This document shows, piece after piece, positions 1 to 64,000 of a stretch of DNA of 64,000 bases. Position numbers and translations under genes: made by a program. Origin of the DNA: Hypericibacter adhaerens (GTDB lineage: Bacteria > Pseudomonadota > Alphaproteobacteria > Dongiales > Dongiaceae); assembly GCF_008728835.1 (NCBI RefSeq), contig NZ_CP042582.1:2445001-2509000 (forward strand), written 5' to 3'. The first letter of the stretch is position 1. Each line of letters begins with the position of its first letter. Below the pieces are notes generated by a model, which was not told the DNA's origin, made no database searches, and saw only the letters and a list, made by a program, of their open reading frames with translations.

Positions 1-890
1 GTGAGTGCACGCTTCCGGTCGGCATCGGCCTTATCGTAAGCCTCGATGTCGGCATAGGCATCGGCGCGGGCGAGGAGGTAGGTCGCATGCTCCCGGACGG
101 CGAGGGCACGGCCATAGGCGGCGATGGCAGCCTCCCAGTCGCCATTGCGCCAGTCGGCTTCGGCCTTCATATAGTCGGCATAGCCGTCGAGCCAGCCGAA
201 GCCCGGCTTGCCGCCATATTTCTGCTGCAGGTCGAGGATATAGGCTTGCTGGCGCGCCTCGGCATCGCCCCAGGACAGGATGCTCTGCCACCAGGGCGAC
301 AGCGACCAGACCCGGGCACGATAGATGGCCGGCGAGTCCGGGTTGGATTGAAGCGCGCGGTCATAGATTTGCGCCGCGGCGATCTCGCCGCTCTGGGCAG
401 TGGCGATGTAGATCAGGTCCGCATAGGCCAGCGGTGTCTTCGGTTCGTGCTCCACGACCCAGAGCAGATCTTCAATGGCGGCCGTCTGGAGCCGGCGCAT
501 CTCGGCGAACTGTTCGTTGCTGGTCTCAGAGACGGTTCCGCTGCCACGCGCGATCCAAGCGACGTGATTGAGGTAGCGTCCGCGCGCGAAACGCGCCGGG
601 ACCGAATTCGGATGCTGCGCCACCCATTCCTGGAGCCGCTGGCCCACCAGTGGGTCCGAAGTGGCGAAGAGGAAATAGGGCGCGTTCGCTTCGCACTCCT
701 GACAGCCGCCGCCGTCGTAGTCCGCCTGCAGCCTTTGCAGCTCGTTTTCCAGCTTGTCGAATTGCTGCTGCTTCAGGAGATCCAGCCACTTCCGGTCAGG
801 CGTACCCGCATGGGCCGACCCCGGGCTTCCCATCAATAGCAGGAGAACGGCGAGAAGCATGACGAGGCGGAATCGAGCAATGTATGCCAT
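1..890 (-). CDS. Secreted DUF4034/TPR protein, partial (3' end outside window)
   Basis: I read this frame on the minus strand from ATG at 890; it stays open to the window edge, so the C-terminus is missing. Residues 1-27 form a signal peptide ending near AHA. The middle part (HPNSVPARFARGRYLNHVAW, then an SPWW segment) resembles DUF4034 proteins, which carry an AW.ARG motif and a PrWG-like motif. Residues beyond about 240 look like a TPR helix pair (WEAAIAAYGRAL, then A..Y..A). DUF4034 proteins are exported and have no defined biochemical role. The long open frame on the opposite strand at 87-839 uses the same codon boundaries and is its shadow. Confidence 0.75.
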   Translation of the reverse strand, partial: MAYIARFRLVMLLAVLLLLMGSPGSAHAGTPDRKWLDLLKQQQFDKLENELQRLQADYDGGGCQECEANAPYFLFATSDPLVGQRLQEWVAQHPNSVPARFARGRYLNHVAWIARGSGTVSETSNEQFAEMRRLQTAAIEDLLWVVEHEPKTPLAYADLIYIATAQSGEIAAAQIYDRALQSNPDSPAIYRARVWSLSPWWQSILSWGDAEARQQAYILDLQQKYGGKPGFGWLDGYADYMKAEADWRNGDWEAAIAAYGRALAVREHATYLLARADAYADIEAYDKADADRKRAL

Positions 891-1121
891 GGCGGACAAC
901 CAGCCTCAGGAGTTGAAAATCCGAAAGGCGTCTCGCGCGATAGCAGACGCTCAAATCGTTGAGAGGCGGTAAACCGGCCATGTTTGGCGCCACGGGCGAT
1001 CGCCCGATGCCGAAGCCGCTGGGCGGGCAGGGGAAACGCGCGGCATTTGAGATGAAAGCATCGTGCCGCGCGGTCCTTCTTCCGCGACCGCGTGTTCTCC
1101 GCTCGCCGGCCGCTTGATGCT

Positions 1122-1646
1122 TCAGAGTACCGTGAGCGGATCGAAATTGAGCCGGGTCGCCAGCGGCGGATCGGCGAGGGAGAAGCTGCGGCCGCAGAGG
1201 AGCATGTTGACCTGGCCGTTCTCGTCGATCAGCGGCAGCTCGAGCGCCTCGAGCGTGAGCCAGTCGGCGCGGTGCCATTCGAGCCGCGCCCGGCGCCGGA
1301 AGGGCCGGATCTGCGTCGTCAGGTGCTGCATCGTCTCGAGGATCTCGTCGGCCGCCCGGCCATAGAGGCCGTCGCCGACATATTGGCCGGTGACATTGCG
1401 GCCCATCATGTCGATGAGCTCGCTGCCGACGAGCCGATGGCGAAAGCGCAGCGGCTGCGGCTCGACATCGATGAGGTGGAGGCAGGGCAGCAGCCGCGCG
1501 ATGTCGCGGGGATCGATGTCGCGCCGGCTCGGGGCCGGCCGGTCGCCGCGCTTGAGATTCCAGTAGGCCAGCAAGGTCTCCAGGCGCTCGTCCCAGAACA
1601 AGCTTGTCATGCGATCGCCCGTCTTTTCCGTCGCACCATTCACCAA
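1122..1646 (-). CDS. PAS_5-family single-domain protein
   Basis: A 174-aa soluble protein made of one PAS-like fold of the PAS_5 type (PF07310), common in several copies per genome in Rhodospirillales. Signature pieces are R.DIDPRDIARLLPCLHLID, then FRHRLVGSELIDMMGRNVTG, and a C-terminal strand with LPLIDENG. It has no output domain, so what it does is unknown; a ligand-sensing or accessory role is only inferred. The start is uncertain: ATG at 1646 or the internal Met at 1610 (MTSLFWDERLE), where the conserved part begins. It shares its orientation with the downstream nuclease-like and kinase genes but is well separated from them. Confidence 0.75.
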   Translation of the reverse strand: MVNGATEKTGDRMTSLFWDERLETLLAYWNLKRGDRPAPSRRDIDPRDIARLLPCLHLIDVEPQPLRFRHRLVGSELIDMMGRNVTGQYVGDGLYGRAADEILETMQHLTTQIRPFRRRARLEWHRADWLTLEALELPLIDENGQVNMLLCGRSFSLADPPLATRLNFDPLTVL

Positions 1647-1785
1647 AGGGCAGCCGCTCGGTGTCGCTGGGCCCGCGAATCGAGACGAAGGATGGGGAGG
1701 AGAGTGGTCCCGTGCCTGCGGGGAATCAACATGGCCTGAAGGTGAAAGGGAGCCGCCCGCTATACCGGTCGGCGATGACGGCCGG

Positions 1786-2319
1786 CTAGGGCGAGGGCTG
1801 CCGCCAGATCCAGGGCATGTCGAACGATCCGGCCCAGAGTCCCAGATGCTTCGCTTTCGCCTGGCCGGCCACTTCCCGATAGGCTTCGCATTTGCAGTCG
1901 CGGTCGGGCAGGCCCCAACCCTGCCGGATCAGCCAGAGCGCCACGTCCTTGCCGGCGAGCGTGCAGCGCCCGAGACGCCGCCCTTCGCGATCCTGAAAGG
2001 CCCAGTCGCAGGAGACCTTGCGCTGATGCAGATGGTCCGACAGCGCGGCCGCGGCCCGTTCGCCGCAACCATAGTCGGCGCCGGTCGCATCGCGGCAATG
2101 CTGGCCGATCGCCGGCGCATCGAGATCGAGCAGCCGCACCGCCTGGCCGTCGACCTCGATCGTGCGGCCATCGATCACGATGGCGCTGCCCGCGAGCGTC
2201 TCCGCGCGGGCCGGATTCGGCGGCGACGGCAGCGCGGCCAGCAGAAGGGGCGTCAACAGCAGCCGGGCGAAGCGTCTCGCTGCGAAGGGAGGGCGTCGGA
2301 GGGACAGGAGCCGTAGCAC
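1786..2319 (-). CDS. Exported staphylococcal-nuclease-fold protein, probably inactive
   Basis: A 177-aa protein with an N-terminal signal or anchor segment (about residues 15-38) and a thermonuclease (SNase, PF00565) fold. Compared with S. aureus nuclease, Arg35 and Asp40 correspond to R62 and D67 (VRLLDLDAP) and Arg87 to R114 (EGRRLG). The calcium ligand Asp21 is R52 (VIDGRTI) and the general base Glu43 is A70 (DAPAIGQHC). Cysteines at 75, 85, 104, 119, 142 and 144 suit an exported, disulfide-bonded protein. Loss of two of the five key residues suggests a binding rather than a cleaving role. It ends 21 bp upstream-side of the kinase gene's stop, but both are read on the minus strand, so the kinase gene comes first. 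Confidence 0.8.
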   Translation of the reverse strand: MLRLLSLRRPPFAARRFARLLLTPLLLAALPSPPNPARAETLAGSAIVIDGRTIEVDGQAVRLLDLDAPAIGQHCRDATGADYGCGERAAAALSDHLHQRKVSCDWAFQDREGRRLGRCTLAGKDVALWLIRQGWGLPDRDCKCEAYREVAGQAKAKHLGLWAGSFDMPWIWRQPSP

Positions 2320-2339
2320 CGGCAGATCGCCCCGGCCCG

Positions 2340-4121
<1,782 letters not shown>

Positions 4122-4310
4122 TTCGCCGACCCTGCTGTTCTCAATGCCGAGCTGATGCCACGGAGGGCATGGAAAGCCTATAGCTTAAGACGGCCCTGCT
4201 AACAGTTGGTTAACCAGTCATTAACGAGCCGCCCGCCTGTCGCTCCCGTTCCGCGAGCCTCTCGACGGGGATCCGCCGGTTCATGGCACGCGACGGCCGC
4301 ATGCCGCGTG

Positions 4311-5267
4311 TCACGACCGGGTGAACTTCCAGCTGACGACGAGCTTGGCCGGGCGGCCGAGCAGCTGGTCCTCCACATCGATCTCGAAGGAATCGCTCAC
4401 GGCCTTGCATTCGCCGCAGGACACCGTTCGCAGCGTGGAGTCCATGGCGCCGCCGTTCGCGACGGTCCGCAGGACATCGGTCGTTCCCGAGGGGCGCTCC
4501 GGGGCCTTCGACACGACGGTCTGCTTCGCGGATGCAAATCCGGGCAGCGCCAGCTGGATGATCAGGGATCCCGTCTGGAAGTCGATCTCGGCCATGGTCC
4601 CGGACGGGAACTCCGTGGCGCCCGAGGCATCCTTCAGCTTCCCCTTGCCGTTCACGGTCGTGTCGATGGCGCAGCGCGCCTCCGTCGCCAGGCTGCAGGC
4701 GGCGTCGAAATAAGCCTCGTGGGCGGTTTCCTTGACGGTATAGGTCCCGGACTGCAGGCCGCCCTGGAACCCCTGGTAGCGCACGTCCGGCATGACCGAG
4801 GCCGCGGCGACATTCGCCTTGGCGTCCTGCATCTGCTGCGAATTCATGTTGACGCCCTGGGACATCTTGATGGTCTCGCGCTGGATGCAGGCCTCGTCCT
4901 CGCCGCAGATCTCCATGATCTTCTGGGCCTGCTCCATCAACGGCTGCATGTCGGTCGCCGCCGCCTGCGCTGCGGCCGCGCGATCGGCCTCGCGCTGCTG
5001 CTCGGCGGCGTCGGGCTTGTGCAGGGTGCCGAAGCCGCTGGGCTTCTGCGCGGTCATCACCGCCTTGACCTCGTAGCGGGCGTCGACCGTCCAGTAGACA
5101 TTCTTCTCGTGAGAGTCCGGAAGCTCCTTGCCCGCGCCTTTGAGCTCGTAGGTCACGACGAGCGTAGCCTTGCCGTTGGTCGGCGTCGGCGACGCGGCCT
5201 GCGCGGCGGCGGCAAGGATCGTGGTCGCGCACAGGCATGCCGCCAGGCGCGTGGCGTGGATTTTCAT
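4311..5267 (-). CDS. Secreted protein of unknown function
   Basis: A 318-aa protein with a clear signal peptide (MKIHATRLAACLCATTILA, cleavage probably after AQA). I do not recognise the family. A strand-rich N-terminal part (TLVVTYELKG, VYWTVDARYEVKAVM) is followed by an alanine-rich helical segment (about 85-130) with the pair ICGEDEAC, and then a beta-rich C-terminal half. That half contains CSLATEARC and the pair CGEC near the end, followed by LVVSWKFTRS. The even spacing of cysteines suggests a periplasmic, disulfide-stabilised protein. It stands alone between the kinase and autotransporter genes with gaps of about 190 bp on each side. Confidence 0.8.
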   Translation of the reverse strand: MKIHATRLAACLCATTILAAAAQAASPTPTNGKATLVVTYELKGAGKELPDSHEKNVYWTVDARYEVKAVMTAQKPSGFGTLHKPDAAEQQREADRAAAAQAAATDMQPLMEQAQKIMEICGEDEACIQRETIKMSQGVNMNSQQMQDAKANVAAASVMPDVRYQGFQGGLQSGTYTVKETAHEAYFDAACSLATEARCAIDTTVNGKGKLKDASGATEFPSGTMAEIDFQTGSLIIQLALPGFASAKQTVVSKAPERPSGTTDVLRTVANGGAMDSTLRTVSCGECKAVSDSFEIDVEDQLLGRPAKLVVSWKFTRS

Positions 5268-5455
5268 CGGCTGATACCCCTAACTCTCCAAACCGCGGAG
5301 AACATAATCCGCGGGAGTCGCTGGCACCATCACATTTTTCGGCGACATGGGCCGAGCTGCATTTCTCAATAGATGAAACGGCGCAAACGGCGGCCGCAGA
5401 CAGACGCTAAAGGGCATCATTGACGGCCAGAGACAATCGTCTTTGGGGGTCGCGG

Positions 5456-8400
5456 TCAGAACCGGTACCGAAAACCAATCGACACGGCCTGTGCGAATAA
5501 ATTCCCCGTCGGAGGGATCACATGGTAGTCGGCGTAGAGCGCCAGTTGCTCGTTCATCTCGGCGCTGAACCCGGCACCCACAGCCACTTGATCGCGGGAT
5601 GGCGTAAGCCCGTCGACCTTGAATCTGCCGCCACCAACTTCCACGGTGTTGGAAGGCGAGGCGTCCATCACCTCGTGGCTATAGGTGATGTCGAGCGTCG
5701 GTGTGAGGATCACCCCGTCCTCGGTGACAAAGGGCCGAGCCGCCGTCAGGCCGACGAAAGGCCGCATGGAATCCGCATCCTTGTTCGATACGTCGAGATC
5801 GGAACCACCGGCGCCTGTCTCCGTGAAGCTCCCCTCGAAGAGGTGCACGTAGCTAAGCCCCGCCCGCGGTGTCACCGTCACGCGGTCCAACGGAATGGCG
5901 CTGCTCAACTGGAAGGCCCCCGTCGCTTCGTCGCCGCCATGGCTGGAGGAAGCCGTCTCTCCCGTCCCGTCGATCGGGCGATCGGCATCGATGAAATCAT
6001 GCGCATACCCCACCGTGGCATCGAGGGTGACAATACCCAAGGAGGCGCTCCCGTAGAGAGCGACGCGAGGGGTCTCCATGGTGGCGTCGCTGCCGCCATG
6101 TTCGTCGAGGTTGGTATGAGCGTAACCGACGGCGATGCCGCTGGTGACGTTCTCGGTCAAGGCCCGATCAAGTCCCGCAAGAAATCCGCCGCTCTGCGCG
6201 TCGAAGCCGGGCACACCGCCGCTCCCGTCAAGCGTCGTGAACTGCCCGAGAGCGCGAAACCAGCCGCCCATCCGTGTCATCGCGTCGGGAAGCTGTGCAA
6301 CCAGGCCGCCGACATCGGCGACATTGTCGCCGAGCGCAAGCTGCGAGGGCAGGGCCGAAGCGATCGCGGTCTGAATGTTATCGCTGCCGGTTCCCAACTG
6401 CCGATCGGCAAGATGGTCGAACAGCGTAAAATTCGAATGATGGGCACCCTGAAGCGCGACCGTGCTGAGGGCCGTGAATACCGTGTCATTCGCGGGTTCT
6501 ATGAGAACCGGGTCGATCGTCAGGTTCACCGCGTTGGTCAGGTATTCCAGCGAGGGGTTGAAGTCGTAACCCTGCGCAATATCGCCGGCGACTGAAGAGA
6601 AGGTGCCTGACACGAGGCCCGCGCTCACGATGGTATATTGGCGGCTCGTATAGACCCCGGGATCGAAAACGAGAACGAGTTGGCCGTCGAGACCCGCGGT
6701 TCCCGACACGGCAAGCTGCGAAGCCCCGCCGGGCGAAACCTCGATCGACATCCTGCTGCTGGGTCCTTGCGTATAGTCGCCACCGATCGAAAGGGTACCG
6801 ATGGAGCCACCCGGTGCGGTGGTGCCGCCCGACAGGTTTGCCACGTCTCCCGACACCGTGCCGTGCCCGGCCAAGGTGCCGTCGCTTCCGATCGTCACGC
6901 TTCCCAAAAGGCTCGCGGCGGGATGGTTGACGTCGCCGACCCCCAGTGTGCCGTCGGTCGCGGTCGTCATGCCGCCGTAGCTGTTGATGCCGTTGAGGAT
7001 CAGGGAGCCCGCGCCCGTCTTGTCGAGCGCGCCGGTGCCGGCTATCCCCTGGGAGATCACGGTATCGAAGCCGTTGGTATCGATCGTACCACCGCCACTG
7101 CCGATCGTGAGCCCGCGCGTGCCGGCGAGATCGAAGCTCGCACCCAGCTGCAGCGTTCCCCCGTCGAGGGTGAGGGCGCCGTCCGGATCGCCCAGATTGG
7201 TGTCCGCGCCGACGCGCAACGTGCCGCCACCGACCGTCGTACCCCCGCTATAGCTGCTCGTTCCCGTCAGGCTCAGGGTGCCGTCGCCCAGCTTGGTCAA
7301 CGCGCCCGTTCCGACGATCGGTCCCGAAAAAACGGAATCAAACCCGTTGGTATCGATCGTCCCGCCTTGGGCCAGCAGGGATATCGAGCGCGAGCTGTTC
7401 AGGCTGCCCGTCACGAGCAGGGTGCCGCCGTTGAAGTTCATGAATTGCTGAAAGCCACGTGCCGCGAGCGCCGCGTCGCTCGAGACAGACAACGGACCGC
7501 CTGCCGGCACGATGACATTGGGCCCGATGAAGGAGCCGAAGGCGATGGGTTGGTTGGGTATCGCGATGGGGCTGCCGACCACGGTATTGGTCGAGATGTC
7601 GATCACCAGCACGTCGTTGCTGATCTGATTGGTGACATAAGCGAACCGCCCGTCCGGCGTGACGGCGATACCGTAGGGATTGGTGCCCACCGGAATGGTG
7701 GCCGTCACGATGTTCGTTGCGGTATCGATCACGGAGACGGTGTTGCTCAGGCTGTTTGCCACGAGCGCGAACCGTCCATCGGGCGCCATCGCGATGCCGC
7801 TGGGTTGGATACCGACCCCGATGGAGGCGACAACGGTGTGGTTCGCGTCGATCACCGACACCGAATTGTTGAGCTGGTTCGTGACGTAGACGAACCGCCC
7901 GTCCGCGCTCACCGCCACGCCGCGGGGACCGAGGCCGACCGGGATCGGGGAGCCGATCACCGAGTTGGTCGTCGTGTCGATCACCGATACCGTGTTGTCG
8001 GCGAAGTTCGTGACGTACGCGAGTCCGCCGTCGGGCGTGAGAGCAATGCCCACGGGCGCCGCCCCGACCGGAATGGCGGCGCCGACAATCGCATTTGTTC
8101 CCGTGTCGATGATCGATACCGCATTGTCGGAAGCGTTCACGACATAGGCGAATTTTCCATCGGGGCTGGCCACGATACCGTAGGGTGCCCCTCCGATCGC
8201 GATCGTGCCGGTGACGGTGTTCGTGGCCGCATCGATCACGGTGACGGAGCTGCTGTTGATGTTCGTGACGTAGGCGACCCTGCCGTCCGGCGTCACCGTG
8301 ACGCCATAGGGGATGTTCTCGGCTGGCTGGGTCCCCACGACCGTGTTGCCGCCCGTATCGACAATGGAGACGGCGGTGCCCAGGAATTGGGGGATGTAGG

Positions 8401-8524
8401 CCGTGACCTGGATTTCGGCCCGGCAGGGTTGCGACGTGCAGGAAACCGCAAGGACGGCAATCGCTGCGAGTCGGGCGGTGGCCGATCTGACTCTCGCGCG
8501 GGTATCCGGATGGTCTGGCTGCAC
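5456..8524 (-). CDS. Autotransporter with YVTN beta-propeller passenger
   Basis: A 1022-aa type Va autotransporter. After a signal region (about 1-36) come seven propeller blades (about 37-340). Six carry the PDGRFAYVTN-type strand followed by VSVIDT.TN.V, and an incomplete N-terminal blade supplies the seventh. Residues about 390-600 hold autotransporter-associated repeats (GGTIDTNGFD twice, LTGTSSYSGGTTV, LGGGTL-like turns). The C-terminal 280 residues form the translocator barrel, starting near RMGGWFRALGQF and ending in the aromatic FRYRF signature. YVTN propellers are usually free exported proteins, so a surface-displayed propeller with binding or adhesion function is inferred. A perfect FNR/FixK-type box and a TACAAT -10 sequence lie just upstream. 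Confidence 0.92.
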   Translation of the reverse strand: MQPDHPDTRARVRSATARLAAIAVLAVSCTSQPCRAEIQVTAYIPQFLGTAVSIVDTGGNTVVGTQPAENIPYGVTVTPDGRVAYVTNINSSSVTVIDAATNTVTGTIAIGGAPYGIVASPDGKFAYVVNASDNAVSIIDTGTNAIVGAAIPVGAAPVGIALTPDGGLAYVTNFADNTVSVIDTTTNSVIGSPIPVGLGPRGVAVSADGRFVYVTNQLNNSVSVIDANHTVVASIGVGIQPSGIAMAPDGRFALVANSLSNTVSVIDTATNIVTATIPVGTNPYGIAVTPDGRFAYVTNQISNDVLVIDISTNTVVGSPIAIPNQPIAFGSFIGPNVIVPAGGPLSVSSDAALAARGFQQFMNFNGGTLLVTGSLNSSRSISLLAQGGTIDTNGFDSVFSGPIVGTGALTKLGDGTLSLTGTSSYSGGTTVGGGTLRVGADTNLGDPDGALTLDGGTLQLGASFDLAGTRGLTIGSGGGTIDTNGFDTVISQGIAGTGALDKTGAGSLILNGINSYGGMTTATDGTLGVGDVNHPAASLLGSVTIGSDGTLAGHGTVSGDVANLSGGTTAPGGSIGTLSIGGDYTQGPSSRMSIEVSPGGASQLAVSGTAGLDGQLVLVFDPGVYTSRQYTIVSAGLVSGTFSSVAGDIAQGYDFNPSLEYLTNAVNLTIDPVLIEPANDTVFTALSTVALQGAHHSNFTLFDHLADRQLGTGSDNIQTAIASALPSQLALGDNVADVGGLVAQLPDAMTRMGGWFRALGQFTTLDGSGGVPGFDAQSGGFLAGLDRALTENVTSGIAVGYAHTNLDEHGGSDATMETPRVALYGSASLGIVTLDATVGYAHDFIDADRPIDGTGETASSSHGGDEATGAFQLSSAIPLDRVTVTPRAGLSYVHLFEGSFTETGAGGSDLDVSNKDADSMRPFVGLTAARPFVTEDGVILTPTLDITYSHEVMDASPSNTVEVGGGRFKVDGLTPSRDQVAVGAGFSAEMNEQLALYADYHVIPPTGNLFAQAVSIGFRYRF

Positions 8525-8587
8525 GCGCCGACCCCAACTGTTGAACCCAGGGGCAATGGCCCAACGAAATCAACCCTGGGTTTTAAA

Positions 8588-8627
8588 ATTGTAAGATCCG
8601 CAATGCCGCCGGCTTGATGAAGATCAA
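8588..8627 (-). promoter_or_regulatory. FNR/FixK-type box with -10 element upstream of the autotransporter
   Basis: TTGATGAAGATCAA at 8614-8627 is an exact match to the TTGAT-N4-ATCAA consensus of FNR/Anr/FixK regulators. On the minus strand, TACAAT lies at 8588-8593 (5 of 6 with TATAAT). Its centre is 30 bp from the box centre, close to the 32 bp expected at a class II FNR promoter. Transcription would start near 8580, giving a leader of about 57 nt before the autotransporter ATG at 8524. The palindrome could instead act rightward on the small ORF at 8652 or the SnoaL-like gene. Confidence 0.6.
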
Positions 8628-8651
8628 GTCGAGAATCTTCAGGAGGTCTCG

Positions 8652-8792
8652 ATGGTCATTGAATTCCTCGGCAAAGACATCCGGAATCTCGGTAGCCGGT
8701 CGGCTGTTCACAAAGAAACCACAAGCCAGGGCGGTTCAAGAGTGACCGGGCCGCGCCCGGCCAAATCGCGGCCGTCATCGAGGGTGCGCTAA
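8652..8792 (+). CDS. Possible 46-aa small protein
   Basis: ATG at 8652 follows an ideal Shine-Dalgarno AGGAGGT (8641-8647) at about 4-nt spacing, and the frame runs 46 codons to TAA at 8790-8792. The product starts MVIEFLGKDIRNLGSRSAVH and has a basic, Ser/Pro/Arg-rich C-terminus; I recognise no family. It lies 25 bp downstream of the FNR/FixK-type box and 66 bp upstream of the SnoaL-like gene. The strong ribosome-binding site is the main support. The sequence could also be leader or spacer DNA. Confidence 0.4.
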   Translation: MVIEFLGKDIRNLGSRSAVHKETTSQGGSRVTGPRPAKSRPSSRVR

Positions 8793-8858
8793 GGTAAGCT
8801 CCTGGGTGATGTCATCGCCCACCGTCGTCTGAAACCGCGGCAGGGAAAGGATCGGGCC

Positions 8859-9338
8859 ATGGCGGCGAACGTGACGGAGATCACCGGAACCGAAACGAAG
8901 GCCGGCGACGGTAGCGCGTTGGATGCGCTCATCGATTTCTATGGCGCCTTCAACAGCGGCGATCTGGAAGCGCTTGCCGCCGTTTGGGCCGAAGGCGATG
9001 CGCCCAGCATGGACAATCCGATCGGCGGGATCCGGCGGGGATGGAAAGCCATCAGCGAGGGTTATGCGAAGCTGTTCGGCGGGCTCGCCACGGTCCAGGT
9101 CGCCTTCCACGACTTCACGAGCCAGGGCGGCAGCGACTGGCACCTCTTCGTCGGGCGCGAGAGGGGCTATTGCAAGACGCCCTATACCCGTCTCGAGCTT
9201 CGTTTCCGCACCACGCGCTGGTTCGTCAAGATCGGCGGCGTGTGGCGCCAGCTCCATCACCACGGCTCCATCGACGAGCCGAGGCTGCTCGCCGACTATC
9301 AGCGCGCGATCTTCGGAGCGCCGCTGGGCAATCGGTGA
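8859..9338 (+). CDS. SnoaL/NTF2-like protein
   Basis: A 159-aa protein of the NTF2-like superfamily. An N-terminal helix (ALDALIDFYGAFNSGDLEALAA) is followed by the usual VWAEGD strand, the GGIRRGWKAI turn, and sheet strands ending WFVKIGGVWRQLHHHGSIDEP. This pattern is typical of SnoaL-like or steroid-isomerase-like small proteins, which bind hydrophobic ligands or isomerise them; the substrate is unknown. The HHH run near residue 138 sits at the mouth of the cone in this fold. A ribosome-binding site (GGAAAGGA) lies about 9 nt before the ATG. The gene ends 24 bp from the 3' end of the opposing tRNA-Ser gene. Confidence 0.8.
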   Translation: MAANVTEITGTETKAGDGSALDALIDFYGAFNSGDLEALAAVWAEGDAPSMDNPIGGIRRGWKAISEGYAKLFGGLATVQVAFHDFTSQGGSDWHLFVGRERGYCKTPYTRLELRFRTTRWFVKIGGVWRQLHHHGSIDEPRLLADYQRAIFGAPLGNR

Positions 9339-9362
9339 TGAAACGCAAAGGCGATCGAGTGA

Positions 9363-9452
9363 TGGCGGATGGGGTGGGATTCGAACCCACGATGACGTTG
9401 CCGCCATGCCGGTTTTCAAGACCGGTGCCTTCAACCGCTCGGCCACCCATCC
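9363..9452 (-). tRNA. tRNA-Ser (anticodon UGA)
   Basis: On the minus strand the 90-nt sequence folds as a class II tRNA. It has acceptor stem GGATGGG/CCCATCC, discriminator G and an encoded CCA, the D-arm start TGGCCGAG, an ACCGG/CCGGT anticodon stem around a loop with TGA, a long variable arm (ATGGCGGCAACGTCAT region), and a T-arm GTGGG-TTCGAAT-CCCAC. The long variable arm and UGA anticodon identify tRNA-Ser for UCN codons. No other tRNA is visible nearby. Confidence 0.95.
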
Positions 9453-9532
9453 GTCGACGGCCCGCGGGCGCGAGCCGGCGCTGTTATAGCAAACCCTTCG
9501 GTTCCGTCGAGCGCCGCCGTCTTCGCGTGATT

Positions 9533-9994
9533 TCACTCCGCATAGCTGACCGGCAGCACCGTCGTCCTCTTGATGACCTCCATCGCCATCATCGAGGTCA
9601 CGTCGGAAAGCTCGATACGCTGGATGATGCGCTTGTAGACGGCGTCATAGGCGGCGATGTCGGGCACCACGGCGCGCAGCAGATAGTCGATCTGGCCGCT
9701 CATGCGATAGACCTCGACGATCTCGGGGATGCCGTCGATCGCGCGCTGGAAGCGCGTCAGCCATTCCAGCGAATGCTGGTTGGTGCGGATGGCGATGAAG
9801 ACGGTGAGCCCGACATTCATCTTCGCCGGATCGAGCAGCGCCACCCGCCGGGTGATGACGCCCTTCTCCTCAAGCGCCTTGATGCGCCGCCAGCAGGGCG
9901 TGGTGGAAAGGTTCACCTGCTCGGCCAGATCCGCGAGCGGGACTGTGGCATCGTTCTGCAGCAGGCCGAGGATTTTGCGGTCTATGTCGTCCAT
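9533..9994 (-). CDS. Lrp/AsnC-family transcriptional regulator
   Basis: A 153-aa protein of full family length. N-terminal helix-turn-helix: DRKILGLLQNDATVPLADLA, then the recognition region STTPCWRRIKALEEKGVI. It is followed by a RAM (ACT-like) ligand and oligomerisation domain (about 65-145) with VYRMSGQIDYLLRAVVPD. Such regulators are octamers that sense amino acids and usually control themselves and nearby transport or catabolic genes. A 22-bp imperfect palindrome starts 5 bp upstream of its start codon and is a likely self-binding site. The divergent neighbour is the small DUF6356 gene. The effector cannot be read from the sequence. Confidence 0.93.
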   Translation of the reverse strand: MDDIDRKILGLLQNDATVPLADLAEQVNLSTTPCWRRIKALEEKGVITRRVALLDPAKMNVGLTVFIAIRTNQHSLEWLTRFQRAIDGIPEIVEVYRMSGQIDYLLRAVVPDIAAYDAVYKRIIQRIELSDVTSMMAMEVIKRTTVLPVSYAE

Positions 9995-9998
9995 GGCT

Positions 9999-10020
9999 GA
10001 TATAATTCCATAATTTTATC
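9999..10020. promoter_or_regulatory. Candidate Lrp/AsnC autoregulatory palindrome
   Basis: A 22-bp dyad of the form GATA-n-AATT-n4-AATT-n-TATC, pairing at 8 of 11 positions, lies 5 bp upstream of the Lrp/AsnC start codon. It sits in an A+T-rich divergent region (about 9995-10060) that stands out from the G+C-rich surroundings. Lrp-family proteins bind A+T-rich imperfect dyads and often repress their own genes; binding here is inferred. Confidence 0.5.
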
Positions 10021-10143
10021 AATACATAGAATGTTTTTCTAAGATTTAGCAAAACTAGGCGGAAATCAAAATAATCTTCCTCGGCGACGGCGCCATTCTC
10101 GGGAACCATCGGATTGGTTTTCCACGATGATTCGGGAGGCGCC

Positions 10144-10401
10144 ATGAGCTGGCACAAACCCTTCACCGAGCACCCGGCGAGCGTCGGCGAGAGCTATGGC
10201 GAGCATTGGCTGGCCGCCATGGGCTTCGGCCTGCGCATGTTCGGGGCCTCGCTCGCCTGCATGGTCCACGCCTTCCTGCCGAGCCTCTTCACCCGCACCG
10301 GCAGCCGGGCGATCGAGCGGCTGCATGACCGGATGGTCGTCAATCGCCGTCGCGGCGGGGCGCAACCGATCGGTGCCTTGCCGAACAAGGCGGCGCGCTA
10401 G
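10144..10401 (+). CDS. DUF6356 family protein
   Basis: An 85-aa protein starting MSWHKPFTEHPASVGESYGEHW. The HP..VGESY..HW..A start and the hydrophobic segment LACMVHAFLPSLF followed by TGSRAIERLHDRM match DUF6356, a small alphaproteobacterial family of unknown role. The single hydrophobic stretch (about residues 28-48) suggests membrane association. An upstream in-frame ATG at 10114 exists, but the family-like sequence begins at 10144, just after GGGAGGCGCC. The gene ends at a strong bidirectional terminator and is divergent from the Lrp/AsnC gene. Confidence 0.75.
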   Translation: MSWHKPFTEHPASVGESYGEHWLAAMGFGLRMFGASLACMVHAFLPSLFTRTGSRAIERLHDRMVVNRRRGGAQPIGALPNKAAR

Positions 10402-10411
10402 GCGATCCGCC

Positions 10412-10458
10412 AAAGAAAAAGCCCCGGCCGCGCTGGCGCGGGCCGGGGCTTTCGTTTT
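10412..10458. terminator. Bidirectional intrinsic terminator
   Basis: A perfect 12-bp stem (AAAGCCCCGGCC at 10418-10429 with GGCCGGGGCTTT at 10441-10452) closes an 11-nt loop. The arms are flanked by CAAAGAAAAA on the left and TTTCGTTTTG on the right, so each strand has a U-rich tail. It separates the convergent DUF6356 and dehydrogenase genes. Confidence 0.88.
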
Positions 10459-10484
10459 GCGCCGGGCATCGACCCGGCCGGAGG

Positions 10485-11600
10485 TCAGGCCGCGCTGCGC
10501 TTGCCGGCGGTCTCCCATTTCGCGTCGGGGATCACCACCAGCTTGCCGACGAACTGCTTGTTCATGAAGTCGGTCTGCGCCTTGTGGAAATCCGAGAGCT
10601 TGTAGGTGGCGGCGAGGATGGGGTTGATCTTGCCGTCCTCGATATAGCCGACGAGGCGCTTGAAGGCGCCGCGCGTGCCCTGCGTCGAGCCGTGCATCTC
10701 GAGATGCTTCAGATAGAGCGTGCGCAGATCGAGCTGCACCACGGGCCCGCCGATGGCGCCCGCCGTCACATAACGGCCTTCGGCCCGCAGGATCCGCAGC
10801 AGGTCGTTGAACATCGGCCCGGCGACCAGGTCCGCGACCACGTCGATCGGCTTGCCGCCGGTCGCCTTCGCCACCTCGGCCGCGAGATCGCCCTTGCCTC
10901 GGGTGACGACGGCCTCGGCCCCGATCGCCTTGACCGCGGCCTCCTTGCCGGGGCCGACGACGGCGTAGGGAATGGCGCCGCGCGCGCACAGAAGCTGCAC
11001 CAGGCCCGATCCGACGCCGCCCGAGGCGCCGGTGACGAGCACGCGCTCGCCGGCCGCCACGCGGGCGCGGTCGAGCATATGCTCGCCGGTCAGGTAGGCG
11101 CAGCAGAAGGTAGCGAGCTCCGCATCGGTCAGGCCGCGCCGCACGACATGCGCGTTCTCGGCCGGCACGGTCAGATACTCCGCATAGCCGCCATCGCGGC
11201 CATGGCCGATATAGTCGCAATCGGCCAGGCTGTCGTCCTCGGCATTGTAGATGCTGAAATCGACCATGACGCGCTGGCCGATGCGCTTCGCATCGACGCC
11301 GGCACCCACGGATACGATCCTGCCGACGCTGTCCGTGCCCTGGATGCGCGGGAAGGTGAGGGTGGTGCCGCCGCGCCGCCAGGAGGAGGGCGCCTTCGGA
11401 TCCTCATCGGTGCCGTAGGCCGCCTGGCGCACCCACACATCCGTGTTGTTCATGCCGCAGGCCGAGACCTCGATCAGCACCTCGCCCTTGGCCGGCGAAG
11501 GGACCGGCATGTCGGTCCGGTAGACGAGCTTGTCGAGCCCGCCATGGCCGGTGAGAACCACGGCTTTCATCGTCTTGGGGATGGTCGGGGTCGCCGTCAT
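10485..11600 (-). CDS. Zinc-type MDR alcohol dehydrogenase / quinone oxidoreductase-like protein
   Basis: A 371-aa medium-chain dehydrogenase/reductase. It has the GroES-like N-terminal domain (MKAVVLTGHGGLDKLVYR, EVLIEVSACGMNNTDVWVR, FPRIQGTDSVGRI) and a Rossmann domain with VLVTGASGGVGSGLVQLL. The structural four-Cys zinc loop is absent, as in the quinone-oxidoreductase and crotonyl-CoA-reductase-like branches; the Cys in SACGMN remains. I chose the start at 11600 because AGGAGG lies just upstream, not the further in-frame ATG at 11630. The upstream region carries the 15-bp motif that also precedes the binding-protein gene at 17019, which links this enzyme to the ABC/M24/amidase island. Confidence 0.88.
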   Translation of the reverse strand: MTATPTIPKTMKAVVLTGHGGLDKLVYRTDMPVPSPAKGEVLIEVSACGMNNTDVWVRQAAYGTDEDPKAPSSWRRGGTTLTFPRIQGTDSVGRIVSVGAGVDAKRIGQRVMVDFSIYNAEDDSLADCDYIGHGRDGGYAEYLTVPAENAHVVRRGLTDAELATFCCAYLTGEHMLDRARVAAGERVLVTGASGGVGSGLVQLLCARGAIPYAVVGPGKEAAVKAIGAEAVVTRGKGDLAAEVAKATGGKPIDVVADLVAGPMFNDLLRILRAEGRYVTAGAIGGPVVQLDLRTLYLKHLEMHGSTQGTRGAFKRLVGYIEDGKINPILAATYKLSDFHKAQTDFMNKQFVGKLVVIPDAKWETAGKRSAA

Positions 11601-11676
11601 CGGGGAATTCCTCCTGGGATCTGCCGGCAAGCGGGACGGGCGTCGCGCGGGCCGCTGGAACGGTTCGGAGCTTATC

Positions 11677-11693
11677 GTATACCGGTTGCATAC
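11677..11693. promoter_or_regulatory. Candidate shared operator, copy 1 (upstream of the dehydrogenase)
   Basis: ATACCGGTTGCATAC (11679-11693), within a GTAT...ATAC dyad starting at 11677, lies 77 bp upstream of the dehydrogenase start. The reverse complement of 17157-17171 differs at one of these 15 positions. FCD-type GntR regulators commonly bind short GTAT/ATAC-containing dyads, and one is encoded at 15114. Assignment to that regulator is inferred. Confidence 0.5.
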
Positions 11694-11742
11694 ACAATAT
11701 TAGAGCCCGCGGGAAATCGAAATAACCGCTGCGGGGCATGGA

Positions 11743-12591
11743 TCAGATGGATTTGCCGCCGCGCTGACCGGCGGCCCGCGCGCGCAGGAACTCGATCGCG
11801 GTCAGAATCAGGGCGGAGACCAGGATCAGGAGCGTGGCGACGGCCAGGATGGTGGGGCTGATCTGCTCGCGGATGCCGGCCCACATCTGGAGCGGGATCG
11901 TGCGCTGGTCGTAGGCGGCGAGGAATTGCACCACGACAACCTCGTCGAAGGAGGCGGCGAAGGCGAAGAGCGCGCCCGAGACCACGCCCGGCAGGATGAG
12001 CGGCAGGATCACCCGGAAGAAGGTCAGGAGCGGCGGCGCCCCCAGGCTCGCGGCGGCGCGCACCAGGCTGTAATCGAAATTCATCATGGTCGCCGTCACG
12101 GTGATCACGACGAAGGGCGTGCCCAGCACCGCATGGGCGAGGATGATGCCCAGCAGGGTCTGTGCCAGGCCGATCTGCGAATAGAAGAAATACATGCCGG
12201 CGGAGACGATGATGATCGGGATGATCATGGGCGAGATCAGGATCGTCATCACCAGTCCGCGCAGCGGCATGGCGGGCCGGCTGAGCCCGACCGCGGCCAG
12301 CGTGCCGAGCGTGGTGGCGAGGGCCGTGGCGCAGAGGGCGATCACGATGCTGTTGCGGATCGCCAGCAGCCACTGATCGTTGGCGATGATGTCGCGATAC
12401 CATTGCAGCGAATAGGCGGCCGCCTCGAGGTGCAGCATGCCCTCGGTGAAGGTGAAGAAGGGCTCGGCATTGAAGGAGAGCGGCACGACCACGATCAGCG
12501 GCGCCACCAGGAAGAAGAAGACGAGCCCGCAGATGCCGAGATAGGCACCATGCCAGAGGCGGCCGGGAAGGGTGCGGTAGCTCTGGGCCAT
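11743..12591 (-). CDS. ABC transporter permease, PotC-type
   Basis: A 282-aa inner-membrane permease with about six transmembrane segments and the BPD_transp_1 (MetI-like) fold. The coupling motif is ALVRAAASLGAPPLLTFFRVILPLILPG (shown here by its EAA-type core LVRAAASLG...ILP). Length and layout match the second permease of polyamine/opine-type importers. It is the last gene of a minus-strand ATPase-permease-permease operon and starts 4 bp after the stop of the preceding permease gene. Its binding protein is probably the one at 15943-17019. Confidence 0.9.
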   Translation of the reverse strand: MAQSYRTLPGRLWHGAYLGICGLVFFFLVAPLIVVVPLSFNAEPFFTFTEGMLHLEAAAYSLQWYRDIIANDQWLLAIRNSIVIALCATALATTLGTLAAVGLSRPAMPLRGLVMTILISPMIIPIIIVSAGMYFFYSQIGLAQTLLGIILAHAVLGTPFVVITVTATMMNFDYSLVRAAASLGAPPLLTFFRVILPLILPGVVSGALFAFAASFDEVVVVQFLAAYDQRTIPLQMWAGIREQISPTILAVATLLILVSALILTAIEFLRARAAGQRGGKSI

Positions 12592-12595
12592 GGCG

Positions 12596-13849
12596 CTATC
12601 CGAGCTTCGTGTTCTCGAGGCCGACGAGGCGGCTGTAGAGCCAGTAGAGCAGCAGCACCGCGACCAGCAGGATCGCGCTCAGCGCCGAGGCCAGGCCCCA
12701 GTTCAGCGAGGAGCGCATGTGATAGGCGATCAGGTTGGAGATGAGCTGGCCGCTCTGGCCGCCCACCAGCGCCGGCGTGATGTAGTAGCCGACCGAGAGG
12801 ATGAAGACGAGCAGGCAGCCCGCCCCGATGCCCGGCAGGCTCAGCGGCAGATAGATGCGGAAGAAGACGATCACGGGATGCGCGCCCAGCGATTCCGCCG
12901 CGCGCTGATAGAGCGGCGAGATCGTCCGCATCACGCTGTAGAGCGGCAGGATCATGAAGGGCAGCAGCACGTGGGTCATCGCCACGAAGGTGCCGATCTT
13001 GTTGTAGACCAGGGTCGGTCGGGCATCGTTGTCGACGATCCCCAGATGGACCAGGAGATCGAGCAGCACCCCGTTGGACTGCAGCAGCACGATCCAGGAG
13101 GTGGTCCGGACCAGGAGCGAGGTCCAGAAGGGCAGCAGCACCAGGATCAGGAGCCGGTTGCCGAGCGCCGGCGGGACATGCGCCAGGAGATGGGCGACGG
13201 GGTATCCCAGCAGCAGGCAGATGCCGGTGGTGACGAGCCCGATCCAGAAGGTCCGCAGGAAGAGGGCGACATAGATCTGCTGGTCCGCCGGCTGCGCGAC
13301 GACGTTGCCGTCGCTGTCCTGCTTGAGGTCGAGGGCGTTGAGATAGTAGGCGGCGGTATAGGGCACGAGCGCCTGCTTGATCATCGCCCAGACGGCATGA
13401 TCGACCCAGCGCGGATCGATCGCCTCGAAAGCGGGCCGATAGGGACCCTCGGTCACCTGGCTGATCCGGCGCGCGGTCGAGCGGACGAGGCTCAGCATGC
13501 CGCTTGCTTCGTAGTTCAGCCGCGTGCCGAGCTGGTCGGCGGTCTTGTCCTTGAAGCGCTCCGCCAGCTCACGCGCGAAGGCCGCATAGAGCGCCTCGTC
13601 AGGCAGGCCCGTGCCGTCCCAGCGCTGCAGCCCCTGGCAGGTCTCAGGGACCAGGCGGCAAGGTGCCGTGTTGTCGACGCTGCGGAACAGCATCTGGCCG
13701 ATCGGCAACACGAACATCACCAGGACGAACAGCAGCAGCGGCAGCACCAGGAGGAACGCCCTGAGCCGGGTCAGGCGCTCGGCGCGGCGCAGGCGCCGGG
13801 CCAGCCCGCCGCCGGATCTGTCGCTTTCGATCAGGGTGGCGGTCGTCAT
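12596..13849 (-). CDS. ABC transporter permease, PotB-type with periplasmic insert
   Basis: A 417-aa permease. One N-terminal membrane segment (LRAFLLVLPLLLFVLVMFV) is followed by a soluble insert of about 150 residues (roughly 60-205), then the usual five-helix MetI-like core. The coupling loop is in AAESLGAHPVIVFFRIYLPL. This insert-bearing layout recurs in a subgroup of PotB-like permeases. I chose ATG at 13849, not 13876, because it forms an ATGA overlap with the ATPase stop, which supports translational coupling. Its partner permease follows directly. Confidence 0.9.
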   Translation of the reverse strand: MTTATLIESDRSGGGLARRLRRAERLTRLRAFLLVLPLLLFVLVMFVLPIGQMLFRSVDNTAPCRLVPETCQGLQRWDGTGLPDEALYAAFARELAERFKDKTADQLGTRLNYEASGMLSLVRSTARRISQVTEGPYRPAFEAIDPRWVDHAVWAMIKQALVPYTAAYYLNALDLKQDSDGNVVAQPADQQIYVALFLRTFWIGLVTTGICLLLGYPVAHLLAHVPPALGNRLLILVLLPFWTSLLVRTTSWIVLLQSNGVLLDLLVHLGIVDNDARPTLVYNKIGTFVAMTHVLLPFMILPLYSVMRTISPLYQRAAESLGAHPVIVFFRIYLPLSLPGIGAGCLLVFILSVGYYITPALVGGQSGQLISNLIAYHMRSSLNWGLASALSAILLVAVLLLYWLYSRLVGLENTKLG

Positions 13850-14934
13850 GGCGCGTCGTCGAGGAGGGCGCGGCAATCCTGCCGGCGCCAGCCGAAGGCG
13901 ATCGTGGCGCCGGGAGCGATCGCCGGGCGCTCGATGTCGTTGGGGATCTTGACGATCAGGCTGTCGCTCCCGAAGGCCTTGAGCCGGATGCGCAGGTGGT
14001 CGCCAATGAAGACGATCTCCTCGACCCGGCCCTGGAAGCGGTTCTCATATCCGCCCTCGGGCGGCAGGAGGCGTAGCCGCTCCGGCCGGATCGAGACGAC
14101 GACGCGCTGGCCGACGCCCCCTTGTGTCAAGGCGGGCGCCTGCAGCCGCGTGCCGTCGGCGAGCGCCACCCGGCATTCGCGCTCGTCCTGCGCGACGACC
14201 GTTCCCGCGAGACGGTTGTTCTCGCCGATGAAGCCGGCGACGAAGGCGTCGGCCGGCCGCTCGTAGAGATCCTCGGGGGCCGCCAGCTGGCGGATCCGGC
14301 CGCCCTGGAACACCGCAATCCGATCCGACATGGTCAGGGCCTCTCCCTGGTCATGGGTGACATAGACCAAGGTTACGCCAAGTTCGCGATGGATGTGTCG
14401 GATCTCGAATTGCAGCTCTTCGCGCAGCTGCTTGTCGAGCGCCCCCAGCGGCTCGTCCATCAGCACGAGGCTCGGGTCGAAAACGAGCGCCCGCGCCAGC
14501 GCGACGCGCTGCTGCTGACCGCCGGAGAGCTGGCCGGGCTTGCGATCGCCATAGCCGGCGAGCCGCACGATCTCCAGCGCGCGCGTGGTGCGGCGCCGGA
14601 TCTCGGCGCGGGAGCGTCGGCGGACCTCCAGCGGGAAGGCAAGGTTCTGCGCCACGGTCATGTGCGGGAACAGCGCATAGTTCTGGAACACCATGCCGAG
14701 ATTGCGCCGGTAGGGCGGAAGCCGGTGCAGCGACTTGCCGTCGAGCAGGATCTCCCCCTGGGTCGGAATCTCGAAGCCCGCCAGCAGCATCAGGGTCGTC
14801 GTCTTGCCCGAGCCGGACGGGCCCAGCAGGGTCAGGAACTCGCCCTGCCTGATCTGCAGGTTGAGGTCGGGAATGACCTCCATGCGGCCGTCGAAACTCT
14901 TGCGGACATGACGGAACTCGGCTTTGGGGGTCAT
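13846..14934 (-). CDS. ABC transporter ATP-binding protein, PotA-type
   Basis: A 362-aa importer ATPase. Walker A GPSGSGKTT, Q-loop FQNYALFPH, signature LSGGQQQR, Walker B LVLMDEPLGALD, H-loop VTHDQ, then a C-terminal TOBE regulatory domain (about 275-362). This order and length are standard for the spermidine/putrescine-iron-type family. ATG at 14934 (MTPKAEFRHVRKSFDG) fits family N-termini better than ATG at 14976. It is the first gene of the minus-strand transport operon and is divergent from the GntR gene at 15114. Confidence 0.93.
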   Translation of the reverse strand: MTPKAEFRHVRKSFDGRMEVIPDLNLQIRQGEFLTLLGPSGSGKTTTLMLLAGFEIPTQGEILLDGKSLHRLPPYRRNLGMVFQNYALFPHMTVAQNLAFPLEVRRRSRAEIRRRTTRALEIVRLAGYGDRKPGQLSGGQQQRVALARALVFDPSLVLMDEPLGALDKQLREELQFEIRHIHRELGVTLVYVTHDQGEALTMSDRIAVFQGGRIRQLAAPEDLYERPADAFVAGFIGENNRLAGTVVAQDERECRVALADGTRLQAPALTQGGVGQRVVVSIRPERLRLLPPEGGYENRFQGRVEEIVFIGDHLRIRLKAFGSDSLIVKIPNDIERPAIAPGATIAFGWRRQDCRALLDDAP

Positions 14935-15113
14935 GCGTCGCCGGTCCTTCGCCGCCGCGGGAAGCGGCAGGAACAAGGGCCGCCGTTCATGGTGAATCGC
15001 CGCGCGAGGCTTGTTATGCCGGGAACGCTGCGGTAAATCTCAAAGGATCGCGTTGCGGCCGGATCCCTCGATCTCGCCGACAACCCTGGATCGAAACGAG
15101 ACCCGGAAAGTCG

Positions 15114-15818
15114 ATGGCGAAGAACATTGAGCGCGAAGCGGCGGCGAAAAGCACCGGCCGCATCCGCTATGAAGAGCTCCATGCGCTGCTGCGCGAGCGC
15201 ATCTGCATGCTGACCTACCCGCCCGGCATGACGCTCAGCGAGAGCGAGCTCGCCACCGAGTTCAATGTCAGCCGGACGCCGATCCGCCGCGTGCTGCAAT
15301 CGCTCGAAGCCCAGGGCCTGGTCGAGACCAAGCAGAGCGTCGGCACCATCGTCACCTCGGTCGAGCTGCGCGCGCTGCGCGAGGTCTATGCGGTCCGCAT
15401 GGTCCTCGCCGCCTCCCTGGGCGATATCGCGGCGCCGCTGCGCTCCCACTCCAAGCTGCCGAACTTCCGGGCGCTGCTGGCGCGGGCCGAGAAGCTCTCG
15501 GGCCACCGGGACTTCAAGGAGTTCGTGCGGATCAACAACGATCTGCAGAACGAGCTGGGGCTGGTCGCCGGCAACGAATCCTTCCGCCGCATCACCGAGC
15601 AGCTCTACTACCAGACCATCCGTGTCTATTTCGGGATCGTGCAGGAGCTGGACTGGGAGGCCGAGGCGGGCTGGCTGCGCGCCGAGATCGGCGAGTTCAT
15701 CCGGGCGCTCGAAGCCAGCGACCTGCGGGCCGTCGGCTATATCCGGCGCAACCACATCTCGATGAATCTGGTCCGGATCACCAACTACGTGCTCGGTCAT
15801 TCAGGCCATCATCAGTAG
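15114..15818 (+). CDS. GntR-family regulator, FadR/FCD type
   Basis: A 234-aa regulator. The winged helix lies at about 18-85 (ILxERICMLTYPPGMTLSES-type start, FNVSRTPIRRVLQSLEAQGLV) and the FCD effector domain at about 95-225. Many FCD domains bind a metal through an Asp and three His; here the first D..H motif reads NNDLQNELG, so that His is missing and a metal-free or different ligand mode is likely. The gene sits between the divergent transport operon and the binding-protein gene, the usual place for a local catabolic repressor. The repeated motifs at 11677, 17155 and 17385 are its best candidate targets. Confidence 0.92.
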   Translation: MAKNIEREAAAKSTGRIRYEELHALLRERICMLTYPPGMTLSESELATEFNVSRTPIRRVLQSLEAQGLVETKQSVGTIVTSVELRALREVYAVRMVLAASLGDIAAPLRSHSKLPNFRALLARAEKLSGHRDFKEFVRINNDLQNELGLVAGNESFRRITEQLYYQTIRVYFGIVQELDWEAEAGWLRAEIGEFIRALEASDLRAVGYIRRNHISMNLVRITNYVLGHSGHHQ

Positions 15819-15942
15819 CGTCGTCGCGCGGGGCCGCCGATAGTCCCGGCTTTCCATCCGGTTCATTCAAAGCGAGAGGAGCGGCCCGCGGAGGCCTCGC
15901 TGGCGCTCCGCATGGCCGCTCCATTCCGACGGCTCCGCCGCT

Positions 15943-17019
15943 TTACTTCGCCAGCCAGGCGTTGAAGCGCTGGTCGAGCTCGTCGGCGTGATCGGCCCAG
16001 AACTCGGCATCGTACTGCAGCGCGTGGGTGAGGTTCTTCTCGTAGGTCGGAAGCCAGGGGCGGACCGTGTCGCTGGTGAGCGCCAGCGAGGATTTCCGCA
16101 GCGGGCCGTAGGCGATGTATTTGGTCTGGTTCGCGATGTTCTGGCTCTGGGTGGCGAACTTCACGTAGGCGCGGGCGGCCTCGAGATGCTTGGTGCCCTT
16201 GATGATGCCCCAGAGATTGATGTTCCAGATCTGGTCGTTCCAGATGATGGCGAAAGGCTGCTTGTTGTCGGTGATGGCGGTGTAGATGCGGCCGTTGAAG
16301 GCGCTGGTCATGACCACCTGGCCGTCGGCCAGGAGCTGCGGCGCCTGCGCGCCGGTGTCGTACCAGATGACGTCCTTCTTGATGGTGTCGAGCTTGGCGA
16401 AGGCGCGATCGACGCCCGCGGGCGTGCCCAGCACCTTGTAGACGTCGGCCGGCGCCACGCCGTCGGCGAGGAGCGCCCATTCCAGGCTGACGGCGGCGCC
16501 CCGCTTCTGCAGGCCGCGCTTGCCGGGGAATTTCTTGGTGTCGAAGAAGTCGGCGATCGAGTTCGGCTTGTCGCCCGGGAACTTGGTCGTGTCGTAGGCG
16601 ATGACGTTGGAGTAGGCGATGTTGCCGACGCCGCATTCGCTGAGCGCCTTGGGCAGGTAATCCTCGGTCGCGGGCGTGCCGTCGGGCGCCGGCGTGATCG
16701 TCGAGACGTCGACGGGCTCGAGATAGCCCGACTGGCAGGCGCGCTGCAGGTCCTGGAGCTCGAGATCGACCACGTCCCACGCGACATTGCCGGCTTCGAC
16801 CTGGGCTTTGATCTCGGCCACGCCGCCATTGTAGTCGGCGGAATTCACCGTGATGCCGGTCGCGGCGGTGAAGGGCTTGTGATAGGCCTCGATCTGGCTC
16901 TGCGTATAGGAGCCGCCATAAGAAACCACGGTGACCGAATCCGCCGAGGCGGCCGTGGCAATCAGCAGGCTTCCCGCCGTGGCGAGGGCGGGAAGGAGGG
17001 TCCGTAACCGTGGGGCCAT
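15943..17019 (-). CDS. ABC transporter periplasmic binding protein, PotD-type
   Basis: A 358-aa exported binding protein (SBP_bac_8/PotD-like). The signal peptide is MAPRLRTLLPALATAGSLLI with cleavage after ASA. Family features are VTVVSYGGSYTQSQIEAYH near the N-terminus, IAYSNVIAYDTTKFPG, and a late VKFATQSQNIANQ segment. I set the start at 17019, where AAGGAAGGA precedes the ATG; the frame is open further upstream to 17256 but that stretch holds no family sequence. It is separated from its likely permeases and ATPase (11743-14934) by the GntR gene. The substrate is unknown; a cationic or amide-containing compound would fit the neighbouring hydrolases (inference). Confidence 0.92.
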   Translation of the reverse strand: MAPRLRTLLPALATAGSLLIATAASADSVTVVSYGGSYTQSQIEAYHKPFTAATGITVNSADYNGGVAEIKAQVEAGNVAWDVVDLELQDLQRACQSGYLEPVDVSTITPAPDGTPATEDYLPKALSECGVGNIAYSNVIAYDTTKFPGDKPNSIADFFDTKKFPGKRGLQKRGAAVSLEWALLADGVAPADVYKVLGTPAGVDRAFAKLDTIKKDVIWYDTGAQAPQLLADGQVVMTSAFNGRIYTAITDNKQPFAIIWNDQIWNINLWGIIKGTKHLEAARAYVKFATQSQNIANQTKYIAYGPLRKSSLALTSDTVRPWLPTYEKNLTHALQYDAEFWADHADELDQRFNAWLAK

Positions 17020-17154
17020 TTTAGATCCTTCCTTTTTGGGTTTCCCCCAGGCTCCTGCCGGCCGTTCAGCGGCCGCGACAAGACGGGGTTGCAAGGTTGT
17101 CGGGGTTTGTGTCCCCGGAATCCGTAACATGGCTGGTAGGCGCCTACAATCCGT

Positions 17155-17173
17155 CGGTATGCCACCGGTATGC
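17155..17173. promoter_or_regulatory. Candidate shared operator, copy 2 (upstream of the binding-protein gene)
   Basis: GTATGCCACCGGTAT at 17157-17171 is the reverse complement of the 15-bp motif at 11679-11693 with one mismatch. The octamer CGGTATGC occurs at 17155-17162 and again at 17166-17173, spaced 11 bp, about one helical turn. It lies about 140 bp upstream of the binding-protein start at 17019. Confidence 0.5.
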
Positions 17174-17384
17174 AACATTTTCTTTTGGGCTTGGCCAATT
17201 TTCCTTTCGGCTATCGAAGGGCCCTGTCGCAGAAGGAGTGCGGCTCGGTAGGTCACCAGAACTTCTATATTTTATATCAATATATAACAGCATATTAGCG
17301 CCTATTTTTGGGTACGGGCCGGAGCCCGCCGGAGGATGGAGGCGACCAGCGATCGGTCGGGAAGGGCGCTTGCGGGGTGCTGAG

Positions 17385-17397
17385 GTCACCGGTATAC
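17385..17397. promoter_or_regulatory. Candidate shared operator, copy 3 (upstream of the M24 gene)
   Basis: GTCACCGGTATAC shares ten of eleven bases with GCCACCGGTAT of copy 2. It also shares the exact decamer ACCGGTATAC with the reverse strand of copy 1. It lies 32-44 bp upstream of the M24 ATG, where a bound repressor would block transcription. It is a weaker match than copies 1 and 2 because the outer half-site is not conserved. Confidence 0.4.
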
Positions 17398-17428
17398 AGA
17401 TGCGGAATTCGCAACACCGGAGGCCTTC

Positions 17429-18583
17429 ATGAGCAACCTGTTCCAGCAGCGGACCCTCGAGCTGCAGCGTCGCATGACGGACGAGAAGATCGACGCGTTC
17501 CTGCTGGCGGATCCGGATTCGATCTTCTTCTTCTCGGGCTGCTTCGGTTATCTCGGCATGGACTGGGACCGGGCGACGCTGTTGCTGGTGCCGCGCTCGG
17601 GCGCGCCGATATTGGTGACGCCGCTGATGGAATCCGAGATGGTCCGCAACCAGGCCTGGGTCGAGGACGTGCGCGACTGGGTCGACGGCATCGACGGCGA
17701 GTGGATGAAGCATGTGGAGGCCTTCTTCGCGGCCCATAAGAGCCGCCGCGTCATGCTGGAGAACCACAAGACGCATCCCAAGGTCGCGGAGACCCTGCGC
17801 CGGGCGGCAAAGGACGCCGAGCTGGTCGAGGGCAGCGGGCTGATCTCGCGGATGCGCATGGTCAAGTCGCCCGAGGAGATCGCGATCATGCGCCAGGCGG
17901 GGCAGGTGGCCGTCGCCATGGGCAAGGCCGGCAAGGCCGCGATCGCCGAGGGTGTGCCCGAGTACGAAGTGGCGCTGGCCGTCATCGCCGGCGGCACGCG
18001 CAAGGCGGCGGAGCTGCTCGCCAATACCGACGCGGCCGAATATGTCTCCCCGACGATCTACAACCTGCAGATCATGCAGTCGGGTCGCCATACCTGCATG
18101 GTGCATCGCCGCTCGACGGTGAAGCGCATCGCCAAGGGCGACCCGGTCTATCTCTGCTTCTGCGGCATCGCCAACTTCCGCCATTTCAAGCTGGGATTCG
18201 ACCGCGAGTTCTTCGTCGGCAGCGTGACCGACGAGCAGGCCAAGACCTACGAGACGACGGTCAAGGCGCAGCAGGCGGCGCTCGCGCTGGTGAAGCCCGG
18301 CGCCGTCGCCGAAGAGGTGAACGCGGCCGCCGAGGAGGTCTACCGCTCGGCGGGATTCGGGCTTTCCTACCGGACCGGCCGCGGCATCGGCTATTCCTTC
18401 CTCGAGGACCCGCAGCTCAAGAAGGGCGACAGGACGAAGCTGCAGGCGGGCATGGCCTTCGCCGTCGATGGCGGCATCACCGTCAAGGGGCGCTACGGCA
18501 CGCGCATCGGGGATTCGATCGTCGTCACCGAGAAGGGCTTCGAGTATCTGACCGAATTCCCGCGCGACCTGACCGTTCTCTAG
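17429..18583 (+). CDS. M24 (creatinase/Xaa-Pro peptidase fold) hydrolase lacking metal ligands
   Basis: A 384-aa protein with the creatinase N-domain (about 5-135) and the pita-bread M24 domain (about 145-380). True M24 peptidases hold two metals with Asp, Asp, His, Glu, Glu. Here the first Asp appears as C243 (YLCFCG), D258 may stay as the second, the His of GHG is R318 (TGRGIGY), the first Glu is D347 (AFAVDGG) and the last is G361 (RIGDSIV). H226 (CMVHRR), at the catalytic-His position of creatinase, is kept. A metal-free amidino- or amidohydrolase such as creatinase or ectoine hydrolase is the best model; the substrate is unknown. GGAGG lies 5 nt before the ATG. Confidence 0.85.
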   Translation: MSNLFQQRTLELQRRMTDEKIDAFLLADPDSIFFFSGCFGYLGMDWDRATLLLVPRSGAPILVTPLMESEMVRNQAWVEDVRDWVDGIDGEWMKHVEAFFAAHKSRRVMLENHKTHPKVAETLRRAAKDAELVEGSGLISRMRMVKSPEEIAIMRQAGQVAVAMGKAGKAAIAEGVPEYEVALAVIAGGTRKAAELLANTDAAEYVSPTIYNLQIMQSGRHTCMVHRRSTVKRIAKGDPVYLCFCGIANFRHFKLGFDREFFVGSVTDEQAKTYETTVKAQQAALALVKPGAVAEEVNAAAEEVYRSAGFGLSYRTGRGIGYSFLEDPQLKKGDRTKLQAGMAFAVDGGITVKGRYGTRIGDSIVVTEKGFEYLTEFPRDLTVL

Positions 18584-18628
18584 GCCCCCGGTTTCTCGGC
18601 CCCGAGCGGCTCAGGAGGAGCGTTGTCG

Positions 18629-18847
18629 ATGCGACGCGTCACGATGGAGACCCTGCGCCGGATGGCGGAAGAGCTGCCGGGCCTGCCCTGGCCCGACGCG
18701 GAGCTGGAAGGGCTGGTCGCGCCGCGGTTCGGCGTCATCACCGGATTTCCGGAATTCCTTGCGGAGGTCGAGGCGTTGGACCGCATCGATCTCGGTGCGG
18801 CCGGGCTGCCGGCGCCGCCCGGCCGCAAGCCGAAACCGGCGCGATGA
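18629..18847 (+). CDS. Small GatC/AtzG-like amidase partner
   Basis: A 72-aa protein read from ATG at 18629; TTG at 18623 is an alternative, and AGGAGG lies at 18613-18618. It overlaps the amidase by ATGA. The pattern ETLRRMAEELPGLPWPDAEL followed by EFLAEVEALDRIDL recalls the two-helix start and DxI/L tail of GatC/AtzG-like (DUF4089-type) proteins that form complexes with AtzE-type amidases. It ends in a Pro/Lys/Arg-rich tail. Size and coupling support this; the sequence similarity is weak enough that it should be tested. Confidence 0.6.
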   Translation: MRRVTMETLRRMAEELPGLPWPDAELEGLVAPRFGVITGFPEFLAEVEALDRIDLGAAGLPAPPGRKPKPAR

Positions 18848-20253
18848 CGGGATCGCCCTGCCTGACGGAGGCCGCCACGCGCTGGGCGGCCGCGGTACGT
18901 GACGGATCCCGCTCGCCCGTTCGCGAGATCGAGCGCGTTCTTGCGCGGATCGAAGCGCTGAACGGCGCGACCAAGGCCTATATCTCGGTCGACGGCGCGG
19001 GCGCGCGGGCTGCGGCGGAGGGCGGCGGCCTCGGGCCGCTGGCCGGCGTTCCTTACGCGGCCAAGGATCTGTTCGAGACGCGGTCCCTGCCGACCACCGG
19101 CGGCTCGCGCGTTCTCGAAGGCTGGCGATCCGGGCGCGACGCCGCCGCGATCGAACGGCTTTCGGCCGCGGGGGCCGTTCTCCTGGGCAAGGCCAATCTC
19201 CACGAGTTCGCTCACGGCACGACCGGCGAGAACGCCCGCTTCGGCACGCCGGCCAATCCCTGGGACCCGACGCGCATGGCCGGCGGCTCGAGCAGCGGAT
19301 CGGCCGTGGCGGTGGCACAGGGGCTGGCCTGCTTCGCGCTCGGCAGCGACACCGGCGGCTCGACCCGCGTGCCGGCGGCGCTCTGCGGTCTGATCGGATT
19401 CAAGCCGAGCTTCGGGCGCATCAGCCGCGAGGGCATGATCCCCTATTGCTGGTCGCTGGATCATGTCGGGATCATCGCCGGATCGGTCGGCGACACGGCG
19501 TTGGTGCTGCAGGCGCTGGCGGGACACGACCCGCGCGACGGCGGGTCGGCGGATCTGCCGGTACCCGACTACGGGCAGGGCCGGTTGCGCGGCGTCCGGG
19601 GCCTGCGCGTCGGCGTTCCCGAGCGGCATTTCTTCGAGCATGCCGACCCCGAGATCCTGGCCGCGACGCGCCGCTGCCTCGCGCGGCTGGTCGAACGCGG
19701 GGCCGAGCTGAGGCCGGTGAGCTTGCCGGATCTGAGCCACGCGCGTACCGTCTCGCTGCTGCTGCAGATGCCGGAGGTGCTCTCCTATCACCGGCGCTAC
19801 CTGCCGGAGAAGCTCGGGCTCTATGGCGAGGATGTGCGCAGCGGCCTCGCCTTCGGCCAGTTCATCCTGGCCGAGCATTATGTCCGCGCGCAGCGCATGG
19901 TCGAGCAATACCGGCGCGAGAGCGAGGCGGCGATGGCCGATGTCGATGTCGTCATCACCCCGACCTGTCCGGTCGTCGCGCCCGCGCTCGGCACCGCGAC
20001 GGTCGAGACGGAGGGGCTGGAGGAGCCGGTCGGCAACGCGCTGACGCGCTTCACCGCCTTCTTCAACATGACCGGCGCGCCGGCGCTTTCGGTGCCGAGC
20101 GGATTCCACAGCAGCGGCCTGCCGATGGGCGTCCAGATCGTCGGCCATCCTTTCGACGAGGCGACGGTGCTGGCGGTCGGGCAGGCGATCGAGGAGCAGC
20201 AGGGCTCGCTCTTCGATCCGGCCGACGATTGCCGCGACGGCGCGGCGATATGA
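18844..20253 (+). CDS. Amidase-signature hydrolase (GatA/AtzE-like)
   Basis: A 469-aa amidase-signature enzyme. The Ser-cisSer-Lys triad is visible: K74 (YAAKDLF), the cis-Ser in MAGGSSSGSA (about 149-151), and nucleophile S173 (SDTGGSTRVPAALCG). Members cleave amides, carboxybiuret-type compounds or the Glu-tRNA intermediate. The coupled small GatC/AtzG-like protein and the absence of GatB argue for a catabolic AtzE-like role. It lies directly downstream of the M24 hydrolase, which suggests successive hydrolysis of an imported nitrogen compound. The following PhzF-like gene begins 11 bp after its stop. Confidence 0.92.
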   Translation: MTGSPCLTEAATRWAAAVRDGSRSPVREIERVLARIEALNGATKAYISVDGAGARAAAEGGGLGPLAGVPYAAKDLFETRSLPTTGGSRVLEGWRSGRDAAAIERLSAAGAVLLGKANLHEFAHGTTGENARFGTPANPWDPTRMAGGSSSGSAVAVAQGLACFALGSDTGGSTRVPAALCGLIGFKPSFGRISREGMIPYCWSLDHVGIIAGSVGDTALVLQALAGHDPRDGGSADLPVPDYGQGRLRGVRGLRVGVPERHFFEHADPEILAATRRCLARLVERGAELRPVSLPDLSHARTVSLLLQMPEVLSYHRRYLPEKLGLYGEDVRSGLAFGQFILAEHYVRAQRMVEQYRRESEAAMADVDVVITPTCPVVAPALGTATVETEGLEEPVGNALTRFTAFFNMTGAPALSVPSGFHSSGLPMGVQIVGHPFDEATVLAVGQAIEEQQGSLFDPADDCRDGAAI

Positions 20254-20264
20254 AGGAGACAACC

Positions 20265-21089
20265 ATGTCCATGAGCCAGGCGGACCGCATCCCGCTCTAT
20301 CTGGTCGATGCGTTCGCGGAACGAGCCTTCGCCGGCAATCCGGCGGCGGTCTGCGTCCTGCCCGCCTGGCCCCCGGAGTCCTTGCTGCTCGCGATCGCGG
20401 CCGAACTCAACCTGTCAGAAACGGCCTTCGTCGTGGGCAGCAAGGGCACTTACGAGATCCGCTGGTTCACCCCCACCAGGGAAGTCGATCTGATCGGCCA
20501 CGCCACCCTGGCGGCAGCCCATGTGGTGCTGGGCGAGGTCGAGCCCGGCCTGGGCGAGGTCAGGTTCCGCTCCGGCGCCGAGACCATCGCTGTCACGCGC
20601 GACGGCGAGAATCTCGCCATGGATTTCCCGGCGCTCCGCTCGAGCCCGGCCCGCAATCCGGCGCCGGTCGGTCGCGCGCTCGGGATCAAGCCGTCCGCCG
20701 TGCTGGCGGCCAAGCACTACATGGCACTCTACGAGACGGCCGATCAGGTCCGGGCGCTCAAGCCCGACATGGCGGCGCTGGTGGCGCTCGACCTGCCGGC
20801 CGTGATGGTCACGGCACCCAGCGACGAGACGGGCATCGACTTCGTCTCGCGCTTCTTCGCGCCGGCCAACGGCGTGCCCGAGGACCCGGTCTCCGGCGTG
20901 GCCCATCTGGCGCTCGTGCCCTATTGGTCGGAGCGGCTGGGAAAGAAGCGCCTGGTCGGGCGCCAGCTCTCGCAACGCGGCGGCATCGTGATCGGTCTCG
21001 ACCGCGGTGCGCGCGTGACCCTGATGGGCCGTACCGTGCTGCTGTTCGCCGGCGCGATCCATCCGGAAGGCGTGCACCTGGCGGGCTGA
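20265..21089 (+). CDS. PhzF-family isomerase/epimerase-like protein
   Basis: A 274-aa PhzF/DapF-fold protein with two similar halves. N-terminal family motif: VDAFAERAFAGNPAAVCVL, with the presumed catalytic Glu in LNLSETAFV (E52). Next come WFTPTREVDLIGHATLAAA and the second-half motif FAPANGVPEDPVSGVAHLAL. PhzF proteins isomerise small metabolites; most genomic members have unknown substrates. ATG at 20265 follows AAGGAG by 6 nt. It is the last gene of the M24-amidase run, so it probably processes the product of those hydrolases (inference). Confidence 0.92.
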   Translation: MSMSQADRIPLYLVDAFAERAFAGNPAAVCVLPAWPPESLLLAIAAELNLSETAFVVGSKGTYEIRWFTPTREVDLIGHATLAAAHVVLGEVEPGLGEVRFRSGAETIAVTRDGENLAMDFPALRSSPARNPAPVGRALGIKPSAVLAAKHYMALYETADQVRALKPDMAALVALDLPAVMVTAPSDETGIDFVSRFFAPANGVPEDPVSGVAHLALVPYWSERLGKKRLVGRQLSQRGGIVIGLDRGARVTLMGRTVLLFAGAIHPEGVHLAG

Positions 21090-21443
21090 CATCCGCGGGC
21101 GGCTCGGTGCCGACCCGGCCCATGCGCACCTGCTGTCTCACGTGAGATCATAGGATTTGCAGTGCGATAGGCGGCAGGGCTGCGGCCCGTGCCGCGATCG
21201 GTGGCGCTTGGAGGCCTGTGCTGCATTTTCGCAGCGCCGGCGATGCCGGATTGCATCAAGGCGGGAATTGCGCATCATGCCTTGAAGCAAGCGGTTCCCG
21301 GTCCCGCAGAGCCGGGGATCCGCCAACGTCACCGCAAGAGTGGCGCCTCAGGGACGGCTGGGAGGACGGCATTGGGACACGGTCGCAATCGACCGGGCGC
21401 GCGGCATTCGCCGCTGGCCGAAGGCGCGGCGAGGGCCTGAGAC
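21090..21443. other. Intergenic region with a 12-bp palindrome
   Basis: No gene or RNA can be supported in this 354-bp gap. The one clear element is the perfect palindrome TCTCACGTGAGA at 21136-21147, about 300 bp before the PAS protein and 47 bp after phzF-like. It could be an operator, but nothing else shares it in the window. Confidence 0.4.
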
Positions 21444-22736
21444 ATGGCACCCCAGCCTTCCCTCAAGCGCGCGCCGGCGCGCCGACGGCAAACCGGCCGC
21501 AAGCAACGATCGGTGCGCCCTGTGGCCCCGACGACGGGTGCCGAAGCCTCGCCGTGGGACACCGCACCGGTCATGCTCGACCTGATCGCGATCGAGGGCG
21601 AGCGGATCCTGGCCTGCAATGCGACCCAGGCGGCGGCGATCGGCTGCGCGCCGGACCAGCTCGTCGGTGCGCCGGCAGAACGCTTCTACCTGCACGATTC
21701 CCTCGAATGCCTGCGCTCGCTGGCCGAACGCCTCGATCCTGGCCAGGGGGAAGCCAATCTCCGGCTGCAGCTGCGCCGCGGGGATGGGCAGCTCCTACCG
21801 GTCACGGCCCAGGTCGATATCGTCCTGTGGAACGGGAAGACGCGAGCCCTGCGCACGGCAAAGGCGCCGCTCGATCCCGCTCTCGACGCCGCGGAGCAGG
21901 TCGAGCGCGAGAACGAGATCCTGCGCGGCATCGTCTCGGCTTCGAAGGATGCGCTCTGGTGCATCGAGTTCGCGGAGCCGGTGGATCTGACGGCGCCGGC
22001 ACCCGAGGCCATCCGGCAGTTCTTCGAGAATGTCTGCTACTGGCGGCTCTGCAACCGGGCCATGGCGCGTTTCTACAAGCTGCCCGAGGACATGGATTTC
22101 AACGATACCCAGGTTCGCGCCACCTTTCCCCGCAATGCCGAGAACGAGGCCTTCGCCCGTCTCCTGATCGAGCATGGTTTCAATATCGACGGCGCGCCCG
22201 CGCTCGACCGGCGGCTGGACGGCGTCGCGGCCCATGTGGAGAACGATGTCCGCGGCCATATCGCCGATGGGATGCTCCATCGCATGTGGGGCGCCACGCG
22301 CGACCTGAGCGAGCAGAAGCGCACGGAGCTGGCGCTCGCCAGCCGGCTCGATGCGACCGTCGAGGTGCTGAGCGCCGTGCCCGATCCGATCCTGGTGATC
22401 GGCCGGGAGGGCCTGCTCGAGGCGGCCAACCCTGCCGTCGAATGGCGTTTCGGCTGGACGGTCGACGAGGTGCTGGGCCGGCCCGCCGGCGATCTCGTCC
22501 GGTTCCCGGCGGATTTCGATCCGGCCAACGATATCGGCGGCCCCGGCGTCGAGAATCCCGCGCTCGAGGTCACGGTCCGCACGGCGGACGGCCAGGAGCA
22601 TCCCTGCCGCGCCCATCTCTCGGCCTTGGGCGAGGCCACACAGGATCGCCGCGTGGTCCTCACCCTGCGGCCGGAGGCCATGGGATCGAAGGCGGGGCCG
22701 CAGCGCGGCCATTCCGGCAACCGGACGGCCGGGTAA
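21444..22736 (+). CDS. Multi-PAS protein without output domain
   Basis: A 430-aa protein that seems to carry three PAS-type modules. The first lies at about 40-135 (LDLIAIEGERILACNATQAA), the second at about 150-295 (ASKDALWCIEFAEP, ending MWGATRDLSEQKR) and the third at about 305-410 (LSAVPDPILVIGREGLLEAAN). A basic, disordered N-terminus (residues 1-35) precedes them. It has no kinase, cyclase or DNA-binding domain. The AAA+ regulator gene starts 10 bp later, so the two are probably one operon and this protein may feed sensory information to it. The ligand is unknown. Confidence 0.8.
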   Translation: MAPQPSLKRAPARRRQTGRKQRSVRPVAPTTGAEASPWDTAPVMLDLIAIEGERILACNATQAAAIGCAPDQLVGAPAERFYLHDSLECLRSLAERLDPGQGEANLRLQLRRGDGQLLPVTAQVDIVLWNGKTRALRTAKAPLDPALDAAEQVERENEILRGIVSASKDALWCIEFAEPVDLTAPAPEAIRQFFENVCYWRLCNRAMARFYKLPEDMDFNDTQVRATFPRNAENEAFARLLIEHGFNIDGAPALDRRLDGVAAHVENDVRGHIADGMLHRMWGATRDLSEQKRTELALASRLDATVEVLSAVPDPILVIGREGLLEAANPAVEWRFGWTVDEVLGRPAGDLVRFPADFDPANDIGGPGVENPALEVTVRTADGQEHPCRAHLSALGEATQDRRVVLTLRPEAMGSKAGPQRGHSGNRTAG

Positions 22737-22745
22737 GGGCGGAGC

Positions 22746-24203
22746 GTGGGGATGCGGTTCTCACGGATCGATATAGGCCCCGGCGAGGATGTGTTTGCGC
22801 CCGAGCTCAAGGCGGCGCTCGGCGCGCCGGAAATCCGGCTGCTGCTGAACCGCCTGCCCGATGGGGTCGTGGCAATCGATCGCGACGGCACGATCCTGGC
22901 GATGAACGGCGCGGCCGCCTCGATCAACGGGGTGGCCGCGGCGGAGCTGATCGGACAGCCGCTCGCCAGGCTGAAGGAACGCAGCGCGATCGACTGGACC
23001 CCGATCTCGGACAGCTTCTTCGCGCGCCGCAAGGGCGAGTTCCTGGGGCAGACCGAGGATGGCCGGCGGATGCTGAGCTCGCTCCGGCAGATCTGGGGCG
23101 AGAGCGGTGCGGTCGAGCTGACGCTGGTGGTGCAGCGCGACCTCCAGGTGCTGGATCATGCGCGCCGCAGCGCGGCCGGCGGCGAGCGGCGCAACCTCTT
23201 CAAGTTCCTGTCGGACCGAGAGGCGGGCCCGGATTTCGTCAAGCAGCGGCGTCTTTCGCCCGCCCTCAATCGTGTGCTCGAGCAGGGCGAGAAAGCGCTG
23301 CGCGAGAACCGCCATATCCTGCTGGTCGGGGAATCCGGCACCGGCAAGGCGGAGATCGCCCACCATCTGCATCGTCTGGTCGACCGCCAGGCGGGGCCCT
23401 TCATCACGGTCAATTGCGGCGCCATTCCGGAGAACCAGTTCGAGGCCGAGATGTTCGGCCACGAGAAAGGGGGCCTGCCGGCCGCGCCGCGCGGCGGCCG
23501 GGCGGGGCTGGTCGAGGCGGCCGAGGGCGGCACGCTGTTCCTGGATGCGATCGACGAGATGCCGCTGGCAAACCAGGTCCGGTTGCGCCTGTTCCTCGAT
23601 GACGGGCCGGTGCGACCGCTCGACACGCGCAAGCCGCAGCCGATCAAGACCCGCATCATCGCCGCCGCCCATCGCGACCTGCGTGCGCTCAGCGAGGAGG
23701 GCAGTTTCCGCCGCGATCTCTATTACCGGCTCGCGGCGGTGACCTTGCCGCTGGCACCCTTGCGGCTGCAGCCGGCCCTGACCGAGCATCTGATCGACCG
23801 CTTCCTCGCGGCCGTCAACCAGGCGCGCGAGCCGAAGCTCCGCCTGTCGGCCGCCTGCCGCGCGACGCTGCTGGCCTATCGCTTTCCCGGCAATATCCGC
23901 GAGCTCCACAACATCATGCAGCAGCTCGCCGTCACCGCCGGGGAGGAGGCAACGGTCGATCACTTGCCGCCGCTCGAGTCGGATCCGCCGATCGAAAGGG
24001 CATCGTCGCGCAGGGCGGCCGCGCGCGGCCTGGCCGGCAAGCTGGCCCGGTCCGGCCGCCTCAAGGACAGCGTGCGGGCCTTCGAGCGCGAGCTGATCGC
24101 CGAGGCCATCGCGCGCCACGGTTCCAAGCGCAAGGCGGCCCAGGCGCTGGGCGTCGATATCGGGACGATCGTGCGCAAGACGCAGGGAGGATCGACGGAT
24201 TGA
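22746..24203 (+). CDS. PAS-AAA+-Fis regulator with degenerate sigma-54 contact loop
   Basis: A 485-aa protein read from GTG at 22746 (ATG at 22752 is equally possible). PAS domain about 25-130; AAA+ domain about 165-395 with Walker A GESGTGKAE (K201); C-terminal Fis-type helix-turn-helix (SKRKAAQALGV). The GAFTGA loop that touches sigma-54 reads GGLPAA (242-247), and Walker B, normally LFLDEI, is LFLDAI (A268 in place of the catalytic Glu). Arg residues R322-R323 and R385 (GNIREL) are kept. It therefore probably works without sigma-54, like TyrR, or as an ATP-responsive repressor. The transporter genes downstream are likely targets. Confidence 0.88.
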   Translation: MGMRFSRIDIGPGEDVFAPELKAALGAPEIRLLLNRLPDGVVAIDRDGTILAMNGAAASINGVAAAELIGQPLARLKERSAIDWTPISDSFFARRKGEFLGQTEDGRRMLSSLRQIWGESGAVELTLVVQRDLQVLDHARRSAAGGERRNLFKFLSDREAGPDFVKQRRLSPALNRVLEQGEKALRENRHILLVGESGTGKAEIAHHLHRLVDRQAGPFITVNCGAIPENQFEAEMFGHEKGGLPAAPRGGRAGLVEAAEGGTLFLDAIDEMPLANQVRLRLFLDDGPVRPLDTRKPQPIKTRIIAAAHRDLRALSEEGSFRRDLYYRLAAVTLPLAPLRLQPALTEHLIDRFLAAVNQAREPKLRLSAACRATLLAYRFPGNIRELHNIMQQLAVTAGEEATVDHLPPLESDPPIERASSRRAAARGLAGKLARSGRLKDSVRAFERELIAEAIARHGSKRKAAQALGVDIGTIVRKTQGGSTD

Positions 24204-24339
24204 CGGCGGTGACGCCGCGGGGTGCCCGGCGTCGAACGAGGGAAGGAGCCCGGCAAAGGCATCGAAACGGAGACGCCGTCGAACTGCCAGCCCGATCCGG
24301 GTCCGACATGGAGAGCTTTGTCTCAAGAGGAGAAGGTCG

Positions 24340-25392
24340 ATGGGAATGGGGTTGAAAGGGATTCTCTGGGGGGCCGCCGCGGCGGCCCTGATCCTGGGCA
24401 CGTCCTACGCGAAGGCCGCGGAGCTGAGCTTCCTCGGCTGGGAAGGCTATGCCGACGACAGCTTCGTGAAGGAGTTCGAGGCGACGACGGGCTGCAAGGT
24501 CACGGCGACCTATGTCGGCTCGAACGACGATTTCGCGCCGAAGCTGGCCGCGGGCGGCGGCAATTACGACATCGTCTCGGTCTCGGCCGACACGACCGGC
24601 GTCCTCGTGGCGGCCGGCCTTGTCGAACCGTTGGACCCATCGAAGCTCGAGCACTGGAACGACATCTATGATGTCTTCCGCAAGGCCAAGGGCATCAATG
24701 CCGACGGCAAGATCTACGGCGTGCCGCTGACCTGGGGCTCGATCCCGCTGATGTACCGTACCGACAAGATCACCGAGACGCCGGATTCCTACGCGGCGCT
24801 CTGGGATGACCGCTACAAGGGCAAGATCGCGCTCTGGGACGACAAGAGCGCCATCTACAACACGGCGCGCCTCCTCGGCTACGACAACGTCTACAGCCTC
24901 AGCGACGAGCAGCTCGAGGCGGTCAAGGCCAAGCTGATCGCCGAGAAGCCGCTCTTGCGCAAATACTGGACGACCGCCGGCGAGCTCATCAATCTCTATG
25001 CCTCGGGCGAGGTCTGGATCTCGAACACCTGGGGCGGATACCAGGTGGCCGAGCTGCAGAAGCAGGGCATTCCGGTGAAGGAGTTCCTGCCCAAGGAGAA
25101 GGCCGACGGCTGGGTCGACAACTGGATGATCGTGAAGGACAGCCCGAATGCGGACTGCGCCTATAAATACATCAACTTCACGACTTCGGCCCGCGGCCAG
25201 TGCGGGATCTCCACCGTCACCGGCTATTCGGCGGCGAATCCCGTGGCGGCGAAGGAATGCATGACGCCCGAGGAATACAAGGACAAGCACCAGGACGACA
25301 TCAACTACGTCAACAGCCTGGTGATGTGGGAGCAGCCGGATCGGCTGGATGTCTACACCAACACCTGGAACGCCGTGAAAGGCGCTGAATAG
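24340..25392 (+). CDS. ABC transporter periplasmic binding protein, PotD-type (second system)
   Basis: A 350-aa exported binding protein with signal peptide MGMGLKGILWGAAAAALILG, cleaved after AKA. PotD-like features are LSFLGWEGYADDSFVKEFE, YDIVSVSADTTGVLV, IYGVPLTWGSIPLMYRTD and W.NTWGGYQV. Paired cysteines occur late (ADCAYKY, GQCGIS, KECMT). It heads a four-gene importer operon in the order binding protein, ATPase, permease, permease. GAGGAGAAGG lies just upstream of the ATG. It is clearly diverged from the binding protein at 15943, so the two systems probably take different substrates. Confidence 0.93.
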   Translation: MGMGLKGILWGAAAAALILGTSYAKAAELSFLGWEGYADDSFVKEFEATTGCKVTATYVGSNDDFAPKLAAGGGNYDIVSVSADTTGVLVAAGLVEPLDPSKLEHWNDIYDVFRKAKGINADGKIYGVPLTWGSIPLMYRTDKITETPDSYAALWDDRYKGKIALWDDKSAIYNTARLLGYDNVYSLSDEQLEAVKAKLIAEKPLLRKYWTTAGELINLYASGEVWISNTWGGYQVAELQKQGIPVKEFLPKEKADGWVDNWMIVKDSPNADCAYKYINFTTSARGQCGISTVTGYSAANPVAAKECMTPEEYKDKHQDDINYVNSLVMWEQPDRLDVYTNTWNAVKGAE

Positions 25393-25464
25393 GCGATGGC
25401 CGAGACCGGGCGGGCTGGCGGCGTCCCGCCCGGTGCGGCCGGCGATGGTGGCGAAACAACGACG

Positions 25465-26574
25465 ATGACGAAGATCATTGAGCTGCGGAATCTCTCGAAG
25501 GTCTATGCCGGCGACGTGCGGGCGGTCGACGGCATTTCCCTGGATATCGAGGCGGGCGAGTTCGTCACCCTGCTGGGCCCCTCGGGCTGCGGCAAGACCA
25601 CGATGCTGCGCTTGATCGCCGGATTCGAGACGCCCGACACGGGCGAGATCATCCTCAACGGCAAGGACGTGACCGACGATCCGCCCTACCGGCGGCCGGT
25701 CAATACGGTCTTCCAGGACTATGCGCTCTTCCCGCATATGACGGTGGCGCAGAATGTGGGCTACGGCTTGCGGCTTGCGGGCATGCCCCGGGCGGAGATC
25801 CGCACCAGGGTGGCCGCCGCGCTGCGCATGGTCGATCTCCTGGCCAAGGAGGACAGCCTGCCCGGCCAGCTCTCGGGCGGCCAGCGCCAGCGCGTGGCGC
25901 TCGCCCGCGCCATCATCCGGGAGCCCAAGGTGCTGCTGCTCGACGAGCCGCTCTCGGCGCTCGACGTGAAGCTGCGCGAGGCGATGCAGGTGGAGCTCAA
26001 GCATCTGCATCAGAAGCTCGGCATCACCTTCATCCTGGTCACCCACGACCAGAAGGAAGCGCTGGTCATGTCCGACCGGGTGGTGGTGCTGGAGCATGGC
26101 CGCATCGCCCAGAGCGGCACGCCGGGCGAGCTCTATGACCGTCCTGCCAGCCCTTATGTGGCCGACTTCATCGGCACCTCGAACCTGATCCCGGCGACGG
26201 TGAACGCCCTGTCGGGTGGCGAGATCGAAGTACAGGCGGGCTCGCACCGTCTGCGGGCGTCGGCCGGCTCATTGCGCGTCGCGGCCGGCGACAAGGTGCT
26301 GCTCTCGATCCGGCCGGAGCGCGCGCAGATGCTGGCCGCGGGGACGCCCGCACCGGCGCAGGCCAATCTGTTGCCGGCCACGATCCGGGAATATCTCTTT
26401 CACGGCAATGCCATGCGGGTGGAGCTTGATATCGGCCAGCCCGAAGCCTTCCTTCTCGACCTCCAGCTTCATTCGGCCCTGTCGGGGGTCGAGCTTGCCA
26501 AGCCGGGCAGCGCGGTCCGGATCGCCGTCGCGCCGGTCAATGTGACGGTGTTTCCGGCGGGAGCGGCGGCATGA
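25465..26574 (+). CDS. ABC transporter ATP-binding protein, PotA-type (second system)
   Basis: A 369-aa importer ATPase with Walker A GPSGCGKTT, Q-loop FQDYALFPH, signature LSGGQRQR, Walker B VLLLDEPLSALD, H-loop VTHDQ and a C-terminal TOBE domain (about 255-365). Family N-termini match the start MTKIIELRNLSKVYAG at 25465. An in-frame ATG at 25396, 4 bp after the binding-protein stop, would add 23 Gly/Ala/Thr-rich residues and cannot be excluded. The end overlaps the permease start by ATGA. Confidence 0.92.
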   Translation: MTKIIELRNLSKVYAGDVRAVDGISLDIEAGEFVTLLGPSGCGKTTMLRLIAGFETPDTGEIILNGKDVTDDPPYRRPVNTVFQDYALFPHMTVAQNVGYGLRLAGMPRAEIRTRVAAALRMVDLLAKEDSLPGQLSGGQRQRVALARAIIREPKVLLLDEPLSALDVKLREAMQVELKHLHQKLGITFILVTHDQKEALVMSDRVVVLEHGRIAQSGTPGELYDRPASPYVADFIGTSNLIPATVNALSGGEIEVQAGSHRLRASAGSLRVAAGDKVLLSIRPERAQMLAAGTPAPAQANLLPATIREYLFHGNAMRVELDIGQPEAFLLDLQLHSALSGVELAKPGSAVRIAVAPVNVTVFPAGAAA

Positions 26575-27440
26575 AGCTTGCCGCCCGCCGCAGGCTGGCC
26601 AATCTCGGCGTGCTGGCGCCGCCGCTGCTCTGGACCATGCTCTTCATGTTCGTGCCGTACGCGATCATGTTCGCCTACAGCTTCTATCGGAAGCAGTTCC
26701 CGATCTTCATTCCGGACATCCAGTTCGGGAACTACCTGCTGCTGCTGACCGACCCGCAGTACTACACGGTCCTTTTGCGCACGCTGAAGATCGCGCTCCT
26801 GGTGGCGCTGGCCTCGCTCTTCCTCGCTTATCCGCTGGCCTATTTTCTGGTCTTCAAGATCCGCTCGGCGCGGGTGAGGGCGGGGCTCTACATGGCGGTG
26901 ATCGTGCCGCTCTGGGTCTCCTATCTGCTGCGGGCCTATACCTGGAAGACGATCCTCGGCAGCCAGGGCGTACTGAACTCCTTCCTGGTCTGGACCGGCC
27001 TCCTGAGCGAGCCGACGGATCTGCTGCTCTACAACCAGTTCTCGGTCGTCCTCACCCTGACCTATATCTTCATCCCCTTCGTGGTGATGCCGATCTACAC
27101 CGCGCTGGAGAAGATCCCGCGCAACCTGGTCGAGGCCTCCCACGATTGCGGCGTGGGGCCGGTGCAGACCTTCCTCAGCGTCACCCTGCCGCTCTCGGTG
27201 CCGGGCATCCTTGCCGGCGTTACCTTCGCCTTCTGCCTCACCTTCGGCGATTTCGTGGCGCCGACGCTCGTCGGCGGCCCCAACGCCACCATGATCGCCA
27301 GCGTGATCCAGTCGCAGTTCGGCACGGCGCTGAACTGGCCGCTGGGCGCCGCGCTCTCGATCGTGGTGCTGATCATCGTGCTCGCCATCATCTCGCTGTC
27401 GGACCGCTTCGAGCGGGCCGGCCGGCTCAATCTCGGCTGA
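26571..27440 (+). CDS. ABC transporter permease, PotB-type (second system)
   Basis: A 289-aa MetI-like permease with six predicted membrane segments, from LAPPLLWTMLFMFVPYAI to SIVVLIIVLAIISL. The EAA-type coupling loop is LVEASHDCGVGPVQTFLSVTLPLS, seen by its LVEASHDCG core and TLPLS end. Unlike the PotB-like protein of the first system it has no periplasmic insert. It is translationally coupled to the ATPase by a 4-bp overlap and is followed after 7 bp by the second permease. Confidence 0.92.
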   Translation: MKLAARRRLANLGVLAPPLLWTMLFMFVPYAIMFAYSFYRKQFPIFIPDIQFGNYLLLLTDPQYYTVLLRTLKIALLVALASLFLAYPLAYFLVFKIRSARVRAGLYMAVIVPLWVSYLLRAYTWKTILGSQGVLNSFLVWTGLLSEPTDLLLYNQFSVVLTLTYIFIPFVVMPIYTALEKIPRNLVEASHDCGVGPVQTFLSVTLPLSVPGILAGVTFAFCLTFGDFVAPTLVGGPNATMIASVIQSQFGTALNWPLGAALSIVVLIIVLAIISLSDRFERAGRLNLG

Positions 27441-27447
27441 CGGCCCC

Positions 27448-28293
27448 GTGAGCACACTGCCATCCCAGCCCGGCATCCGGCGGCGACGGCGCGCCGATCC
27501 GTCCTTCTGGCTGCTGGCGGGCCTCGCGAGCCTGATCCTGGCCTTCCTCTATCTGCCGGTCGTGGTGCTGATCGTTTTCAGCTTCAACGACAACATCGTG
27601 ACGACGCTGCCGCTCAAGGGATTCACCTGGCATTGGTACCAGGCGATGCTGGCCAACGAGGACATGCTGGCCGCGATCGGCAACAGCCTCTATGTGGCGA
27701 CGGTCGCGACGGCGCTGACGCTCGTGATCGGGGTTCCTGCCGCCTTCGCCATCGACCGGGCCGACTTTCCCGGCAAGACGGCCTTCCGACGCCTGGTCAT
27801 GCTGCCGCTGACGCTGCCCGGCATCATCACCGGCATCTCGATGCTCAACATGTTCCGGATGCTGGGCTTCAATCTCAGCCTCGAGACCGTGATCATGGGC
27901 CACGGCACGGCCCTCATCGCGATCGTGGTCACCCAGGTCTATGCGCGGCTGCAGCGCTTCGACCGCCGGCTGGAGGAGGCGTCCGGCGATCTGGGCGGCA
28001 AGCCCTGGCAGACCTTCCTGATGGTGACGCTGCCGAACATCCGCTCGGCGGTCATCGGCAGCGGGCTCCTGGCCTTCACGCTCTCCTTCGACGAGATCCC
28101 GGTCACCTTCTTCCTCACCGGTCGGGACAACACCCTGCCGATGTACATCTACTCGACCCTGCGGCGCGGCATCACGCCCGAGATCAATGCGATCGGCACG
28201 ATCATCGTGGTGGTGTCGCTGGGGCTGATCTTCCTGTCGATCTCCCTGCTGCGCGACCCGCAGCGCCGGCCGGCGTCGGCTAAGCCGGGCTAA
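27448..28293 (+). CDS. ABC transporter permease, PotC-type (second system)
   Basis: A 281-aa permease starting at GTG 27448, with six membrane segments from FWLLAGLASLILAFLYLPVV to GTIIVVVSLGLIFLSISLL. The coupling loop is EEASGDLGGKPWQTFLMVTL. The LSFDEIPVTFFLTG segment after it is characteristic of PotC-type partners. It completes the second four-gene importer. A 98-bp gap then separates it from the tripartite transporter genes. Confidence 0.92.
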   Translation: MSTLPSQPGIRRRRRADPSFWLLAGLASLILAFLYLPVVVLIVFSFNDNIVTTLPLKGFTWHWYQAMLANEDMLAAIGNSLYVATVATALTLVIGVPAAFAIDRADFPGKTAFRRLVMLPLTLPGIITGISMLNMFRMLGFNLSLETVIMGHGTALIAIVVTQVYARLQRFDRRLEEASGDLGGKPWQTFLMVTLPNIRSAVIGSGLLAFTLSFDEIPVTFFLTGRDNTLPMYIYSTLRRGITPEINAIGTIIVVVSLGLIFLSISLLRDPQRRPASAKPG

Positions 28294-28391
28294 GAGAATG
28301 TAATCCCGCGGCCGCCAGACGACCCATGGGCGCCGCCCCGCGATCCGTCTAGAATGGCGACTCCAGGGGCAGGTTGGGGCAGGGGGCCTTC

Positions 28392-29447
28392 ATGACCGAA
28401 ACCGTGGATTGGCAACGCCGCCGCTTCGGCGCGTGGCTGCTTGCGTCCGGACTGGGGCTGACGGCGGGGATGCTGGGCCGGGTCCCGCGCGGCTATGCCG
28501 AAAGTGCCGCCGAGTTCTATCGCGGACAGACCCTGCGTTTCGTGGTGGGTTCGGGAGCCGGCGGCGGCTATGACCTCTATGCGCGCATGCTGGCACCGCA
28601 CCTGGCCAAGGTCATGGCCGCGGACGTGGTCGTCGACAATCGCCCCGGTGCCGGCGGGTTGCTGGCGCTCGATCAGATCTACGATGCCGATCCCGACGGG
28701 CTGGCGGTGATCGTCGCCTCGGCGTCCGGGGCCGCGCTGGCGCAGCTCCTGGGACAGGAAGGGGCGAGCTTCGATCTGGCGCGCATGAGCTGGATCGCCG
28801 GGCTCGGTGCCGACATGCCGGTCGTGATGCTGAGCCCGCTCTCGTCTTTCCATACGCTGGCGGAACTCGTCGCCGCCGACCATCCGGTGAAATGGAGCGC
28901 CTCCGGTCGTGCCACGGGGCAAGGGTTCTGGGTCTGCTTCTTCGCCCATGCGCTGGGAATCCCCTTCAATCTCATCACCGGCTACAAGGGCTCGAACGAA
29001 TCGGCGCTCGCGGCCATGCGCGGCGAGGCGGACGGCATCATCGTCACGGCCAGTTCCGCCTATATGTATGCGCAAGACGGCCAGATGCTGCCGATCGCGA
29101 CGATCAGCCACGAGCGATCGAGCCTGTTTCCCGATCTGCCGACCGTGTTCGAGCAGGTGACGCTGTCGGCCGATGCGGCCTGGTGGATGGATTATTGCCT
29201 GCGTACCGGCGTGGTGGGCCGCACCGTCATCGGGCCGCCCGGCCTGCCCGCCGACCGTCTCGCCTTCCTCCAGGATGCCTTCCGCCAGGTGTTGACCGAC
29301 CCGGCCGTGGTCGCCGAAGCGGCGGCGGCGAACCGGGTGCTTGCCTATCAGGCGCCGGATTTCGTGCAGACTGAAGCGCTCGGCCTGCTCACGGATGTCG
29401 ACGACGCCCATCGCGACCTGCTCAAGACCTTGCTGGTCAGCGAATAG
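28392..29447 (+). CDS. Tripartite tricarboxylate transporter (TTT) binding protein, TctC/Bug-type
   Basis: A 351-aa exported Bug-family binding protein. The N-terminus has a twin-arginine-like run (QRRRFGAWLLASGLGL) before a hydrophobic core, and the mature part starts after YAE. Family motifs: FVVGSGAGGGYDLYARMLAP and VVDNRPGAGGLLALD. These proteins bind carboxylates through the paired loops around those motifs. I chose ATG at 28392; a TTG at 28374 lies in frame. The membrane subunits follow directly, giving the order TctC-TctA-TctB. Confidence 0.9.
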   Translation: MTETVDWQRRRFGAWLLASGLGLTAGMLGRVPRGYAESAAEFYRGQTLRFVVGSGAGGGYDLYARMLAPHLAKVMAADVVVDNRPGAGGLLALDQIYDADPDGLAVIVASASGAALAQLLGQEGASFDLARMSWIAGLGADMPVVMLSPLSSFHTLAELVAADHPVKWSASGRATGQGFWVCFFAHALGIPFNLITGYKGSNESALAAMRGEADGIIVTASSAYMYAQDGQMLPIATISHERSSLFPDLPTVFEQVTLSADAAWWMDYCLRTGVVGRTVIGPPGLPADRLAFLQDAFRQVLTDPAVVAEAAAANRVLAYQAPDFVQTEALGLLTDVDDAHRDLLKTLLVSE

Positions 29448-29498
29448 AGGCGGGCGCGGTCGCATGCATCCCCTGTGCCGCCCGAGCTCCCTGATTGC

Positions 29499-30986
29499 AT
29501 GAGCGGTCTCGATCTCTTCATGAATGCCGCCGAGGCGTTTCTGCGCTGGGACGTCATTCTGGCGATTCTGATCGGCATGTCGCTGGGCCTCTTCTTCGGC
29601 CTGTTGCCCGGCATCGGCGGGCTCACCGCGCTGGCGCTCCTGCTGCCGCTGGTGCAGGGGATGGATCCTCTGCCGGGACTGGCCTTCCTGCTGTCGGTTC
29701 ATGCGGTGATCTATAACGGCGGCTCGGTCACGGCCGTTCTTTTCGGCGTGCCGGGGGCGCCGCCTTCGGCCGCGACCCTGATCGACGGCCAGCCGCTGGC
29801 CCGGCAGGGCCGCGCCGCCTATGCCATCGCCGCCGCCCTTTCCGCCTCCGCCATCGGCGGCGTCTTCGGCGCCCTCATCCTCGGGCTGCTGCTCCCGGTG
29901 CTGAAGCCGGTGGTGTTCCTGCTGGGATCGCCCGAGACCTTCCTCCTGGCGCTCGCCGGCGTCGCCTGTCTTGCCATCCTCGGCAAGGGCAGCATGACGA
30001 AGGGCCTCATCGCCGGCGGCCTCGGCCTCTGCCTCGCCATGGTGGGCTACCAGCAGACCACGGGCGTGCCGCGCTTCTGGTTCGGCAGCGATTACATGCT
30101 CGACGGATTCCGCGTCGTGCCGGTCGTGACAGGTTTGTTCGCGCTGCCCGAGCTGGTCCGCCTGGCCCTGACCGGCAGCGCGATCGCGACGACCAAGGCC
30201 GAGGGCGCCATGCCGGCGCGCCAGATCGTCGACGGCATCCTCGCTCCCTTGCACCACTGGGCGCTGACCTTGCGCTCCTCCTTCCTGGGCACGGTGATCG
30301 GCATCACGCCGGGGGTCGGCGGCGAGGCCTCCTCCTTCATCGCCTACGGCGCCGCCAAGCATTCGGCGCCGAATGCCGAGGAATTCGGCAAGGGCGCCAT
30401 CGAGGGCGTGATCGCGCCGGAGGCCGCGAACAACGCGAAGGAGGGCGGGGCCCTGGTGCCCACCCTGGCGCTGGGGATTCCCGGCAGTGCCGGCATGGTG
30501 CTGCTGCTCGGTGCCTTCCAGCTGCTCGGGCTCGAGCCCGGCGCGCGCTTCCTCAAGGAGCATATGGATCTCGCGATCGGCCTGACCTTGACCCTCGCGG
30601 TCGCCAATCTGGTCTCGGCGATCATGATGCTGGCGCTCGCCCGCCCGCTGGTCAGCGTCAGCGCTTTGCCCGGCCGCGTCCTGGCGCCGATGCTGATGGC
30701 GGTCGTCCTGCTCGGCATCTACGCCACCGACGGCAGCTTCCTCGATATCGGCGTCACCTTTCTCTTCGGCGGTCTGGGGCTGGCGATGCAGGGCCTCGGC
30801 TATGGGCGCGCGGCGCTGGTGCTGGGGTTCGTGCTGGGCCATCTGATCGAGACCTATTTCGGGATCTCGCTCCAGGCCTATGGCGCCGGGTTCATCCTGC
30901 GGCCGACGACATTGACCATCGGCCTGCTGCTGCTGGCCGGCATGTTCTGGCGGCCGGCGGTGCAGATGCTGCTGGGGCGGCGATGA
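29499..30986 (+). CDS. TTT large membrane subunit, TctA-type
   Basis: A 495-aa protein with about 11-12 membrane segments and the TctA signatures LFFGLLPGIGGLTALALLLP and GVPGAPPSAATLIDGQPLA. A further GITPGVGGEASSFIAYGAAK segment marks the second inverted half. It carries out carboxylate-cation cotransport with the TctC-type binding protein. I chose ATG at 29499; GTG at 29475 is in frame and would add eight residues. It overlaps the TctB-type gene by 4 bp (ATGA). Confidence 0.93.
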   Translation: MSGLDLFMNAAEAFLRWDVILAILIGMSLGLFFGLLPGIGGLTALALLLPLVQGMDPLPGLAFLLSVHAVIYNGGSVTAVLFGVPGAPPSAATLIDGQPLARQGRAAYAIAAALSASAIGGVFGALILGLLLPVLKPVVFLLGSPETFLLALAGVACLAILGKGSMTKGLIAGGLGLCLAMVGYQQTTGVPRFWFGSDYMLDGFRVVPVVTGLFALPELVRLALTGSAIATTKAEGAMPARQIVDGILAPLHHWALTLRSSFLGTVIGITPGVGGEASSFIAYGAAKHSAPNAEEFGKGAIEGVIAPEAANNAKEGGALVPTLALGIPGSAGMVLLLGAFQLLGLEPGARFLKEHMDLAIGLTLTLAVANLVSAIMMLALARPLVSVSALPGRVLAPMLMAVVLLGIYATDGSFLDIGVTFLFGGLGLAMQGLGYGRAALVLGFVLGHLIETYFGISLQAYGAGFILRPTTLTIGLLLLAGMFWRPAVQMLLGRR

Positions 30987-31456
30987 GAGCCGCGCTGCGC
31001 GACAGCGAGATCCTGTTTCCCGCCGGGACCGCGCTCGCGATCCTCGCGGCGCTCCTGCTCGATCACCTGATCTATGGCCACGGTCTTCGCGTGCTGGGGT
31101 TCCCGGCCGGGCTGGGGCTGGTGACGGCGGGCTTGTGCCTGTTCCGCCTGTGGCAGCGCCATCGCGAGCGGAGGCAGGCGGATGCGGCGCCGGCGCTTCA
31201 GCCGATGGAGCCGACCCTCGCGCTCCCGCTGGTTCCGGTCTTGAAGGCGATGCTCGGGCTCGCCGCTTCGGTGCCGCTGGTCTGGCTCTTCGGGTTCGTG
31301 ATCGGCCTGCCGCTTTACGTCGCGGTCTATGTCAAATGGCGCGGCTCGGGATGGGTTACGGCGCTGATCTGCGCGGGCCTCGCCCTCGCGGCGGCGGTCG
31401 GATTCATCGAGCTTCTGGATATGCCGCAACCGCACGGGCCTCTGGTATGGCCGTGA
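30983..31456 (+). CDS. TTT small membrane subunit, TctB-type
   Basis: A 157-aa protein with four hydrophobic segments (about 10-30, 36-55, 85-110, 125-145), the length and layout of TctB subunits. Sequence conservation in this family is low, so position between TctA-type and ligase genes is part of the evidence. It starts within the TctA stop (ATGA). Its own stop overlaps the ligase start (TGATG), so four genes from 28392 appear to be one coupled operon. Confidence 0.88.
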   Translation: MRAALRDSEILFPAGTALAILAALLLDHLIYGHGLRVLGFPAGLGLVTAGLCLFRLWQRHRERRQADAAPALQPMEPTLALPLVPVLKAMLGLAASVPLVWLFGFVIGLPLYVAVYVKWRGSGWVTALICAGLALAAAVGFIELLDMPQPHGPLVWP

Positions 31457-32847
31457 TGCCCGATCCGGCAACAGGACGCGGAGCGCCCTTGAGCCTGCCA
31501 CCGGCCACGACGCCGGCAGGGCGTGTCATGCAACGCCTGCAGCAGCGCCTGCATGAGAGCCAATGGTGGACACCGGGGCAGTTGCGTGTGGCCCAGTTCC
31601 GGCAGCTCAAGACGTTGCTGCGCCACGCGGCGTCGGTCGTGCCTTTCTATCGCGAGCGGTTGATGCAGGCGGGATTCCGTGCCGGCATGGTGCTCGACGA
31701 GGAGGCCTGGTCGAGGCTGCCGGTCCTGACGCGGGCCGAGCTCCAGGCCCAGGGCGAGAAGCTCCGCGCGAATGTCCTGCCGGCGCGTCACGGCCGCACG
31801 CACGAGATCCGGACCTCGGGCTCGACCGGCCAGCCGGTTCGCATCCGCAGCAGCGATCTGGCGCAGACCTGGTTCCGCGCGATCGGATTGCGCGAAGCGC
31901 TGTGGCAGGGCCGCGATTTCTCCGGCCGCTTCGCCATCATCCGCAAGCTGGACCGGACCGACGAGGCGCTGCCGCCCGATGGCGACCAGGCGCCGCGATG
32001 GGGCGACCAAAGCACGTATCCATTCTCGACCGGGCCCGCCTTCCGGCTCAGCCTCATGGCGTCGGTCCGGCAGCAGGCCGACTGGCTTCTGCGCCGCGAC
32101 CCTCACTACCTCCTGACCTACCCGTCGAACCTGGCGGCGCTGGCGGGCCATTGCCGCGATGCCGGCATCAGGCCCGCCAGCCTGCGCCAGGTGCTCTCGA
32201 TCGCCGAGCTGCTGCCGCCCGAGACGCGCGCCCTGGTGCGCGAGGTCTGGGGCGTGCCGATCGCCGATGTCTATTCCTGCAAGGAGATCGGCTACCTGGC
32301 GCTGCAATGCCCGCTCCATGAGGACCGTTTCCATGTGCAGAGCGAGACCGTCCTGCTGGAGGTGGTCGACGAGGCGGGGCGGCTCTGCGCGCCGGGCGAG
32401 GTGGGCCGGGTCGTGGCCACGCCGCTCTTCAATTTCGCCATGCCGCTGCTGCGCTATGCGATCGGCGATTATGCGCAGTTCGGCGAGGCCTGCTCCTGCG
32501 GCCGCGGGCTGCCGGTGCTCGCGCGCGTGCAGGGGCGGGTGCGCAACATGATGATCGGGCCCGACGGCGCGCGCTACTGGCCGTCCTTCGGTTCGCGGCG
32601 CTTCCGCGAGCTGGCGCCCGTACGCCAGCACCAGTTCGTGCAGAAATCGTTCGAGCGGCTGGAAGCCCGCTTCACGGTGGAACGCCCGCTGACGCCGGAA
32701 GAGGAGCAGGCGCTGCGCGCCCATATCCAGACGAAGCTGCCCATCCCCTTCCAGATCGACTTCGTCTATCTGGAGGAAATCCCGGTCAGCGCCGCCGGCA
32801 AGCTCGAGAACTTCATGAGCGAGGTCGCTCCGCCGCCGGCCGCCTGA
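31456..32847 (+). CDS. Phenylacetate-CoA ligase/CapK-like adenylate-forming enzyme
   Basis: A 463-aa ANL-superfamily enzyme of the PaaK/CapK branch. ATP-binding loop TSGSTGQPV; A5-like YSCKEIGYLAL; A7-like LLRYAIGDYA; the Cys pair CSCGRGLPVL seen in PaaK relatives; A8-like GRVRNMM; and A10 Lys in SAAGKLENF. It should activate a carboxylic acid as an acyl-adenylate or CoA thioester. Translational coupling with the carboxylate importer suggests that the imported acid is its substrate. ATG at 31447 is an alternative start. Confidence 0.87.
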   Translation: MPDPATGRGAPLSLPPATTPAGRVMQRLQQRLHESQWWTPGQLRVAQFRQLKTLLRHAASVVPFYRERLMQAGFRAGMVLDEEAWSRLPVLTRAELQAQGEKLRANVLPARHGRTHEIRTSGSTGQPVRIRSSDLAQTWFRAIGLREALWQGRDFSGRFAIIRKLDRTDEALPPDGDQAPRWGDQSTYPFSTGPAFRLSLMASVRQQADWLLRRDPHYLLTYPSNLAALAGHCRDAGIRPASLRQVLSIAELLPPETRALVREVWGVPIADVYSCKEIGYLALQCPLHEDRFHVQSETVLLEVVDEAGRLCAPGEVGRVVATPLFNFAMPLLRYAIGDYAQFGEACSCGRGLPVLARVQGRVRNMMIGPDGARYWPSFGSRRFRELAPVRQHQFVQKSFERLEARFTVERPLTPEEEQALRAHIQTKLPIPFQIDFVYLEEIPVSAAGKLENFMSEVAPPPAA

Positions 32848-32856
32848 GGCCGGCGC

Positions 32857-33738
32857 TCAGTCCCGGATGGCCACGATCTGCGCGTAGTTGGCGGCACCGG
32901 ACATGGTCGGCCCCTTGGGCGTCCGGGTGGAACGGGCCCCCACCGGCTCGACCTTCACCGGCTCCAGGCGGAAACCGGCCTGGCCGAACAGCGCCTCCAG
33001 TTCGGCGACCGAGCGGACGGGGTGGGTCACCTGCTTGGCGCCGGCATATTCCTCGGCCATCTCGGCGATGACCTCGGGCGCGACATCGATCCGGTCCTGC
33101 GCGGCCGCCGCGGCCGCGAGCACGCGCTGGCGGAGATCCGCGGCCTGTTCCGGCGTGAAGCCGACGCGCTCGGGCGCTTCGGGCCGGATGCGGTTGACCG
33201 TGACCACACGCCCGCCCGGCCGCAGCAGATCGTGCCAGCGCTGGACGAGCTTCGGCCGTTCCTCGGGCGTGAAGCGGCCGAAGAAGGAATGGGTGCAGAT
33301 CATGTCGTAGGGGCTCGCCTGGGTGAAATCCAGGATGTCGCTCCTGACGGCGCGCACCGCGAGGCCGTGACGCGCGGCATACCATTCATTGAGGAGCAAG
33401 GGGGTGGCGCAGATATCCAGCACGGTGATCTCGGGCGCCACCTTGTGCTCCTCGAACACCCAGCGCAGACAGTGGAGCATGGCGTAGTCGGCGGTGCCCG
33501 AGATCAGCACGCGCCGCTTCCCGGCCGCGATCATGGGGCCGAGGGCGGCGCGGTAGAACCCGGCATGGTCGCGCGGCGTGGTGATGAAATCGAAGAGCCG
33601 CAGATATTGCCAGAACCCGTGCGACCAGGCGCAGTTCTCGCCGCTGGTGGGGTCGGTGTAGCAGTGGCCGGGCGCGATCTCGCGCGCCAGGGGCGCGGAG
33701 AGGGCGAGCGGTTCCTCGGGATAGTTCTCGACCGTCAT
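32857..33738 (-). CDS. Class I SAM-dependent methyltransferase-like protein
   Basis: A 293-aa protein with a Rossmann-type methyltransferase core. Motif I region is RRVLISGTADYAMLHCL, the acidic strand-2 end is ITVLDICATPL, then VRSDILDF, YDMICTHSFFGRF and LLRPGGRVVTVNRI. The Gly-rich loop (SGTADY) departs from the usual GxGxG, so cofactor use is likely but not certain. It shares a 3-bp junction with the upstream SDR gene, so the two are co-transcribed. Its 3' end converges with the ligase gene only 9 bp away. The methyl acceptor is unknown. Confidence 0.82.
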   Translation of the reverse strand: MTVENYPEEPLALSAPLAREIAPGHCYTDPTSGENCAWSHGFWQYLRLFDFITTPRDHAGFYRAALGPMIAAGKRRVLISGTADYAMLHCLRWVFEEHKVAPEITVLDICATPLLLNEWYAARHGLAVRAVRSDILDFTQASPYDMICTHSFFGRFTPEERPKLVQRWHDLLRPGGRVVTVNRIRPEAPERVGFTPEQAADLRQRVLAAAAAAQDRIDVAPEVIAEMAEEYAGAKQVTHPVRSVAELEALFGQAGFRLEPVKVEPVGARSTRTPKGPTMSGAANYAQIVAIRD

Positions 33739-33741
33739 GGT

Positions 33742-34515
33742 TCAAAGCCCTGCCGTGGTGCCGAAATCCATCGAGAGCGCGGCGCCGGTGATGGGGGTGA
33801 GCTTGGGCGACGCGATCTGGAACACGAACTCCGCGACCTCCTCGGCCCGCACGAAACGGGCGCGCGCGCCTTGAGGATAGATCGAGAGCAGCCGGTCGAG
33901 ATAGGCCCGGGGATTGCCGCCGCCATAGGTGTTGGCCTGGTACTGCAGCATCGGCGTCTCGACATCGCAGGGGCAGATGGCATTGACCCGGATGCCGCGC
34001 GGCGCCAGCTCGCGCGCGAGCGCCTTGGTCAGCAGCACCACGCCGCCCTTGGAGGCGCAATAGATCGCGGAACCCGAATTCCCGATGAGCCCGGCGTCCG
34101 AGGCGATGTTGAGGATGGTGCCGCCCGTCTTCTCCAGGGCCGGGATCGCATAGCGGCAGGCGAAGAAGGTGCCCTTGAGATTGATGTCGAGGGTCCGGTC
34201 CCATTCGGCCTCGGTCGCCTCGTCGGAAGCGCCCTCGACCCAGACCCCGGCGCCGTTCACGAGCACGTCGAGCCCGCCGAACCGCTCGAGCGCAGCCCCG
34301 ACCATGCGCTCGCAATCGGCGACGCGGGTGACATCGGCGGGGATCGCGAGGAAGCGCGGGCCCGCCTTCATGTCGCGCTCGAGCTCGCCCAGCCGCTTCG
34401 CGTCGATATCGGCCGCCGCGATATTGGCGCCTTCGGCCAGGAACCGCGCGACGATGGCGCGTCCCATGCCGCCGGAACCGCCGGTGACGAGGACAGTCTT
34501 GTTGCTCCAGCTCAT
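33742..34515 (-). CDS. Short-chain dehydrogenase/reductase (SDR)
   Basis: A 257-aa classical SDR. NAD(P)-binding TGGSGGMG near residue 11; acidic D38 after the second strand (AADIDAKR) suggests NAD preference; NGAG; catalytic Ser in NIASDAG; YCASK for Tyr-Lys. C-terminal loop ends MDFGTTAGL. It acts as a cytoplasmic alcohol/ketone oxidoreductase; the substrate is not readable. It lies 31 bp after another SDR and just before the methyltransferase gene, in one minus-strand operon. Confidence 0.93.
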   Translation of the reverse strand: MSWSNKTVLVTGGSGGMGRAIVARFLAEGANIAAADIDAKRLGELERDMKAGPRFLAIPADVTRVADCERMVGAALERFGGLDVLVNGAGVWVEGASDEATEAEWDRTLDINLKGTFFACRYAIPALEKTGGTILNIASDAGLIGNSGSAIYCASKGGVVLLTKALARELAPRGIRVNAICPCDVETPMLQYQANTYGGGNPRAYLDRLLSIYPQGARARFVRAEEVAEFVFQIASPKLTPITGAALSMDFGTTAGL

Positions 34516-34546
34516 GCGGAAGATTCCTTGGGGCCGCGGAGGGCCG

Positions 34547-35335
34547 TCAGTAATAGCGCTCGATGGCGTCCTTGTATTCCTGGATCGTGTTGCCGCCGTC
34601 GACCACGATCATCTGCCCCGTGACATAGCTCGCTTCCTCGGAGGCCAGGAAGACGCAGACATGGCCGACCTCGTCCGCGCGCCCGGGCCGGCCGGCCGGC
34701 GTATGGTTGCCGGCCACGATCTCCGCCTTGCTGCTCGAACCGGTGGCGATCCAGCCCGGCCCGATGGCGTTCACGGTGATGCCTTTGCGCGCATATTCGA
34801 TCGCCACCTGACGCGTGAATCCCAGCATCGCCGCCTTGGCCGTGCCGTAGGCGGTCGAGCGCGGGATCGCGACCACGGGCCCGGTGACCGACGACATGTT
34901 GACGATCCGCCCGTAGCGCCGCCGCGCCATGCCCGGCAGCACCGCCCGGGTCATCGTGAAGCAGGTGTTCACGCTGATGTCGATCTGGCGGTCCCAGCTC
35001 TCGTCGTCGATCTCATGCGCCCATTGCCGCTTCTGCCGGACACCGGTCTGCGCCATGCCGGCATTGTTCACCAGGATGGCGAGGGGGCCGAGCGCCTTTT
35101 CCGCCTGTTTCGCCATCTCGACGGCGGCGCGCCGGTCGGTCAGGTCGCAGACGAAGGCCGCCTTGTCCTTTGGTCCGCCCGGGAGCTCCTCCAGCCGCTC
35201 GAAAATCCGCTTCGTGGTCGAGGTGATCGCGACCCGGGCCCCGGCCGCGCGCAGGAGCCGGGCGACGGCGAACCCGATGCCGTCCGCGCTGCCCGCGCCG
35301 GTGACGAGAGCGGTGCGGTCTGCGACGCCTGCCAT
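34547..35335 (-). CDS. Short-chain dehydrogenase/reductase (SDR)
   Basis: A 262-aa classical SDR with TGAGSADGIGFAVA as cofactor loop, a basic T/K-rich second-strand end (ITSTTKRIFE) pointing to NADP, NNAG, MSSVTG for the catalytic Ser and YGTAK for Tyr-Lys. It is only distantly similar to the neighbouring SDR. It is the first gene of the SDR-SDR-methyltransferase operon and lies divergent from the lipoprotein gene at 35620, with the GANTC-rich region between. Confidence 0.92.
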   Translation of the reverse strand: MAGVADRTALVTGAGSADGIGFAVARLLRAAGARVAITSTTKRIFERLEELPGGPKDKAAFVCDLTDRRAAVEMAKQAEKALGPLAILVNNAGMAQTGVRQKRQWAHEIDDESWDRQIDISVNTCFTMTRAVLPGMARRRYGRIVNMSSVTGPVVAIPRSTAYGTAKAAMLGFTRQVAIEYARKGITVNAIGPGWIATGSSSKAEIVAGNHTPAGRPGRADEVGHVCVFLASEEASYVTGQMIVVDGGNTIQEYKDAIERYY

Positions 35336-35422
35336 GATCGATCCCCCTTCATGCTGCGGCGGATGAACGCCGATCCGGCGGTTCGCATATCATGCCGGGT
35401 CCGGCCGGCAAACCCCGCGACC

Positions 35423-35631
35423 GATTCAAGTCACGGACAAGACTCGGGAATTTCCCGCCGCGCTTGAATCCCGGGCGCGCCTTCCCGGCTCCGATGCGCT
35501 CTCCGGAATCCCACTTATGTGATTGATTCTTGACAGATTCTGGCACGACTCAATAATCCCCGATTCCTGAGTCGGCGCACCCCGAGTCGCCGGCCTTTCT
35601 CATTCGAGGAGATTCAGCCATGAGGAGAATC
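35423..35631. promoter_or_regulatory. Dense GANTC cluster (CcrM-type methylation sites)
   Basis: Twelve GANTC sites start at 35423, 35441, 35466, 35506, 35525, 35536, 35547, 35562, 35569, 35584, 35611 and 35627. By simple base-composition reasoning, about one site would be expected in 209 bp. GANTC is the CcrM target in Alphaproteobacteria, where hemimethylation tunes some cell-cycle promoters. The sites surround and abut the promoter of the small lipoprotein gene. Methylation control is inferred. Confidence 0.6.
35530..35557 (+). promoter_or_regulatory. Sigma-70-type promoter of the glycine-zipper lipoprotein gene
   Basis: A perfect TTGACA (35530-35535), a 16-bp spacer and AATAAT (35552-35557, 5 of 6) point toward the lipoprotein gene, with transcription starting about 55 bp before its ATG. 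GANTC sites abut it: GATTC just before the -35, GATTC just after it, and GACTC just before the -10. Starts at 35525, 35536 and 35547 give an exact 11-bp period. Confidence 0.7.
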
Positions 35632-35847
35632 GCGGCGACCCTGGCGGTCGTGACCCTCCTGGGACTGGGCGGCTGCGCCAACATGGATTCGACCGAGCAG
35701 CGCGTGCTGAGCGGGTCGGTGATCGGTGCCGGCGTGGGGGCGGGTGTCGGCGCGTTGACGGGCGGCCTGGGCATCGGCGTCGGTGCGGCGATCGGTGCCG
35801 GCGTGGGCGCCGCGGCCGGCTATGTCGTCGATCAGGTTTCCGACTGA
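35620..35847 (+). CDS. Small glycine-zipper lipoprotein
   Basis: A 75-aa lipoprotein. The signal peptide ends in a lipobox LGLGGC with Cys20, followed by ANMDSTEQRVLSGSVIGAGV. The C-terminal part is a glycine-zipper repeat (GAGVGAGVGA, GIGVGAAIGAGVGAAAGY), typical of YMGG/Gly-zipper outer-membrane lipoproteins with one helical hairpin. The exact role is unknown; related proteins pack against or in the outer membrane. GAGGAG precedes the ATG. The gene has a strong promoter surrounded by GANTC sites, and the second lipoprotein gene starts 1 bp after its stop if GTG 35849 is used. Confidence 0.82.
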   Translation: MRRIAATLAVVTLLGLGGCANMDSTEQRVLSGSVIGAGVGAGVGALTGGLGIGVGAAIGAGVGAAAGYVVDQVSD

Positions 35848-35848
35848 G

Positions 35849-36208
35849 GTGGAGCGGCGGGTCGCGATCTCGCTTCAGCGCTGCCTGCCGCTGCTGGTGG
35901 CGGCGGGGCTCGCCGGCTGCGCCGGCGAAACCAAGCAGGCGGCCGGCCTGTCACGGGAGACGCGGTCGGAGAATTATTGTGCCCGGCTCGCCGGGACCGG
36001 CACGGGTTACTACGACCAGTCGCTGCTGCTGGAATGCCGCCGCGAGGAATATACCGCCGCGGCCCGGGTTCGCGGCCGGAAGGTGCCGGGCGATGTCGAC
36101 GCGGGCTGCGCGGCCACCGCCTCGATGGGCGATCCCCTGCTTCTTTTCTCCTGGTCGCGCTATGCGCTCTGTGTCGAGCGGCTGGCGCCACCGCCGGCGG
36201 AGCCTTGA
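35849..36208 (+). CDS. Small lipoprotein of unknown function
   Basis: A 119-aa protein read from GTG at 35849, which gives a normal signal peptide (ERRVAISLQRCLPLLVAAG) and lipobox LAGC at Cys24. Upstream in-frame ATG codons at 35783 and 35822 would lengthen the N-terminus into the previous gene and give a poorer signal. The mature part has four more cysteines (NYCAR, LLECR, GCAAT, LCVER) and a GYYDQSLLLECRREEY segment; I do not recognise a family. It follows the glycine-zipper gene directly, so the two probably share one transcript and envelope location. Confidence 0.7.
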   Translation: MERRVAISLQRCLPLLVAAGLAGCAGETKQAAGLSRETRSENYCARLAGTGTGYYDQSLLLECRREEYTAAARVRGRKVPGDVDAGCAATASMGDPLLLFSWSRYALCVERLAPPPAEP

Positions 36209-36238
36209 GGGCGCGGCGGCCATGCGGAGCGGGCGACG

Positions 36239-37033
36239 ATGAGCTTCTTCCTCGGCAAGTTCCTGGGCTGGGTCACCGATCCGGGCCTTTGGCTCATCCT
36301 GCTGTTGCTGGGTGCGTTCTGGGGATCGTTCCGCCGCCGCGGCGGCGGGGGCGGGCGCGGTTTCCTGGCGCTGGCCCTGCTGCTGACCCTGGCGCTCGCG
36401 GTCCTGCCGGTGGGCGGGTGGCTGCTGCTGCCGCTCGAGAGCCGCTTTCCGGCGCCGGCCAGCCTGCCGGAGCGGATCGACGGCATCCTGGTGCTGGGCG
36501 GCGGCCTCGACGGCAAGGCCTCCGCGGCCCGCGGCCAGCCGGTCCTGAACGACGCCGCGGAACGGTTCACCGCAGCGGCCACCCTGGCACGCGCCCATCC
36601 GGAGGCGCGGCTGATCTTCTCGGGCGGGAGCAACTCGATCTGGGAAGGGCAGGAACCCGAAGCGCATTATGCCGAGCGCCTGCTGCTGGATCTGGGCGTG
36701 GCGCCGGACCGGCTGACGGTCGAGGCGACCTCGCGGACCACGCGGGAGAACGCCGCCAACCTGACGGCGCTCCTGGGCGGGCCGCCGCAAGGCAATTGGC
36801 TGCTGATCACCTCCGCCTGGCACATGCCGCGCGCGGTCGGCTGCTTCCGCCATCTGGGCTGGCAGGTGATCCCCTATCCGGTGGATTACCGGACGCAAGG
36901 AGAGGGCGAGCCGCTCAAGCCGCTGGATCCGGCCGCCGGTTTTGCCGAATTGTCGTTGGCGCTTCACGAATGGTTAGGGTTACTCGCCTATCGCATTCAG
37001 GGTGCGACCGACGCGCTCTTTCCATCGCCCTGA
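36239..37033 (+). CDS. YdcF/ElyC-family (DUF218) membrane-anchored protein
   Basis: A 264-aa protein with two N-terminal membrane segments (about 12-30 and 42-66) followed by a periplasmic DUF218 domain. DUF218 signatures are IDGILVLGGGLDG, ARLIFSGGSNSIWEGQEPEA, RLTVEATSRTTRENAAN and LLITSAWHMPRAVGCF. E. coli ElyC, with the same layout, affects peptidoglycan assembly, which suits the peptidoglycan enzymes encoded downstream. The biochemical reaction of the family is unresolved. The frame starts at ATG 36239. Confidence 0.88.
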   Translation: MSFFLGKFLGWVTDPGLWLILLLLGAFWGSFRRRGGGGGRGFLALALLLTLALAVLPVGGWLLLPLESRFPAPASLPERIDGILVLGGGLDGKASAARGQPVLNDAAERFTAAATLARAHPEARLIFSGGSNSIWEGQEPEAHYAERLLLDLGVAPDRLTVEATSRTTRENAANLTALLGGPPQGNWLLITSAWHMPRAVGCFRHLGWQVIPYPVDYRTQGEGEPLKPLDPAAGFAELSLALHEWLGLLAYRIQGATDALFPSP

Positions 37034-37130
37034 AGGAACCGTCCCGTCCGGCGCCGGCATTCTTGGCCGACTCTGGGCGATCATGGCAGAAACGAAGGAG
37101 AGTCCGGTCTTGCGTCGAGGAGTGATCGCC

Positions 37131-38159
37131 ATGCGGGGCGAGAAGGGTGTGTCGCGGCGGCGAATGATGCAGGTCGTTGCCGGGGGCGGCTCGGCTCTCG
37201 CGGCCTTGTCCGCCCTGACGCTGGGTTCCTGCAAGGCCACGGCCGACCTGGACATCACGCAGTTCAACAGCTGGCTCCAGGGCGTGCGCGACGAGGCGGC
37301 GGCGCGCGGCGTCTCCGCCGCGACGCTCGACGATGCCTTCAAGGGCGTCGCCTTCAATTACGACGTGATCGCGCTCGACCAGAAGCAGCCCGAAGGCACC
37401 ATGACCTTCGTGGATTACCTGGCGCGCGTCGTCAACGACAAGCGGGTCGCGAACGGCCGCGCGCTCTTCCAGCAGCACCAGGTGCTGCTCAAGCAGATCG
37501 GCGGGCTCTATGGCGTGCAGCCGCGCTTCATCGTGGCGCTCTGGGGCATCGAGAGCAATTACGGCGCCCAGCAGGGCGACTACCGCGTGGTCGAGGCGCT
37601 GGCGACGCTCGCCTATGAGGGCCGACGCGCCGAGTTCTTCCGCAAGGAGCTGCTGAACGCGCTCGAGATCCTCCAGCATCACGATGTCAGCGCCGGCAAC
37701 ATGCTGGGCTCCTGGGCCGGCGCCATGGGCCAGTGCCAGTTCATGCCCTCGAGCTATCTGCGCTTCGCCGTCGATGCCGATGGCGACGGCAAGCGCGACA
37801 TCTGGAACTCGACCGCCGATGTGTTCGGGTCGATCGCGAACTATCTCGCCGGCAACGACTGGAACGCCAGCCAGACCTGGGGGCGGGAGGTGAAGCTGCC
37901 GGCCCAGCTCGACAGCAACCTCGTCTCGCTCGACATCGAGAAGTCGCTCGAGGAGTGGCGCAAGCTGGGCTTGCGCCGCGCCGATGGCGGTGTCTTGCCG
38001 GTGGTCCACAAGCTCAACGCCTCGCTGGTCCGTCCGGACGACACCAGCGGCCCCGCCTATCTGGTCTATGGGAACTACAAGGCGATCATGAAATGGAACC
38101 GCTCGACCTATTTCGCGACCGCGGTCGGTACGCTTGCGGACAAGATCGAGCAGGGTTAA
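37131..38159 (+). CDS. mltB: MltB-like lytic murein transglycosylase
   Basis: A 342-aa envelope enzyme that cleaves glycan strands of peptidoglycan. Residues 1-32 combine a twin-arginine-like SRRRMMQV with a lipobox LGSC, so it may be a Tat-exported lipoprotein. The catalytic domain has LYGVQPRFIVALWGIESNYG with the catalytic Glu in IESNYG, followed by GSWAGAMGQCQFMPSSYLRF and the DGDGKRDIWNS loop, all typical of MltB/SltB. ATG at 37131 follows GAGGAG by 8 nt; in-frame ATG codons further upstream (37083) are less convincing. It begins the run of wall genes mltB-rlpA-dacC. Confidence 0.92.
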   Translation: MRGEKGVSRRRMMQVVAGGGSALAALSALTLGSCKATADLDITQFNSWLQGVRDEAAARGVSAATLDDAFKGVAFNYDVIALDQKQPEGTMTFVDYLARVVNDKRVANGRALFQQHQVLLKQIGGLYGVQPRFIVALWGIESNYGAQQGDYRVVEALATLAYEGRRAEFFRKELLNALEILQHHDVSAGNMLGSWAGAMGQCQFMPSSYLRFAVDADGDGKRDIWNSTADVFGSIANYLAGNDWNASQTWGREVKLPAQLDSNLVSLDIEKSLEEWRKLGLRRADGGVLPVVHKLNASLVRPDDTSGPAYLVYGNYKAIMKWNRSTYFATAVGTLADKIEQG

Positions 38160-38199
38160 CCTACTAAATCTAGGGGTTATAGGGGCGTAAGACCGCAAA

Positions 38200-39177
38200 A
38201 TGCTGAGGGCACGTATCGTTGCGGCGATGCTGGGCATAGTGGCCGCACTGGCGGTGGCCGGCTGCTCGGAGACGGAGCTCGTCGTCAATTCCTCCAAGCT
38301 CCTGACCAAGCCCAACCAGGCCTCGGGGCCGCCGGCCTACAAGATCGGCCAGCCCTACCAGGTCCAGAACGTCTGGTACTACCCCAAGGTCGATTACGGC
38401 TATGACGAGACCGGGATCGCCTCCTGGTACGGTCCGGATTTCAACGGCAAGCCGACCGCGAGCGGCGAGATCTACGACCAGAACGGCCTGACGGCGGCGC
38501 ACAAGACGCTGCCGCTGCCGACCATCGTCCAGGTGACGAATCTCGAGAACGGCCGCTCGCTGAAGCTGCGCATCAACGATCGCGGGCCGTTCGTGAATGG
38601 CCGCATCATCGATGTGTCGCGCCGCGCGGCGCAGCTCCTGGGATTCCATCAGAACGGCACGGCGCGGGTGCGTGTCCAGGTTCTCGCCGACGAGAGCATG
38701 GCGCTGGCGTCGGCGCTCACCGGCGGCAGCGGCGTGCCCGCCGACCAGGCGCAGCCCGTGGCTCCCAGCGCCGCGCCGACCATGGCGGTCACGCAGCAGC
38801 AGCTGCCGGCCGGCGGATCGGCTGCTGCCGCGAGCGCCGGCACGGCACCTGCGACGTCAACCGGCAACACGGCCGTCACATCGGCGACGACGCGCGCGGT
38901 CGCGGCGGCGGAGCCGGACGGCCGCGTGACCCAGACCGCGGTGAAGCCGACCCGGATCTTCATCCAGGCGGGCGCCTTCACCCAGCTCGCCAACGCGCAG
39001 AAGCTGACCGCGGAACTGTCGCGCCTCGGGGCGGCGACGATGACGCCGGTCACGCTCGGCAATCAGCAGTTCTATCGCGTGCGGCTGGGGCCGATCGCTT
39101 CGGTGTCGGAGGCCGACCGGCTGCTCGACAAGCTGGTCCAGTCGGGCCATACCGAGGCCCGGATCGTCGTCGATTGA
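38200..39177 (+). CDS. rlpA: RlpA-like septal lipoprotein / lytic transglycosylase with SPOR domain
   Basis: A 325-aa lipoprotein. Lipobox VAGC (Cys22); double-psi beta-barrel (about 70-165) with GIASWYGPDFNGKPTASGE, the catalytic-type Asp/His region (TAAHKTLPLPT) and LKLRINDRGPFVNGRIID; Ala/Thr-rich linker (about 180-245); C-terminal SPOR domain (about 250-325) that binds denuded septal glycan (FIQAGAFTQLANAQKL). RlpA acts at division septa. Its place before the D,D-carboxypeptidase gene is a conserved alphaproteobacterial arrangement. Confidence 0.94.
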   Translation: MLRARIVAAMLGIVAALAVAGCSETELVVNSSKLLTKPNQASGPPAYKIGQPYQVQNVWYYPKVDYGYDETGIASWYGPDFNGKPTASGEIYDQNGLTAAHKTLPLPTIVQVTNLENGRSLKLRINDRGPFVNGRIIDVSRRAAQLLGFHQNGTARVRVQVLADESMALASALTGGSGVPADQAQPVAPSAAPTMAVTQQQLPAGGSAAAASAGTAPATSTGNTAVTSATTRAVAAAEPDGRVTQTAVKPTRIFIQAGAFTQLANAQKLTAELSRLGAATMTPVTLGNQQFYRVRLGPIASVSEADRLLDKLVQSGHTEARIVVD

Positions 39178-39199
39178 TGCGAGGACCCCGCCGTGAAAA

Positions 39200-39213
39200 C
39201 GCCCGAAAGGGCG
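39200..39213 (+). other. Short GNRA-loop hairpin upstream of the carboxypeptidase gene
   Basis: CGCCC-GAAA-GGGCG forms a perfect 5-bp stem with a GAAA tetraloop, 23 bp after the rlpA stop and 65 bp before the carboxypeptidase ATG. No T-run follows, so it is not a clear terminator. It may shape mRNA stability or partly attenuate readthrough. Confidence 0.3.
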
Positions 39214-39278
39214 GCTCTTATGGATCGACGCCGACTCCCGGGCGGCGTTATCTTCGTTCGGCCGGGAGAGGAACCAGG

Positions 39279-40451
39279 ATGATTGGGATCAAGATGAAAC
39301 TCGTTGCTCTTCGCGCGACGGCGGTCGCGGCCTCCGCTCTTCTCGCCACCTCGCTCCTCGCGGCCGGCGCCGCGCGGGCCGACACGATCGACACCACGGC
39401 GACCGAAGCCTACGTGCTCGATTACGAGACGGGCGCGGTGCTCCTCGACAAGAACGCGGAAACCAGGATCCAGCCGGCGTCGCTCAGCAAGCTGATGACG
39501 GTCTACCTGCTGTTCGAGGCGCTGAAGAAGGGCGAGGTCAAGCTCGACGACACCTTCCCGGTCTCCAAGGAGGCCTGGGCCCTCAACGAGGGCTCGACCA
39601 TGTTCGTCGGCATCGGCGACCGCATCCGGGTCGAGGACCTGATCCGCGGCATCGTCGTCCAGTCCGGCAACGATGCCTGCCTGGTCGTGGCCGAAGGACT
39701 TGCCGGCACCGAGCAAGCCTTCGTCGAGAAGATGAACGCCAAGGCCAAGGAGCTCGGGCTCAACGACAGCCAGTTCGACAATCCCCACGGCCTGGAGGAC
39801 GAGAAGCAGCTCATGACCGCGCATGATGTCGCCTGGCTGGCGCATCATCTGATCGCGGACTTCCCCGAGTACTACCATTACTTCTCGGAGAAGGAGTTCG
39901 TCTTCAACGGCATCAAGCAGGGCAACCGCAATCCGCTGCTCTACAAGGACCCGACCGTCGACGGGCTCAAGACCGGCCATCTCAGCATCTCGGGCTACAG
40001 CGTGGCCGTCTCGGCCAAGCGCGACGGACGGCGCGTCATCGTCGTGCTGATCGGGACCCACAGCATGCAGGAGCGCTCCGACGAATCCGCCAAGGTCCTG
40101 GACTGGGCCTACCGCGAGTTCGACAACTACACGGTCGCCAAGGCGGGCTCGGTGCTCGCCGATGCGCCGGTCTGGCTCGGCCAGGAAGCGACCGTGCCGC
40201 TCGCCGTCGGCAAGGACCTGCTGGTGACGCTGCCCCGCGCCGCGCATGACAAGCTGACCGCCAAGGCCGTGTTCGAGGGGCCGATCCCGGCGCCGATCGC
40301 GGCCGGCCAGGAGGTCGGCAAGGTGGTGATCTCGGCCCCGGGCATGACCGACATGGAAGTGCCTCTCGTCGCCGGCAAAGAGGTGCCGAAGCTGGGCTTC
40401 TTCGGGCGCATGATCGCGGCGCTCAAGCATTTCGCCGGCGTCGGCGCCTGA
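39279..40451 (+). CDS. dacC: D-alanyl-D-alanine carboxypeptidase (DacA/DacC type, S11)
   Basis: A 390-aa exported penicillin-binding protein. Signal peptide residues 1-34 (cleavage at ARA-D). Active-site motifs: S68-L-S-K71, S129-G-N131 and K231-T-G. The C-terminal beta domain (about 285-375) is followed by an amphipathic tail (FFGRMIAALKHF) that anchors such enzymes in the membrane surface. It removes the terminal D-Ala of peptidoglycan pentapeptides. ATG at 39279 follows GGAGAGGAA; Met6 at 39294 is an alternative. The gene lies 20 bp before tmk. Confidence 0.95.
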   Translation: MIGIKMKLVALRATAVAASALLATSLLAAGAARADTIDTTATEAYVLDYETGAVLLDKNAETRIQPASLSKLMTVYLLFEALKKGEVKLDDTFPVSKEAWALNEGSTMFVGIGDRIRVEDLIRGIVVQSGNDACLVVAEGLAGTEQAFVEKMNAKAKELGLNDSQFDNPHGLEDEKQLMTAHDVAWLAHHLIADFPEYYHYFSEKEFVFNGIKQGNRNPLLYKDPTVDGLKTGHLSISGYSVAVSAKRDGRRVIVVLIGTHSMQERSDESAKVLDWAYREFDNYTVAKAGSVLADAPVWLGQEATVPLAVGKDLLVTLPRAAHDKLTAKAVFEGPIPAPIAAGQEVGKVVISAPGMTDMEVPLVAGKEVPKLGFFGRMIAALKHFAGVGA

Positions 40452-40471
40452 GCGGGACCGTCGGAGAGGGA

Positions 40472-41110
40472 ATGGCGCGCGGCCGCTTCATCACGCTCGA
40501 GGGCGGCGAAGGGGCGGGCAAATCCACGCAAGGAAAGCGGCTGGCGGCTTGGCTCGAAGGGCGGGGACGCAAGGTTCTGCTGACCCGCGAGCCCGGCGGC
40601 TCGCCCGGTGCGGAGGAGATCCGCAAGCTCCTGGTCCAGGGCGCCACCGACCGCTGGGATCCCATCACCGAGACGTTGCTGCATTTCGCGGCCCGGCGCG
40701 ACCATCTGGAGCGCGTCATCCGCCCGGCGCTGGCTCAGGGCCAGTGGGTCCTGTCGGACCGTTTCGCGGATTCAACCCTGGCCTATCAGGGCTATGGCCA
40801 TGGCGTCGATCGCGGTTTCATCGCGGCCCTCGAGCGGGCGGTGGTGGGCACCGAGCGCCCCGACCTGACGCTGATCCTCGATCTGCCGGTGGCCCTGGGC
40901 CTCAAGCGCGCCGGCGGGCGGCGGGGCCCCGAGACCCGTTACGAGGAGATGGCGCAGGCCTTCCACGAGCGGCTGCGTCAGGGCTTTCTCGATATTGCCC
41001 GGCAGGATCCGCAACGCTGCCGTGTCATCGACGCGGCTGGCGCTCTGGAGGCCGTGCAGGCGAAACTGCAGGCGGCGATCACCGAGAAATTCCAGGCCGA
41101 TCTGACCTAA
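40472..41110 (+). CDS. tmk: Thymidylate kinase
   Basis: A 212-aa dTMP kinase of standard length. P-loop EGGEGAGKST, dTMP-binding LTREPGG, DRFADSTLAYQGYG, and the LID region RAGGRRGPETRYE. It phosphorylates dTMP to dTDP in the cytoplasm. The stop lies 7 bp before holB, and the tmk-holB pairing is widely conserved. Confidence 0.97.
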   Translation: MARGRFITLEGGEGAGKSTQGKRLAAWLEGRGRKVLLTREPGGSPGAEEIRKLLVQGATDRWDPITETLLHFAARRDHLERVIRPALAQGQWVLSDRFADSTLAYQGYGHGVDRGFIAALERAVVGTERPDLTLILDLPVALGLKRAGGRRGPETRYEEMAQAFHERLRQGFLDIARQDPQRCRVIDAAGALEAVQAKLQAAITEKFQADLT

Positions 41111-41117
41111 GACCCGC

Positions 41118-42227
41118 ATGAGCGACGAGCAGGAACAGGCATGGCCGGCACCGCGCGAGAACCCGGAACTCGTCGGCCATGACGAGGCCGAAGCGCTGCT
41201 CGCGGGCGCCGTCGCTTCCGGCAGGCTTGCCCATGGCTGGCTGATCACGGGGCCGCGCGGCATCGGCAAGGCGACGCTGGCCTTCCGCTTCGCGCGCTAC
41301 CTGCTGGCGGGCGGGGCTGCGGACGCCCAGGCGCCGGGACTCTTCGGCGCCGCCGAGCCCGCCGCATCGGGCCTGCGCCTCGATCCGGGGCATCCCGTGT
41401 TCCGCCGGGTCGCGAGCGGCGGCCATGCCGACCTCCTCACCATCGAGCGCGGCTGGGACGAGAAGAAGAAAAAGCGACGCAGCGAGATCGTCATCGGCGA
41501 TGTGCGCGATATCGGCCAGTTCCTGCATCTGACCCCGGCCGAAGGCGGCTGGCGCACCGTCGTCATCGACTGCGCCGAGGACATGAACCGCAACGCCGCC
41601 AATGCCGTGCTCAAGGTGCTGGAGGAGCCGCCGCGCCGCTCGGTGCTGCTGCTGGTGAGCCACGCGCCGGGCCGCCTCCTGCCCACCATCCGCTCGCGCT
41701 GCCGGCGGCTCGCGCTGAAGCCCTTGGCCGATGCGCAGGTCCGGGCCTTGCTCGCGCGCTACCGGCCCGATCTCGACCCGGCCGACCAGGCGCTGCTGAT
41801 CTGGCTCGCCCAGGGCAGCATCGGACGCGCGCTGGAGCTGGCCGAGGAGGACGGGCTCGAGCTCTATCGCGAGCTCGGCACGCAGCTCTCCCGGCTGCCC
41901 GATCTCGATGTCCCGGCGCTCCATGATTTCGCCGACCGGCTCGCCCGCGACCGCGAGGGGAACAGCTTCCGCACCGCCGCCGACCTGCTCGAAGGCTGGA
42001 TGGCGCGGCTGCTGCGGACCGCCTCCCTGGGGCGCCCGGACCCTGGAATTCCGCCGGAAGAAGCCCAGATTCTGAGCAGGTTGGCCGGGGCCCGCGGACT
42101 TGATCAATGGCTGGCCCTGTGGGAAAAGGTCACGCGCCTGATCGCCGGGGCCGAGCAGGCCGATCTCGACCTGAAACAGGTCTGGATCGGCGCCATGCTA
42201 GCCCTGGCCGGGCAGGGGCGGCGCTGA
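41118..42227 (+). CDS. holB: DNA polymerase III delta' subunit
   Basis: A 369-aa clamp-loader subunit. AAA+ fold with GPRGIGKATLAFRFA as the P-loop, VIDCAEDMNRNAANAVLKVL as Walker B/sensor region, LEEPPRRSVLLLVSHAP and the SRC-like motif RSRCRRLAL. The Cys4 zinc module of E. coli delta' is absent, as is usual for alphaproteobacterial forms with HPVFRRVASGGHADL in that place. The C-terminal helical domain (about 220-360) forms the collar. It sits between tmk and metG. Confidence 0.95.
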   Translation: MSDEQEQAWPAPRENPELVGHDEAEALLAGAVASGRLAHGWLITGPRGIGKATLAFRFARYLLAGGAADAQAPGLFGAAEPAASGLRLDPGHPVFRRVASGGHADLLTIERGWDEKKKKRRSEIVIGDVRDIGQFLHLTPAEGGWRTVVIDCAEDMNRNAANAVLKVLEEPPRRSVLLLVSHAPGRLLPTIRSRCRRLALKPLADAQVRALLARYRPDLDPADQALLIWLAQGSIGRALELAEEDGLELYRELGTQLSRLPDLDVPALHDFADRLARDREGNSFRTAADLLEGWMARLLRTASLGRPDPGIPPEEAQILSRLAGARGLDQWLALWEKVTRLIAGAEQADLDLKQVWIGAMLALAGQGRR

Positions 42228-42317
42228 CAGGAACCGCCGGCGCCTCGCCCGACGACCGCGCTTCTCTCGCGGACTTTGCCCCATAACCCAGGTTCTCGAT
42301 CCGGAAGACCCGCACGC

Positions 42318-43913
42318 ATGTCAGGGCCCCGTCCCTTCTACATCACCACGCCGATCTATTACGTGAACGATGCGCCGCATATCGGACACGCCTACACGAC
42401 GCTGGCCTGCGATGTGATCGCGCGTTTCATGCGGCTGGACGGACGCAGGGTGAATTTCCTCACCGGCACGGACGAGCACGGCCAGAAGGTCGAGAAATCG
42501 GCCAAGGCTGCCGGCATGTCGCCCAAGGACTTCACCGACAAGGTCTCGCAGAATTTCCGCGACCTCGCCAAGGCGATGAACTTCAGCAATGACGATTTCA
42601 TCCGCACCACCGAGCCGCGGCACATCAAGTCCTGCCAGGCGCTCTGGCTCCGGCTGGTCGAGCGCGGCCATATCTATCTCGGCCATTACGAGGGCTGGTA
42701 TGCGGTGCGCGACGAGGCCTTCTATGGCGAGGAGGAGCTGACCACCGGGCCCGACGGCAAGAAGCGCGCGCCCTCGGGTGCGGAGGTCGAGTGGGTGAAG
42801 GAGCCCAGCTACTTCTTCGATCTCTCCAAGTGGCAGCAGCCGCTCCTGGAGTTCTACGAGAAGCATCCGGATTTCATCGCGCCGGAGACGCGGCGCAACG
42901 AGGTGCTGTCCTTCGTCCGCGGCGGGCTCACCGATCTCTCGGTCTCGCGCACCAGCTTCAAATGGGGCGTGCCGGTCCCGAACGATCCCGACCACATCAT
43001 GTATGTGTGGCTCGATGCGCTCACCAACTACATCACCGCCGTCGGCTTCCCGGACACGGAGAGCGAGAGCTACCGGACCTTCTGGCCGGCCGACCTGCAC
43101 ATGGTCGGCAAGGACATCCTGCGTTTCCACACGGTCTATTGGCCGGCCTTCCTGATGGCCGCGGGCCTCGAGCCGCCGAAGCGCGTCTTCGCCCATGGCT
43201 GGTGGACCAACGAGGGCCAGAAGATCTCGAAGTCGCTCGGCAACGTGATCGACCCGCTGCAGCTCATCGCGACCTACGGGCTCGATCCGGTGCGCTACTT
43301 CCTGCTGCGCGAGGTGCCGTTCGGCAATGACGGCGACTTCTCGCATCGCGCCATGGTCATGCGGATGAACGGCGACCTCGCCAATGACCTGGGCAACCTG
43401 GCGCAGCGCTCGCTCTCGATGATCAGCAAGAACTGCGGCGCCACCGTGCCGGAAAAGGGGCCGCTGACCGAGGCGGACAGGAAGCTTCTCGGCCAGGCGC
43501 AGGGCCTGCTGCCGCGCTGGCGCGAGGCGATCGAGACCCAGAGCTTCAACCGCGGGCTCGAGGCGATCTGGTTTGTGGTGGGCGAGGCCAACCGCTATGT
43601 CGACGAGCAGGCGCCCTGGGCCCTCAAGAAGAACGATCCGCCGCGCATGGCGACGGTGCTTTGGGTGCTGGCCGAGACGGTACGCTATCTCGCGATCCTG
43701 GTGCAGCCGGTGATGCCGGCGGCGGCGGGCAAGCTGCTCGACCAGCTGGCGGTGCCGGCGAATGCGCGTGACTTCGCGCATCTGACCGAGGCAAACGCGC
43801 TTAAGCCGGGAACGCCGCTGCCGGCACCGGAGGGCGTGTTCCCGCGCTATGTCGATCCGGAAGCGGCGAAGACCGAGGCCGTGCCGGCGAAGGGCAAAGG
43901 CAAGAAGAGCTGA
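42318..43913 (+). CDS. metG: Methionyl-tRNA synthetase
   Basis: A 531-aa class I synthetase. HIGH-type motif PHIGHAYT near residue 20, KMSKS-type KISKSLGN near 305, and WWTNEGQ before it. The connective insert lacks zinc-binding cysteines (GWYAVRDEAFYGEEEL), and the C-terminal tRNA-binding module is absent, so this is the short zinc-free form. It ends in a Lys-rich tail (KGKGKKS). ATG at 42318 (MSGPRPFYITT) fits better than the in-frame codon at 42276. The stop overlaps tatD (TGATG). Confidence 0.96.
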   Translation: MSGPRPFYITTPIYYVNDAPHIGHAYTTLACDVIARFMRLDGRRVNFLTGTDEHGQKVEKSAKAAGMSPKDFTDKVSQNFRDLAKAMNFSNDDFIRTTEPRHIKSCQALWLRLVERGHIYLGHYEGWYAVRDEAFYGEEELTTGPDGKKRAPSGAEVEWVKEPSYFFDLSKWQQPLLEFYEKHPDFIAPETRRNEVLSFVRGGLTDLSVSRTSFKWGVPVPNDPDHIMYVWLDALTNYITAVGFPDTESESYRTFWPADLHMVGKDILRFHTVYWPAFLMAAGLEPPKRVFAHGWWTNEGQKISKSLGNVIDPLQLIATYGLDPVRYFLLREVPFGNDGDFSHRAMVMRMNGDLANDLGNLAQRSLSMISKNCGATVPEKGPLTEADRKLLGQAQGLLPRWREAIETQSFNRGLEAIWFVVGEANRYVDEQAPWALKKNDPPRMATVLWVLAETVRYLAILVQPVMPAAAGKLLDQLAVPANARDFAHLTEANALKPGTPLPAPEGVFPRYVDPEAAKTEAVPAKGKGKKS

Positions 43914-44692
43914 TGCTCGTCGACAGCCACTGCCATCTCGACTATCTGAACCGCGCGGGGATCCTTGACGCGGCGCTGGGGCGCGCGCGAGAGGCGGGGG
44001 TGGGGGCGATGCTCACCATCTGCACCTCGATCGAGGAATTCCCGCAGGTGCTGGCGATCGCCGAGAGCCACGACAATCTCTGGTGCAGCGTGGGCGTTCA
44101 TCCGCACGAGGCCCAGGGCGAGGTCGATGTCGCGGTCGAGAAGCTGGTCGAGCTCAGCCGCCATCCCAAGGTGATCGGCATCGGCGAATGCGGGCTCGAT
44201 TACTTCTACGAGCGCAGCCCGCGCCCCGAGCAGCAGAAGGTCTTTCGCACTCACATCGCTGCCGCCCGCGCCACGGGCCTGCCGCTGATCGTGCACAGTC
44301 GCGACGCCGACGAGGACACGGTGGCGCTGCTGGAGGAGGGGGCGGCGCAGGGTAATCTGCGCGGCCTGATCCACTGTTTCAGCACGACGCAATACCTCTC
44401 CGACAACGCCCTCAATCTCGGCTTCTACATCTCGCTCTCGGGCATCCTGACCTTTCCGAAATCCGAGACCCTGCGCGCCATCGCCAAGGACCTGCCGCAA
44501 GATCGAATCCTGGTCGAGACGGATTCGCCCTACCTCGCGCCCGTGCCCCTTCGCGGCAAGAAATGCGAGCCCGCCTACGTGACCTACACGGCGCAATGCC
44601 TGGCCGAGCTCCAGGGCCTGACCGCGCCGGCCTTAGCCGAGACGACCACGGCGAACTTCTTCCAGCTGTTCGACAAGGCGAAGCGCGCCTAG
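43913..44692 (+). CDS. TatD-family metal-dependent hydrolase/DNase
   Basis: A 259-aa TIM-barrel hydrolase. Metal ligands are in DSHCHLDYL (HxH), IGECGLDYFYE (Glu), VHSRDAD (His), HCFSTT (His) and ETDSPYLAP (Asp). The family includes 3'-5' DNases, with roles proposed in DNA repair and turnover. It overlaps metG by one base, so it is translationally coupled. Elsewhere in Alphaproteobacteria it is followed by the MBL hydrolase, but here an orphan membrane-protein gene lies between. Confidence 0.94.
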   Translation: MLVDSHCHLDYLNRAGILDAALGRAREAGVGAMLTICTSIEEFPQVLAIAESHDNLWCSVGVHPHEAQGEVDVAVEKLVELSRHPKVIGIGECGLDYFYERSPRPEQQKVFRTHIAAARATGLPLIVHSRDADEDTVALLEEGAAQGNLRGLIHCFSTTQYLSDNALNLGFYISLSGILTFPKSETLRAIAKDLPQDRILVETDSPYLAPVPLRGKKCEPAYVTYTAQCLAELQGLTAPALAETTTANFFQLFDKAKRA

Positions 44693-44868
44693 GCGCAGGC
44701 TGAAACGCGTCAACGCAGGTCTTCCGCAAAGCGCTATTGCGTTCCATCCTTTTCTGAGAAATCCTGGCACGCCTGCGATTAAAGGTTGTGCGGCGAAATT
44801 GCTTTGCTATGCCGACATCCCGGGGAGCAGGTCGCCAATGACCAGGTCAATCCTGTAAGGAGCGGCAC

Positions 44869-45492
44869 GTGTCGGGGCCTTCGCCGAGAAGGAGTGTCCT
44901 GATCCCCATATTTGGGTTGTGCTATCTCGCCGCCGCTGCGGCGGTGGTCGCGGTCGTCTGGCTATTGGGTGAGGAGCACAGGGACCAGGCCCATCCCGCC
45001 GCTGAAGCTATCTGTCGGCAGATCCATCTTTCATATTGCGAGATGCTGAAGGCGAAGCCCTTGGGCCTGGGGCGATGGGAACACTATTTCGCTCAGATGT
45101 TCTATGTCGTCAACACATCCGTGCTGAGCTGGGCGATGCTGTTACTGGTCCTGCCGTTCCATCTCATTCTTGGAATTAAAAATTTCCGTGTGGATGTGGA
45201 TGAGGTAAAGCGCGGTGTCGCGACCGGCGGAACTGGTGTGGCTCAATCCTTGGCAAAGTCGCCGAACTCCGTGCGATTCGAGTTGTTCTTCACGGTGTCA
45301 GTCGCGTTCTTTTTAACTCTGGAGATTGATGGGCTGTTTACGGGGTTTGTATTCGGAAGTACGAGGCGGGCGATGACACCTACGATTATGCTTCCCGCCT
45401 CAATTCTTCTGATCAATATGATGCTGCAAATGACCTTCTATTTTATTATGCCGTCGCTCGCACGGGATCTGATCGCGAATAAGCGCCGCTGA
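44869..45492 (+). CDS. Four-helix membrane protein of unknown function
   Basis: A 207-aa protein from GTG at 44869 with AAGGAG 6 nt upstream. Four membrane segments are visible (about 11-33, 79-102, 145-167, 172-195). Between the first two lies a soluble loop with two cysteines (AICRQIHLSYCEM), and between the second and third a charged loop (VDVDEVKRGVATGG). I recognise no family. Base use is plainly less G+C-rich than in tatD or the MBL gene, with many A/T third positions, and it splits a gene pair that is usually adjacent. Recent acquisition is likely; no transposase or repeat remains. Confidence 0.8.
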   Translation: MSGPSPRRSVLIPIFGLCYLAAAAAVVAVVWLLGEEHRDQAHPAAEAICRQIHLSYCEMLKAKPLGLGRWEHYFAQMFYVVNTSVLSWAMLLLVLPFHLILGIKNFRVDVDEVKRGVATGGTGVAQSLAKSPNSVRFELFFTVSVAFFLTLEIDGLFTGFVFGSTRRAMTPTIMLPASILLINMMLQMTFYFIMPSLARDLIANKRR

Positions 45493-45631
45493 CTGATCGA
45501 CCACCACCGCGCGCTGTTCACTGAATAACCTTTCTGCCCAATCTTTTGCTGCAATGGGTCTGGTATCTGATCCTGTATAAGGCCACCTATCTGGTTTCAT
45601 CCCGATTGGGACAGCGATAGCGGAAATCTTC

Positions 45632-46417
45632 ATGCGTGTGACAGTTCTCGGATGCGGCGGCTCGGGCGGCGTGCCGCTGGTGGGCAATCATTGGGGCAGC
45701 TGCAACCCGGCGAACCCGCGCAACCGGCGCCGGCGCGTGTCGGTGCTGGTCGAGACCCATGGCAAGACGATCCTGATCGACGCCTCGCCCGACTGCCGCG
45801 CGCAGCTGCTCGACGCCAATGTGAAGGGGCTCGACGCGGTGCTCTTCACCCATGACCATGCCGACCATGTGCATGGGCTCGACGATCTGCGTTTCGTGCG
45901 CCGCGATCCGGCCGCACCGCCGCTGCCGGTCTATGCGACGCCCGAGACCCTGGCGACGCTGGCCCAGCGCTTCGACTATGTCTTCAAGCAGAACGAGAAG
46001 GGCTCGGGGAAGCTCTACAAACCCTTCCTCGATCCGCATCCGGTCGAGCTCGGAAAGCCCTTCCTCGCCGACGGCGTCCCGGTCCTGCCTTATCTCCAGG
46101 ACCATGGCCATGGCACGATCTCGACCGGCTACCGCATCGGCAACTTCGCCTATTCGACCGACGTGATCGAGCTGCCGGAAGCCTCGCTGGCGCTGCTGAA
46201 AGGTCTCGATCTCCTCATCGTCGATTGCCTGCGCTTCGAGCCGCATATCACCCACGCCAACTTCGACAAGGCGATGGGCTGGATCGGCGTGCTCAAGCCG
46301 CGCCATGCGGTGCTGACCCATCTCAATCACCAGATCGACTATGACGCGCTCAAAGCGCGCTGCCCGGCGGGCGTGGAGCCGGGCTATGACGGGCTGGTCG
46401 TCGAGGTGCAGGAGTGA
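45632..46417 (+). CDS. PhnP-like metallo-beta-lactamase-fold phosphodiesterase/hydrolase
   Basis: A 261-aa MBL-fold enzyme. The HxHxDH motif is in FTHDHADHVHGLDDL; further ligands are H173 or nearby (DHGHGTIST), D186 region (YSTDVIEL) and the late His in LTHLNHQIDY. The N-terminal VTVLGCGGSGGVP and SCNPANPRNRR segment matches the PhnP/phosphoribosyl cyclic phosphodiesterase-like subgroup. Substrate in this chromosomal context is unknown. It follows metG-tatD, its usual partners, after the inserted membrane-protein gene. Confidence 0.9.
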   Translation: MRVTVLGCGGSGGVPLVGNHWGSCNPANPRNRRRRVSVLVETHGKTILIDASPDCRAQLLDANVKGLDAVLFTHDHADHVHGLDDLRFVRRDPAAPPLPVYATPETLATLAQRFDYVFKQNEKGSGKLYKPFLDPHPVELGKPFLADGVPVLPYLQDHGHGTISTGYRIGNFAYSTDVIELPEASLALLKGLDLLIVDCLRFEPHITHANFDKAMGWIGVLKPRHAVLTHLNHQIDYDALKARCPAGVEPGYDGLVVEVQE

Positions 46418-46515
46418 TCGCAAGCCGAGCGTTGGCTGCGAACCACGATGCCCATTAAGATTTGCATGAAGGCGGATTTCCGCACCTTTTGACGAGCTGG
46501 GGAGACCTTCGCTCG

Positions 46516-47025
46516 ATGCCAATGCCTCGGTCCATCTTCTCGAACGACGTCGAGAAGCGCAAAAGCCCTGTTCACGGATTTGGGCTCTTCGCCCGTCGGC
46601 CCTTACCCCAGGGAACGATCGTGGTCGTAAAGGGCGGCCATATCTTCGACAAGGAAACGAGGGACCGCAATTTTCAGATCCTGGGGCCGGCTGAAATCCA
46701 GATCGCGGACGACTTGTTCCTGGGGCCGTCGAGCGTCGAGGAACGAGAGGCAAGCATGATGTACCTCAATCACTCCTGCGATCCCAATGTCGGTGTGCGC
46801 GGTCAGATCCTCTTCGTGACCATGCGCGATGTCCGGCAGTCCGAAGAGCTGACCGTGGACTACGCAATGATGGACAACGAAGACTATGAGATGACCTGCC
46901 ATTGCGGTGCCAAGGCATGTCGCGGCGTCGTCACCGGCTTCGATTGGCGAATGCCCGAGCTGCAGCGACGGTACAAGGGGTTCTTTTCGTCCTATCTCGA
47001 GGACAAGATCCAACGGCGCGGGTGA
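46516..47025 (+). CDS. SET-domain protein (putative protein lysine methyltransferase)
   Basis: A 169-aa protein consisting almost wholly of a SET domain. Motifs: SPVHGFGLFARRPLPQGT for the N-SET/GxG region, YLNHSCDPNVGV (the NHSCxPN cofactor site), EELTVDYAMM with the active-site Tyr, and a post-SET-like zinc cluster CHCGAKACRG. The family methylates lysines of proteins with SAM; bacterial targets are mostly unknown. I chose ATG at 46516; in-frame Met at 46462 adds residues unlike SET proteins. It stands alone after the MBL gene with its own upstream gap. Confidence 0.9.
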   Translation: MPMPRSIFSNDVEKRKSPVHGFGLFARRPLPQGTIVVVKGGHIFDKETRDRNFQILGPAEIQIADDLFLGPSSVEEREASMMYLNHSCDPNVGVRGQILFVTMRDVRQSEELTVDYAMMDNEDYEMTCHCGAKACRGVVTGFDWRMPELQRRYKGFFSSYLEDKIQRRG

Positions 47026-47135
47026 TCGCGCCGAGCGAACGGGAGCGGCGAGTGAGGAAGGGCTGGGGGCCGACCCGGCAGATCGGCACTAAGTGAGTCA
47101 TTTGGGCCACAGTCACGGTGCCTTCGCTGTGATCT

Positions 47136-47205
47136 GACTCGCGGAGTCGATTTCCCGAGTCGATTTCATTTGACCGGCTCGACTCGGCTGTGATTCCGTC
47201 GAGTC
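47136..47205. promoter_or_regulatory. GANTC cluster upstream of the divIC-like gene
   Basis: Six GANTC sites start at 47136, 47144, 47157, 47181, 47192 and 47201 within 70 bp, against an expectation of roughly 0.2. GAGTCGATTTC is repeated at 47144 and 47157, and GACTC-GCG-GAGTC forms a small inverted repeat. The last site ends 1 bp before the start codon of the cell-division gene. A TTGACC -35-like hexamer lies at 47170-47175. Control by CcrM methylation is inferred. Confidence 0.55.
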
Positions 47206-47206
47206 C

Positions 47207-47572
47207 ATGGCCATTCGAATCGACCTCCGCCGCTACCTGCGCCAGATCGCGGTTCCGCTGATCGGGGCCTCGTTGCTGGGCTATTTCGGCTATCACGCGA
47301 TCCAGGGCGATCGCGGCCTGATGGCCTGGCTCACCTTGAAGCAGCAGCTGCGCCAAGCCGATGCCCAGCTCGCCTCGCTGCAGGCGGAGCAGGTGGCGCT
47401 CGCCAACCGCGTCCAGCGCATGAGCCCCTCGACGCTCGACGCCGACCTGCTCGACGAGCAGATGCGGCTGATGCTGAACTACGCGCGCGACGACGAGGTG
47501 ATCATCATGCTGCCGACCCCGGCGGCACCGGGCGCAGGTGCCCCCGCGCCCTCGAACAGCGATGTTAACTGA
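47207..47572 (+). CDS. FtsB/DivIC-family cell-division protein
   Basis: A 121-aa septum-formation-initiator family protein. A short cytoplasmic start is followed by a membrane segment (about 14-32) and a coiled coil (about 40-75; KQQLRQADAQLASLQAEQ). After it come VQRMSPSTLDADLLDEQMR, with the conserved LD.D.L(D/E)E pattern of FtsB/DivIC, and a Pro/Ala-rich tail. FtsB joins FtsL and FtsQ at the division site. Its position directly before pdhA is common in Alphaproteobacteria. The promoter region is a GANTC cluster. Confidence 0.9.
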   Translation: MAIRIDLRRYLRQIAVPLIGASLLGYFGYHAIQGDRGLMAWLTLKQQLRQADAQLASLQAEQVALANRVQRMSPSTLDADLLDEQMRLMLNYARDDEVIIMLPTPAAPGAGAPAPSNSDVN

Positions 47573-47622
47573 AATCGAGTTAATTGTCGCTTTCTTGTGA
47601 TTTGTCAGAAATTTACCCCGCC

Positions 47623-47650
47623 TTGCTATTCTCCCTTTCCGGCGTAAATT
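47623..47650 (+). promoter_or_regulatory. Putative promoter of the pdh operon
   Basis: TTGCTA (47623-47628), a 16-bp spacer and TAAATT (47645-47650) resemble a sigma-70-type promoter in the 156-bp gap before pdhA. The gap is A+T-rich relative to the genes. The match is modest (4 of 6 in each hexamer). Confidence 0.35.
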
Positions 47651-47728
47651 AACCGGATAAGGGCCGGTCCAGGCTGCTGCGACCGCCCATCCCGGGCCGT
47701 TCAGGCCCGTCGGCTGAAGGGAGACATC

Positions 47729-48733
47729 ATGGCCGCCACCACCGCGCGCAAGGCCGGCAAGGCCGACAGCGACGAGTCGGAAACCCTGATCACCCACTAC
47801 CGCGACATGCTGCTGATCCGACGCTTCGAGGAGAAGGCGGGCCAGCTCTACGGCATGGGGCTCATCGGCGGCTTCTGCCATCTCTATATCGGCCAGGAGG
47901 CGGTGGTGGTGGGCTGCATGGCGGTGCGCAAGCCCAGCGACAGCGTCGTCACCTCCTATCGCGATCACGGCCATATGCTCGCGACCGGCATGGATGCGAA
48001 AGGCGTCATGGCCGAGCTCACCGGCCGGCGCGGCGGCTATTCCAAGGGCAAGGGCGGCTCGATGCATATGTTCAGCCGCGAGAAGAATTTCTTCGGCGGC
48101 CACGGCATCGTCGGCGCCCAGGTGCCGATCGGCACCGGCCTCGCCTTCGCCCATCGCTACAAGGAGGATGGCGGCGTCTGCGTGGCCTTCCTCGGCGATG
48201 GCGCCATCAACCAGGGCCAGGTCTACGAATCCTTCAACATGGCCGCGCTCTGGAAGCTGCCCGTCGTCTATGTGATCGAGAACAACAAATACGGCATGGG
48301 CACCTCGGTCGAGCGCGCGGCCGCGGGCAAGGATCTCAACATGCGCGGCCAGGCTTATGGCATCCCCGGCCAGAAGGTCGACGGCATGGATGTGATGGCG
48401 GTGCGCGCGGCGGCCGACAAGGCGATCGCCTATGCGCGCGGCGGCAAGGGCCCCTACATCCTCGAGGCGCTGACCTACCGCTATCGCGGCCATTCCATGT
48501 CCGACCCTGCGAAATACCGCAGCAAGGAAGAGGTCGCGAAGATGCGCCAGGAGCATGATCCGATCGACCATCTGCGCGCCAAGCTGCTCGAGGGCGGCCA
48601 TGCCGACGAGAACGCGCTCAAGACCATCGATCGCGAGGTGAAGGACATCGTCGCCGAAGCGGCCGAGTTCGCCCAGGCGAGCCCGGAACCCGATCCGTCC
48701 GAGCTTTGGACCGACGTGCTGGTCGAAGCCTGA
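47729..48733 (+). CDS. pdhA: Pyruvate dehydrogenase E1 alpha subunit
   Basis: A 334-aa subunit. Thiamine-diphosphate motif [18 protein letters not shown] through [14 protein letters not shown] and [17 protein letters not shown] before it; regulatory-loop type [20 protein letters not shown] after it. With PdhB it decarboxylates pyruvate and transfers the acetyl group to lipoyl domains. GAAGGGAGA lies upstream of the ATG. It is followed by pdhB after 19 bp. Confidence 0.97.
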
Positions 48734-48752
48734 AGCGGGAAGGGAAGCGGAC

Positions 48753-50138
<1,386 letters not shown>

Positions 50139-50156
50139 GCAAGGGAGGACAGCGCC

Positions 50157-51491
50157 ATGCCGACGCCGATCCTGATGCCCGCGCTCTCGCCCACCATGAC
50201 CGAGGGCAAGCTCGCGAAATGGATCAAGAAGGAAGGTGACGCGGTCAAGTCCGGCGATGTGCTGGCCGAGATCGAGACCGACAAGGCGACGATGGAGGTG
50301 GAGGCGGTGGACGAAGGCACGCTCGGCCGCATCGTCGTGCCCGCCGGCGCCGAGAACGTCGCCGTCAACGCGCCGATCGCCTATCTGCTGAACGAGGGCG
50401 AGAGCGCCTCGGCGCTCGACGCCATCGGCAAGGCGGCCCCGGCCGTCGCGCCGAAGCCGGCTCCGGCGGCGCCTGCTGCTGCGGCACCGGCGCCCGCCGC
50501 AGCGGCCCCGGCGGCTGCACCTCAGACGGCGCCAGCGGCTCCAGCGCCGGCTGCGGCAGCGCCCGCGAAGGATGGCCAGCGCCTCTTCGCCAGCCCGCTC
50601 GCGCGGCGTCTCGCCGCCGAGGCCAATCTCGACCTGGCGCGGATCCCAGGCTCGGGTCCCCATGGCCGCATCGTGAAATCGGATATCGAGAGCGCGAAGG
50701 CATCCGGCGTCGCCGCGGCTCCGGCCGCTGCACCTGCTGCTGCCGCGCCCGCACCGCGCCCGGCCGCCGCCGCACCGGCGGCCCCGCCCACGCCGCTGCC
50801 GACCGAGGGCTTCACCGAGCTGCCGCTCAGCACGATGCGCAAGGTGATCGCGCGCCGGCTGATGGAATCGAAGCAGACCATCCCGCATTTCTACCTGACG
50901 GTCGAAGCCGAGATCGACGCGCTGCTGGCCTTGCGCACCCAGCTCAACGCCAAGGCGCCCGAAGGCGTGAAGCTCTCGGTTAACGATCTCGTCATCAAGG
51001 CCTGCGGCATGGCGCTGGCGCGGGTGCCGCGCGCCAACGCGATCTGGGGCGGCGACAAGATCCTGCTGAACAAAACCTGCGACGTGTCGGTGGCGGTGGC
51101 GCTCGATGACGGGCTCATCACGCCGGTCATCCGTTCCGCCGACAAGAAAGGCCTCGCCGCCATCTCGACCGAGATGAAGGCGCTGGCTGACCGGGCCAAG
51201 GCCGGGAAGCTGCTGCCCGAGGAATATAGCGGCGGCGCCTTCTCGCTCTCCAATCTCGGCATGTTCGGCATCAAGGAGTTCGCGGCCGTCATCAACCCGC
51301 CGCAGGGCTCGATCCTCGCCGTCGGCAAGGGCGAGCAGCGCGCGGTGGTGAAGGGCGGGGCACTCGCCGTCGCCACCATGATGAGCTGCACCATCTCCTG
51401 CGACCACCGCGTCATCGACGGCGCCATCGGCGCCCAGTTCCTGGACCAGATCAAGAAGCTGCTCGAAGACCCGATCACGATGATGCTCTAG
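50157..51491 (+). CDS. pdhC: Dihydrolipoamide acetyltransferase (PDH E2)
   Basis: A 444-aa E2 core. Lipoyl domain about 1-80 with Lys in [12 protein letters not shown]; Ala/Pro-rich linker; peripheral-subunit-binding domain (about 143-180; [31 protein letters not shown]); second linker; catalytic domain (about 220-444) with active-site [15 protein letters not shown]. It moves acetyl groups to CoA and forms the complex core. A single lipoyl domain here is complemented by the one on PdhB. Confidence 0.97.
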
Positions 51492-51502
51492 GGGAGGGCA
51501 CC

Positions 51503-52144
51503 ATGACCGGCCGTTACAAGCTCTATGGTGGCAAGCGTTGCGGCTCGGTGCCGATCGAGGCGGCGCTGGCGGAGATCGGGGCGCCGGCCGAGATCCTCGA
51601 GCTCGATTTCGCCGCCGGCGAGCAGTGGGGCGAGGCCTATCGCAAGGTCAACCCGCTGGGCCGGATCCCGGCGATGGCCTTGCCGGACGGCACGATCGTC
51701 ACGGAATCGGCGGCCATGCTGCTGCTGGTCTGCGAGCGCCACCCGGAGGCGGGGTTGCTGCCGCCGGTCGAATCCGGCGATCGCGGCCGGCTCTATCGCT
51801 GGCTGATGTTCGCCTCGAACAATCTTTACGAGGCGATCGGGCGCGTCGACTACCCGGAACGCTATGTCGAGGACAAGGCGGCCGCACCCGGCGCCGAGCG
51901 GCGTGCGATCGAGGATCTCAAACGTTTCTGGACCATGATCGAAGAGGGGCTCACGCCGGGGCCGTTCGCGCTCGGCGAGCGCTTCTCGGCGCTCGACCTT
52001 TATCTCAGCGTGCTCGCGCGCTGGAGCGTGCGCGACTGGGTCATCGAGCAGTGTCCGCGCATCGCCGGGATGGTGCGCCATACGGTGGCGCGGCCCAAGG
52101 TGGCGCCGATCTGGCAGCATCATTTCGGCGGCGAGCCGCTCTAG
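51503..52144 (+). CDS. Glutathione S-transferase-like protein
   Basis: A 213-aa GST-fold protein. Thioredoxin-like N-domain with YKLYGGKRCGSVPIEAAL, cis-Pro in GRIPAMALPDG and the glutathione-binding TESAAML, then a helical C-domain with ALGERFSALDLYLSVLARW (N-cap box). The catalytic residue at the start (RCGS) could be Cys or Ser, so thiol-transferase-like chemistry is possible. It lies between pdhC and lpd with short gaps, an unusual place in the operon, and may protect or repair lipoyl thiols (inference). Confidence 0.88.
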   Translation: MTGRYKLYGGKRCGSVPIEAALAEIGAPAEILELDFAAGEQWGEAYRKVNPLGRIPAMALPDGTIVTESAAMLLLVCERHPEAGLLPPVESGDRGRLYRWLMFASNNLYEAIGRVDYPERYVEDKAAAPGAERRAIEDLKRFWTMIEEGLTPGPFALGERFSALDLYLSVLARWSVRDWVIEQCPRIAGMVRHTVARPKVAPIWQHHFGGEPL

Positions 52145-52175
52145 CCCTCGCCGGCGGCGATCAGGAGAATTTTGA

Positions 52176-53573
52176 ATGGCCGAGAATTTCGACATCGTGA
52201 TCATCGGCAGCGGGCCGGGCGGCTATGTGGCGGCCATCCGTGCGGCCCAACTCGGCAAGAAGACCGCGATCGTCGAGCGCGAGAATCTCGGCGGCATCTG
52301 CCTCAACTGGGGCTGCATCCCGACCAAGGCGCTGCTGCGCTCGGCCGAGGTCTATCACAACATGAAGAACGCGGCCGCCTACGGGCTCAAGGCCGACAAT
52401 GTGGGCTATGACGCGGCCAAGGTCGTGGAGCGCAGCCGCAAGGTGGCGGCGCAGCTCTCGAACGGCGTCAAGTTCCTCATGAAGAAGCACAAGATCACGG
52501 TCTATGACGGCGTGGCGAAGCTCGCCGGCAAGGGCAAGGTGGCCGTGACGAAGGACGGCAAGCCCGTGGCCGAGCTCGCCGCGCCCGCGATCATCCTCGC
52601 GACCGGCGCCCGCGCCCGCGCGCTGCCGGGCCTCGTGCCCGACGGCAAGCTGGTCTGGACCTATCGCGAGGCGATGGTGCCGCCCGCCTTGCCGAAATCG
52701 CTGCTGGTCATCGGCAGCGGCGCCATCGGCATCGAGTTCGCGAGCTTCTACCGCCAGTTCGGCGCCGAGGTGACGGTGGTCGAGGTGATGGACCGCGTGC
52801 TGCCCGTCGAGGATGCCGAGATCTCGGCCTTCGCCAAGAAGGCCTTCGAAAAGCAGGGCATGAAGATCCTCACCTCCGCCACGGTGAAGGCCTTGAAGAA
52901 AGGCACCGACAGCGTGACGGCCACGATCGAAGCAGGCGGCAAATCCTCCGATGTCACGGTCGAGCGCGTGATCCTCGCGGTCGGCATCGTCGGCAATGTC
53001 GAGAATCTCGGCCTCGAGGGCACGAAGGTGAAGGTCGAGAAGACCCATGTCGTGACCGACGAGTGGGGCGCCACGGGCGAGCCCGGGCTCTATGCCATCG
53101 GCGATCTCACAGGCCCGCCCTGGCTCGCGCACAAGGCGATGCATGAGGGCGTGATCTGCGTCGAGAAGATCGCGGGCGTCAAAGGCGTCCATCCGATGAA
53201 CAAGGAGAACATCCCCGGCTGCACCTACTGCCTGCCGCAGGTGGCGAGCGTGGGGCTGACCGAGGCCGCGGCCAAGGCCAAGGGCCACGAGGTCAAGGTC
53301 GGGCGCTTCCCCTTCATCGGCAACGGCAAGGCGATCGCCCTGGGCGAGCCAGAGGGGCTGGTGAAAACAGTGTTCGACGCCAAGACCGGCGAGCTCCTCG
53401 GCGCGCACATGATCGGCGCCGAGGTGACCGAGCTGATCCAGGGCTACACCATCGCCCGCACGCTCGAGACCACCGAGGCCGAGCTGATGGCGACCGTCTT
53501 CCCGCACCCGACGCTCTCCGAGATGATGCATGAGAGCGTGCTCGACGCCTATGGACGGGCGCTCCACATCTGA
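52176..53573 (+). CDS. lpd: Dihydrolipoyl dehydrogenase (E3)
   Basis: A 465-aa FAD enzyme. FAD-binding GSGPGGYVAAIRAAQLG; redox disulfide C42-C47 (GGICLNWGCIPTKA); NAD-binding GSGAIGIEFASFY; second FAD motif YAIGDLTGPP; C-terminal His-Glu pair in HPTLSEMMHES. It reoxidises dihydrolipoyl groups of the PDH complex. AGGAGAATTTTGA precedes the ATG. Its last 23 bases overlap the start of the next gene. Confidence 0.97.
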   Translation: MAENFDIVIIGSGPGGYVAAIRAAQLGKKTAIVERENLGGICLNWGCIPTKALLRSAEVYHNMKNAAAYGLKADNVGYDAAKVVERSRKVAAQLSNGVKFLMKKHKITVYDGVAKLAGKGKVAVTKDGKPVAELAAPAIILATGARARALPGLVPDGKLVWTYREAMVPPALPKSLLVIGSGAIGIEFASFYRQFGAEVTVVEVMDRVLPVEDAEISAFAKKAFEKQGMKILTSATVKALKKGTDSVTATIEAGGKSSDVTVERVILAVGIVGNVENLGLEGTKVKVEKTHVVTDEWGATGEPGLYAIGDLTGPPWLAHKAMHEGVICVEKIAGVKGVHPMNKENIPGCTYCLPQVASVGLTEAAAKAKGHEVKVGRFPFIGNGKAIALGEPEGLVKTVFDAKTGELLGAHMIGAEVTELIQGYTIARTLETTEAELMATVFPHPTLSEMMHESVLDAYGRALHI

Positions 53574-54201
53574 GGGCTCGGGGATCGGCGACAGCGGCGG
53601 GGCCTCGGCAGCGCTGCTCGATCGGGCGTTGTTCCAGCCTTATCTGGAACCTGGAGAGAAGATTCTGTGGATCGGGCGACCTCGCCTCCACTGGAGCGAG
53701 ATCGGCTATCGGCTTTTCGTGCTTCTCGCAATATTGGCGTTCGTTGGTTTGATCGCGTGGATCAAGGCAACATCAGGACCGACTTCCGGGGCCACCCCGG
53801 AGGATGCAGACCAAGCCAAAGTCTATATCGGTTATGCCCTGATCGGGCCCCTTGTGTTGCTAGCCGCGATGATGTGGCGCATCGGGCGGGAAATAATCGC
53901 GCCAACGAAACTCACCTATCTCCTGTCAGACTGCCGAGCCATGGCGCTCGACCGCCGCAATGGCAAGCTGCTGAAGTCAGTTTCGCTCCGCAACGTGGAC
54001 CAGCTCGATCAGATTCTGCGATCGGACGGAAGCGGCAGAATTATTTTCGACTACGATCTGATCTATTCGAAGAACAGCAATACGCCGGAGGCGGTTCCAA
54101 AACTGGAGTTCGTCGACATCGAAGCGGCCGCGACGGTTAAGGCGCTCGCCGAGAAGGCGGCCCTGAAGCTATTGGCCGAGGCGGAAGAGGCCGACGCATG
54201 A
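53551..54201 (+). CDS. Membrane protein with PH-like domain, paralogue 1
   Basis: A 216-aa protein. The N-terminal part carries ALFQPYLEPGEKILWIGRPR, then two membrane segments (about 51-72 and 92-112), then a PH-like (bPH) domain starting TKLTYLLSDCRAMALDRRNGKLLKSV with SGRIIFDYDL. The layout resembles bacterial proteins of the bPH_2/DUF304 kind. The next gene has the same layout and the motif [17 protein letters not shown], so they are tandem paralogues. ATG at 53551 lies inside lpd. Base composition is less G+C-biased than that of lpd and lipA, which flank the pair. Confidence 0.75.
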   Translation: MDGRSTSEGSGIGDSGGASAALLDRALFQPYLEPGEKILWIGRPRLHWSEIGYRLFVLLAILAFVGLIAWIKATSGPTSGATPEDADQAKVYIGYALIGPLVLLAAMMWRIGREIIAPTKLTYLLSDCRAMALDRRNGKLLKSVSLRNVDQLDQILRSDGSGRIIFDYDLIYSKNSNTPEAVPKLEFVDIEAAATVKALAEKAALKLLAEAEEADA

Positions 54202-54815
54202 AGGAGGGCGCTAAGTCATCGATCGCGGAGCAGTCATTTTTCCAGCCATTCCTCCTGCCGGGCGAAAAGGTGATCTGGGTCGGTCGGCCGGTTCGGCCGC
54301 GCTGGGTTGGCGCGGATATCTGGCACTGGTTAATCTCGACTTTCGCACTCCTATGGCTTCTCCCTTGCGGGTTTGCCTCCATTCTGATTTGGCAAAGGGT
54401 GACGCGACGGGGATGGGAGGCGGCGCTCAGCCACCAAGGTCCCTTTGTCGCATTGGGCGTCTTCACAGTACTTTTCGTCGGAATCACCGTCTGGTTGATC
54501 CGCAGGAGGGTTGGGCGCCTGCGGCGGACCGCCTATGTCCTTACAGATCGGCGGGCGCTCAAACTCGACAATAGAGAAAAACTGCCGGCCAGCACTTCTC
54601 TCGACATCGTTGATCGCTTCGACACGCATATCCTTGCCGATGGCAGCGGCGACCTTGTTTTCGGTTATGCCAACGAATATGTGTTCAACGATGTAGGCGG
54701 GCTCGAATGGATCAAAAAGCCCGGTCTCACATTTGAAGATATCAACGACGTCCCCAGGGTCTTAAGCCTTGCGCAAGAGGCGCTGGCGAAACTGGGCTTC
54801 AAACCGGTATCCTGA
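54198..54815 (+). CDS. Membrane protein with PH-like domain, paralogue 2
   Basis: A 205-aa paralogue of the preceding protein: [20 protein letters not shown], two membrane segments (about 42-64 and 84-104), and a PH-like domain ([20 protein letters not shown], then [13 protein letters not shown]) with a C-terminal helix. ATGA overlap couples it to the first paralogue. The two share motif order but differ enough to be an old duplication or a heteromeric pair. lipA begins 5 bp after its stop, so transcription probably continues through. Function unknown. Confidence 0.8.
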
Positions 54816-54820
54816 TCCCC

Positions 54821-55783
54821 ATGATCGAATCTGCCGCCGTCGCCAAGCTCCGCCATCCCGAGAAGGCCCACAAGCCGGACAATCCGGTCGCGCGCAAGCC
54901 CGACTGGATCCGCGTCAAGGCGCCGATGTCGCGCGAATATCAGGAGACGCGCGCGCTGATGCGCCAGCTCGGCCTTGCCACGGTCTGCGAGGAGGCGGCC
55001 TGCCCCAATATCGGCGAATGCTGGAAGCAGAAGCACGCGACCGTGATGATCCTGGGCTCGGTCTGCACCCGCGCCTGCAGCTTCTGCAATGTCGCCACCG
55101 GGCGCCCCGATCTGCTCGATCCGCACGAGCCCGCCCATGTCGCCGAGGCCGTGGGGAAGCTCGACCTCCATCACATCGTCGTCACCTCGGTCGATCGCGA
55201 CGATCTCGATGACGGCGGCGCCGCGCATTTCGCCGAGACCATCCGGCGCATCCGCGAGGCCGCGCCTGCGACCACGATCGAGGTGCTGACGCCCGACTTC
55301 CTGCGCAAGGAAGGCGCGCTCGAGACCGTCGTCGCGGCCGGGCCCGACGTCTACAACCACAATCTCGAGACCGTGCCTCGGCTCTATCGCGAGGTGCGGC
55401 CGGGCGCCCGCTATTTCCATTCGCTGCGATTGCTGCAGCGGGTGAAGGAGATCGATCCCACGCGCTTCACCAAGTCCGGCATCATGGTGGGGCTGGGCGA
55501 GACCAGGGAGGAGGTGGCGCAGGTGATGGACGATCTGCGCTCGGCCGACGTCGACTTCATCACCATCGGCCAGTATCTCCAGCCCACGCCCAAGCATCAC
55601 GCGGTCGAGCGTTTCGTGACCCCGGCCGAGTTCACCGAGATGCGCGACATGGCGCTGAGCAAGGGCTTCCTGCTGGCGGCGAGCTCGCCCTTGACCCGCT
55701 CCTCCTATCACGCGGGCGAGGATTTCGAGCGGCTCAAGGCGGCGCGGCTGGAAAAGCTCGCCGCTTCCGGTGCCGGCGCCTGA
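54821..55783 (+). CDS. lipA: Lipoyl synthase
   Basis: A 320-aa radical-SAM enzyme with two iron-sulfur clusters. Auxiliary-cluster cysteines C56, C61, C67 ([12 protein letters not shown]); radical-SAM C82, C86, C89 (CTRACSFC); C-terminal auxiliary-cluster Ser in [11 protein letters not shown]. It inserts two sulfurs into octanoyl groups on the lipoyl domains of PdhB and PdhC. Close linkage to pdh and lpd genes gives a coherent pathway. The next gene starts 28 bp later. Confidence 0.97.
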
Positions 55784-55811
55784 TCCCGCCGCGCCGGTTC
55801 CCCTCTCCCCC

Positions 55812-56261
55812 ATGCCCACGCACGCCGAGCAGCGGGTCCTTCCCTATACCCAGGATCAGCTCTTCGATCTGGTCGCCGATATCGAGCGCTATCCGGAGTT
55901 CCTGCCCTGGTGCGTGGGCGCGCGCATCCGCAAGCGCCTCCCGGACGGCACGCTCGAGGCCGATCTCATCATCGGCTTCAAGATGATCCGCGAGCGCTTC
56001 ACCTCGATCGTGAAGCCCGACCGCGCCGGCCACCGCATCGATGTCAGCTATGCCGAGGGGCCGTTCCGCTATCTCAACAACCACTGGAAGTTCCTGCCCG
56101 AGGGCGAGAGCCGGACGCGCGTCGATTTCTTCGTCGATTTCGAGTTCCGCTCGATCCTGCTGCAGAAGGTGATCGGCGCGCTCTTCAACGAAGCGGTCCG
56201 GCGCATGGTCGCCGCCTTCGAGCATCGCGCGCAGCAGCTCTACGGCAAGACCACGGCCTGA
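55812..56261 (+). CDS. RatA/Coq10-like START-domain protein
   Basis: A 149-aa protein of the polyketide-cyclase/START family, Coq10/RatA branch: YTQDQLFDLVADIERYPEFLPWC at the N-terminus, then LEADLIIGFKMIRERFTSIV, FRYLNNHWKFLP and the C-terminal helix LFNEAVRRMVAAFEHRAQQLYG. Coq10-type proteins bind ubiquinone and aid respiration; E. coli RatA was described as a ribosome-association toxin. A position after lipA is common in Alphaproteobacteria. I chose ATG at 55812; an in-frame codon at 55770 would overlap lipA. Confidence 0.9.
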   Translation: MPTHAEQRVLPYTQDQLFDLVADIERYPEFLPWCVGARIRKRLPDGTLEADLIIGFKMIRERFTSIVKPDRAGHRIDVSYAEGPFRYLNNHWKFLPEGESRTRVDFFVDFEFRSILLQKVIGALFNEAVRRMVAAFEHRAQQLYGKTTA

Positions 56262-56274
56262 GGCCGGGGCCGGA

Positions 56275-56757
56275 TCAGTAGGGCCGCCCGTCCTTGTGGC
56301 TGTAGACCCACTTGCCGTCGGGTCCCAAAGCCGCGCGGAGATCGTCCGCCGGATAGCTTCCTTCATCGCCGGGCGTGCGGTCGCCGATCTCGAGATAGGT
56401 CACGGTCCGGCCGGTGCGGTTGACGAGCTGATGCGCGATCCCCTGCGCGGGAAAGCCGGCGCACATGCCCGGCCGCAGCGGAACCTCGCCCCGGTCGGTG
56501 ACGAGCGTCGGCTCGCCTTCGAGGATGTAGATGAACTCGTCCTGCCGGCTGTGGCGATGGAGCAGGGAGGATTCGCCGCCGGGCTCGAGCCGGGTCAGAT
56601 TGACGCCGAAATTCCTCAAGCCGAACAGATCGCCCAGGGCCCGCTTCTCGCGCCTGGCCATGCGGCTGAAGAACGGCTCCGGATAGCTGGACGGCTTGGT
56701 CCGGGGCGCCACGGCCTCGGCTTTCACGGCGATCGGCGCCTTGTCGCTGCTCGTCAT
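56275..56757 (-). CDS. Cupin-domain protein
   Basis: A 160-aa cupin. The two metal-binding motifs are present: HRHSRQDEFIYILEGE (two His and a Glu) and GMCAGFPAQGIAHQLVN (the later His). RNFGVNLTRLEPGGESSLL leads into the first. Small cupins of this type bind a metal and act as enzymes or sensors of sugars and acids; no substrate is evident. I chose ATG at 56757 with GAGAGAAC upstream over the one at 56820. It converges with the RatA-like gene, 13 bp apart. Confidence 0.88.
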   Translation of the reverse strand: MTSSDKAPIAVKAEAVAPRTKPSSYPEPFFSRMARREKRALGDLFGLRNFGVNLTRLEPGGESSLLHRHSRQDEFIYILEGEPTLVTDRGEVPLRPGMCAGFPAQGIAHQLVNRTGRTVTYLEIGDRTPGDEGSYPADDLRAALGPDGKWVYSHKDGRPY

Positions 56758-56863
56758 CGTTCTCTCTCGCGCTGGCTGGGGACCCGGAACGCGCATAGCA
56801 CGGCCCGCGAGCGAGAGCAAAAGGGGCGGTAGAGAACGGCGAGAAAGGTGCTGCGTCGGCTCG

Positions 56864-57991
56864 CTAGTTCAGCGCGAACACGATCGGGACCACATAGGTC
56901 TGGTCCATGCCGGCGGGCGGCGGGGGCACGGGGTTGGCGCGGGTCATGAGCTCGCTCGCTTCCTCGTCGAGGAGCTCGTAGCCCGAGCCCTGGAGGATGC
57001 GATAGCTCAGCACCTGGCCCTGGCGGTCGATGGCGAACTCGCAGAGCACGACCCCTTGCTGATGCTTGCGCCGCGCCCGCTCGGGATATTCCTTGTGCCG
57101 GTCGAGCCAGGCGGCCAGCAGGCTCGCGTAGTCAGCCTGCTCCGCAGCCGAAGGTCCCGGCGCGCTGCCGGATCCGGTCGGCATGCCGGCACCCTCGGGG
57201 AGTGACGCGCTCTGCGCGGCGGGGGCGCTGTCGGCACTGGCGCTGCCGCTGCTGGCGGTCGAGGGCGCGGCCTTGCTCGCCGCGGCGTCGGCGGGCGCTG
57301 CCGGGCTGGCGTCGCTGACGGTCGTTGCCGGCAGCGATGCGAGCTGGGTCGCTTGCGGCGGCTCCGGCTGAGGCTGCGGTGGAGAGGGTGGGGGTGCTGC
57401 CGGCGGGGTCGCCACGGTCGTTTCGCGCGGCGGTGTCGGTTTGGTGGCGGGCAGGGGCTTGGGCTTCTCAGGGGCCTGTTCCGCCGTCTCCGTCGTCGGC
57501 TGCGTCACCGGCTTCTCGACGATCTTCTCGATCTCGATCGCTTCCTCGACCACCGGCGGCGGCTCCGGCATCGGCTCCAGGCTGAGCGCGGCCATGGTCG
57601 TGCTGGAAAGATCCGTCTCCTCGACCGGAGGCGGCGGCTCGGCCAGCTCCGCCTCGACGGGCGGCAGCTCTTCGATCGCTTCGGGCACGGGCGGCTCGGG
57701 CGCGGGCTCCGCCGGCGAAACGTCTTCCGCGATCCGGGCCTGGGGTGGCGCCGGCGGCGCATCTGCCGGCGTGGCCGTTGCTTCGCTGGGCGCGGCCGCC
57801 TCGGCGGCGGCCTGCGCGTCGGCTTCAGCGCTGCCCCCGGCGACGAACATCACCGGGACGCTGCCGCCCATGCCGGCATCCGCGGGCAGCGGCGGGTCCT
57901 TCGGCCAGGCGAGCAGGGCCGCGGCCAGGATCGAGCCGTGGAACAGGACTGAAAGCAGGGCCGGTCGCGACATCCCCTCCGGCAGACCCAT
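56864..57991 (-). CDS. tonB: TonB-family energy transducer
   Basis: A 375-aa TonB-like protein. A single N-terminal membrane anchor (about 10-29; LLSVLFHGSILAAALLAWP), a very long Pro/Glu/Ala-rich periplasmic stretch (about 60-280) with repeated EPAPEPP- and KPLPATKPTPP-like runs, then the C-terminal receptor-contact domain (about 290-375) with EYPERARRKHQQGVVLCEFAI and ILQGSGYELLDEEA. It carries proton-motive energy to outer-membrane receptors, here probably HmuR. It is divergent from hemP across an iron-type control region. Met7 is an alternative start. Confidence 0.93.
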   Translation of the reverse strand: MGLPEGMSRPALLSVLFHGSILAAALLAWPKDPPLPADAGMGGSVPVMFVAGGSAEADAQAAAEAAAPSEATATPADAPPAPPQARIAEDVSPAEPAPEPPVPEAIEELPPVEAELAEPPPPVEETDLSSTTMAALSLEPMPEPPPVVEEAIEIEKIVEKPVTQPTTETAEQAPEKPKPLPATKPTPPRETTVATPPAAPPPSPPQPQPEPPQATQLASLPATTVSDASPAAPADAAASKAAPSTASSGSASADSAPAAQSASLPEGAGMPTGSGSAPGPSAAEQADYASLLAAWLDRHKEYPERARRKHQQGVVLCEFAIDRQGQVLSYRILQGSGYELLDEEASELMTRANPVPPPPAGMDQTYVVPIVFALN

Positions 57992-58029
57992 GCTGTCTCT
58001 CCGATGATCCCAAACGCCTTTCTTGAGTA

Positions 58030-58066
58030 ATCATTATCATTCTAATTGCGAATGAAACGCAATTGC
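58030..58066. promoter_or_regulatory. Iron-responsive control region between tonB and hemP
   Basis: TAATCATTATCATTCT at 58030-58045 resembles the Fur hexamer array (GATAAT/ATTATC repeats). Overlapping its right side is a perfect inverted repeat, AATTGCG (58046-58052) and CGCAATT (58060-58066) with a 7-bp spacer. It lies 39 bp upstream of the divergent tonB start and 74 bp upstream of the hemP GTG. Iron control of a heme-uptake locus is expected; whether Fur, Irr or another protein binds is not decided by the sequence. Confidence 0.6.
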
Positions 58067-58139
58067 GGTAATCACAAATTGTCCTGGCCGCCAAGTGTGG
58101 TGGTTCGCAGTTGGAGCCAGGGCTTGGGTGGGATGCCGA

Positions 58140-58361
58140 GTGACCTTGAACGCGAGTGAGACCGACCGGGCCAAGGCCAGCGTCGGGGCGGATGCAGCCT
58201 GCACCGCGCCCGCGAGGGGCTTGCCTGTTTCGAAGCCGGACATGTCGTCCGTCAACAGCAGCGACCTCCTGCGGGGGAGGCATGAGCTGCTGATTCACCA
58301 TGGCGAGGAGGTTTATCGGCTCCGCCTGACAGGGAGGGGGAAGCTCATTCTGACGAAGTAG
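58140..58361 (+). CDS. hemP: Hemin uptake protein HemP
   Basis: A 73-aa protein whose last 39 residues match HemP: SSVNSSDLLRGRHELLIHH, then GEEVYRLRLTGRGKLILTK at the very end. HemP proteins are small and iron-regulated, and activate or support heme-receptor expression. The start is not certain: GTG at 58140 gives the full-length form used here, ATG at 58242 would leave only the conserved core, and an ATG at 58095 lies too near the control region. It heads the heme-uptake genes and is divergent from tonB. Confidence 0.85.
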   Translation: MTLNASETDRAKASVGADAACTAPARGLPVSKPDMSSVNSSDLLRGRHELLIHHGEEVYRLRLTGRGKLILTK

Positions 58362-58479
58362 CCGATGCGCGGCGCATCGGCGCAATCACACGCAGCTTTC
58401 GTCCCAGCCAGCCCATCCGTCGGCCTTCCGAGGCCGGCGCGCCAGCCCCGGACAATGCTGACCAACAAGGACAAGGGGC

Positions 58480-60708
58480 ATGGCGACCGAATACCGACGA
58501 CTGCTTAACCGTTCCGTTTTCTTGGCGCTGCCGATAGCGCTCTGGCTCATCGGCGGCACGGCGGGGGCCCAGGAAACGCAGACTCAAACGCAAGACCAGA
58601 CGCAGACACAGGATCAGAGCCAGACCGGCACAAGCACGACCGAGAATGGCGCAGCCGAGAACACCGCGACGCCGCCGGCAACGGAAGGGACGGCCACCCG
58701 CATGTCGGTGCCGCCCGTGACCGTGACCGCGACGCGCAATCCGATGGCGGCCTTCGAATATCCGGGCAGCGTCTCGGTCGTCGATCAGGAGAAGATCCAG
58801 ACGCGCATCCCGTCGACCGTCGACGACATCATGCTGGGCGTGCCCAACGTGACCTTCTCGGGCGGCCCGCGGCGCAACGGGCAATCGCCGGTCATCCGCG
58901 GCTTCACCGCGCAGGACGTGATCGTGCTGCTGGACGGCACGCGCCAGAATCTCATCACCGGCCATGACGGCCGCTTCTTCCTCGATCCGGCCTTGCTGGA
59001 ATCGGTCGAGGTCGTGCGTGGCGCGACCTCGGCGCTTTATGGTTCGGGCGGCCTGGGCGGCGTGATGGAGCTGCGCACCAAGGACGCGTCCGACTTCCTC
59101 GAGCCGGGCGAGACCTTCGGCGTCAACAGCTTCATCGGCGGGCAGAGCGTGAACGACGAGGTGTCGCCGGGCATCACCATGTTCGGCAAGGTCGGCGAGA
59201 ATCTCGACCTTATCGGCAGTTTCGTGTTCCGCGATTCCGACAATATCGACCTCGGCACCGACCAGGAGGTCAGCGCCGACGACCAGATCTATAGCGGTCT
59301 CGCCAAGGCCAAATACACCGCCGGCGCTCACAGCTTCGAGGGCGCATGGCTGCGCTATGACGGCAACTCGACCGAGCCCTCCAACGCGCAGGACGCCACC
59401 GGCGCCGATCTGGAGGACAAGCATTTCGTCACCCAGACCTGGCGGACCAGCTACGGCTTCCACGATCCGGACAACAAGTGGGTCAACCTGGACGCCACGC
59501 TCTACTACTCGCAGAACGATCTGAAGGAGAAGCGCCTCGACAATCTGGGCGCCGGTCCCGAGGGCGAGGAGCTGGAGCGCGATCTCGACACGGTCGGCAT
59601 CCGGGTCGACAACCGCACCCGCTTCGAGCTCGGTCCCGACAGCTCGGTGGTCTTCACCTATGGCGGCGAAGGCTATCGCGACATGCAGGACGGCGACCGG
59701 GATGGCGGCAACCTCGACGGCGTTCCCGACGCGGATTCCAACCTCTTCGGCCTCTTCGCCCAGGCGGAGCTCACGCTGCCGGCACCGGGGCCCATTCCCG
59801 GCGAGTTCCTGATCATCCCGGGCGCCCGTTTCGACTATTACTCCTCAAGCAGCGATCTGGCCGACGACAATATCGACACGGCTGTCTCGCCCAAGATCGC
59901 GGTCAGCTACCTGCCGACCGACTGGCTGATGTTCTACGGCAGCTATGGCTACGCCTTCTCGGCGCCCAACATGAACGACCTCTACCTGACGGGCACCCAC
60001 TTCGTCATTCCGCTGGGTCCCCCGTTCCCGGACATCGTCAACCACTTCCAGCCCAACCCCGACCTGAAGTCGCAGACCACGCGGACGATCGAAGCCGGCA
60101 TGGGGCTGGATTTCGAGGATGTGGTGATGGCGAACGACCGCGCCTCGGCCAAGGGCGGCTGGTTCCTCACCTATGGCGACGACCTGATCTCGCGGTCGGT
60201 CGTCCAGCCGGCGCCGTTCGTGGATTGCAATCCCTTCATCGCGGGCGATTGCGACGGCACCACCATCATCGACAACGTCAACAAGGCGAAGCTCGAGGGC
60301 GTCGAGCTCGAGGCCAACTACGAGAACGACTGGTCCATCCTCGGCGTGGCCTACTCGCATATCAACGGCTGGGACCGCGAGACGGGCGATCACCTGGGCG
60401 AGCTGCAGCCGGATACGACGACGTTCCATGCCGCCCTCAAGATTCCGCCGGCCGACGTCCAGATCGGCAGCTGGATCACCTGGGCCCAGGACTTCGACAA
60501 TACCGACGATCCGACGCTCGAGCGCGACGGCTATGTGGTGACCGATCTCTATATCGTCTGGTCGCCGCAGCAGGAGCTGCTGCGCGGCTTCACGCTCGCC
60601 GCCGGCATCGACAACGTCTTCGACGAGACCTACACGCGCGTCTTCTCGGGCTCGGACGAGGCCGGACGCAACTACAAGGCAATGGTGGCCTACCAGATCG
60701 CCTGGTAG
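58480..60708 (+). CDS. hmuR: TonB-dependent heme/hemoglobin receptor
   Basis: A 742-aa outer-membrane receptor. Signal peptide to about residue 30 (GTAGA-Q), a Gln/Thr-rich linker, TonB box PPVTVTATR, plug domain (about 85-210; VIRGFTAQDVIVLLDGTRQN, SVEVVRGATSALYGSGGLGG) and a 22-strand barrel ending in YQIAW. FSAPNMNDLYL and NPDLKSQTT correspond to the FRAP and NPNL boxes of heme receptors, with His residues between them (GTHF, VNHF). It passes heme to the periplasmic HmuT. The gene lies 118 bp after hemP. Confidence 0.94.
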   Translation: MATEYRRLLNRSVFLALPIALWLIGGTAGAQETQTQTQDQTQTQDQSQTGTSTTENGAAENTATPPATEGTATRMSVPPVTVTATRNPMAAFEYPGSVSVVDQEKIQTRIPSTVDDIMLGVPNVTFSGGPRRNGQSPVIRGFTAQDVIVLLDGTRQNLITGHDGRFFLDPALLESVEVVRGATSALYGSGGLGGVMELRTKDASDFLEPGETFGVNSFIGGQSVNDEVSPGITMFGKVGENLDLIGSFVFRDSDNIDLGTDQEVSADDQIYSGLAKAKYTAGAHSFEGAWLRYDGNSTEPSNAQDATGADLEDKHFVTQTWRTSYGFHDPDNKWVNLDATLYYSQNDLKEKRLDNLGAGPEGEELERDLDTVGIRVDNRTRFELGPDSSVVFTYGGEGYRDMQDGDRDGGNLDGVPDADSNLFGLFAQAELTLPAPGPIPGEFLIIPGARFDYYSSSSDLADDNIDTAVSPKIAVSYLPTDWLMFYGSYGYAFSAPNMNDLYLTGTHFVIPLGPPFPDIVNHFQPNPDLKSQTTRTIEAGMGLDFEDVVMANDRASAKGGWFLTYGDDLISRSVVQPAPFVDCNPFIAGDCDGTTIIDNVNKAKLEGVELEANYENDWSILGVAYSHINGWDRETGDHLGELQPDTTTFHAALKIPPADVQIGSWITWAQDFDNTDDPTLERDGYVVTDLYIVWSPQQELLRGFTLAAGIDNVFDETYTRVFSGSDEAGRNYKAMVAYQIAW

Positions 60709-60731
60709 GCAGAAAGGGAGAGGAGAGTTTG

Positions 60732-61799
60732 ATGCTGGACGATGCGACCGTGGCGCAGCGACGCGACCCGCAGAGCCTGAAGGCAGTTTGGGCCGAGCAC
60801 AAGGCCGCCAATCCGAAACAACGGATTCGCGACGCCGCGGCCGCATTGGGCGTGAGCGAGGCCGAGCTGGTGGCGACCGATCTCGGTGCCGGCACCAGCC
60901 GGCTGCAGCCGCGCTGGAAGGAGCTGGTCGAGGCCATGCCGGCCCTGGGGCGGGTGATGGCGCTCACCCGCAACGAATATTGCGTGCATGAGAAGGTCGG
61001 CTGCTACGACCAGATCCATCTGAACGAGCAGGGGGGCGTGACGCTCGATCCCGAGATCGACCTGCGCATCTTCTTCGGTCACTGGGCGCATGGCTTCGCC
61101 GTGACCGAGGCGCTGGAGCAGGGGGGCGAGCGTCACAGCCTGCAGTTCTTCGATCGCGACGGGCTGGCGGTGCACAAGATCTATCTGAAGCCCGAGAGCG
61201 ACGTCGCGGCCTTCCGCAAGCTGGTCGGCGATTTCAAGGCCGAGGACCAGGCACCGGGCCTCGCCGTGGCGGCCGTCGATCCGCCGACGGTCGATCGGCC
61301 CGATGCGGAAATCGATGTGCCGGCCCTCGACGGCCGGTGGCGGGCGCTGCAGGACACGCACGATTTCTTCGGCATGCTGCGCGAGCTGAAGGTGGGGCGG
61401 GTGCAGTCCTTCCGCCTCGTGGCCGACGATCTGGCGCAGCAGGTCGACAAGGGCGCCTTCTCGCGCGGCCTCGAGCTCGCGGCCGAGGCGAGCCTGCCGG
61501 TCATGATCTTCGTCGGCTCCCCCGGCGTGATCCAGATCCATACCGGCCCGGTCGCCAACGTGAAGCGCATGGGCCCCTGGCAGAACGTGCTCGACGAGGG
61601 CTTCAACCTGCATCTGCGCGAGGACGGGATCGAGAGCTGCTGGCTGGTGCGCAAGCCGACCAAGGACGGCATCGTCACCTCGCTCGAGATCTTCGACGGG
61701 GCGGGCCAGCAGATCGCCTGGATGTTCGGCAAGCGCAAGCCCGGCCTGCCCGAGGACCCGGCCTGGCCGGCGCTCGCCCTGAAAGCGGTCGGTCAGTAA
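60732..61799 (+). CDS. hmuS: Cytoplasmic heme-binding/degrading protein, HemS/HmuS type
   Basis: A 355-aa protein of two similar halves, as in HemS/ChuS/HmuS. First half: LKAVWAEHKAANPKQRIRDAAAALGVSEAELVAT, continuing to LDPEIDLRIFFGHWAHGFAV. Second half: LQDTHDFFGMLRELKVGRVQSF and SPGVIQIHTGPVANVKRMGPWQNVLDEGFNLHL. Members bind heme in the cytoplasm and store it or open the ring. ATG at 60732 follows GGAGAG. It lies between receptor and ABC-importer genes, the standard order. Confidence 0.94.
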   Translation: MLDDATVAQRRDPQSLKAVWAEHKAANPKQRIRDAAAALGVSEAELVATDLGAGTSRLQPRWKELVEAMPALGRVMALTRNEYCVHEKVGCYDQIHLNEQGGVTLDPEIDLRIFFGHWAHGFAVTEALEQGGERHSLQFFDRDGLAVHKIYLKPESDVAAFRKLVGDFKAEDQAPGLAVAAVDPPTVDRPDAEIDVPALDGRWRALQDTHDFFGMLRELKVGRVQSFRLVADDLAQQVDKGAFSRGLELAAEASLPVMIFVGSPGVIQIHTGPVANVKRMGPWQNVLDEGFNLHLREDGIESCWLVRKPTKDGIVTSLEIFDGAGQQIAWMFGKRKPGLPEDPAWPALALKAVGQ

Positions 61800-61804
61800 G
61801 CATC

Positions 61805-62677
61805 ATGACCCGACGTCAAGTGCTGATGGCGCTGCTGCTCGCGCTTGGCCTCGCCGTGGCGGGGCCGGCCCGGGCGGCAGAGATGCGGATCGTCTCGATC
61901 GGCGGCTCCGTGACCGAGGTGCTCTTCGCGCTGGGCTATGGCGGCCGGATCGTCGCCGACGATACCACCAGTATCTATCCGCCCGAGGCGGCGGCCCTGC
62001 CGAAGATCGGCTATATGCGCACGCTCGCGGCCGAGCCGATCGTGGCGCTGTCGCCGGATCTGGTGATCGCGGTCGATCACGCCGGGCCAAAGAAGATCCT
62101 GGACCAGATCGCCGCGGCCGGCGTGCCGGTGGTGATCGTGTCCGACCGGCCGACGGACGAGGGCGTCTCGGCCAAGATCCGGGAGGTGGCGAAGGCGGTG
62201 GGGGCCGAGGCGCGCGGCGAGGAGCTGGTCGCGGGCATCGAGAAGACCTTCGCGCGGATCAAGGCCGTGCTGGGCCAGGAGCAGGCCCGGCCCAGCGTGC
62301 TCTACATCCTCTCCGCGTCGGACGGCGCGCCGCTGGCCGCGGGCCAGAACACGGCCGCCGACGGCATGATCCGGCTGGCCGGCGGGCGCAACGCGATCCA
62401 GGGCTATGACGGCTACAAGCCGCTCTCGCCCGAGGTGGCCGTCACCGCCAATCCCGACTATGTCGTCGTGGCGCAGCATGGCATCGATACCCTGGGCGGG
62501 ATCGAGGGTTTGGCCAAGCGGCCCGATCTGGGGCTGGTCCCGGCCGTCAAGGAGGGCCGGGTCCTGGTGCTCGACGCCAACTATCTGCTGGGCTTCGGGC
62601 CGCGCGCACCGCAGGCCACGGCCGAGCTCGCGTCGCATCTGCATCCGGCGCTGGCGTCGGATCTCGCGATACCATGA
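61805..62677 (+). CDS. hmuT: Periplasmic heme-binding protein of the heme ABC importer
   Basis: A 290-aa helical-backbone (BtuF/FhuD-like) binding protein. Signal peptide residues 1-24 (ALAA-type cleavage, ARAA-E). Features: MRIVSIGGSVTEVLFALG, IGYMRTLAAEPIVALSPDLVIA with the Tyr typical of HmuT heme ligation, and LLGFGPRAPQATAELASHL. It takes heme from HmuR and delivers it to HmuUV. The stop overlaps hmuU by ATGA. Confidence 0.94.
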   Translation: MTRRQVLMALLLALGLAVAGPARAAEMRIVSIGGSVTEVLFALGYGGRIVADDTTSIYPPEAAALPKIGYMRTLAAEPIVALSPDLVIAVDHAGPKKILDQIAAAGVPVVIVSDRPTDEGVSAKIREVAKAVGAEARGEELVAGIEKTFARIKAVLGQEQARPSVLYILSASDGAPLAAGQNTAADGMIRLAGGRNAIQGYDGYKPLSPEVAVTANPDYVVVAQHGIDTLGGIEGLAKRPDLGLVPAVKEGRVLVLDANYLLGFGPRAPQATAELASHLHPALASDLAIP

Positions 62678-63741
62678 GCGAGCGCGCGATCGCCTGGGGC
62701 ACGCGAAAAGGTTCCGACGGCCTGCCGTTCCTCGGCCTCGGCGCGCTGCTGGCCGTGGCCTTCGTCCTCGGCCTCGGCATCGGTGCCATGGCGATCCGGC
62801 CGATGGAGATCCTCTCCCTGCTGTCCGACCGGATCGGGCTCGGCGGATGGATCGATGTCGGCGCCGCGGAGGAGTCCGTGCTGATCCATGTGCGGTTGCC
62901 GCGCGTGGTGCTGGCGGTGCTGGTGGGGGCGAGCCTCGCGGTCTCCGGTGCCGCGCTGCAGGGGCTCTTCCGCAATCCGCTGGCCGATCCGGGGCTGCTC
63001 GGCATCAGCGGCGGGGCGACGGTTGCGGCGGCCAGCGCCATCATCTTCGGCGCGCCGCTCGCGGCGGCGCTGCCGGCCGGGCTCGCGCCCTGGTTCCTGC
63101 CGCTCTCGGCCTTCATCGGCGCCTCGATCGTGACGGCGATCATCTATGGCCTGTCGATCCGCCAGGAGGGGATGGATATCGCGACGCTGCTCCTGGCGGG
63201 CATCGCCATCAATGCGCTGGCCGCCGCCGCGCTCGGGCTGCTGACCTTCCTGGCGCCCGACGGGCAGCTGCGCGACATCATGTTCTGGCTCCTGGGCAGC
63301 CTCGCCGGCACCGGCTGGGCCCAGCTCTGGCCGGTGGCGGTCATGATCCTGGTCGCGGTCGGCCTCTTGATCCGCCTGGCCCGCCCGCTCAACGCGCTGC
63401 TGCTGGGCGAGGCTGAAGCGTTCCATGTCGGCTTCGCCGTCGAGCCCATCAAACGCCAGCTCGTGATTGTCACGGCGCTCGCCGCCGGAGCCGCGGTGGC
63501 GCTCACCGGCACCATCGGCTTCGTCGGCCTGCTGGTGCCGCATTTCGCCCGTTTCCTGGTGGGCCCCGATCACCGCCGCCTGTTGCCGGCGGCGGCCCTG
63601 CTGGGCGCCTCGCTGCTGCTCGTGGCCGACCTGATCGGGCGGCTCGTGGTGCTGCCGGCGGAGCTGCCGATCGGCGTCGTCACCAGCTTCGTCGGCGCGC
63701 CCTTCTTCCTCTGGCGGCTGCGCCGCCGGGAGGCGTTCTGA
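62674..63741 (+). CDS. hmuU: Heme ABC importer permease
   Basis: A 355-aa FecCD-family permease with about ten membrane segments. Signatures: LPRVVLAVLVGASLAVSGAALQGLFRNPLADPGLLGISGG and GFVGLLVPHFARFLVGPDHRRLLP, both hallmarks of this family (shown by segments LPRV..LVGASLAVSG and NPLADPGLLGISGG). It forms the channel through which HmuT passes heme. The overlap ATGA with hmuT and TGATG with hmuV couple all three genes. Confidence 0.94.
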   Translation: MSERAIAWGTRKGSDGLPFLGLGALLAVAFVLGLGIGAMAIRPMEILSLLSDRIGLGGWIDVGAAEESVLIHVRLPRVVLAVLVGASLAVSGAALQGLFRNPLADPGLLGISGGATVAAASAIIFGAPLAAALPAGLAPWFLPLSAFIGASIVTAIIYGLSIRQEGMDIATLLLAGIAINALAAAALGLLTFLAPDGQLRDIMFWLLGSLAGTGWAQLWPVAVMILVAVGLLIRLARPLNALLLGEAEAFHVGFAVEPIKRQLVIVTALAAGAAVALTGTIGFVGLLVPHFARFLVGPDHRRLLPAAALLGASLLLVADLIGRLVVLPAELPIGVVTSFVGAPFFLWRLRRREAF

Positions 63742-64000
63742 TGCTGGCGCTCGAGCATGCGGTGCTGGCGCGGGGACCGCGCGTCATCCTGCCCGATGCC
63801 GATCTCGCGATCCGGCCGGGCGAGGTGCTGGCGCTGCTGGGACCGAACGGCGCCGGCAAGTCGACGCTGCTGAAGGCCTTGTCCGGCGAGCTCGCGCCGG
63901 CCTCGGGGCGCGCCGCGCTCGATGGGCGCGATCTCAAGGACTGGCCGGCGGCGGCGCTCGCCCGCCGGCGCTCGGTGCTGCCGCAGCATAACCACCTGGC
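63741..64000 (+). CDS. hmuV: Heme ABC importer ATPase, partial (cut by window end)
   Basis: The first 86 codons of an ABC ATPase: LEHAVLARGPRVILPDADLA, Walker A GPNGAGKST, LSGELAPASGRAALDGRDL and the Q-loop start RRSVLPQHNHL. The start overlaps the hmuU stop (TGATG). By position and sequence it is HmuV, which powers heme import. The signature, Walker B and C-terminus lie beyond the window. Confidence 0.92.
   Translation, partial: MLALEHAVLARGPRVILPDADLAIRPGEVLALLGPNGAGKSTLLKALSGELAPASGRAALDGRDLKDWPAAALARRRSVLPQHNHL

Follow-up and report, generated by a model that had tools for sequence, protein, structure and literature searches.

CcrM-dependent control through GANTC sites in the core promoter has been described in Caulobacter for mipZ, ftsZ, podJ and ctrA P1 (PMC3667746, PMC3708114, PMC4287350). 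These promoters carry one or two sites, and earlier work on CcrM in Caulobacter has mostly dealt with promoters of this kind; among 96 cell-cycle transcription start sites with GANTC no more than 50 bp upstream only 11 have more than one (PMC4287350). The ftsZ and mipZ promoters are most active when methylated (PMC3708114), and GcrA acts as a σ70 cofactor, promoting formation of the open complex where the promoter is methylated (PMC7403470). For Caulobacter ccrM itself, control by methylation is described only as probable (PMC3973325). In Agrobacterium tumefaciens GANTC is strongly over-represented in front of one gene, gcrA, with six sites in 250 bp, and methylation lowers the activity of this promoter region, even in E. 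coli where alphaproteobacterial factors are absent (PMC11514494). The promoter of Hypericibacter adhaerens considered here, known from sequence alone, resembles the Caulobacter examples in having GANTC in its core but carries 12 sites. The Agrobacterium region has half that density and precedes a regulator gene rather than an envelope gene.

The window analysed is a stretch of 64,000 nucleotides (G000:C1:2445001-2509000) from a genome of 5.87 Mb in one contig, and positions are those of the window unless a contig is named. Twelve GANTC sites occupy the 209 bp between 35423 and 35631, starting at 35423, 35441, 35466, 35506, 35525, 35536, 35547, 35562, 35569, 35584, 35611 and 35627. At the rate of upstream regions, 3.9 per kb, 0.8 would be expected, and the preliminary description, which gave 12 sites against about one, had both count and positions right. 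Eleven sites precede the start codon (ATG at 35620), and the last (35627) lies within codons 3 and 4. In 5000 shuffles of the intergenic stretch that preserved dinucleotides, GANTC averaged 2.2 occurrences and reached 7 at most. Across the whole window the motif is avoided, with 113 occurrences found and 323 expected from shuffles; such avoidance is the usual signature in CcrM-bearing Alphaproteobacteria (PMC3973325).

Could the sites belong to an unrelated transcription factor such as LexA (GTTC-N7-GTTC), or be a by-product of local composition, with methylation playing no role? GATTC-N6-GATTC does resemble a degenerate direct repeat, and LexA boxes can overlap GANTC (PMC7987155). However, all four bases occur at the variable position (T five times, A three, C and G twice each), a free variation that fits a methylase site and not a single transcription factor, and the spacings include 11, 12 and 13 bp. 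There is no GTTC core, and no other split palindrome of GANTC-like form clusters in the lipoprotein intergenic stretch. Letters and spacing rule out a LexA-like repeat, and we consider this explanation as a whole very improbable.

The region contains a single σ70-like match, TTGACA-16-AATAAT (35530-35557, forward strand), with 11 of 12 letters. The -35 hexamer (35530-35535) is identical in a second genome of the genus (G001) and in one from another genus of the family (G002), and the -10 hexamer (35552-35557), at a spacer of 16, is identical in G001. GATTC at 35525-35529 abuts the 5′ side of the -35 hexamer, GATTC at 35536-35540 its 3′ side, and GACTC at 35547-35551 the 5′ side of the -10 hexamer, so that counted from the first T of the -35 these core sites start at -5, +6 and +17. 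The framing of the core promoter by GANTC, as first proposed, thus holds for the only σ70-like match present, and the hexamers are exactly conserved in G001 though the sequence between them has changed. The three core sites lie within 50 bp upstream of the transcription start, predicted from the -10 at about 35564, and a fourth (35562-35566) covers the predicted start itself. Two more (35569 and 35584; 35569-35588) lie in the predicted leader, and the site at 35611-35615, kept in G001, adjoins or overlaps the Shine-Dalgarno sequence GAGGAG. Four sites (35423, 35441, 35466 and 35506; 35423-35510) are upstream of the core and common to a divergent gene; only that at 35466 is kept in G001.

The divergent gene, on the other side of the common intergenic region, encodes a short-chain dehydrogenase (SDR; 34547-35335, reverse strand). 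On the forward strand the first gene (35620-35847) encodes a 75-residue YMGG-type glycine-zipper lipoprotein, with an LGGC lipobox and a match to PF13441 of 33 bits against a cut-off of 28.9, in agreement with the initial assignment. A second lipoprotein, of 119 residues (35849-36208, forward), begins just past the stop of the first gene and is conserved in G001 and G002. It is followed by a DUF218 or ElyC-like envelope biogenesis protein (36239-37033, forward), syntenic in both genomes and the last gene of what, to judge from the spacing, is presumed to be a three-gene operon. MltB-type and RlpA/SPOR genes lie beyond the ElyC-like gene, and from this neighbourhood we infer that the operon may act on the envelope during division. 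A paralogue of the lipoprotein elsewhere in the genome (57% identical; G000:C1:171815-172030, L025) has only two upstream GANTC, so the cluster is not a trait of the gene family. DalA was considered as a possible relative and set aside, the paper on DalA nowhere mentioning a glycine zipper.

How extreme is the cluster? In the 2.2 Mb scanned, which took in every tight GANTC cluster found genome-wide, no 209-bp segment holds more than these 12 sites; the next counts are eight upstream of ftsB and seven at each of four loci including gcrA. Tight triplets (gaps of at most 12) number 32 genome-wide against 4 for a reversed control, with four at the lipoprotein cluster and three each at ftsB and at the intergenic region between an ammonium transporter and a flavoprotein. 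Half of 546 intergenic regions (a 1.24 Mb sample, delimited with a simple codon-usage gene caller that missed atypical genes in some islands) have no GANTC, whereas the lipoprotein region has 11 in 284 bp. The ftsB region (7 in 181 bp) ties it in density. Since ranked clusters exist in the same genome, that of the lipoprotein heads a continuous series and is not of a separate kind. The view that it exceeds the usual number of sites stands, as the genome maximum; uniqueness is excluded by that series, dense clusters also occurring at ftsB, gcrA, ccrM and other genes.

Genes preceded by the other clusters are ccrM, gcrA, ftsB, those for a PAS histidine kinase, a SPOR-domain D-alanyl-D-alanine carboxypeptidase and a YdbH-like protein, an mreC-like and a ParA-like gene (both named from their sequences), and also some with no obvious cell-cycle role, such as those for phosphofructokinase and an ammonium transporter. 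The eight-site cluster of ftsB is in the same window (47095-47221), upstream of the gene for the septum formation initiator FtsB/DivIC (PF04977; 47207-47572, forward); its conserved core, TTGACC-N5-GACTC-N6-GATTC, spans 47170-47196. The pattern TTGAC[CG]-N4-5-GANTC-N6-7-GATTC is present in all 15 genomes of the family in which ftsB was found (L149-L163) and in several other families. Like the lipoprotein promoter, ftsB promoters have a -35, a GANTC in the spacer, the next GANTC 11 or 12 bp on and extra upstream sites. They differ in having the second GANTC fill the -10 position itself, always as GATTC within the family, and in lacking a site directly adjoining the -35.

Three of these loci have features of their own. 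Upstream of gcrA (G000:C1:3527655-3527849, L005; L169) the triplet GATTCGCGGAGTCGCCGAATC is identical in both genomes of the genus and is followed by a long near-identical stretch, a possible conserved regulatory leader. The ParA-like gene (G000:C1:3653738-3653881, L108) has six upstream GANTC and lies in a block of atypical composition, possibly an integrated replicon. Upstream of the YdbH-like gene (G000:C1:2792038-2792282, L080) there are nine GANTC together with TCATCCACA/TAGCCACA motifs, which are DnaA-box-like.

The promoter had been described as built from 11-bp units. Three sites are indeed 11 bp apart, and the regularity holds for these only. In simulated clusters any two equal successive spacings occur in 33% and the combination 11-11 in 2%; genome-wide, the spacings of GANTC pairs have no 11-bp peak, which excludes phasing as a general rule, and the G002 orthologue has spacings of 12 and 13 bp. 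In the ccrM promoters found, the spacer site and the -10 site are mostly 11 bp apart, otherwise 10; for most ftsB promoters the figure is 11 or 12. The part of the claim that can be defended on these comparisons is that two core sites are about one helical turn apart.

The core itself has a restricted distribution. The pattern GANTC-TTGAC-N1-5-GANTC-N5-7-GANTC, searched in 385 alphaproteobacterial genomes, gave 12 matches in 12 genomes, one in each, and its reversed control gave none in the same 385. All 11 matches other than that of the lipoprotein, the only exception, are directly upstream of ccrM, so the lipoprotein promoter, with GANTC-TTGAC-N-GANTC-N6-GANTC, has a ccrM-type core; the link is drawn from 11 genomes, which belong to five other families. 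That ccrM follows the core in all 11 of the other genomes is a further point against an unrelated factor. The CcrM proteins of these genomes are 60-73% identical to that of H. adhaerens. Their promoters (L213-L223) share a σ70-like core and the GANTC abutting the 5′ side of the -35, at -5. They differ in the positions of the other two sites (+8 or +9 and +19, as opposed to +6 and +17), in the -35 (TTGACG or TTGACC, where the lipoprotein promoter has TTGACA and a clear -10, AATAAT), in the number of sites (five to eight within 150 bp either side, as opposed to 12) and in the gene driven, ccrM rather than a lipoprotein gene. The ccrM promoter of H. adhaerens is a variant with other gaps, GACTC-TTGACC-N4-GACTC-N3-GACTC. 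Coupling of TTGAC to GANTC is not a genome-wide rule, having no strong peak and being confined to a few promoters. Full-text searches of openly licensed papers turned up neither the three-site ccrM core nor the lipoprotein promoter.

A related core, GATTC-G-TTGACG-GCC-GAATC-CGAAT-GACTC, lies divergent from a resolvase-like gene (G000:C1:3711750-3711779, L129), and the 24 bases from TTGAC to GACTC recur unchanged in G001 (2298816). A mobile element at this locus may use the same type of promoter.

Alignment of orthologous upstream regions gives a divided answer. G002 has an intact, syntenic orthologue of the lipoprotein, 64% identical, and its promoter reads GATTC-TTGACAA-GATTC-N8-GATTC; the sites around the -35 are thus common to two genera. 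The dehydrogenase gene is still present in G001, along with the genes for the second lipoprotein and the ElyC-like protein (82% identical), but a stop after 15 codons breaks the glycine-zipper gene. There the -35, the -10 and the site 5′ of the -35 are unchanged, whilst both spacer sites are gone, those at 35536 and 35547 being replaced by GTTTC and GGTTC. Since spacer sites do occur in G002, the more parsimonious view is that G001 lost them. Five of the 12 sites at the lipoprotein promoter are kept in G001, as opposed to five of five at gcrA; five is more than the background identity of 61% predicts, so the loss is incomplete even without the gene. The cluster is accordingly conserved in only one other genus and partly lost in the congener, which excludes conservation in all relatives; G002 has the only syntenic intact orthologue, in a glycine-zipper family rich in paralogues, and no clear orthologue is seen in further relatives. 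In genome G014 (L045) a similar lipoprotein, assigned by similarity only, has four sites spaced 10, 10 and 16 bp.

Both CcrM and GcrA are encoded in the genome. The CcrM presupposed by the preliminary description is present as a RAMA-domain methylase (G000:C1:901655-902818, E value 7.6e-17), as is GcrA (PF07750, E value 8.8e-39). GcrA with σ70 could bind methylated GANTC at the spacer and the -10 edge and promote open-complex formation, with transcription highest in the methylated state. GcrA is known to activate methylated promoters (PMC3667746, PMC7403470, PMC3708114), and Caulobacter promoters whose GANTC falls between the -35 and the -10 make up a class of their own, switched on 40-60 min into the cycle (PMC4287350). 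The sequence preferred by GcrA, YGAKTCK, fits six of the 12 sites, including 35525 and 35547 at the core (the latter by its bottom strand) and both leader sites. This proportion, against 28% of intergenic sites, is not a significant enrichment (P = 0.09). Moreover, one or two sites suffice for GcrA, which leaves 12 unexplained, and the near-consensus hexamers (11 of 12 letters) are unlike an activator-dependent promoter. We regard activation of this kind, the chief competing explanation, as possible but rather unlikely.

The number of sites might instead point to occlusion, in which the region is covered, and the promoter thereby blocked, by CcrM itself or by a protein that binds hemimethylated or methylated GANTC arrays with a SeqA-like logic. 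The origin of E. coli, oriC, carries a dense GATC array. The lipoprotein cluster is of the same order of density, the sites extend upstream and downstream of the core where neither σ70 nor GcrA would need them, and both are dense arrays of methylation sites that replication would leave hemimethylated. The E. coli system, though, involves GATC and Dam at an origin, and the array here is of GANTC. We know of no sequestration protein in Alphaproteobacteria that binds GANTC arrays, which counts against the idea, and the ccrM and ftsB promoters concentrate their sites at the core, which argues for contact with polymerase rather than coating. Little weight can be given to occlusion.

The explanation we prefer, with a probability of about 60%, is that the state of CcrM methylation at its GANTC sites governs the σ70 promoter of the envelope operon; on/off switching of the lipoprotein gene would probably be read from that state. 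Provided the sites are methylated in vivo, as we infer, GANTC on either side of the -35, next to the -10 on its 5′ side, over the start and in the leader would make promoter activity follow methylation. Most likely RNA polymerase would bind the fully methylated core, or open it, less well, and the promoter would be released during the hemimethylated period that follows passage of the fork. Repression by full methylation is favoured as the likely sign because the core is common to ccrM and because the Agrobacterium gcrA promoter is less active when methylated; given that in Caulobacter methylation goes with peak activity of ftsZ and mipZ, the sign here may be the opposite. Having many sites would give a steeper response than a one-site promoter.

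A tie between envelope growth and replication passage had been suggested, and the position of the locus modifies it. The GC skew switches near 2.6 Mb, parB is at 5.61 Mb and the locus is at 2.48 Mb, which places it near the terminus, about 0.1-0.2 Mb away, with the reservation that the skew is weak and the origin is placed by way of parB. A simple pattern search of sampled stretches found no dif site. In Caulobacter, sites near the terminus are hemimethylated in fewer than 10% of cells (PMC3973325). On that scheme hemimethylation of the lipoprotein promoter would be brief and late, and the predicted pulse of expression would likewise be brief, late and close to division.

The arrangement of sites flanking the -35 and at the -10, common to ccrM across several families, would offer a compact test of direct action of m6A on σ70 promoters, and the same promoter could serve to test whether the number of sites sets the steepness or the timing of the response. 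G001, with a broken gene, the same hexamers and an altered spacer, provides a natural control promoter. More tentatively, and as a possibility we consider doubtful on present comparisons, Alphaproteobacteria may have a distinct methylation-gated σ70 core promoter, with a GANTC-framed -35 and, one helical turn further downstream, a third site at the -10, that is standard for ccrM and has been amplified to 12 sites in this lineage for an envelope operon. Synthesis of an envelope lipoprotein and of the methylase would then run on one replication-coupled methylation clock.
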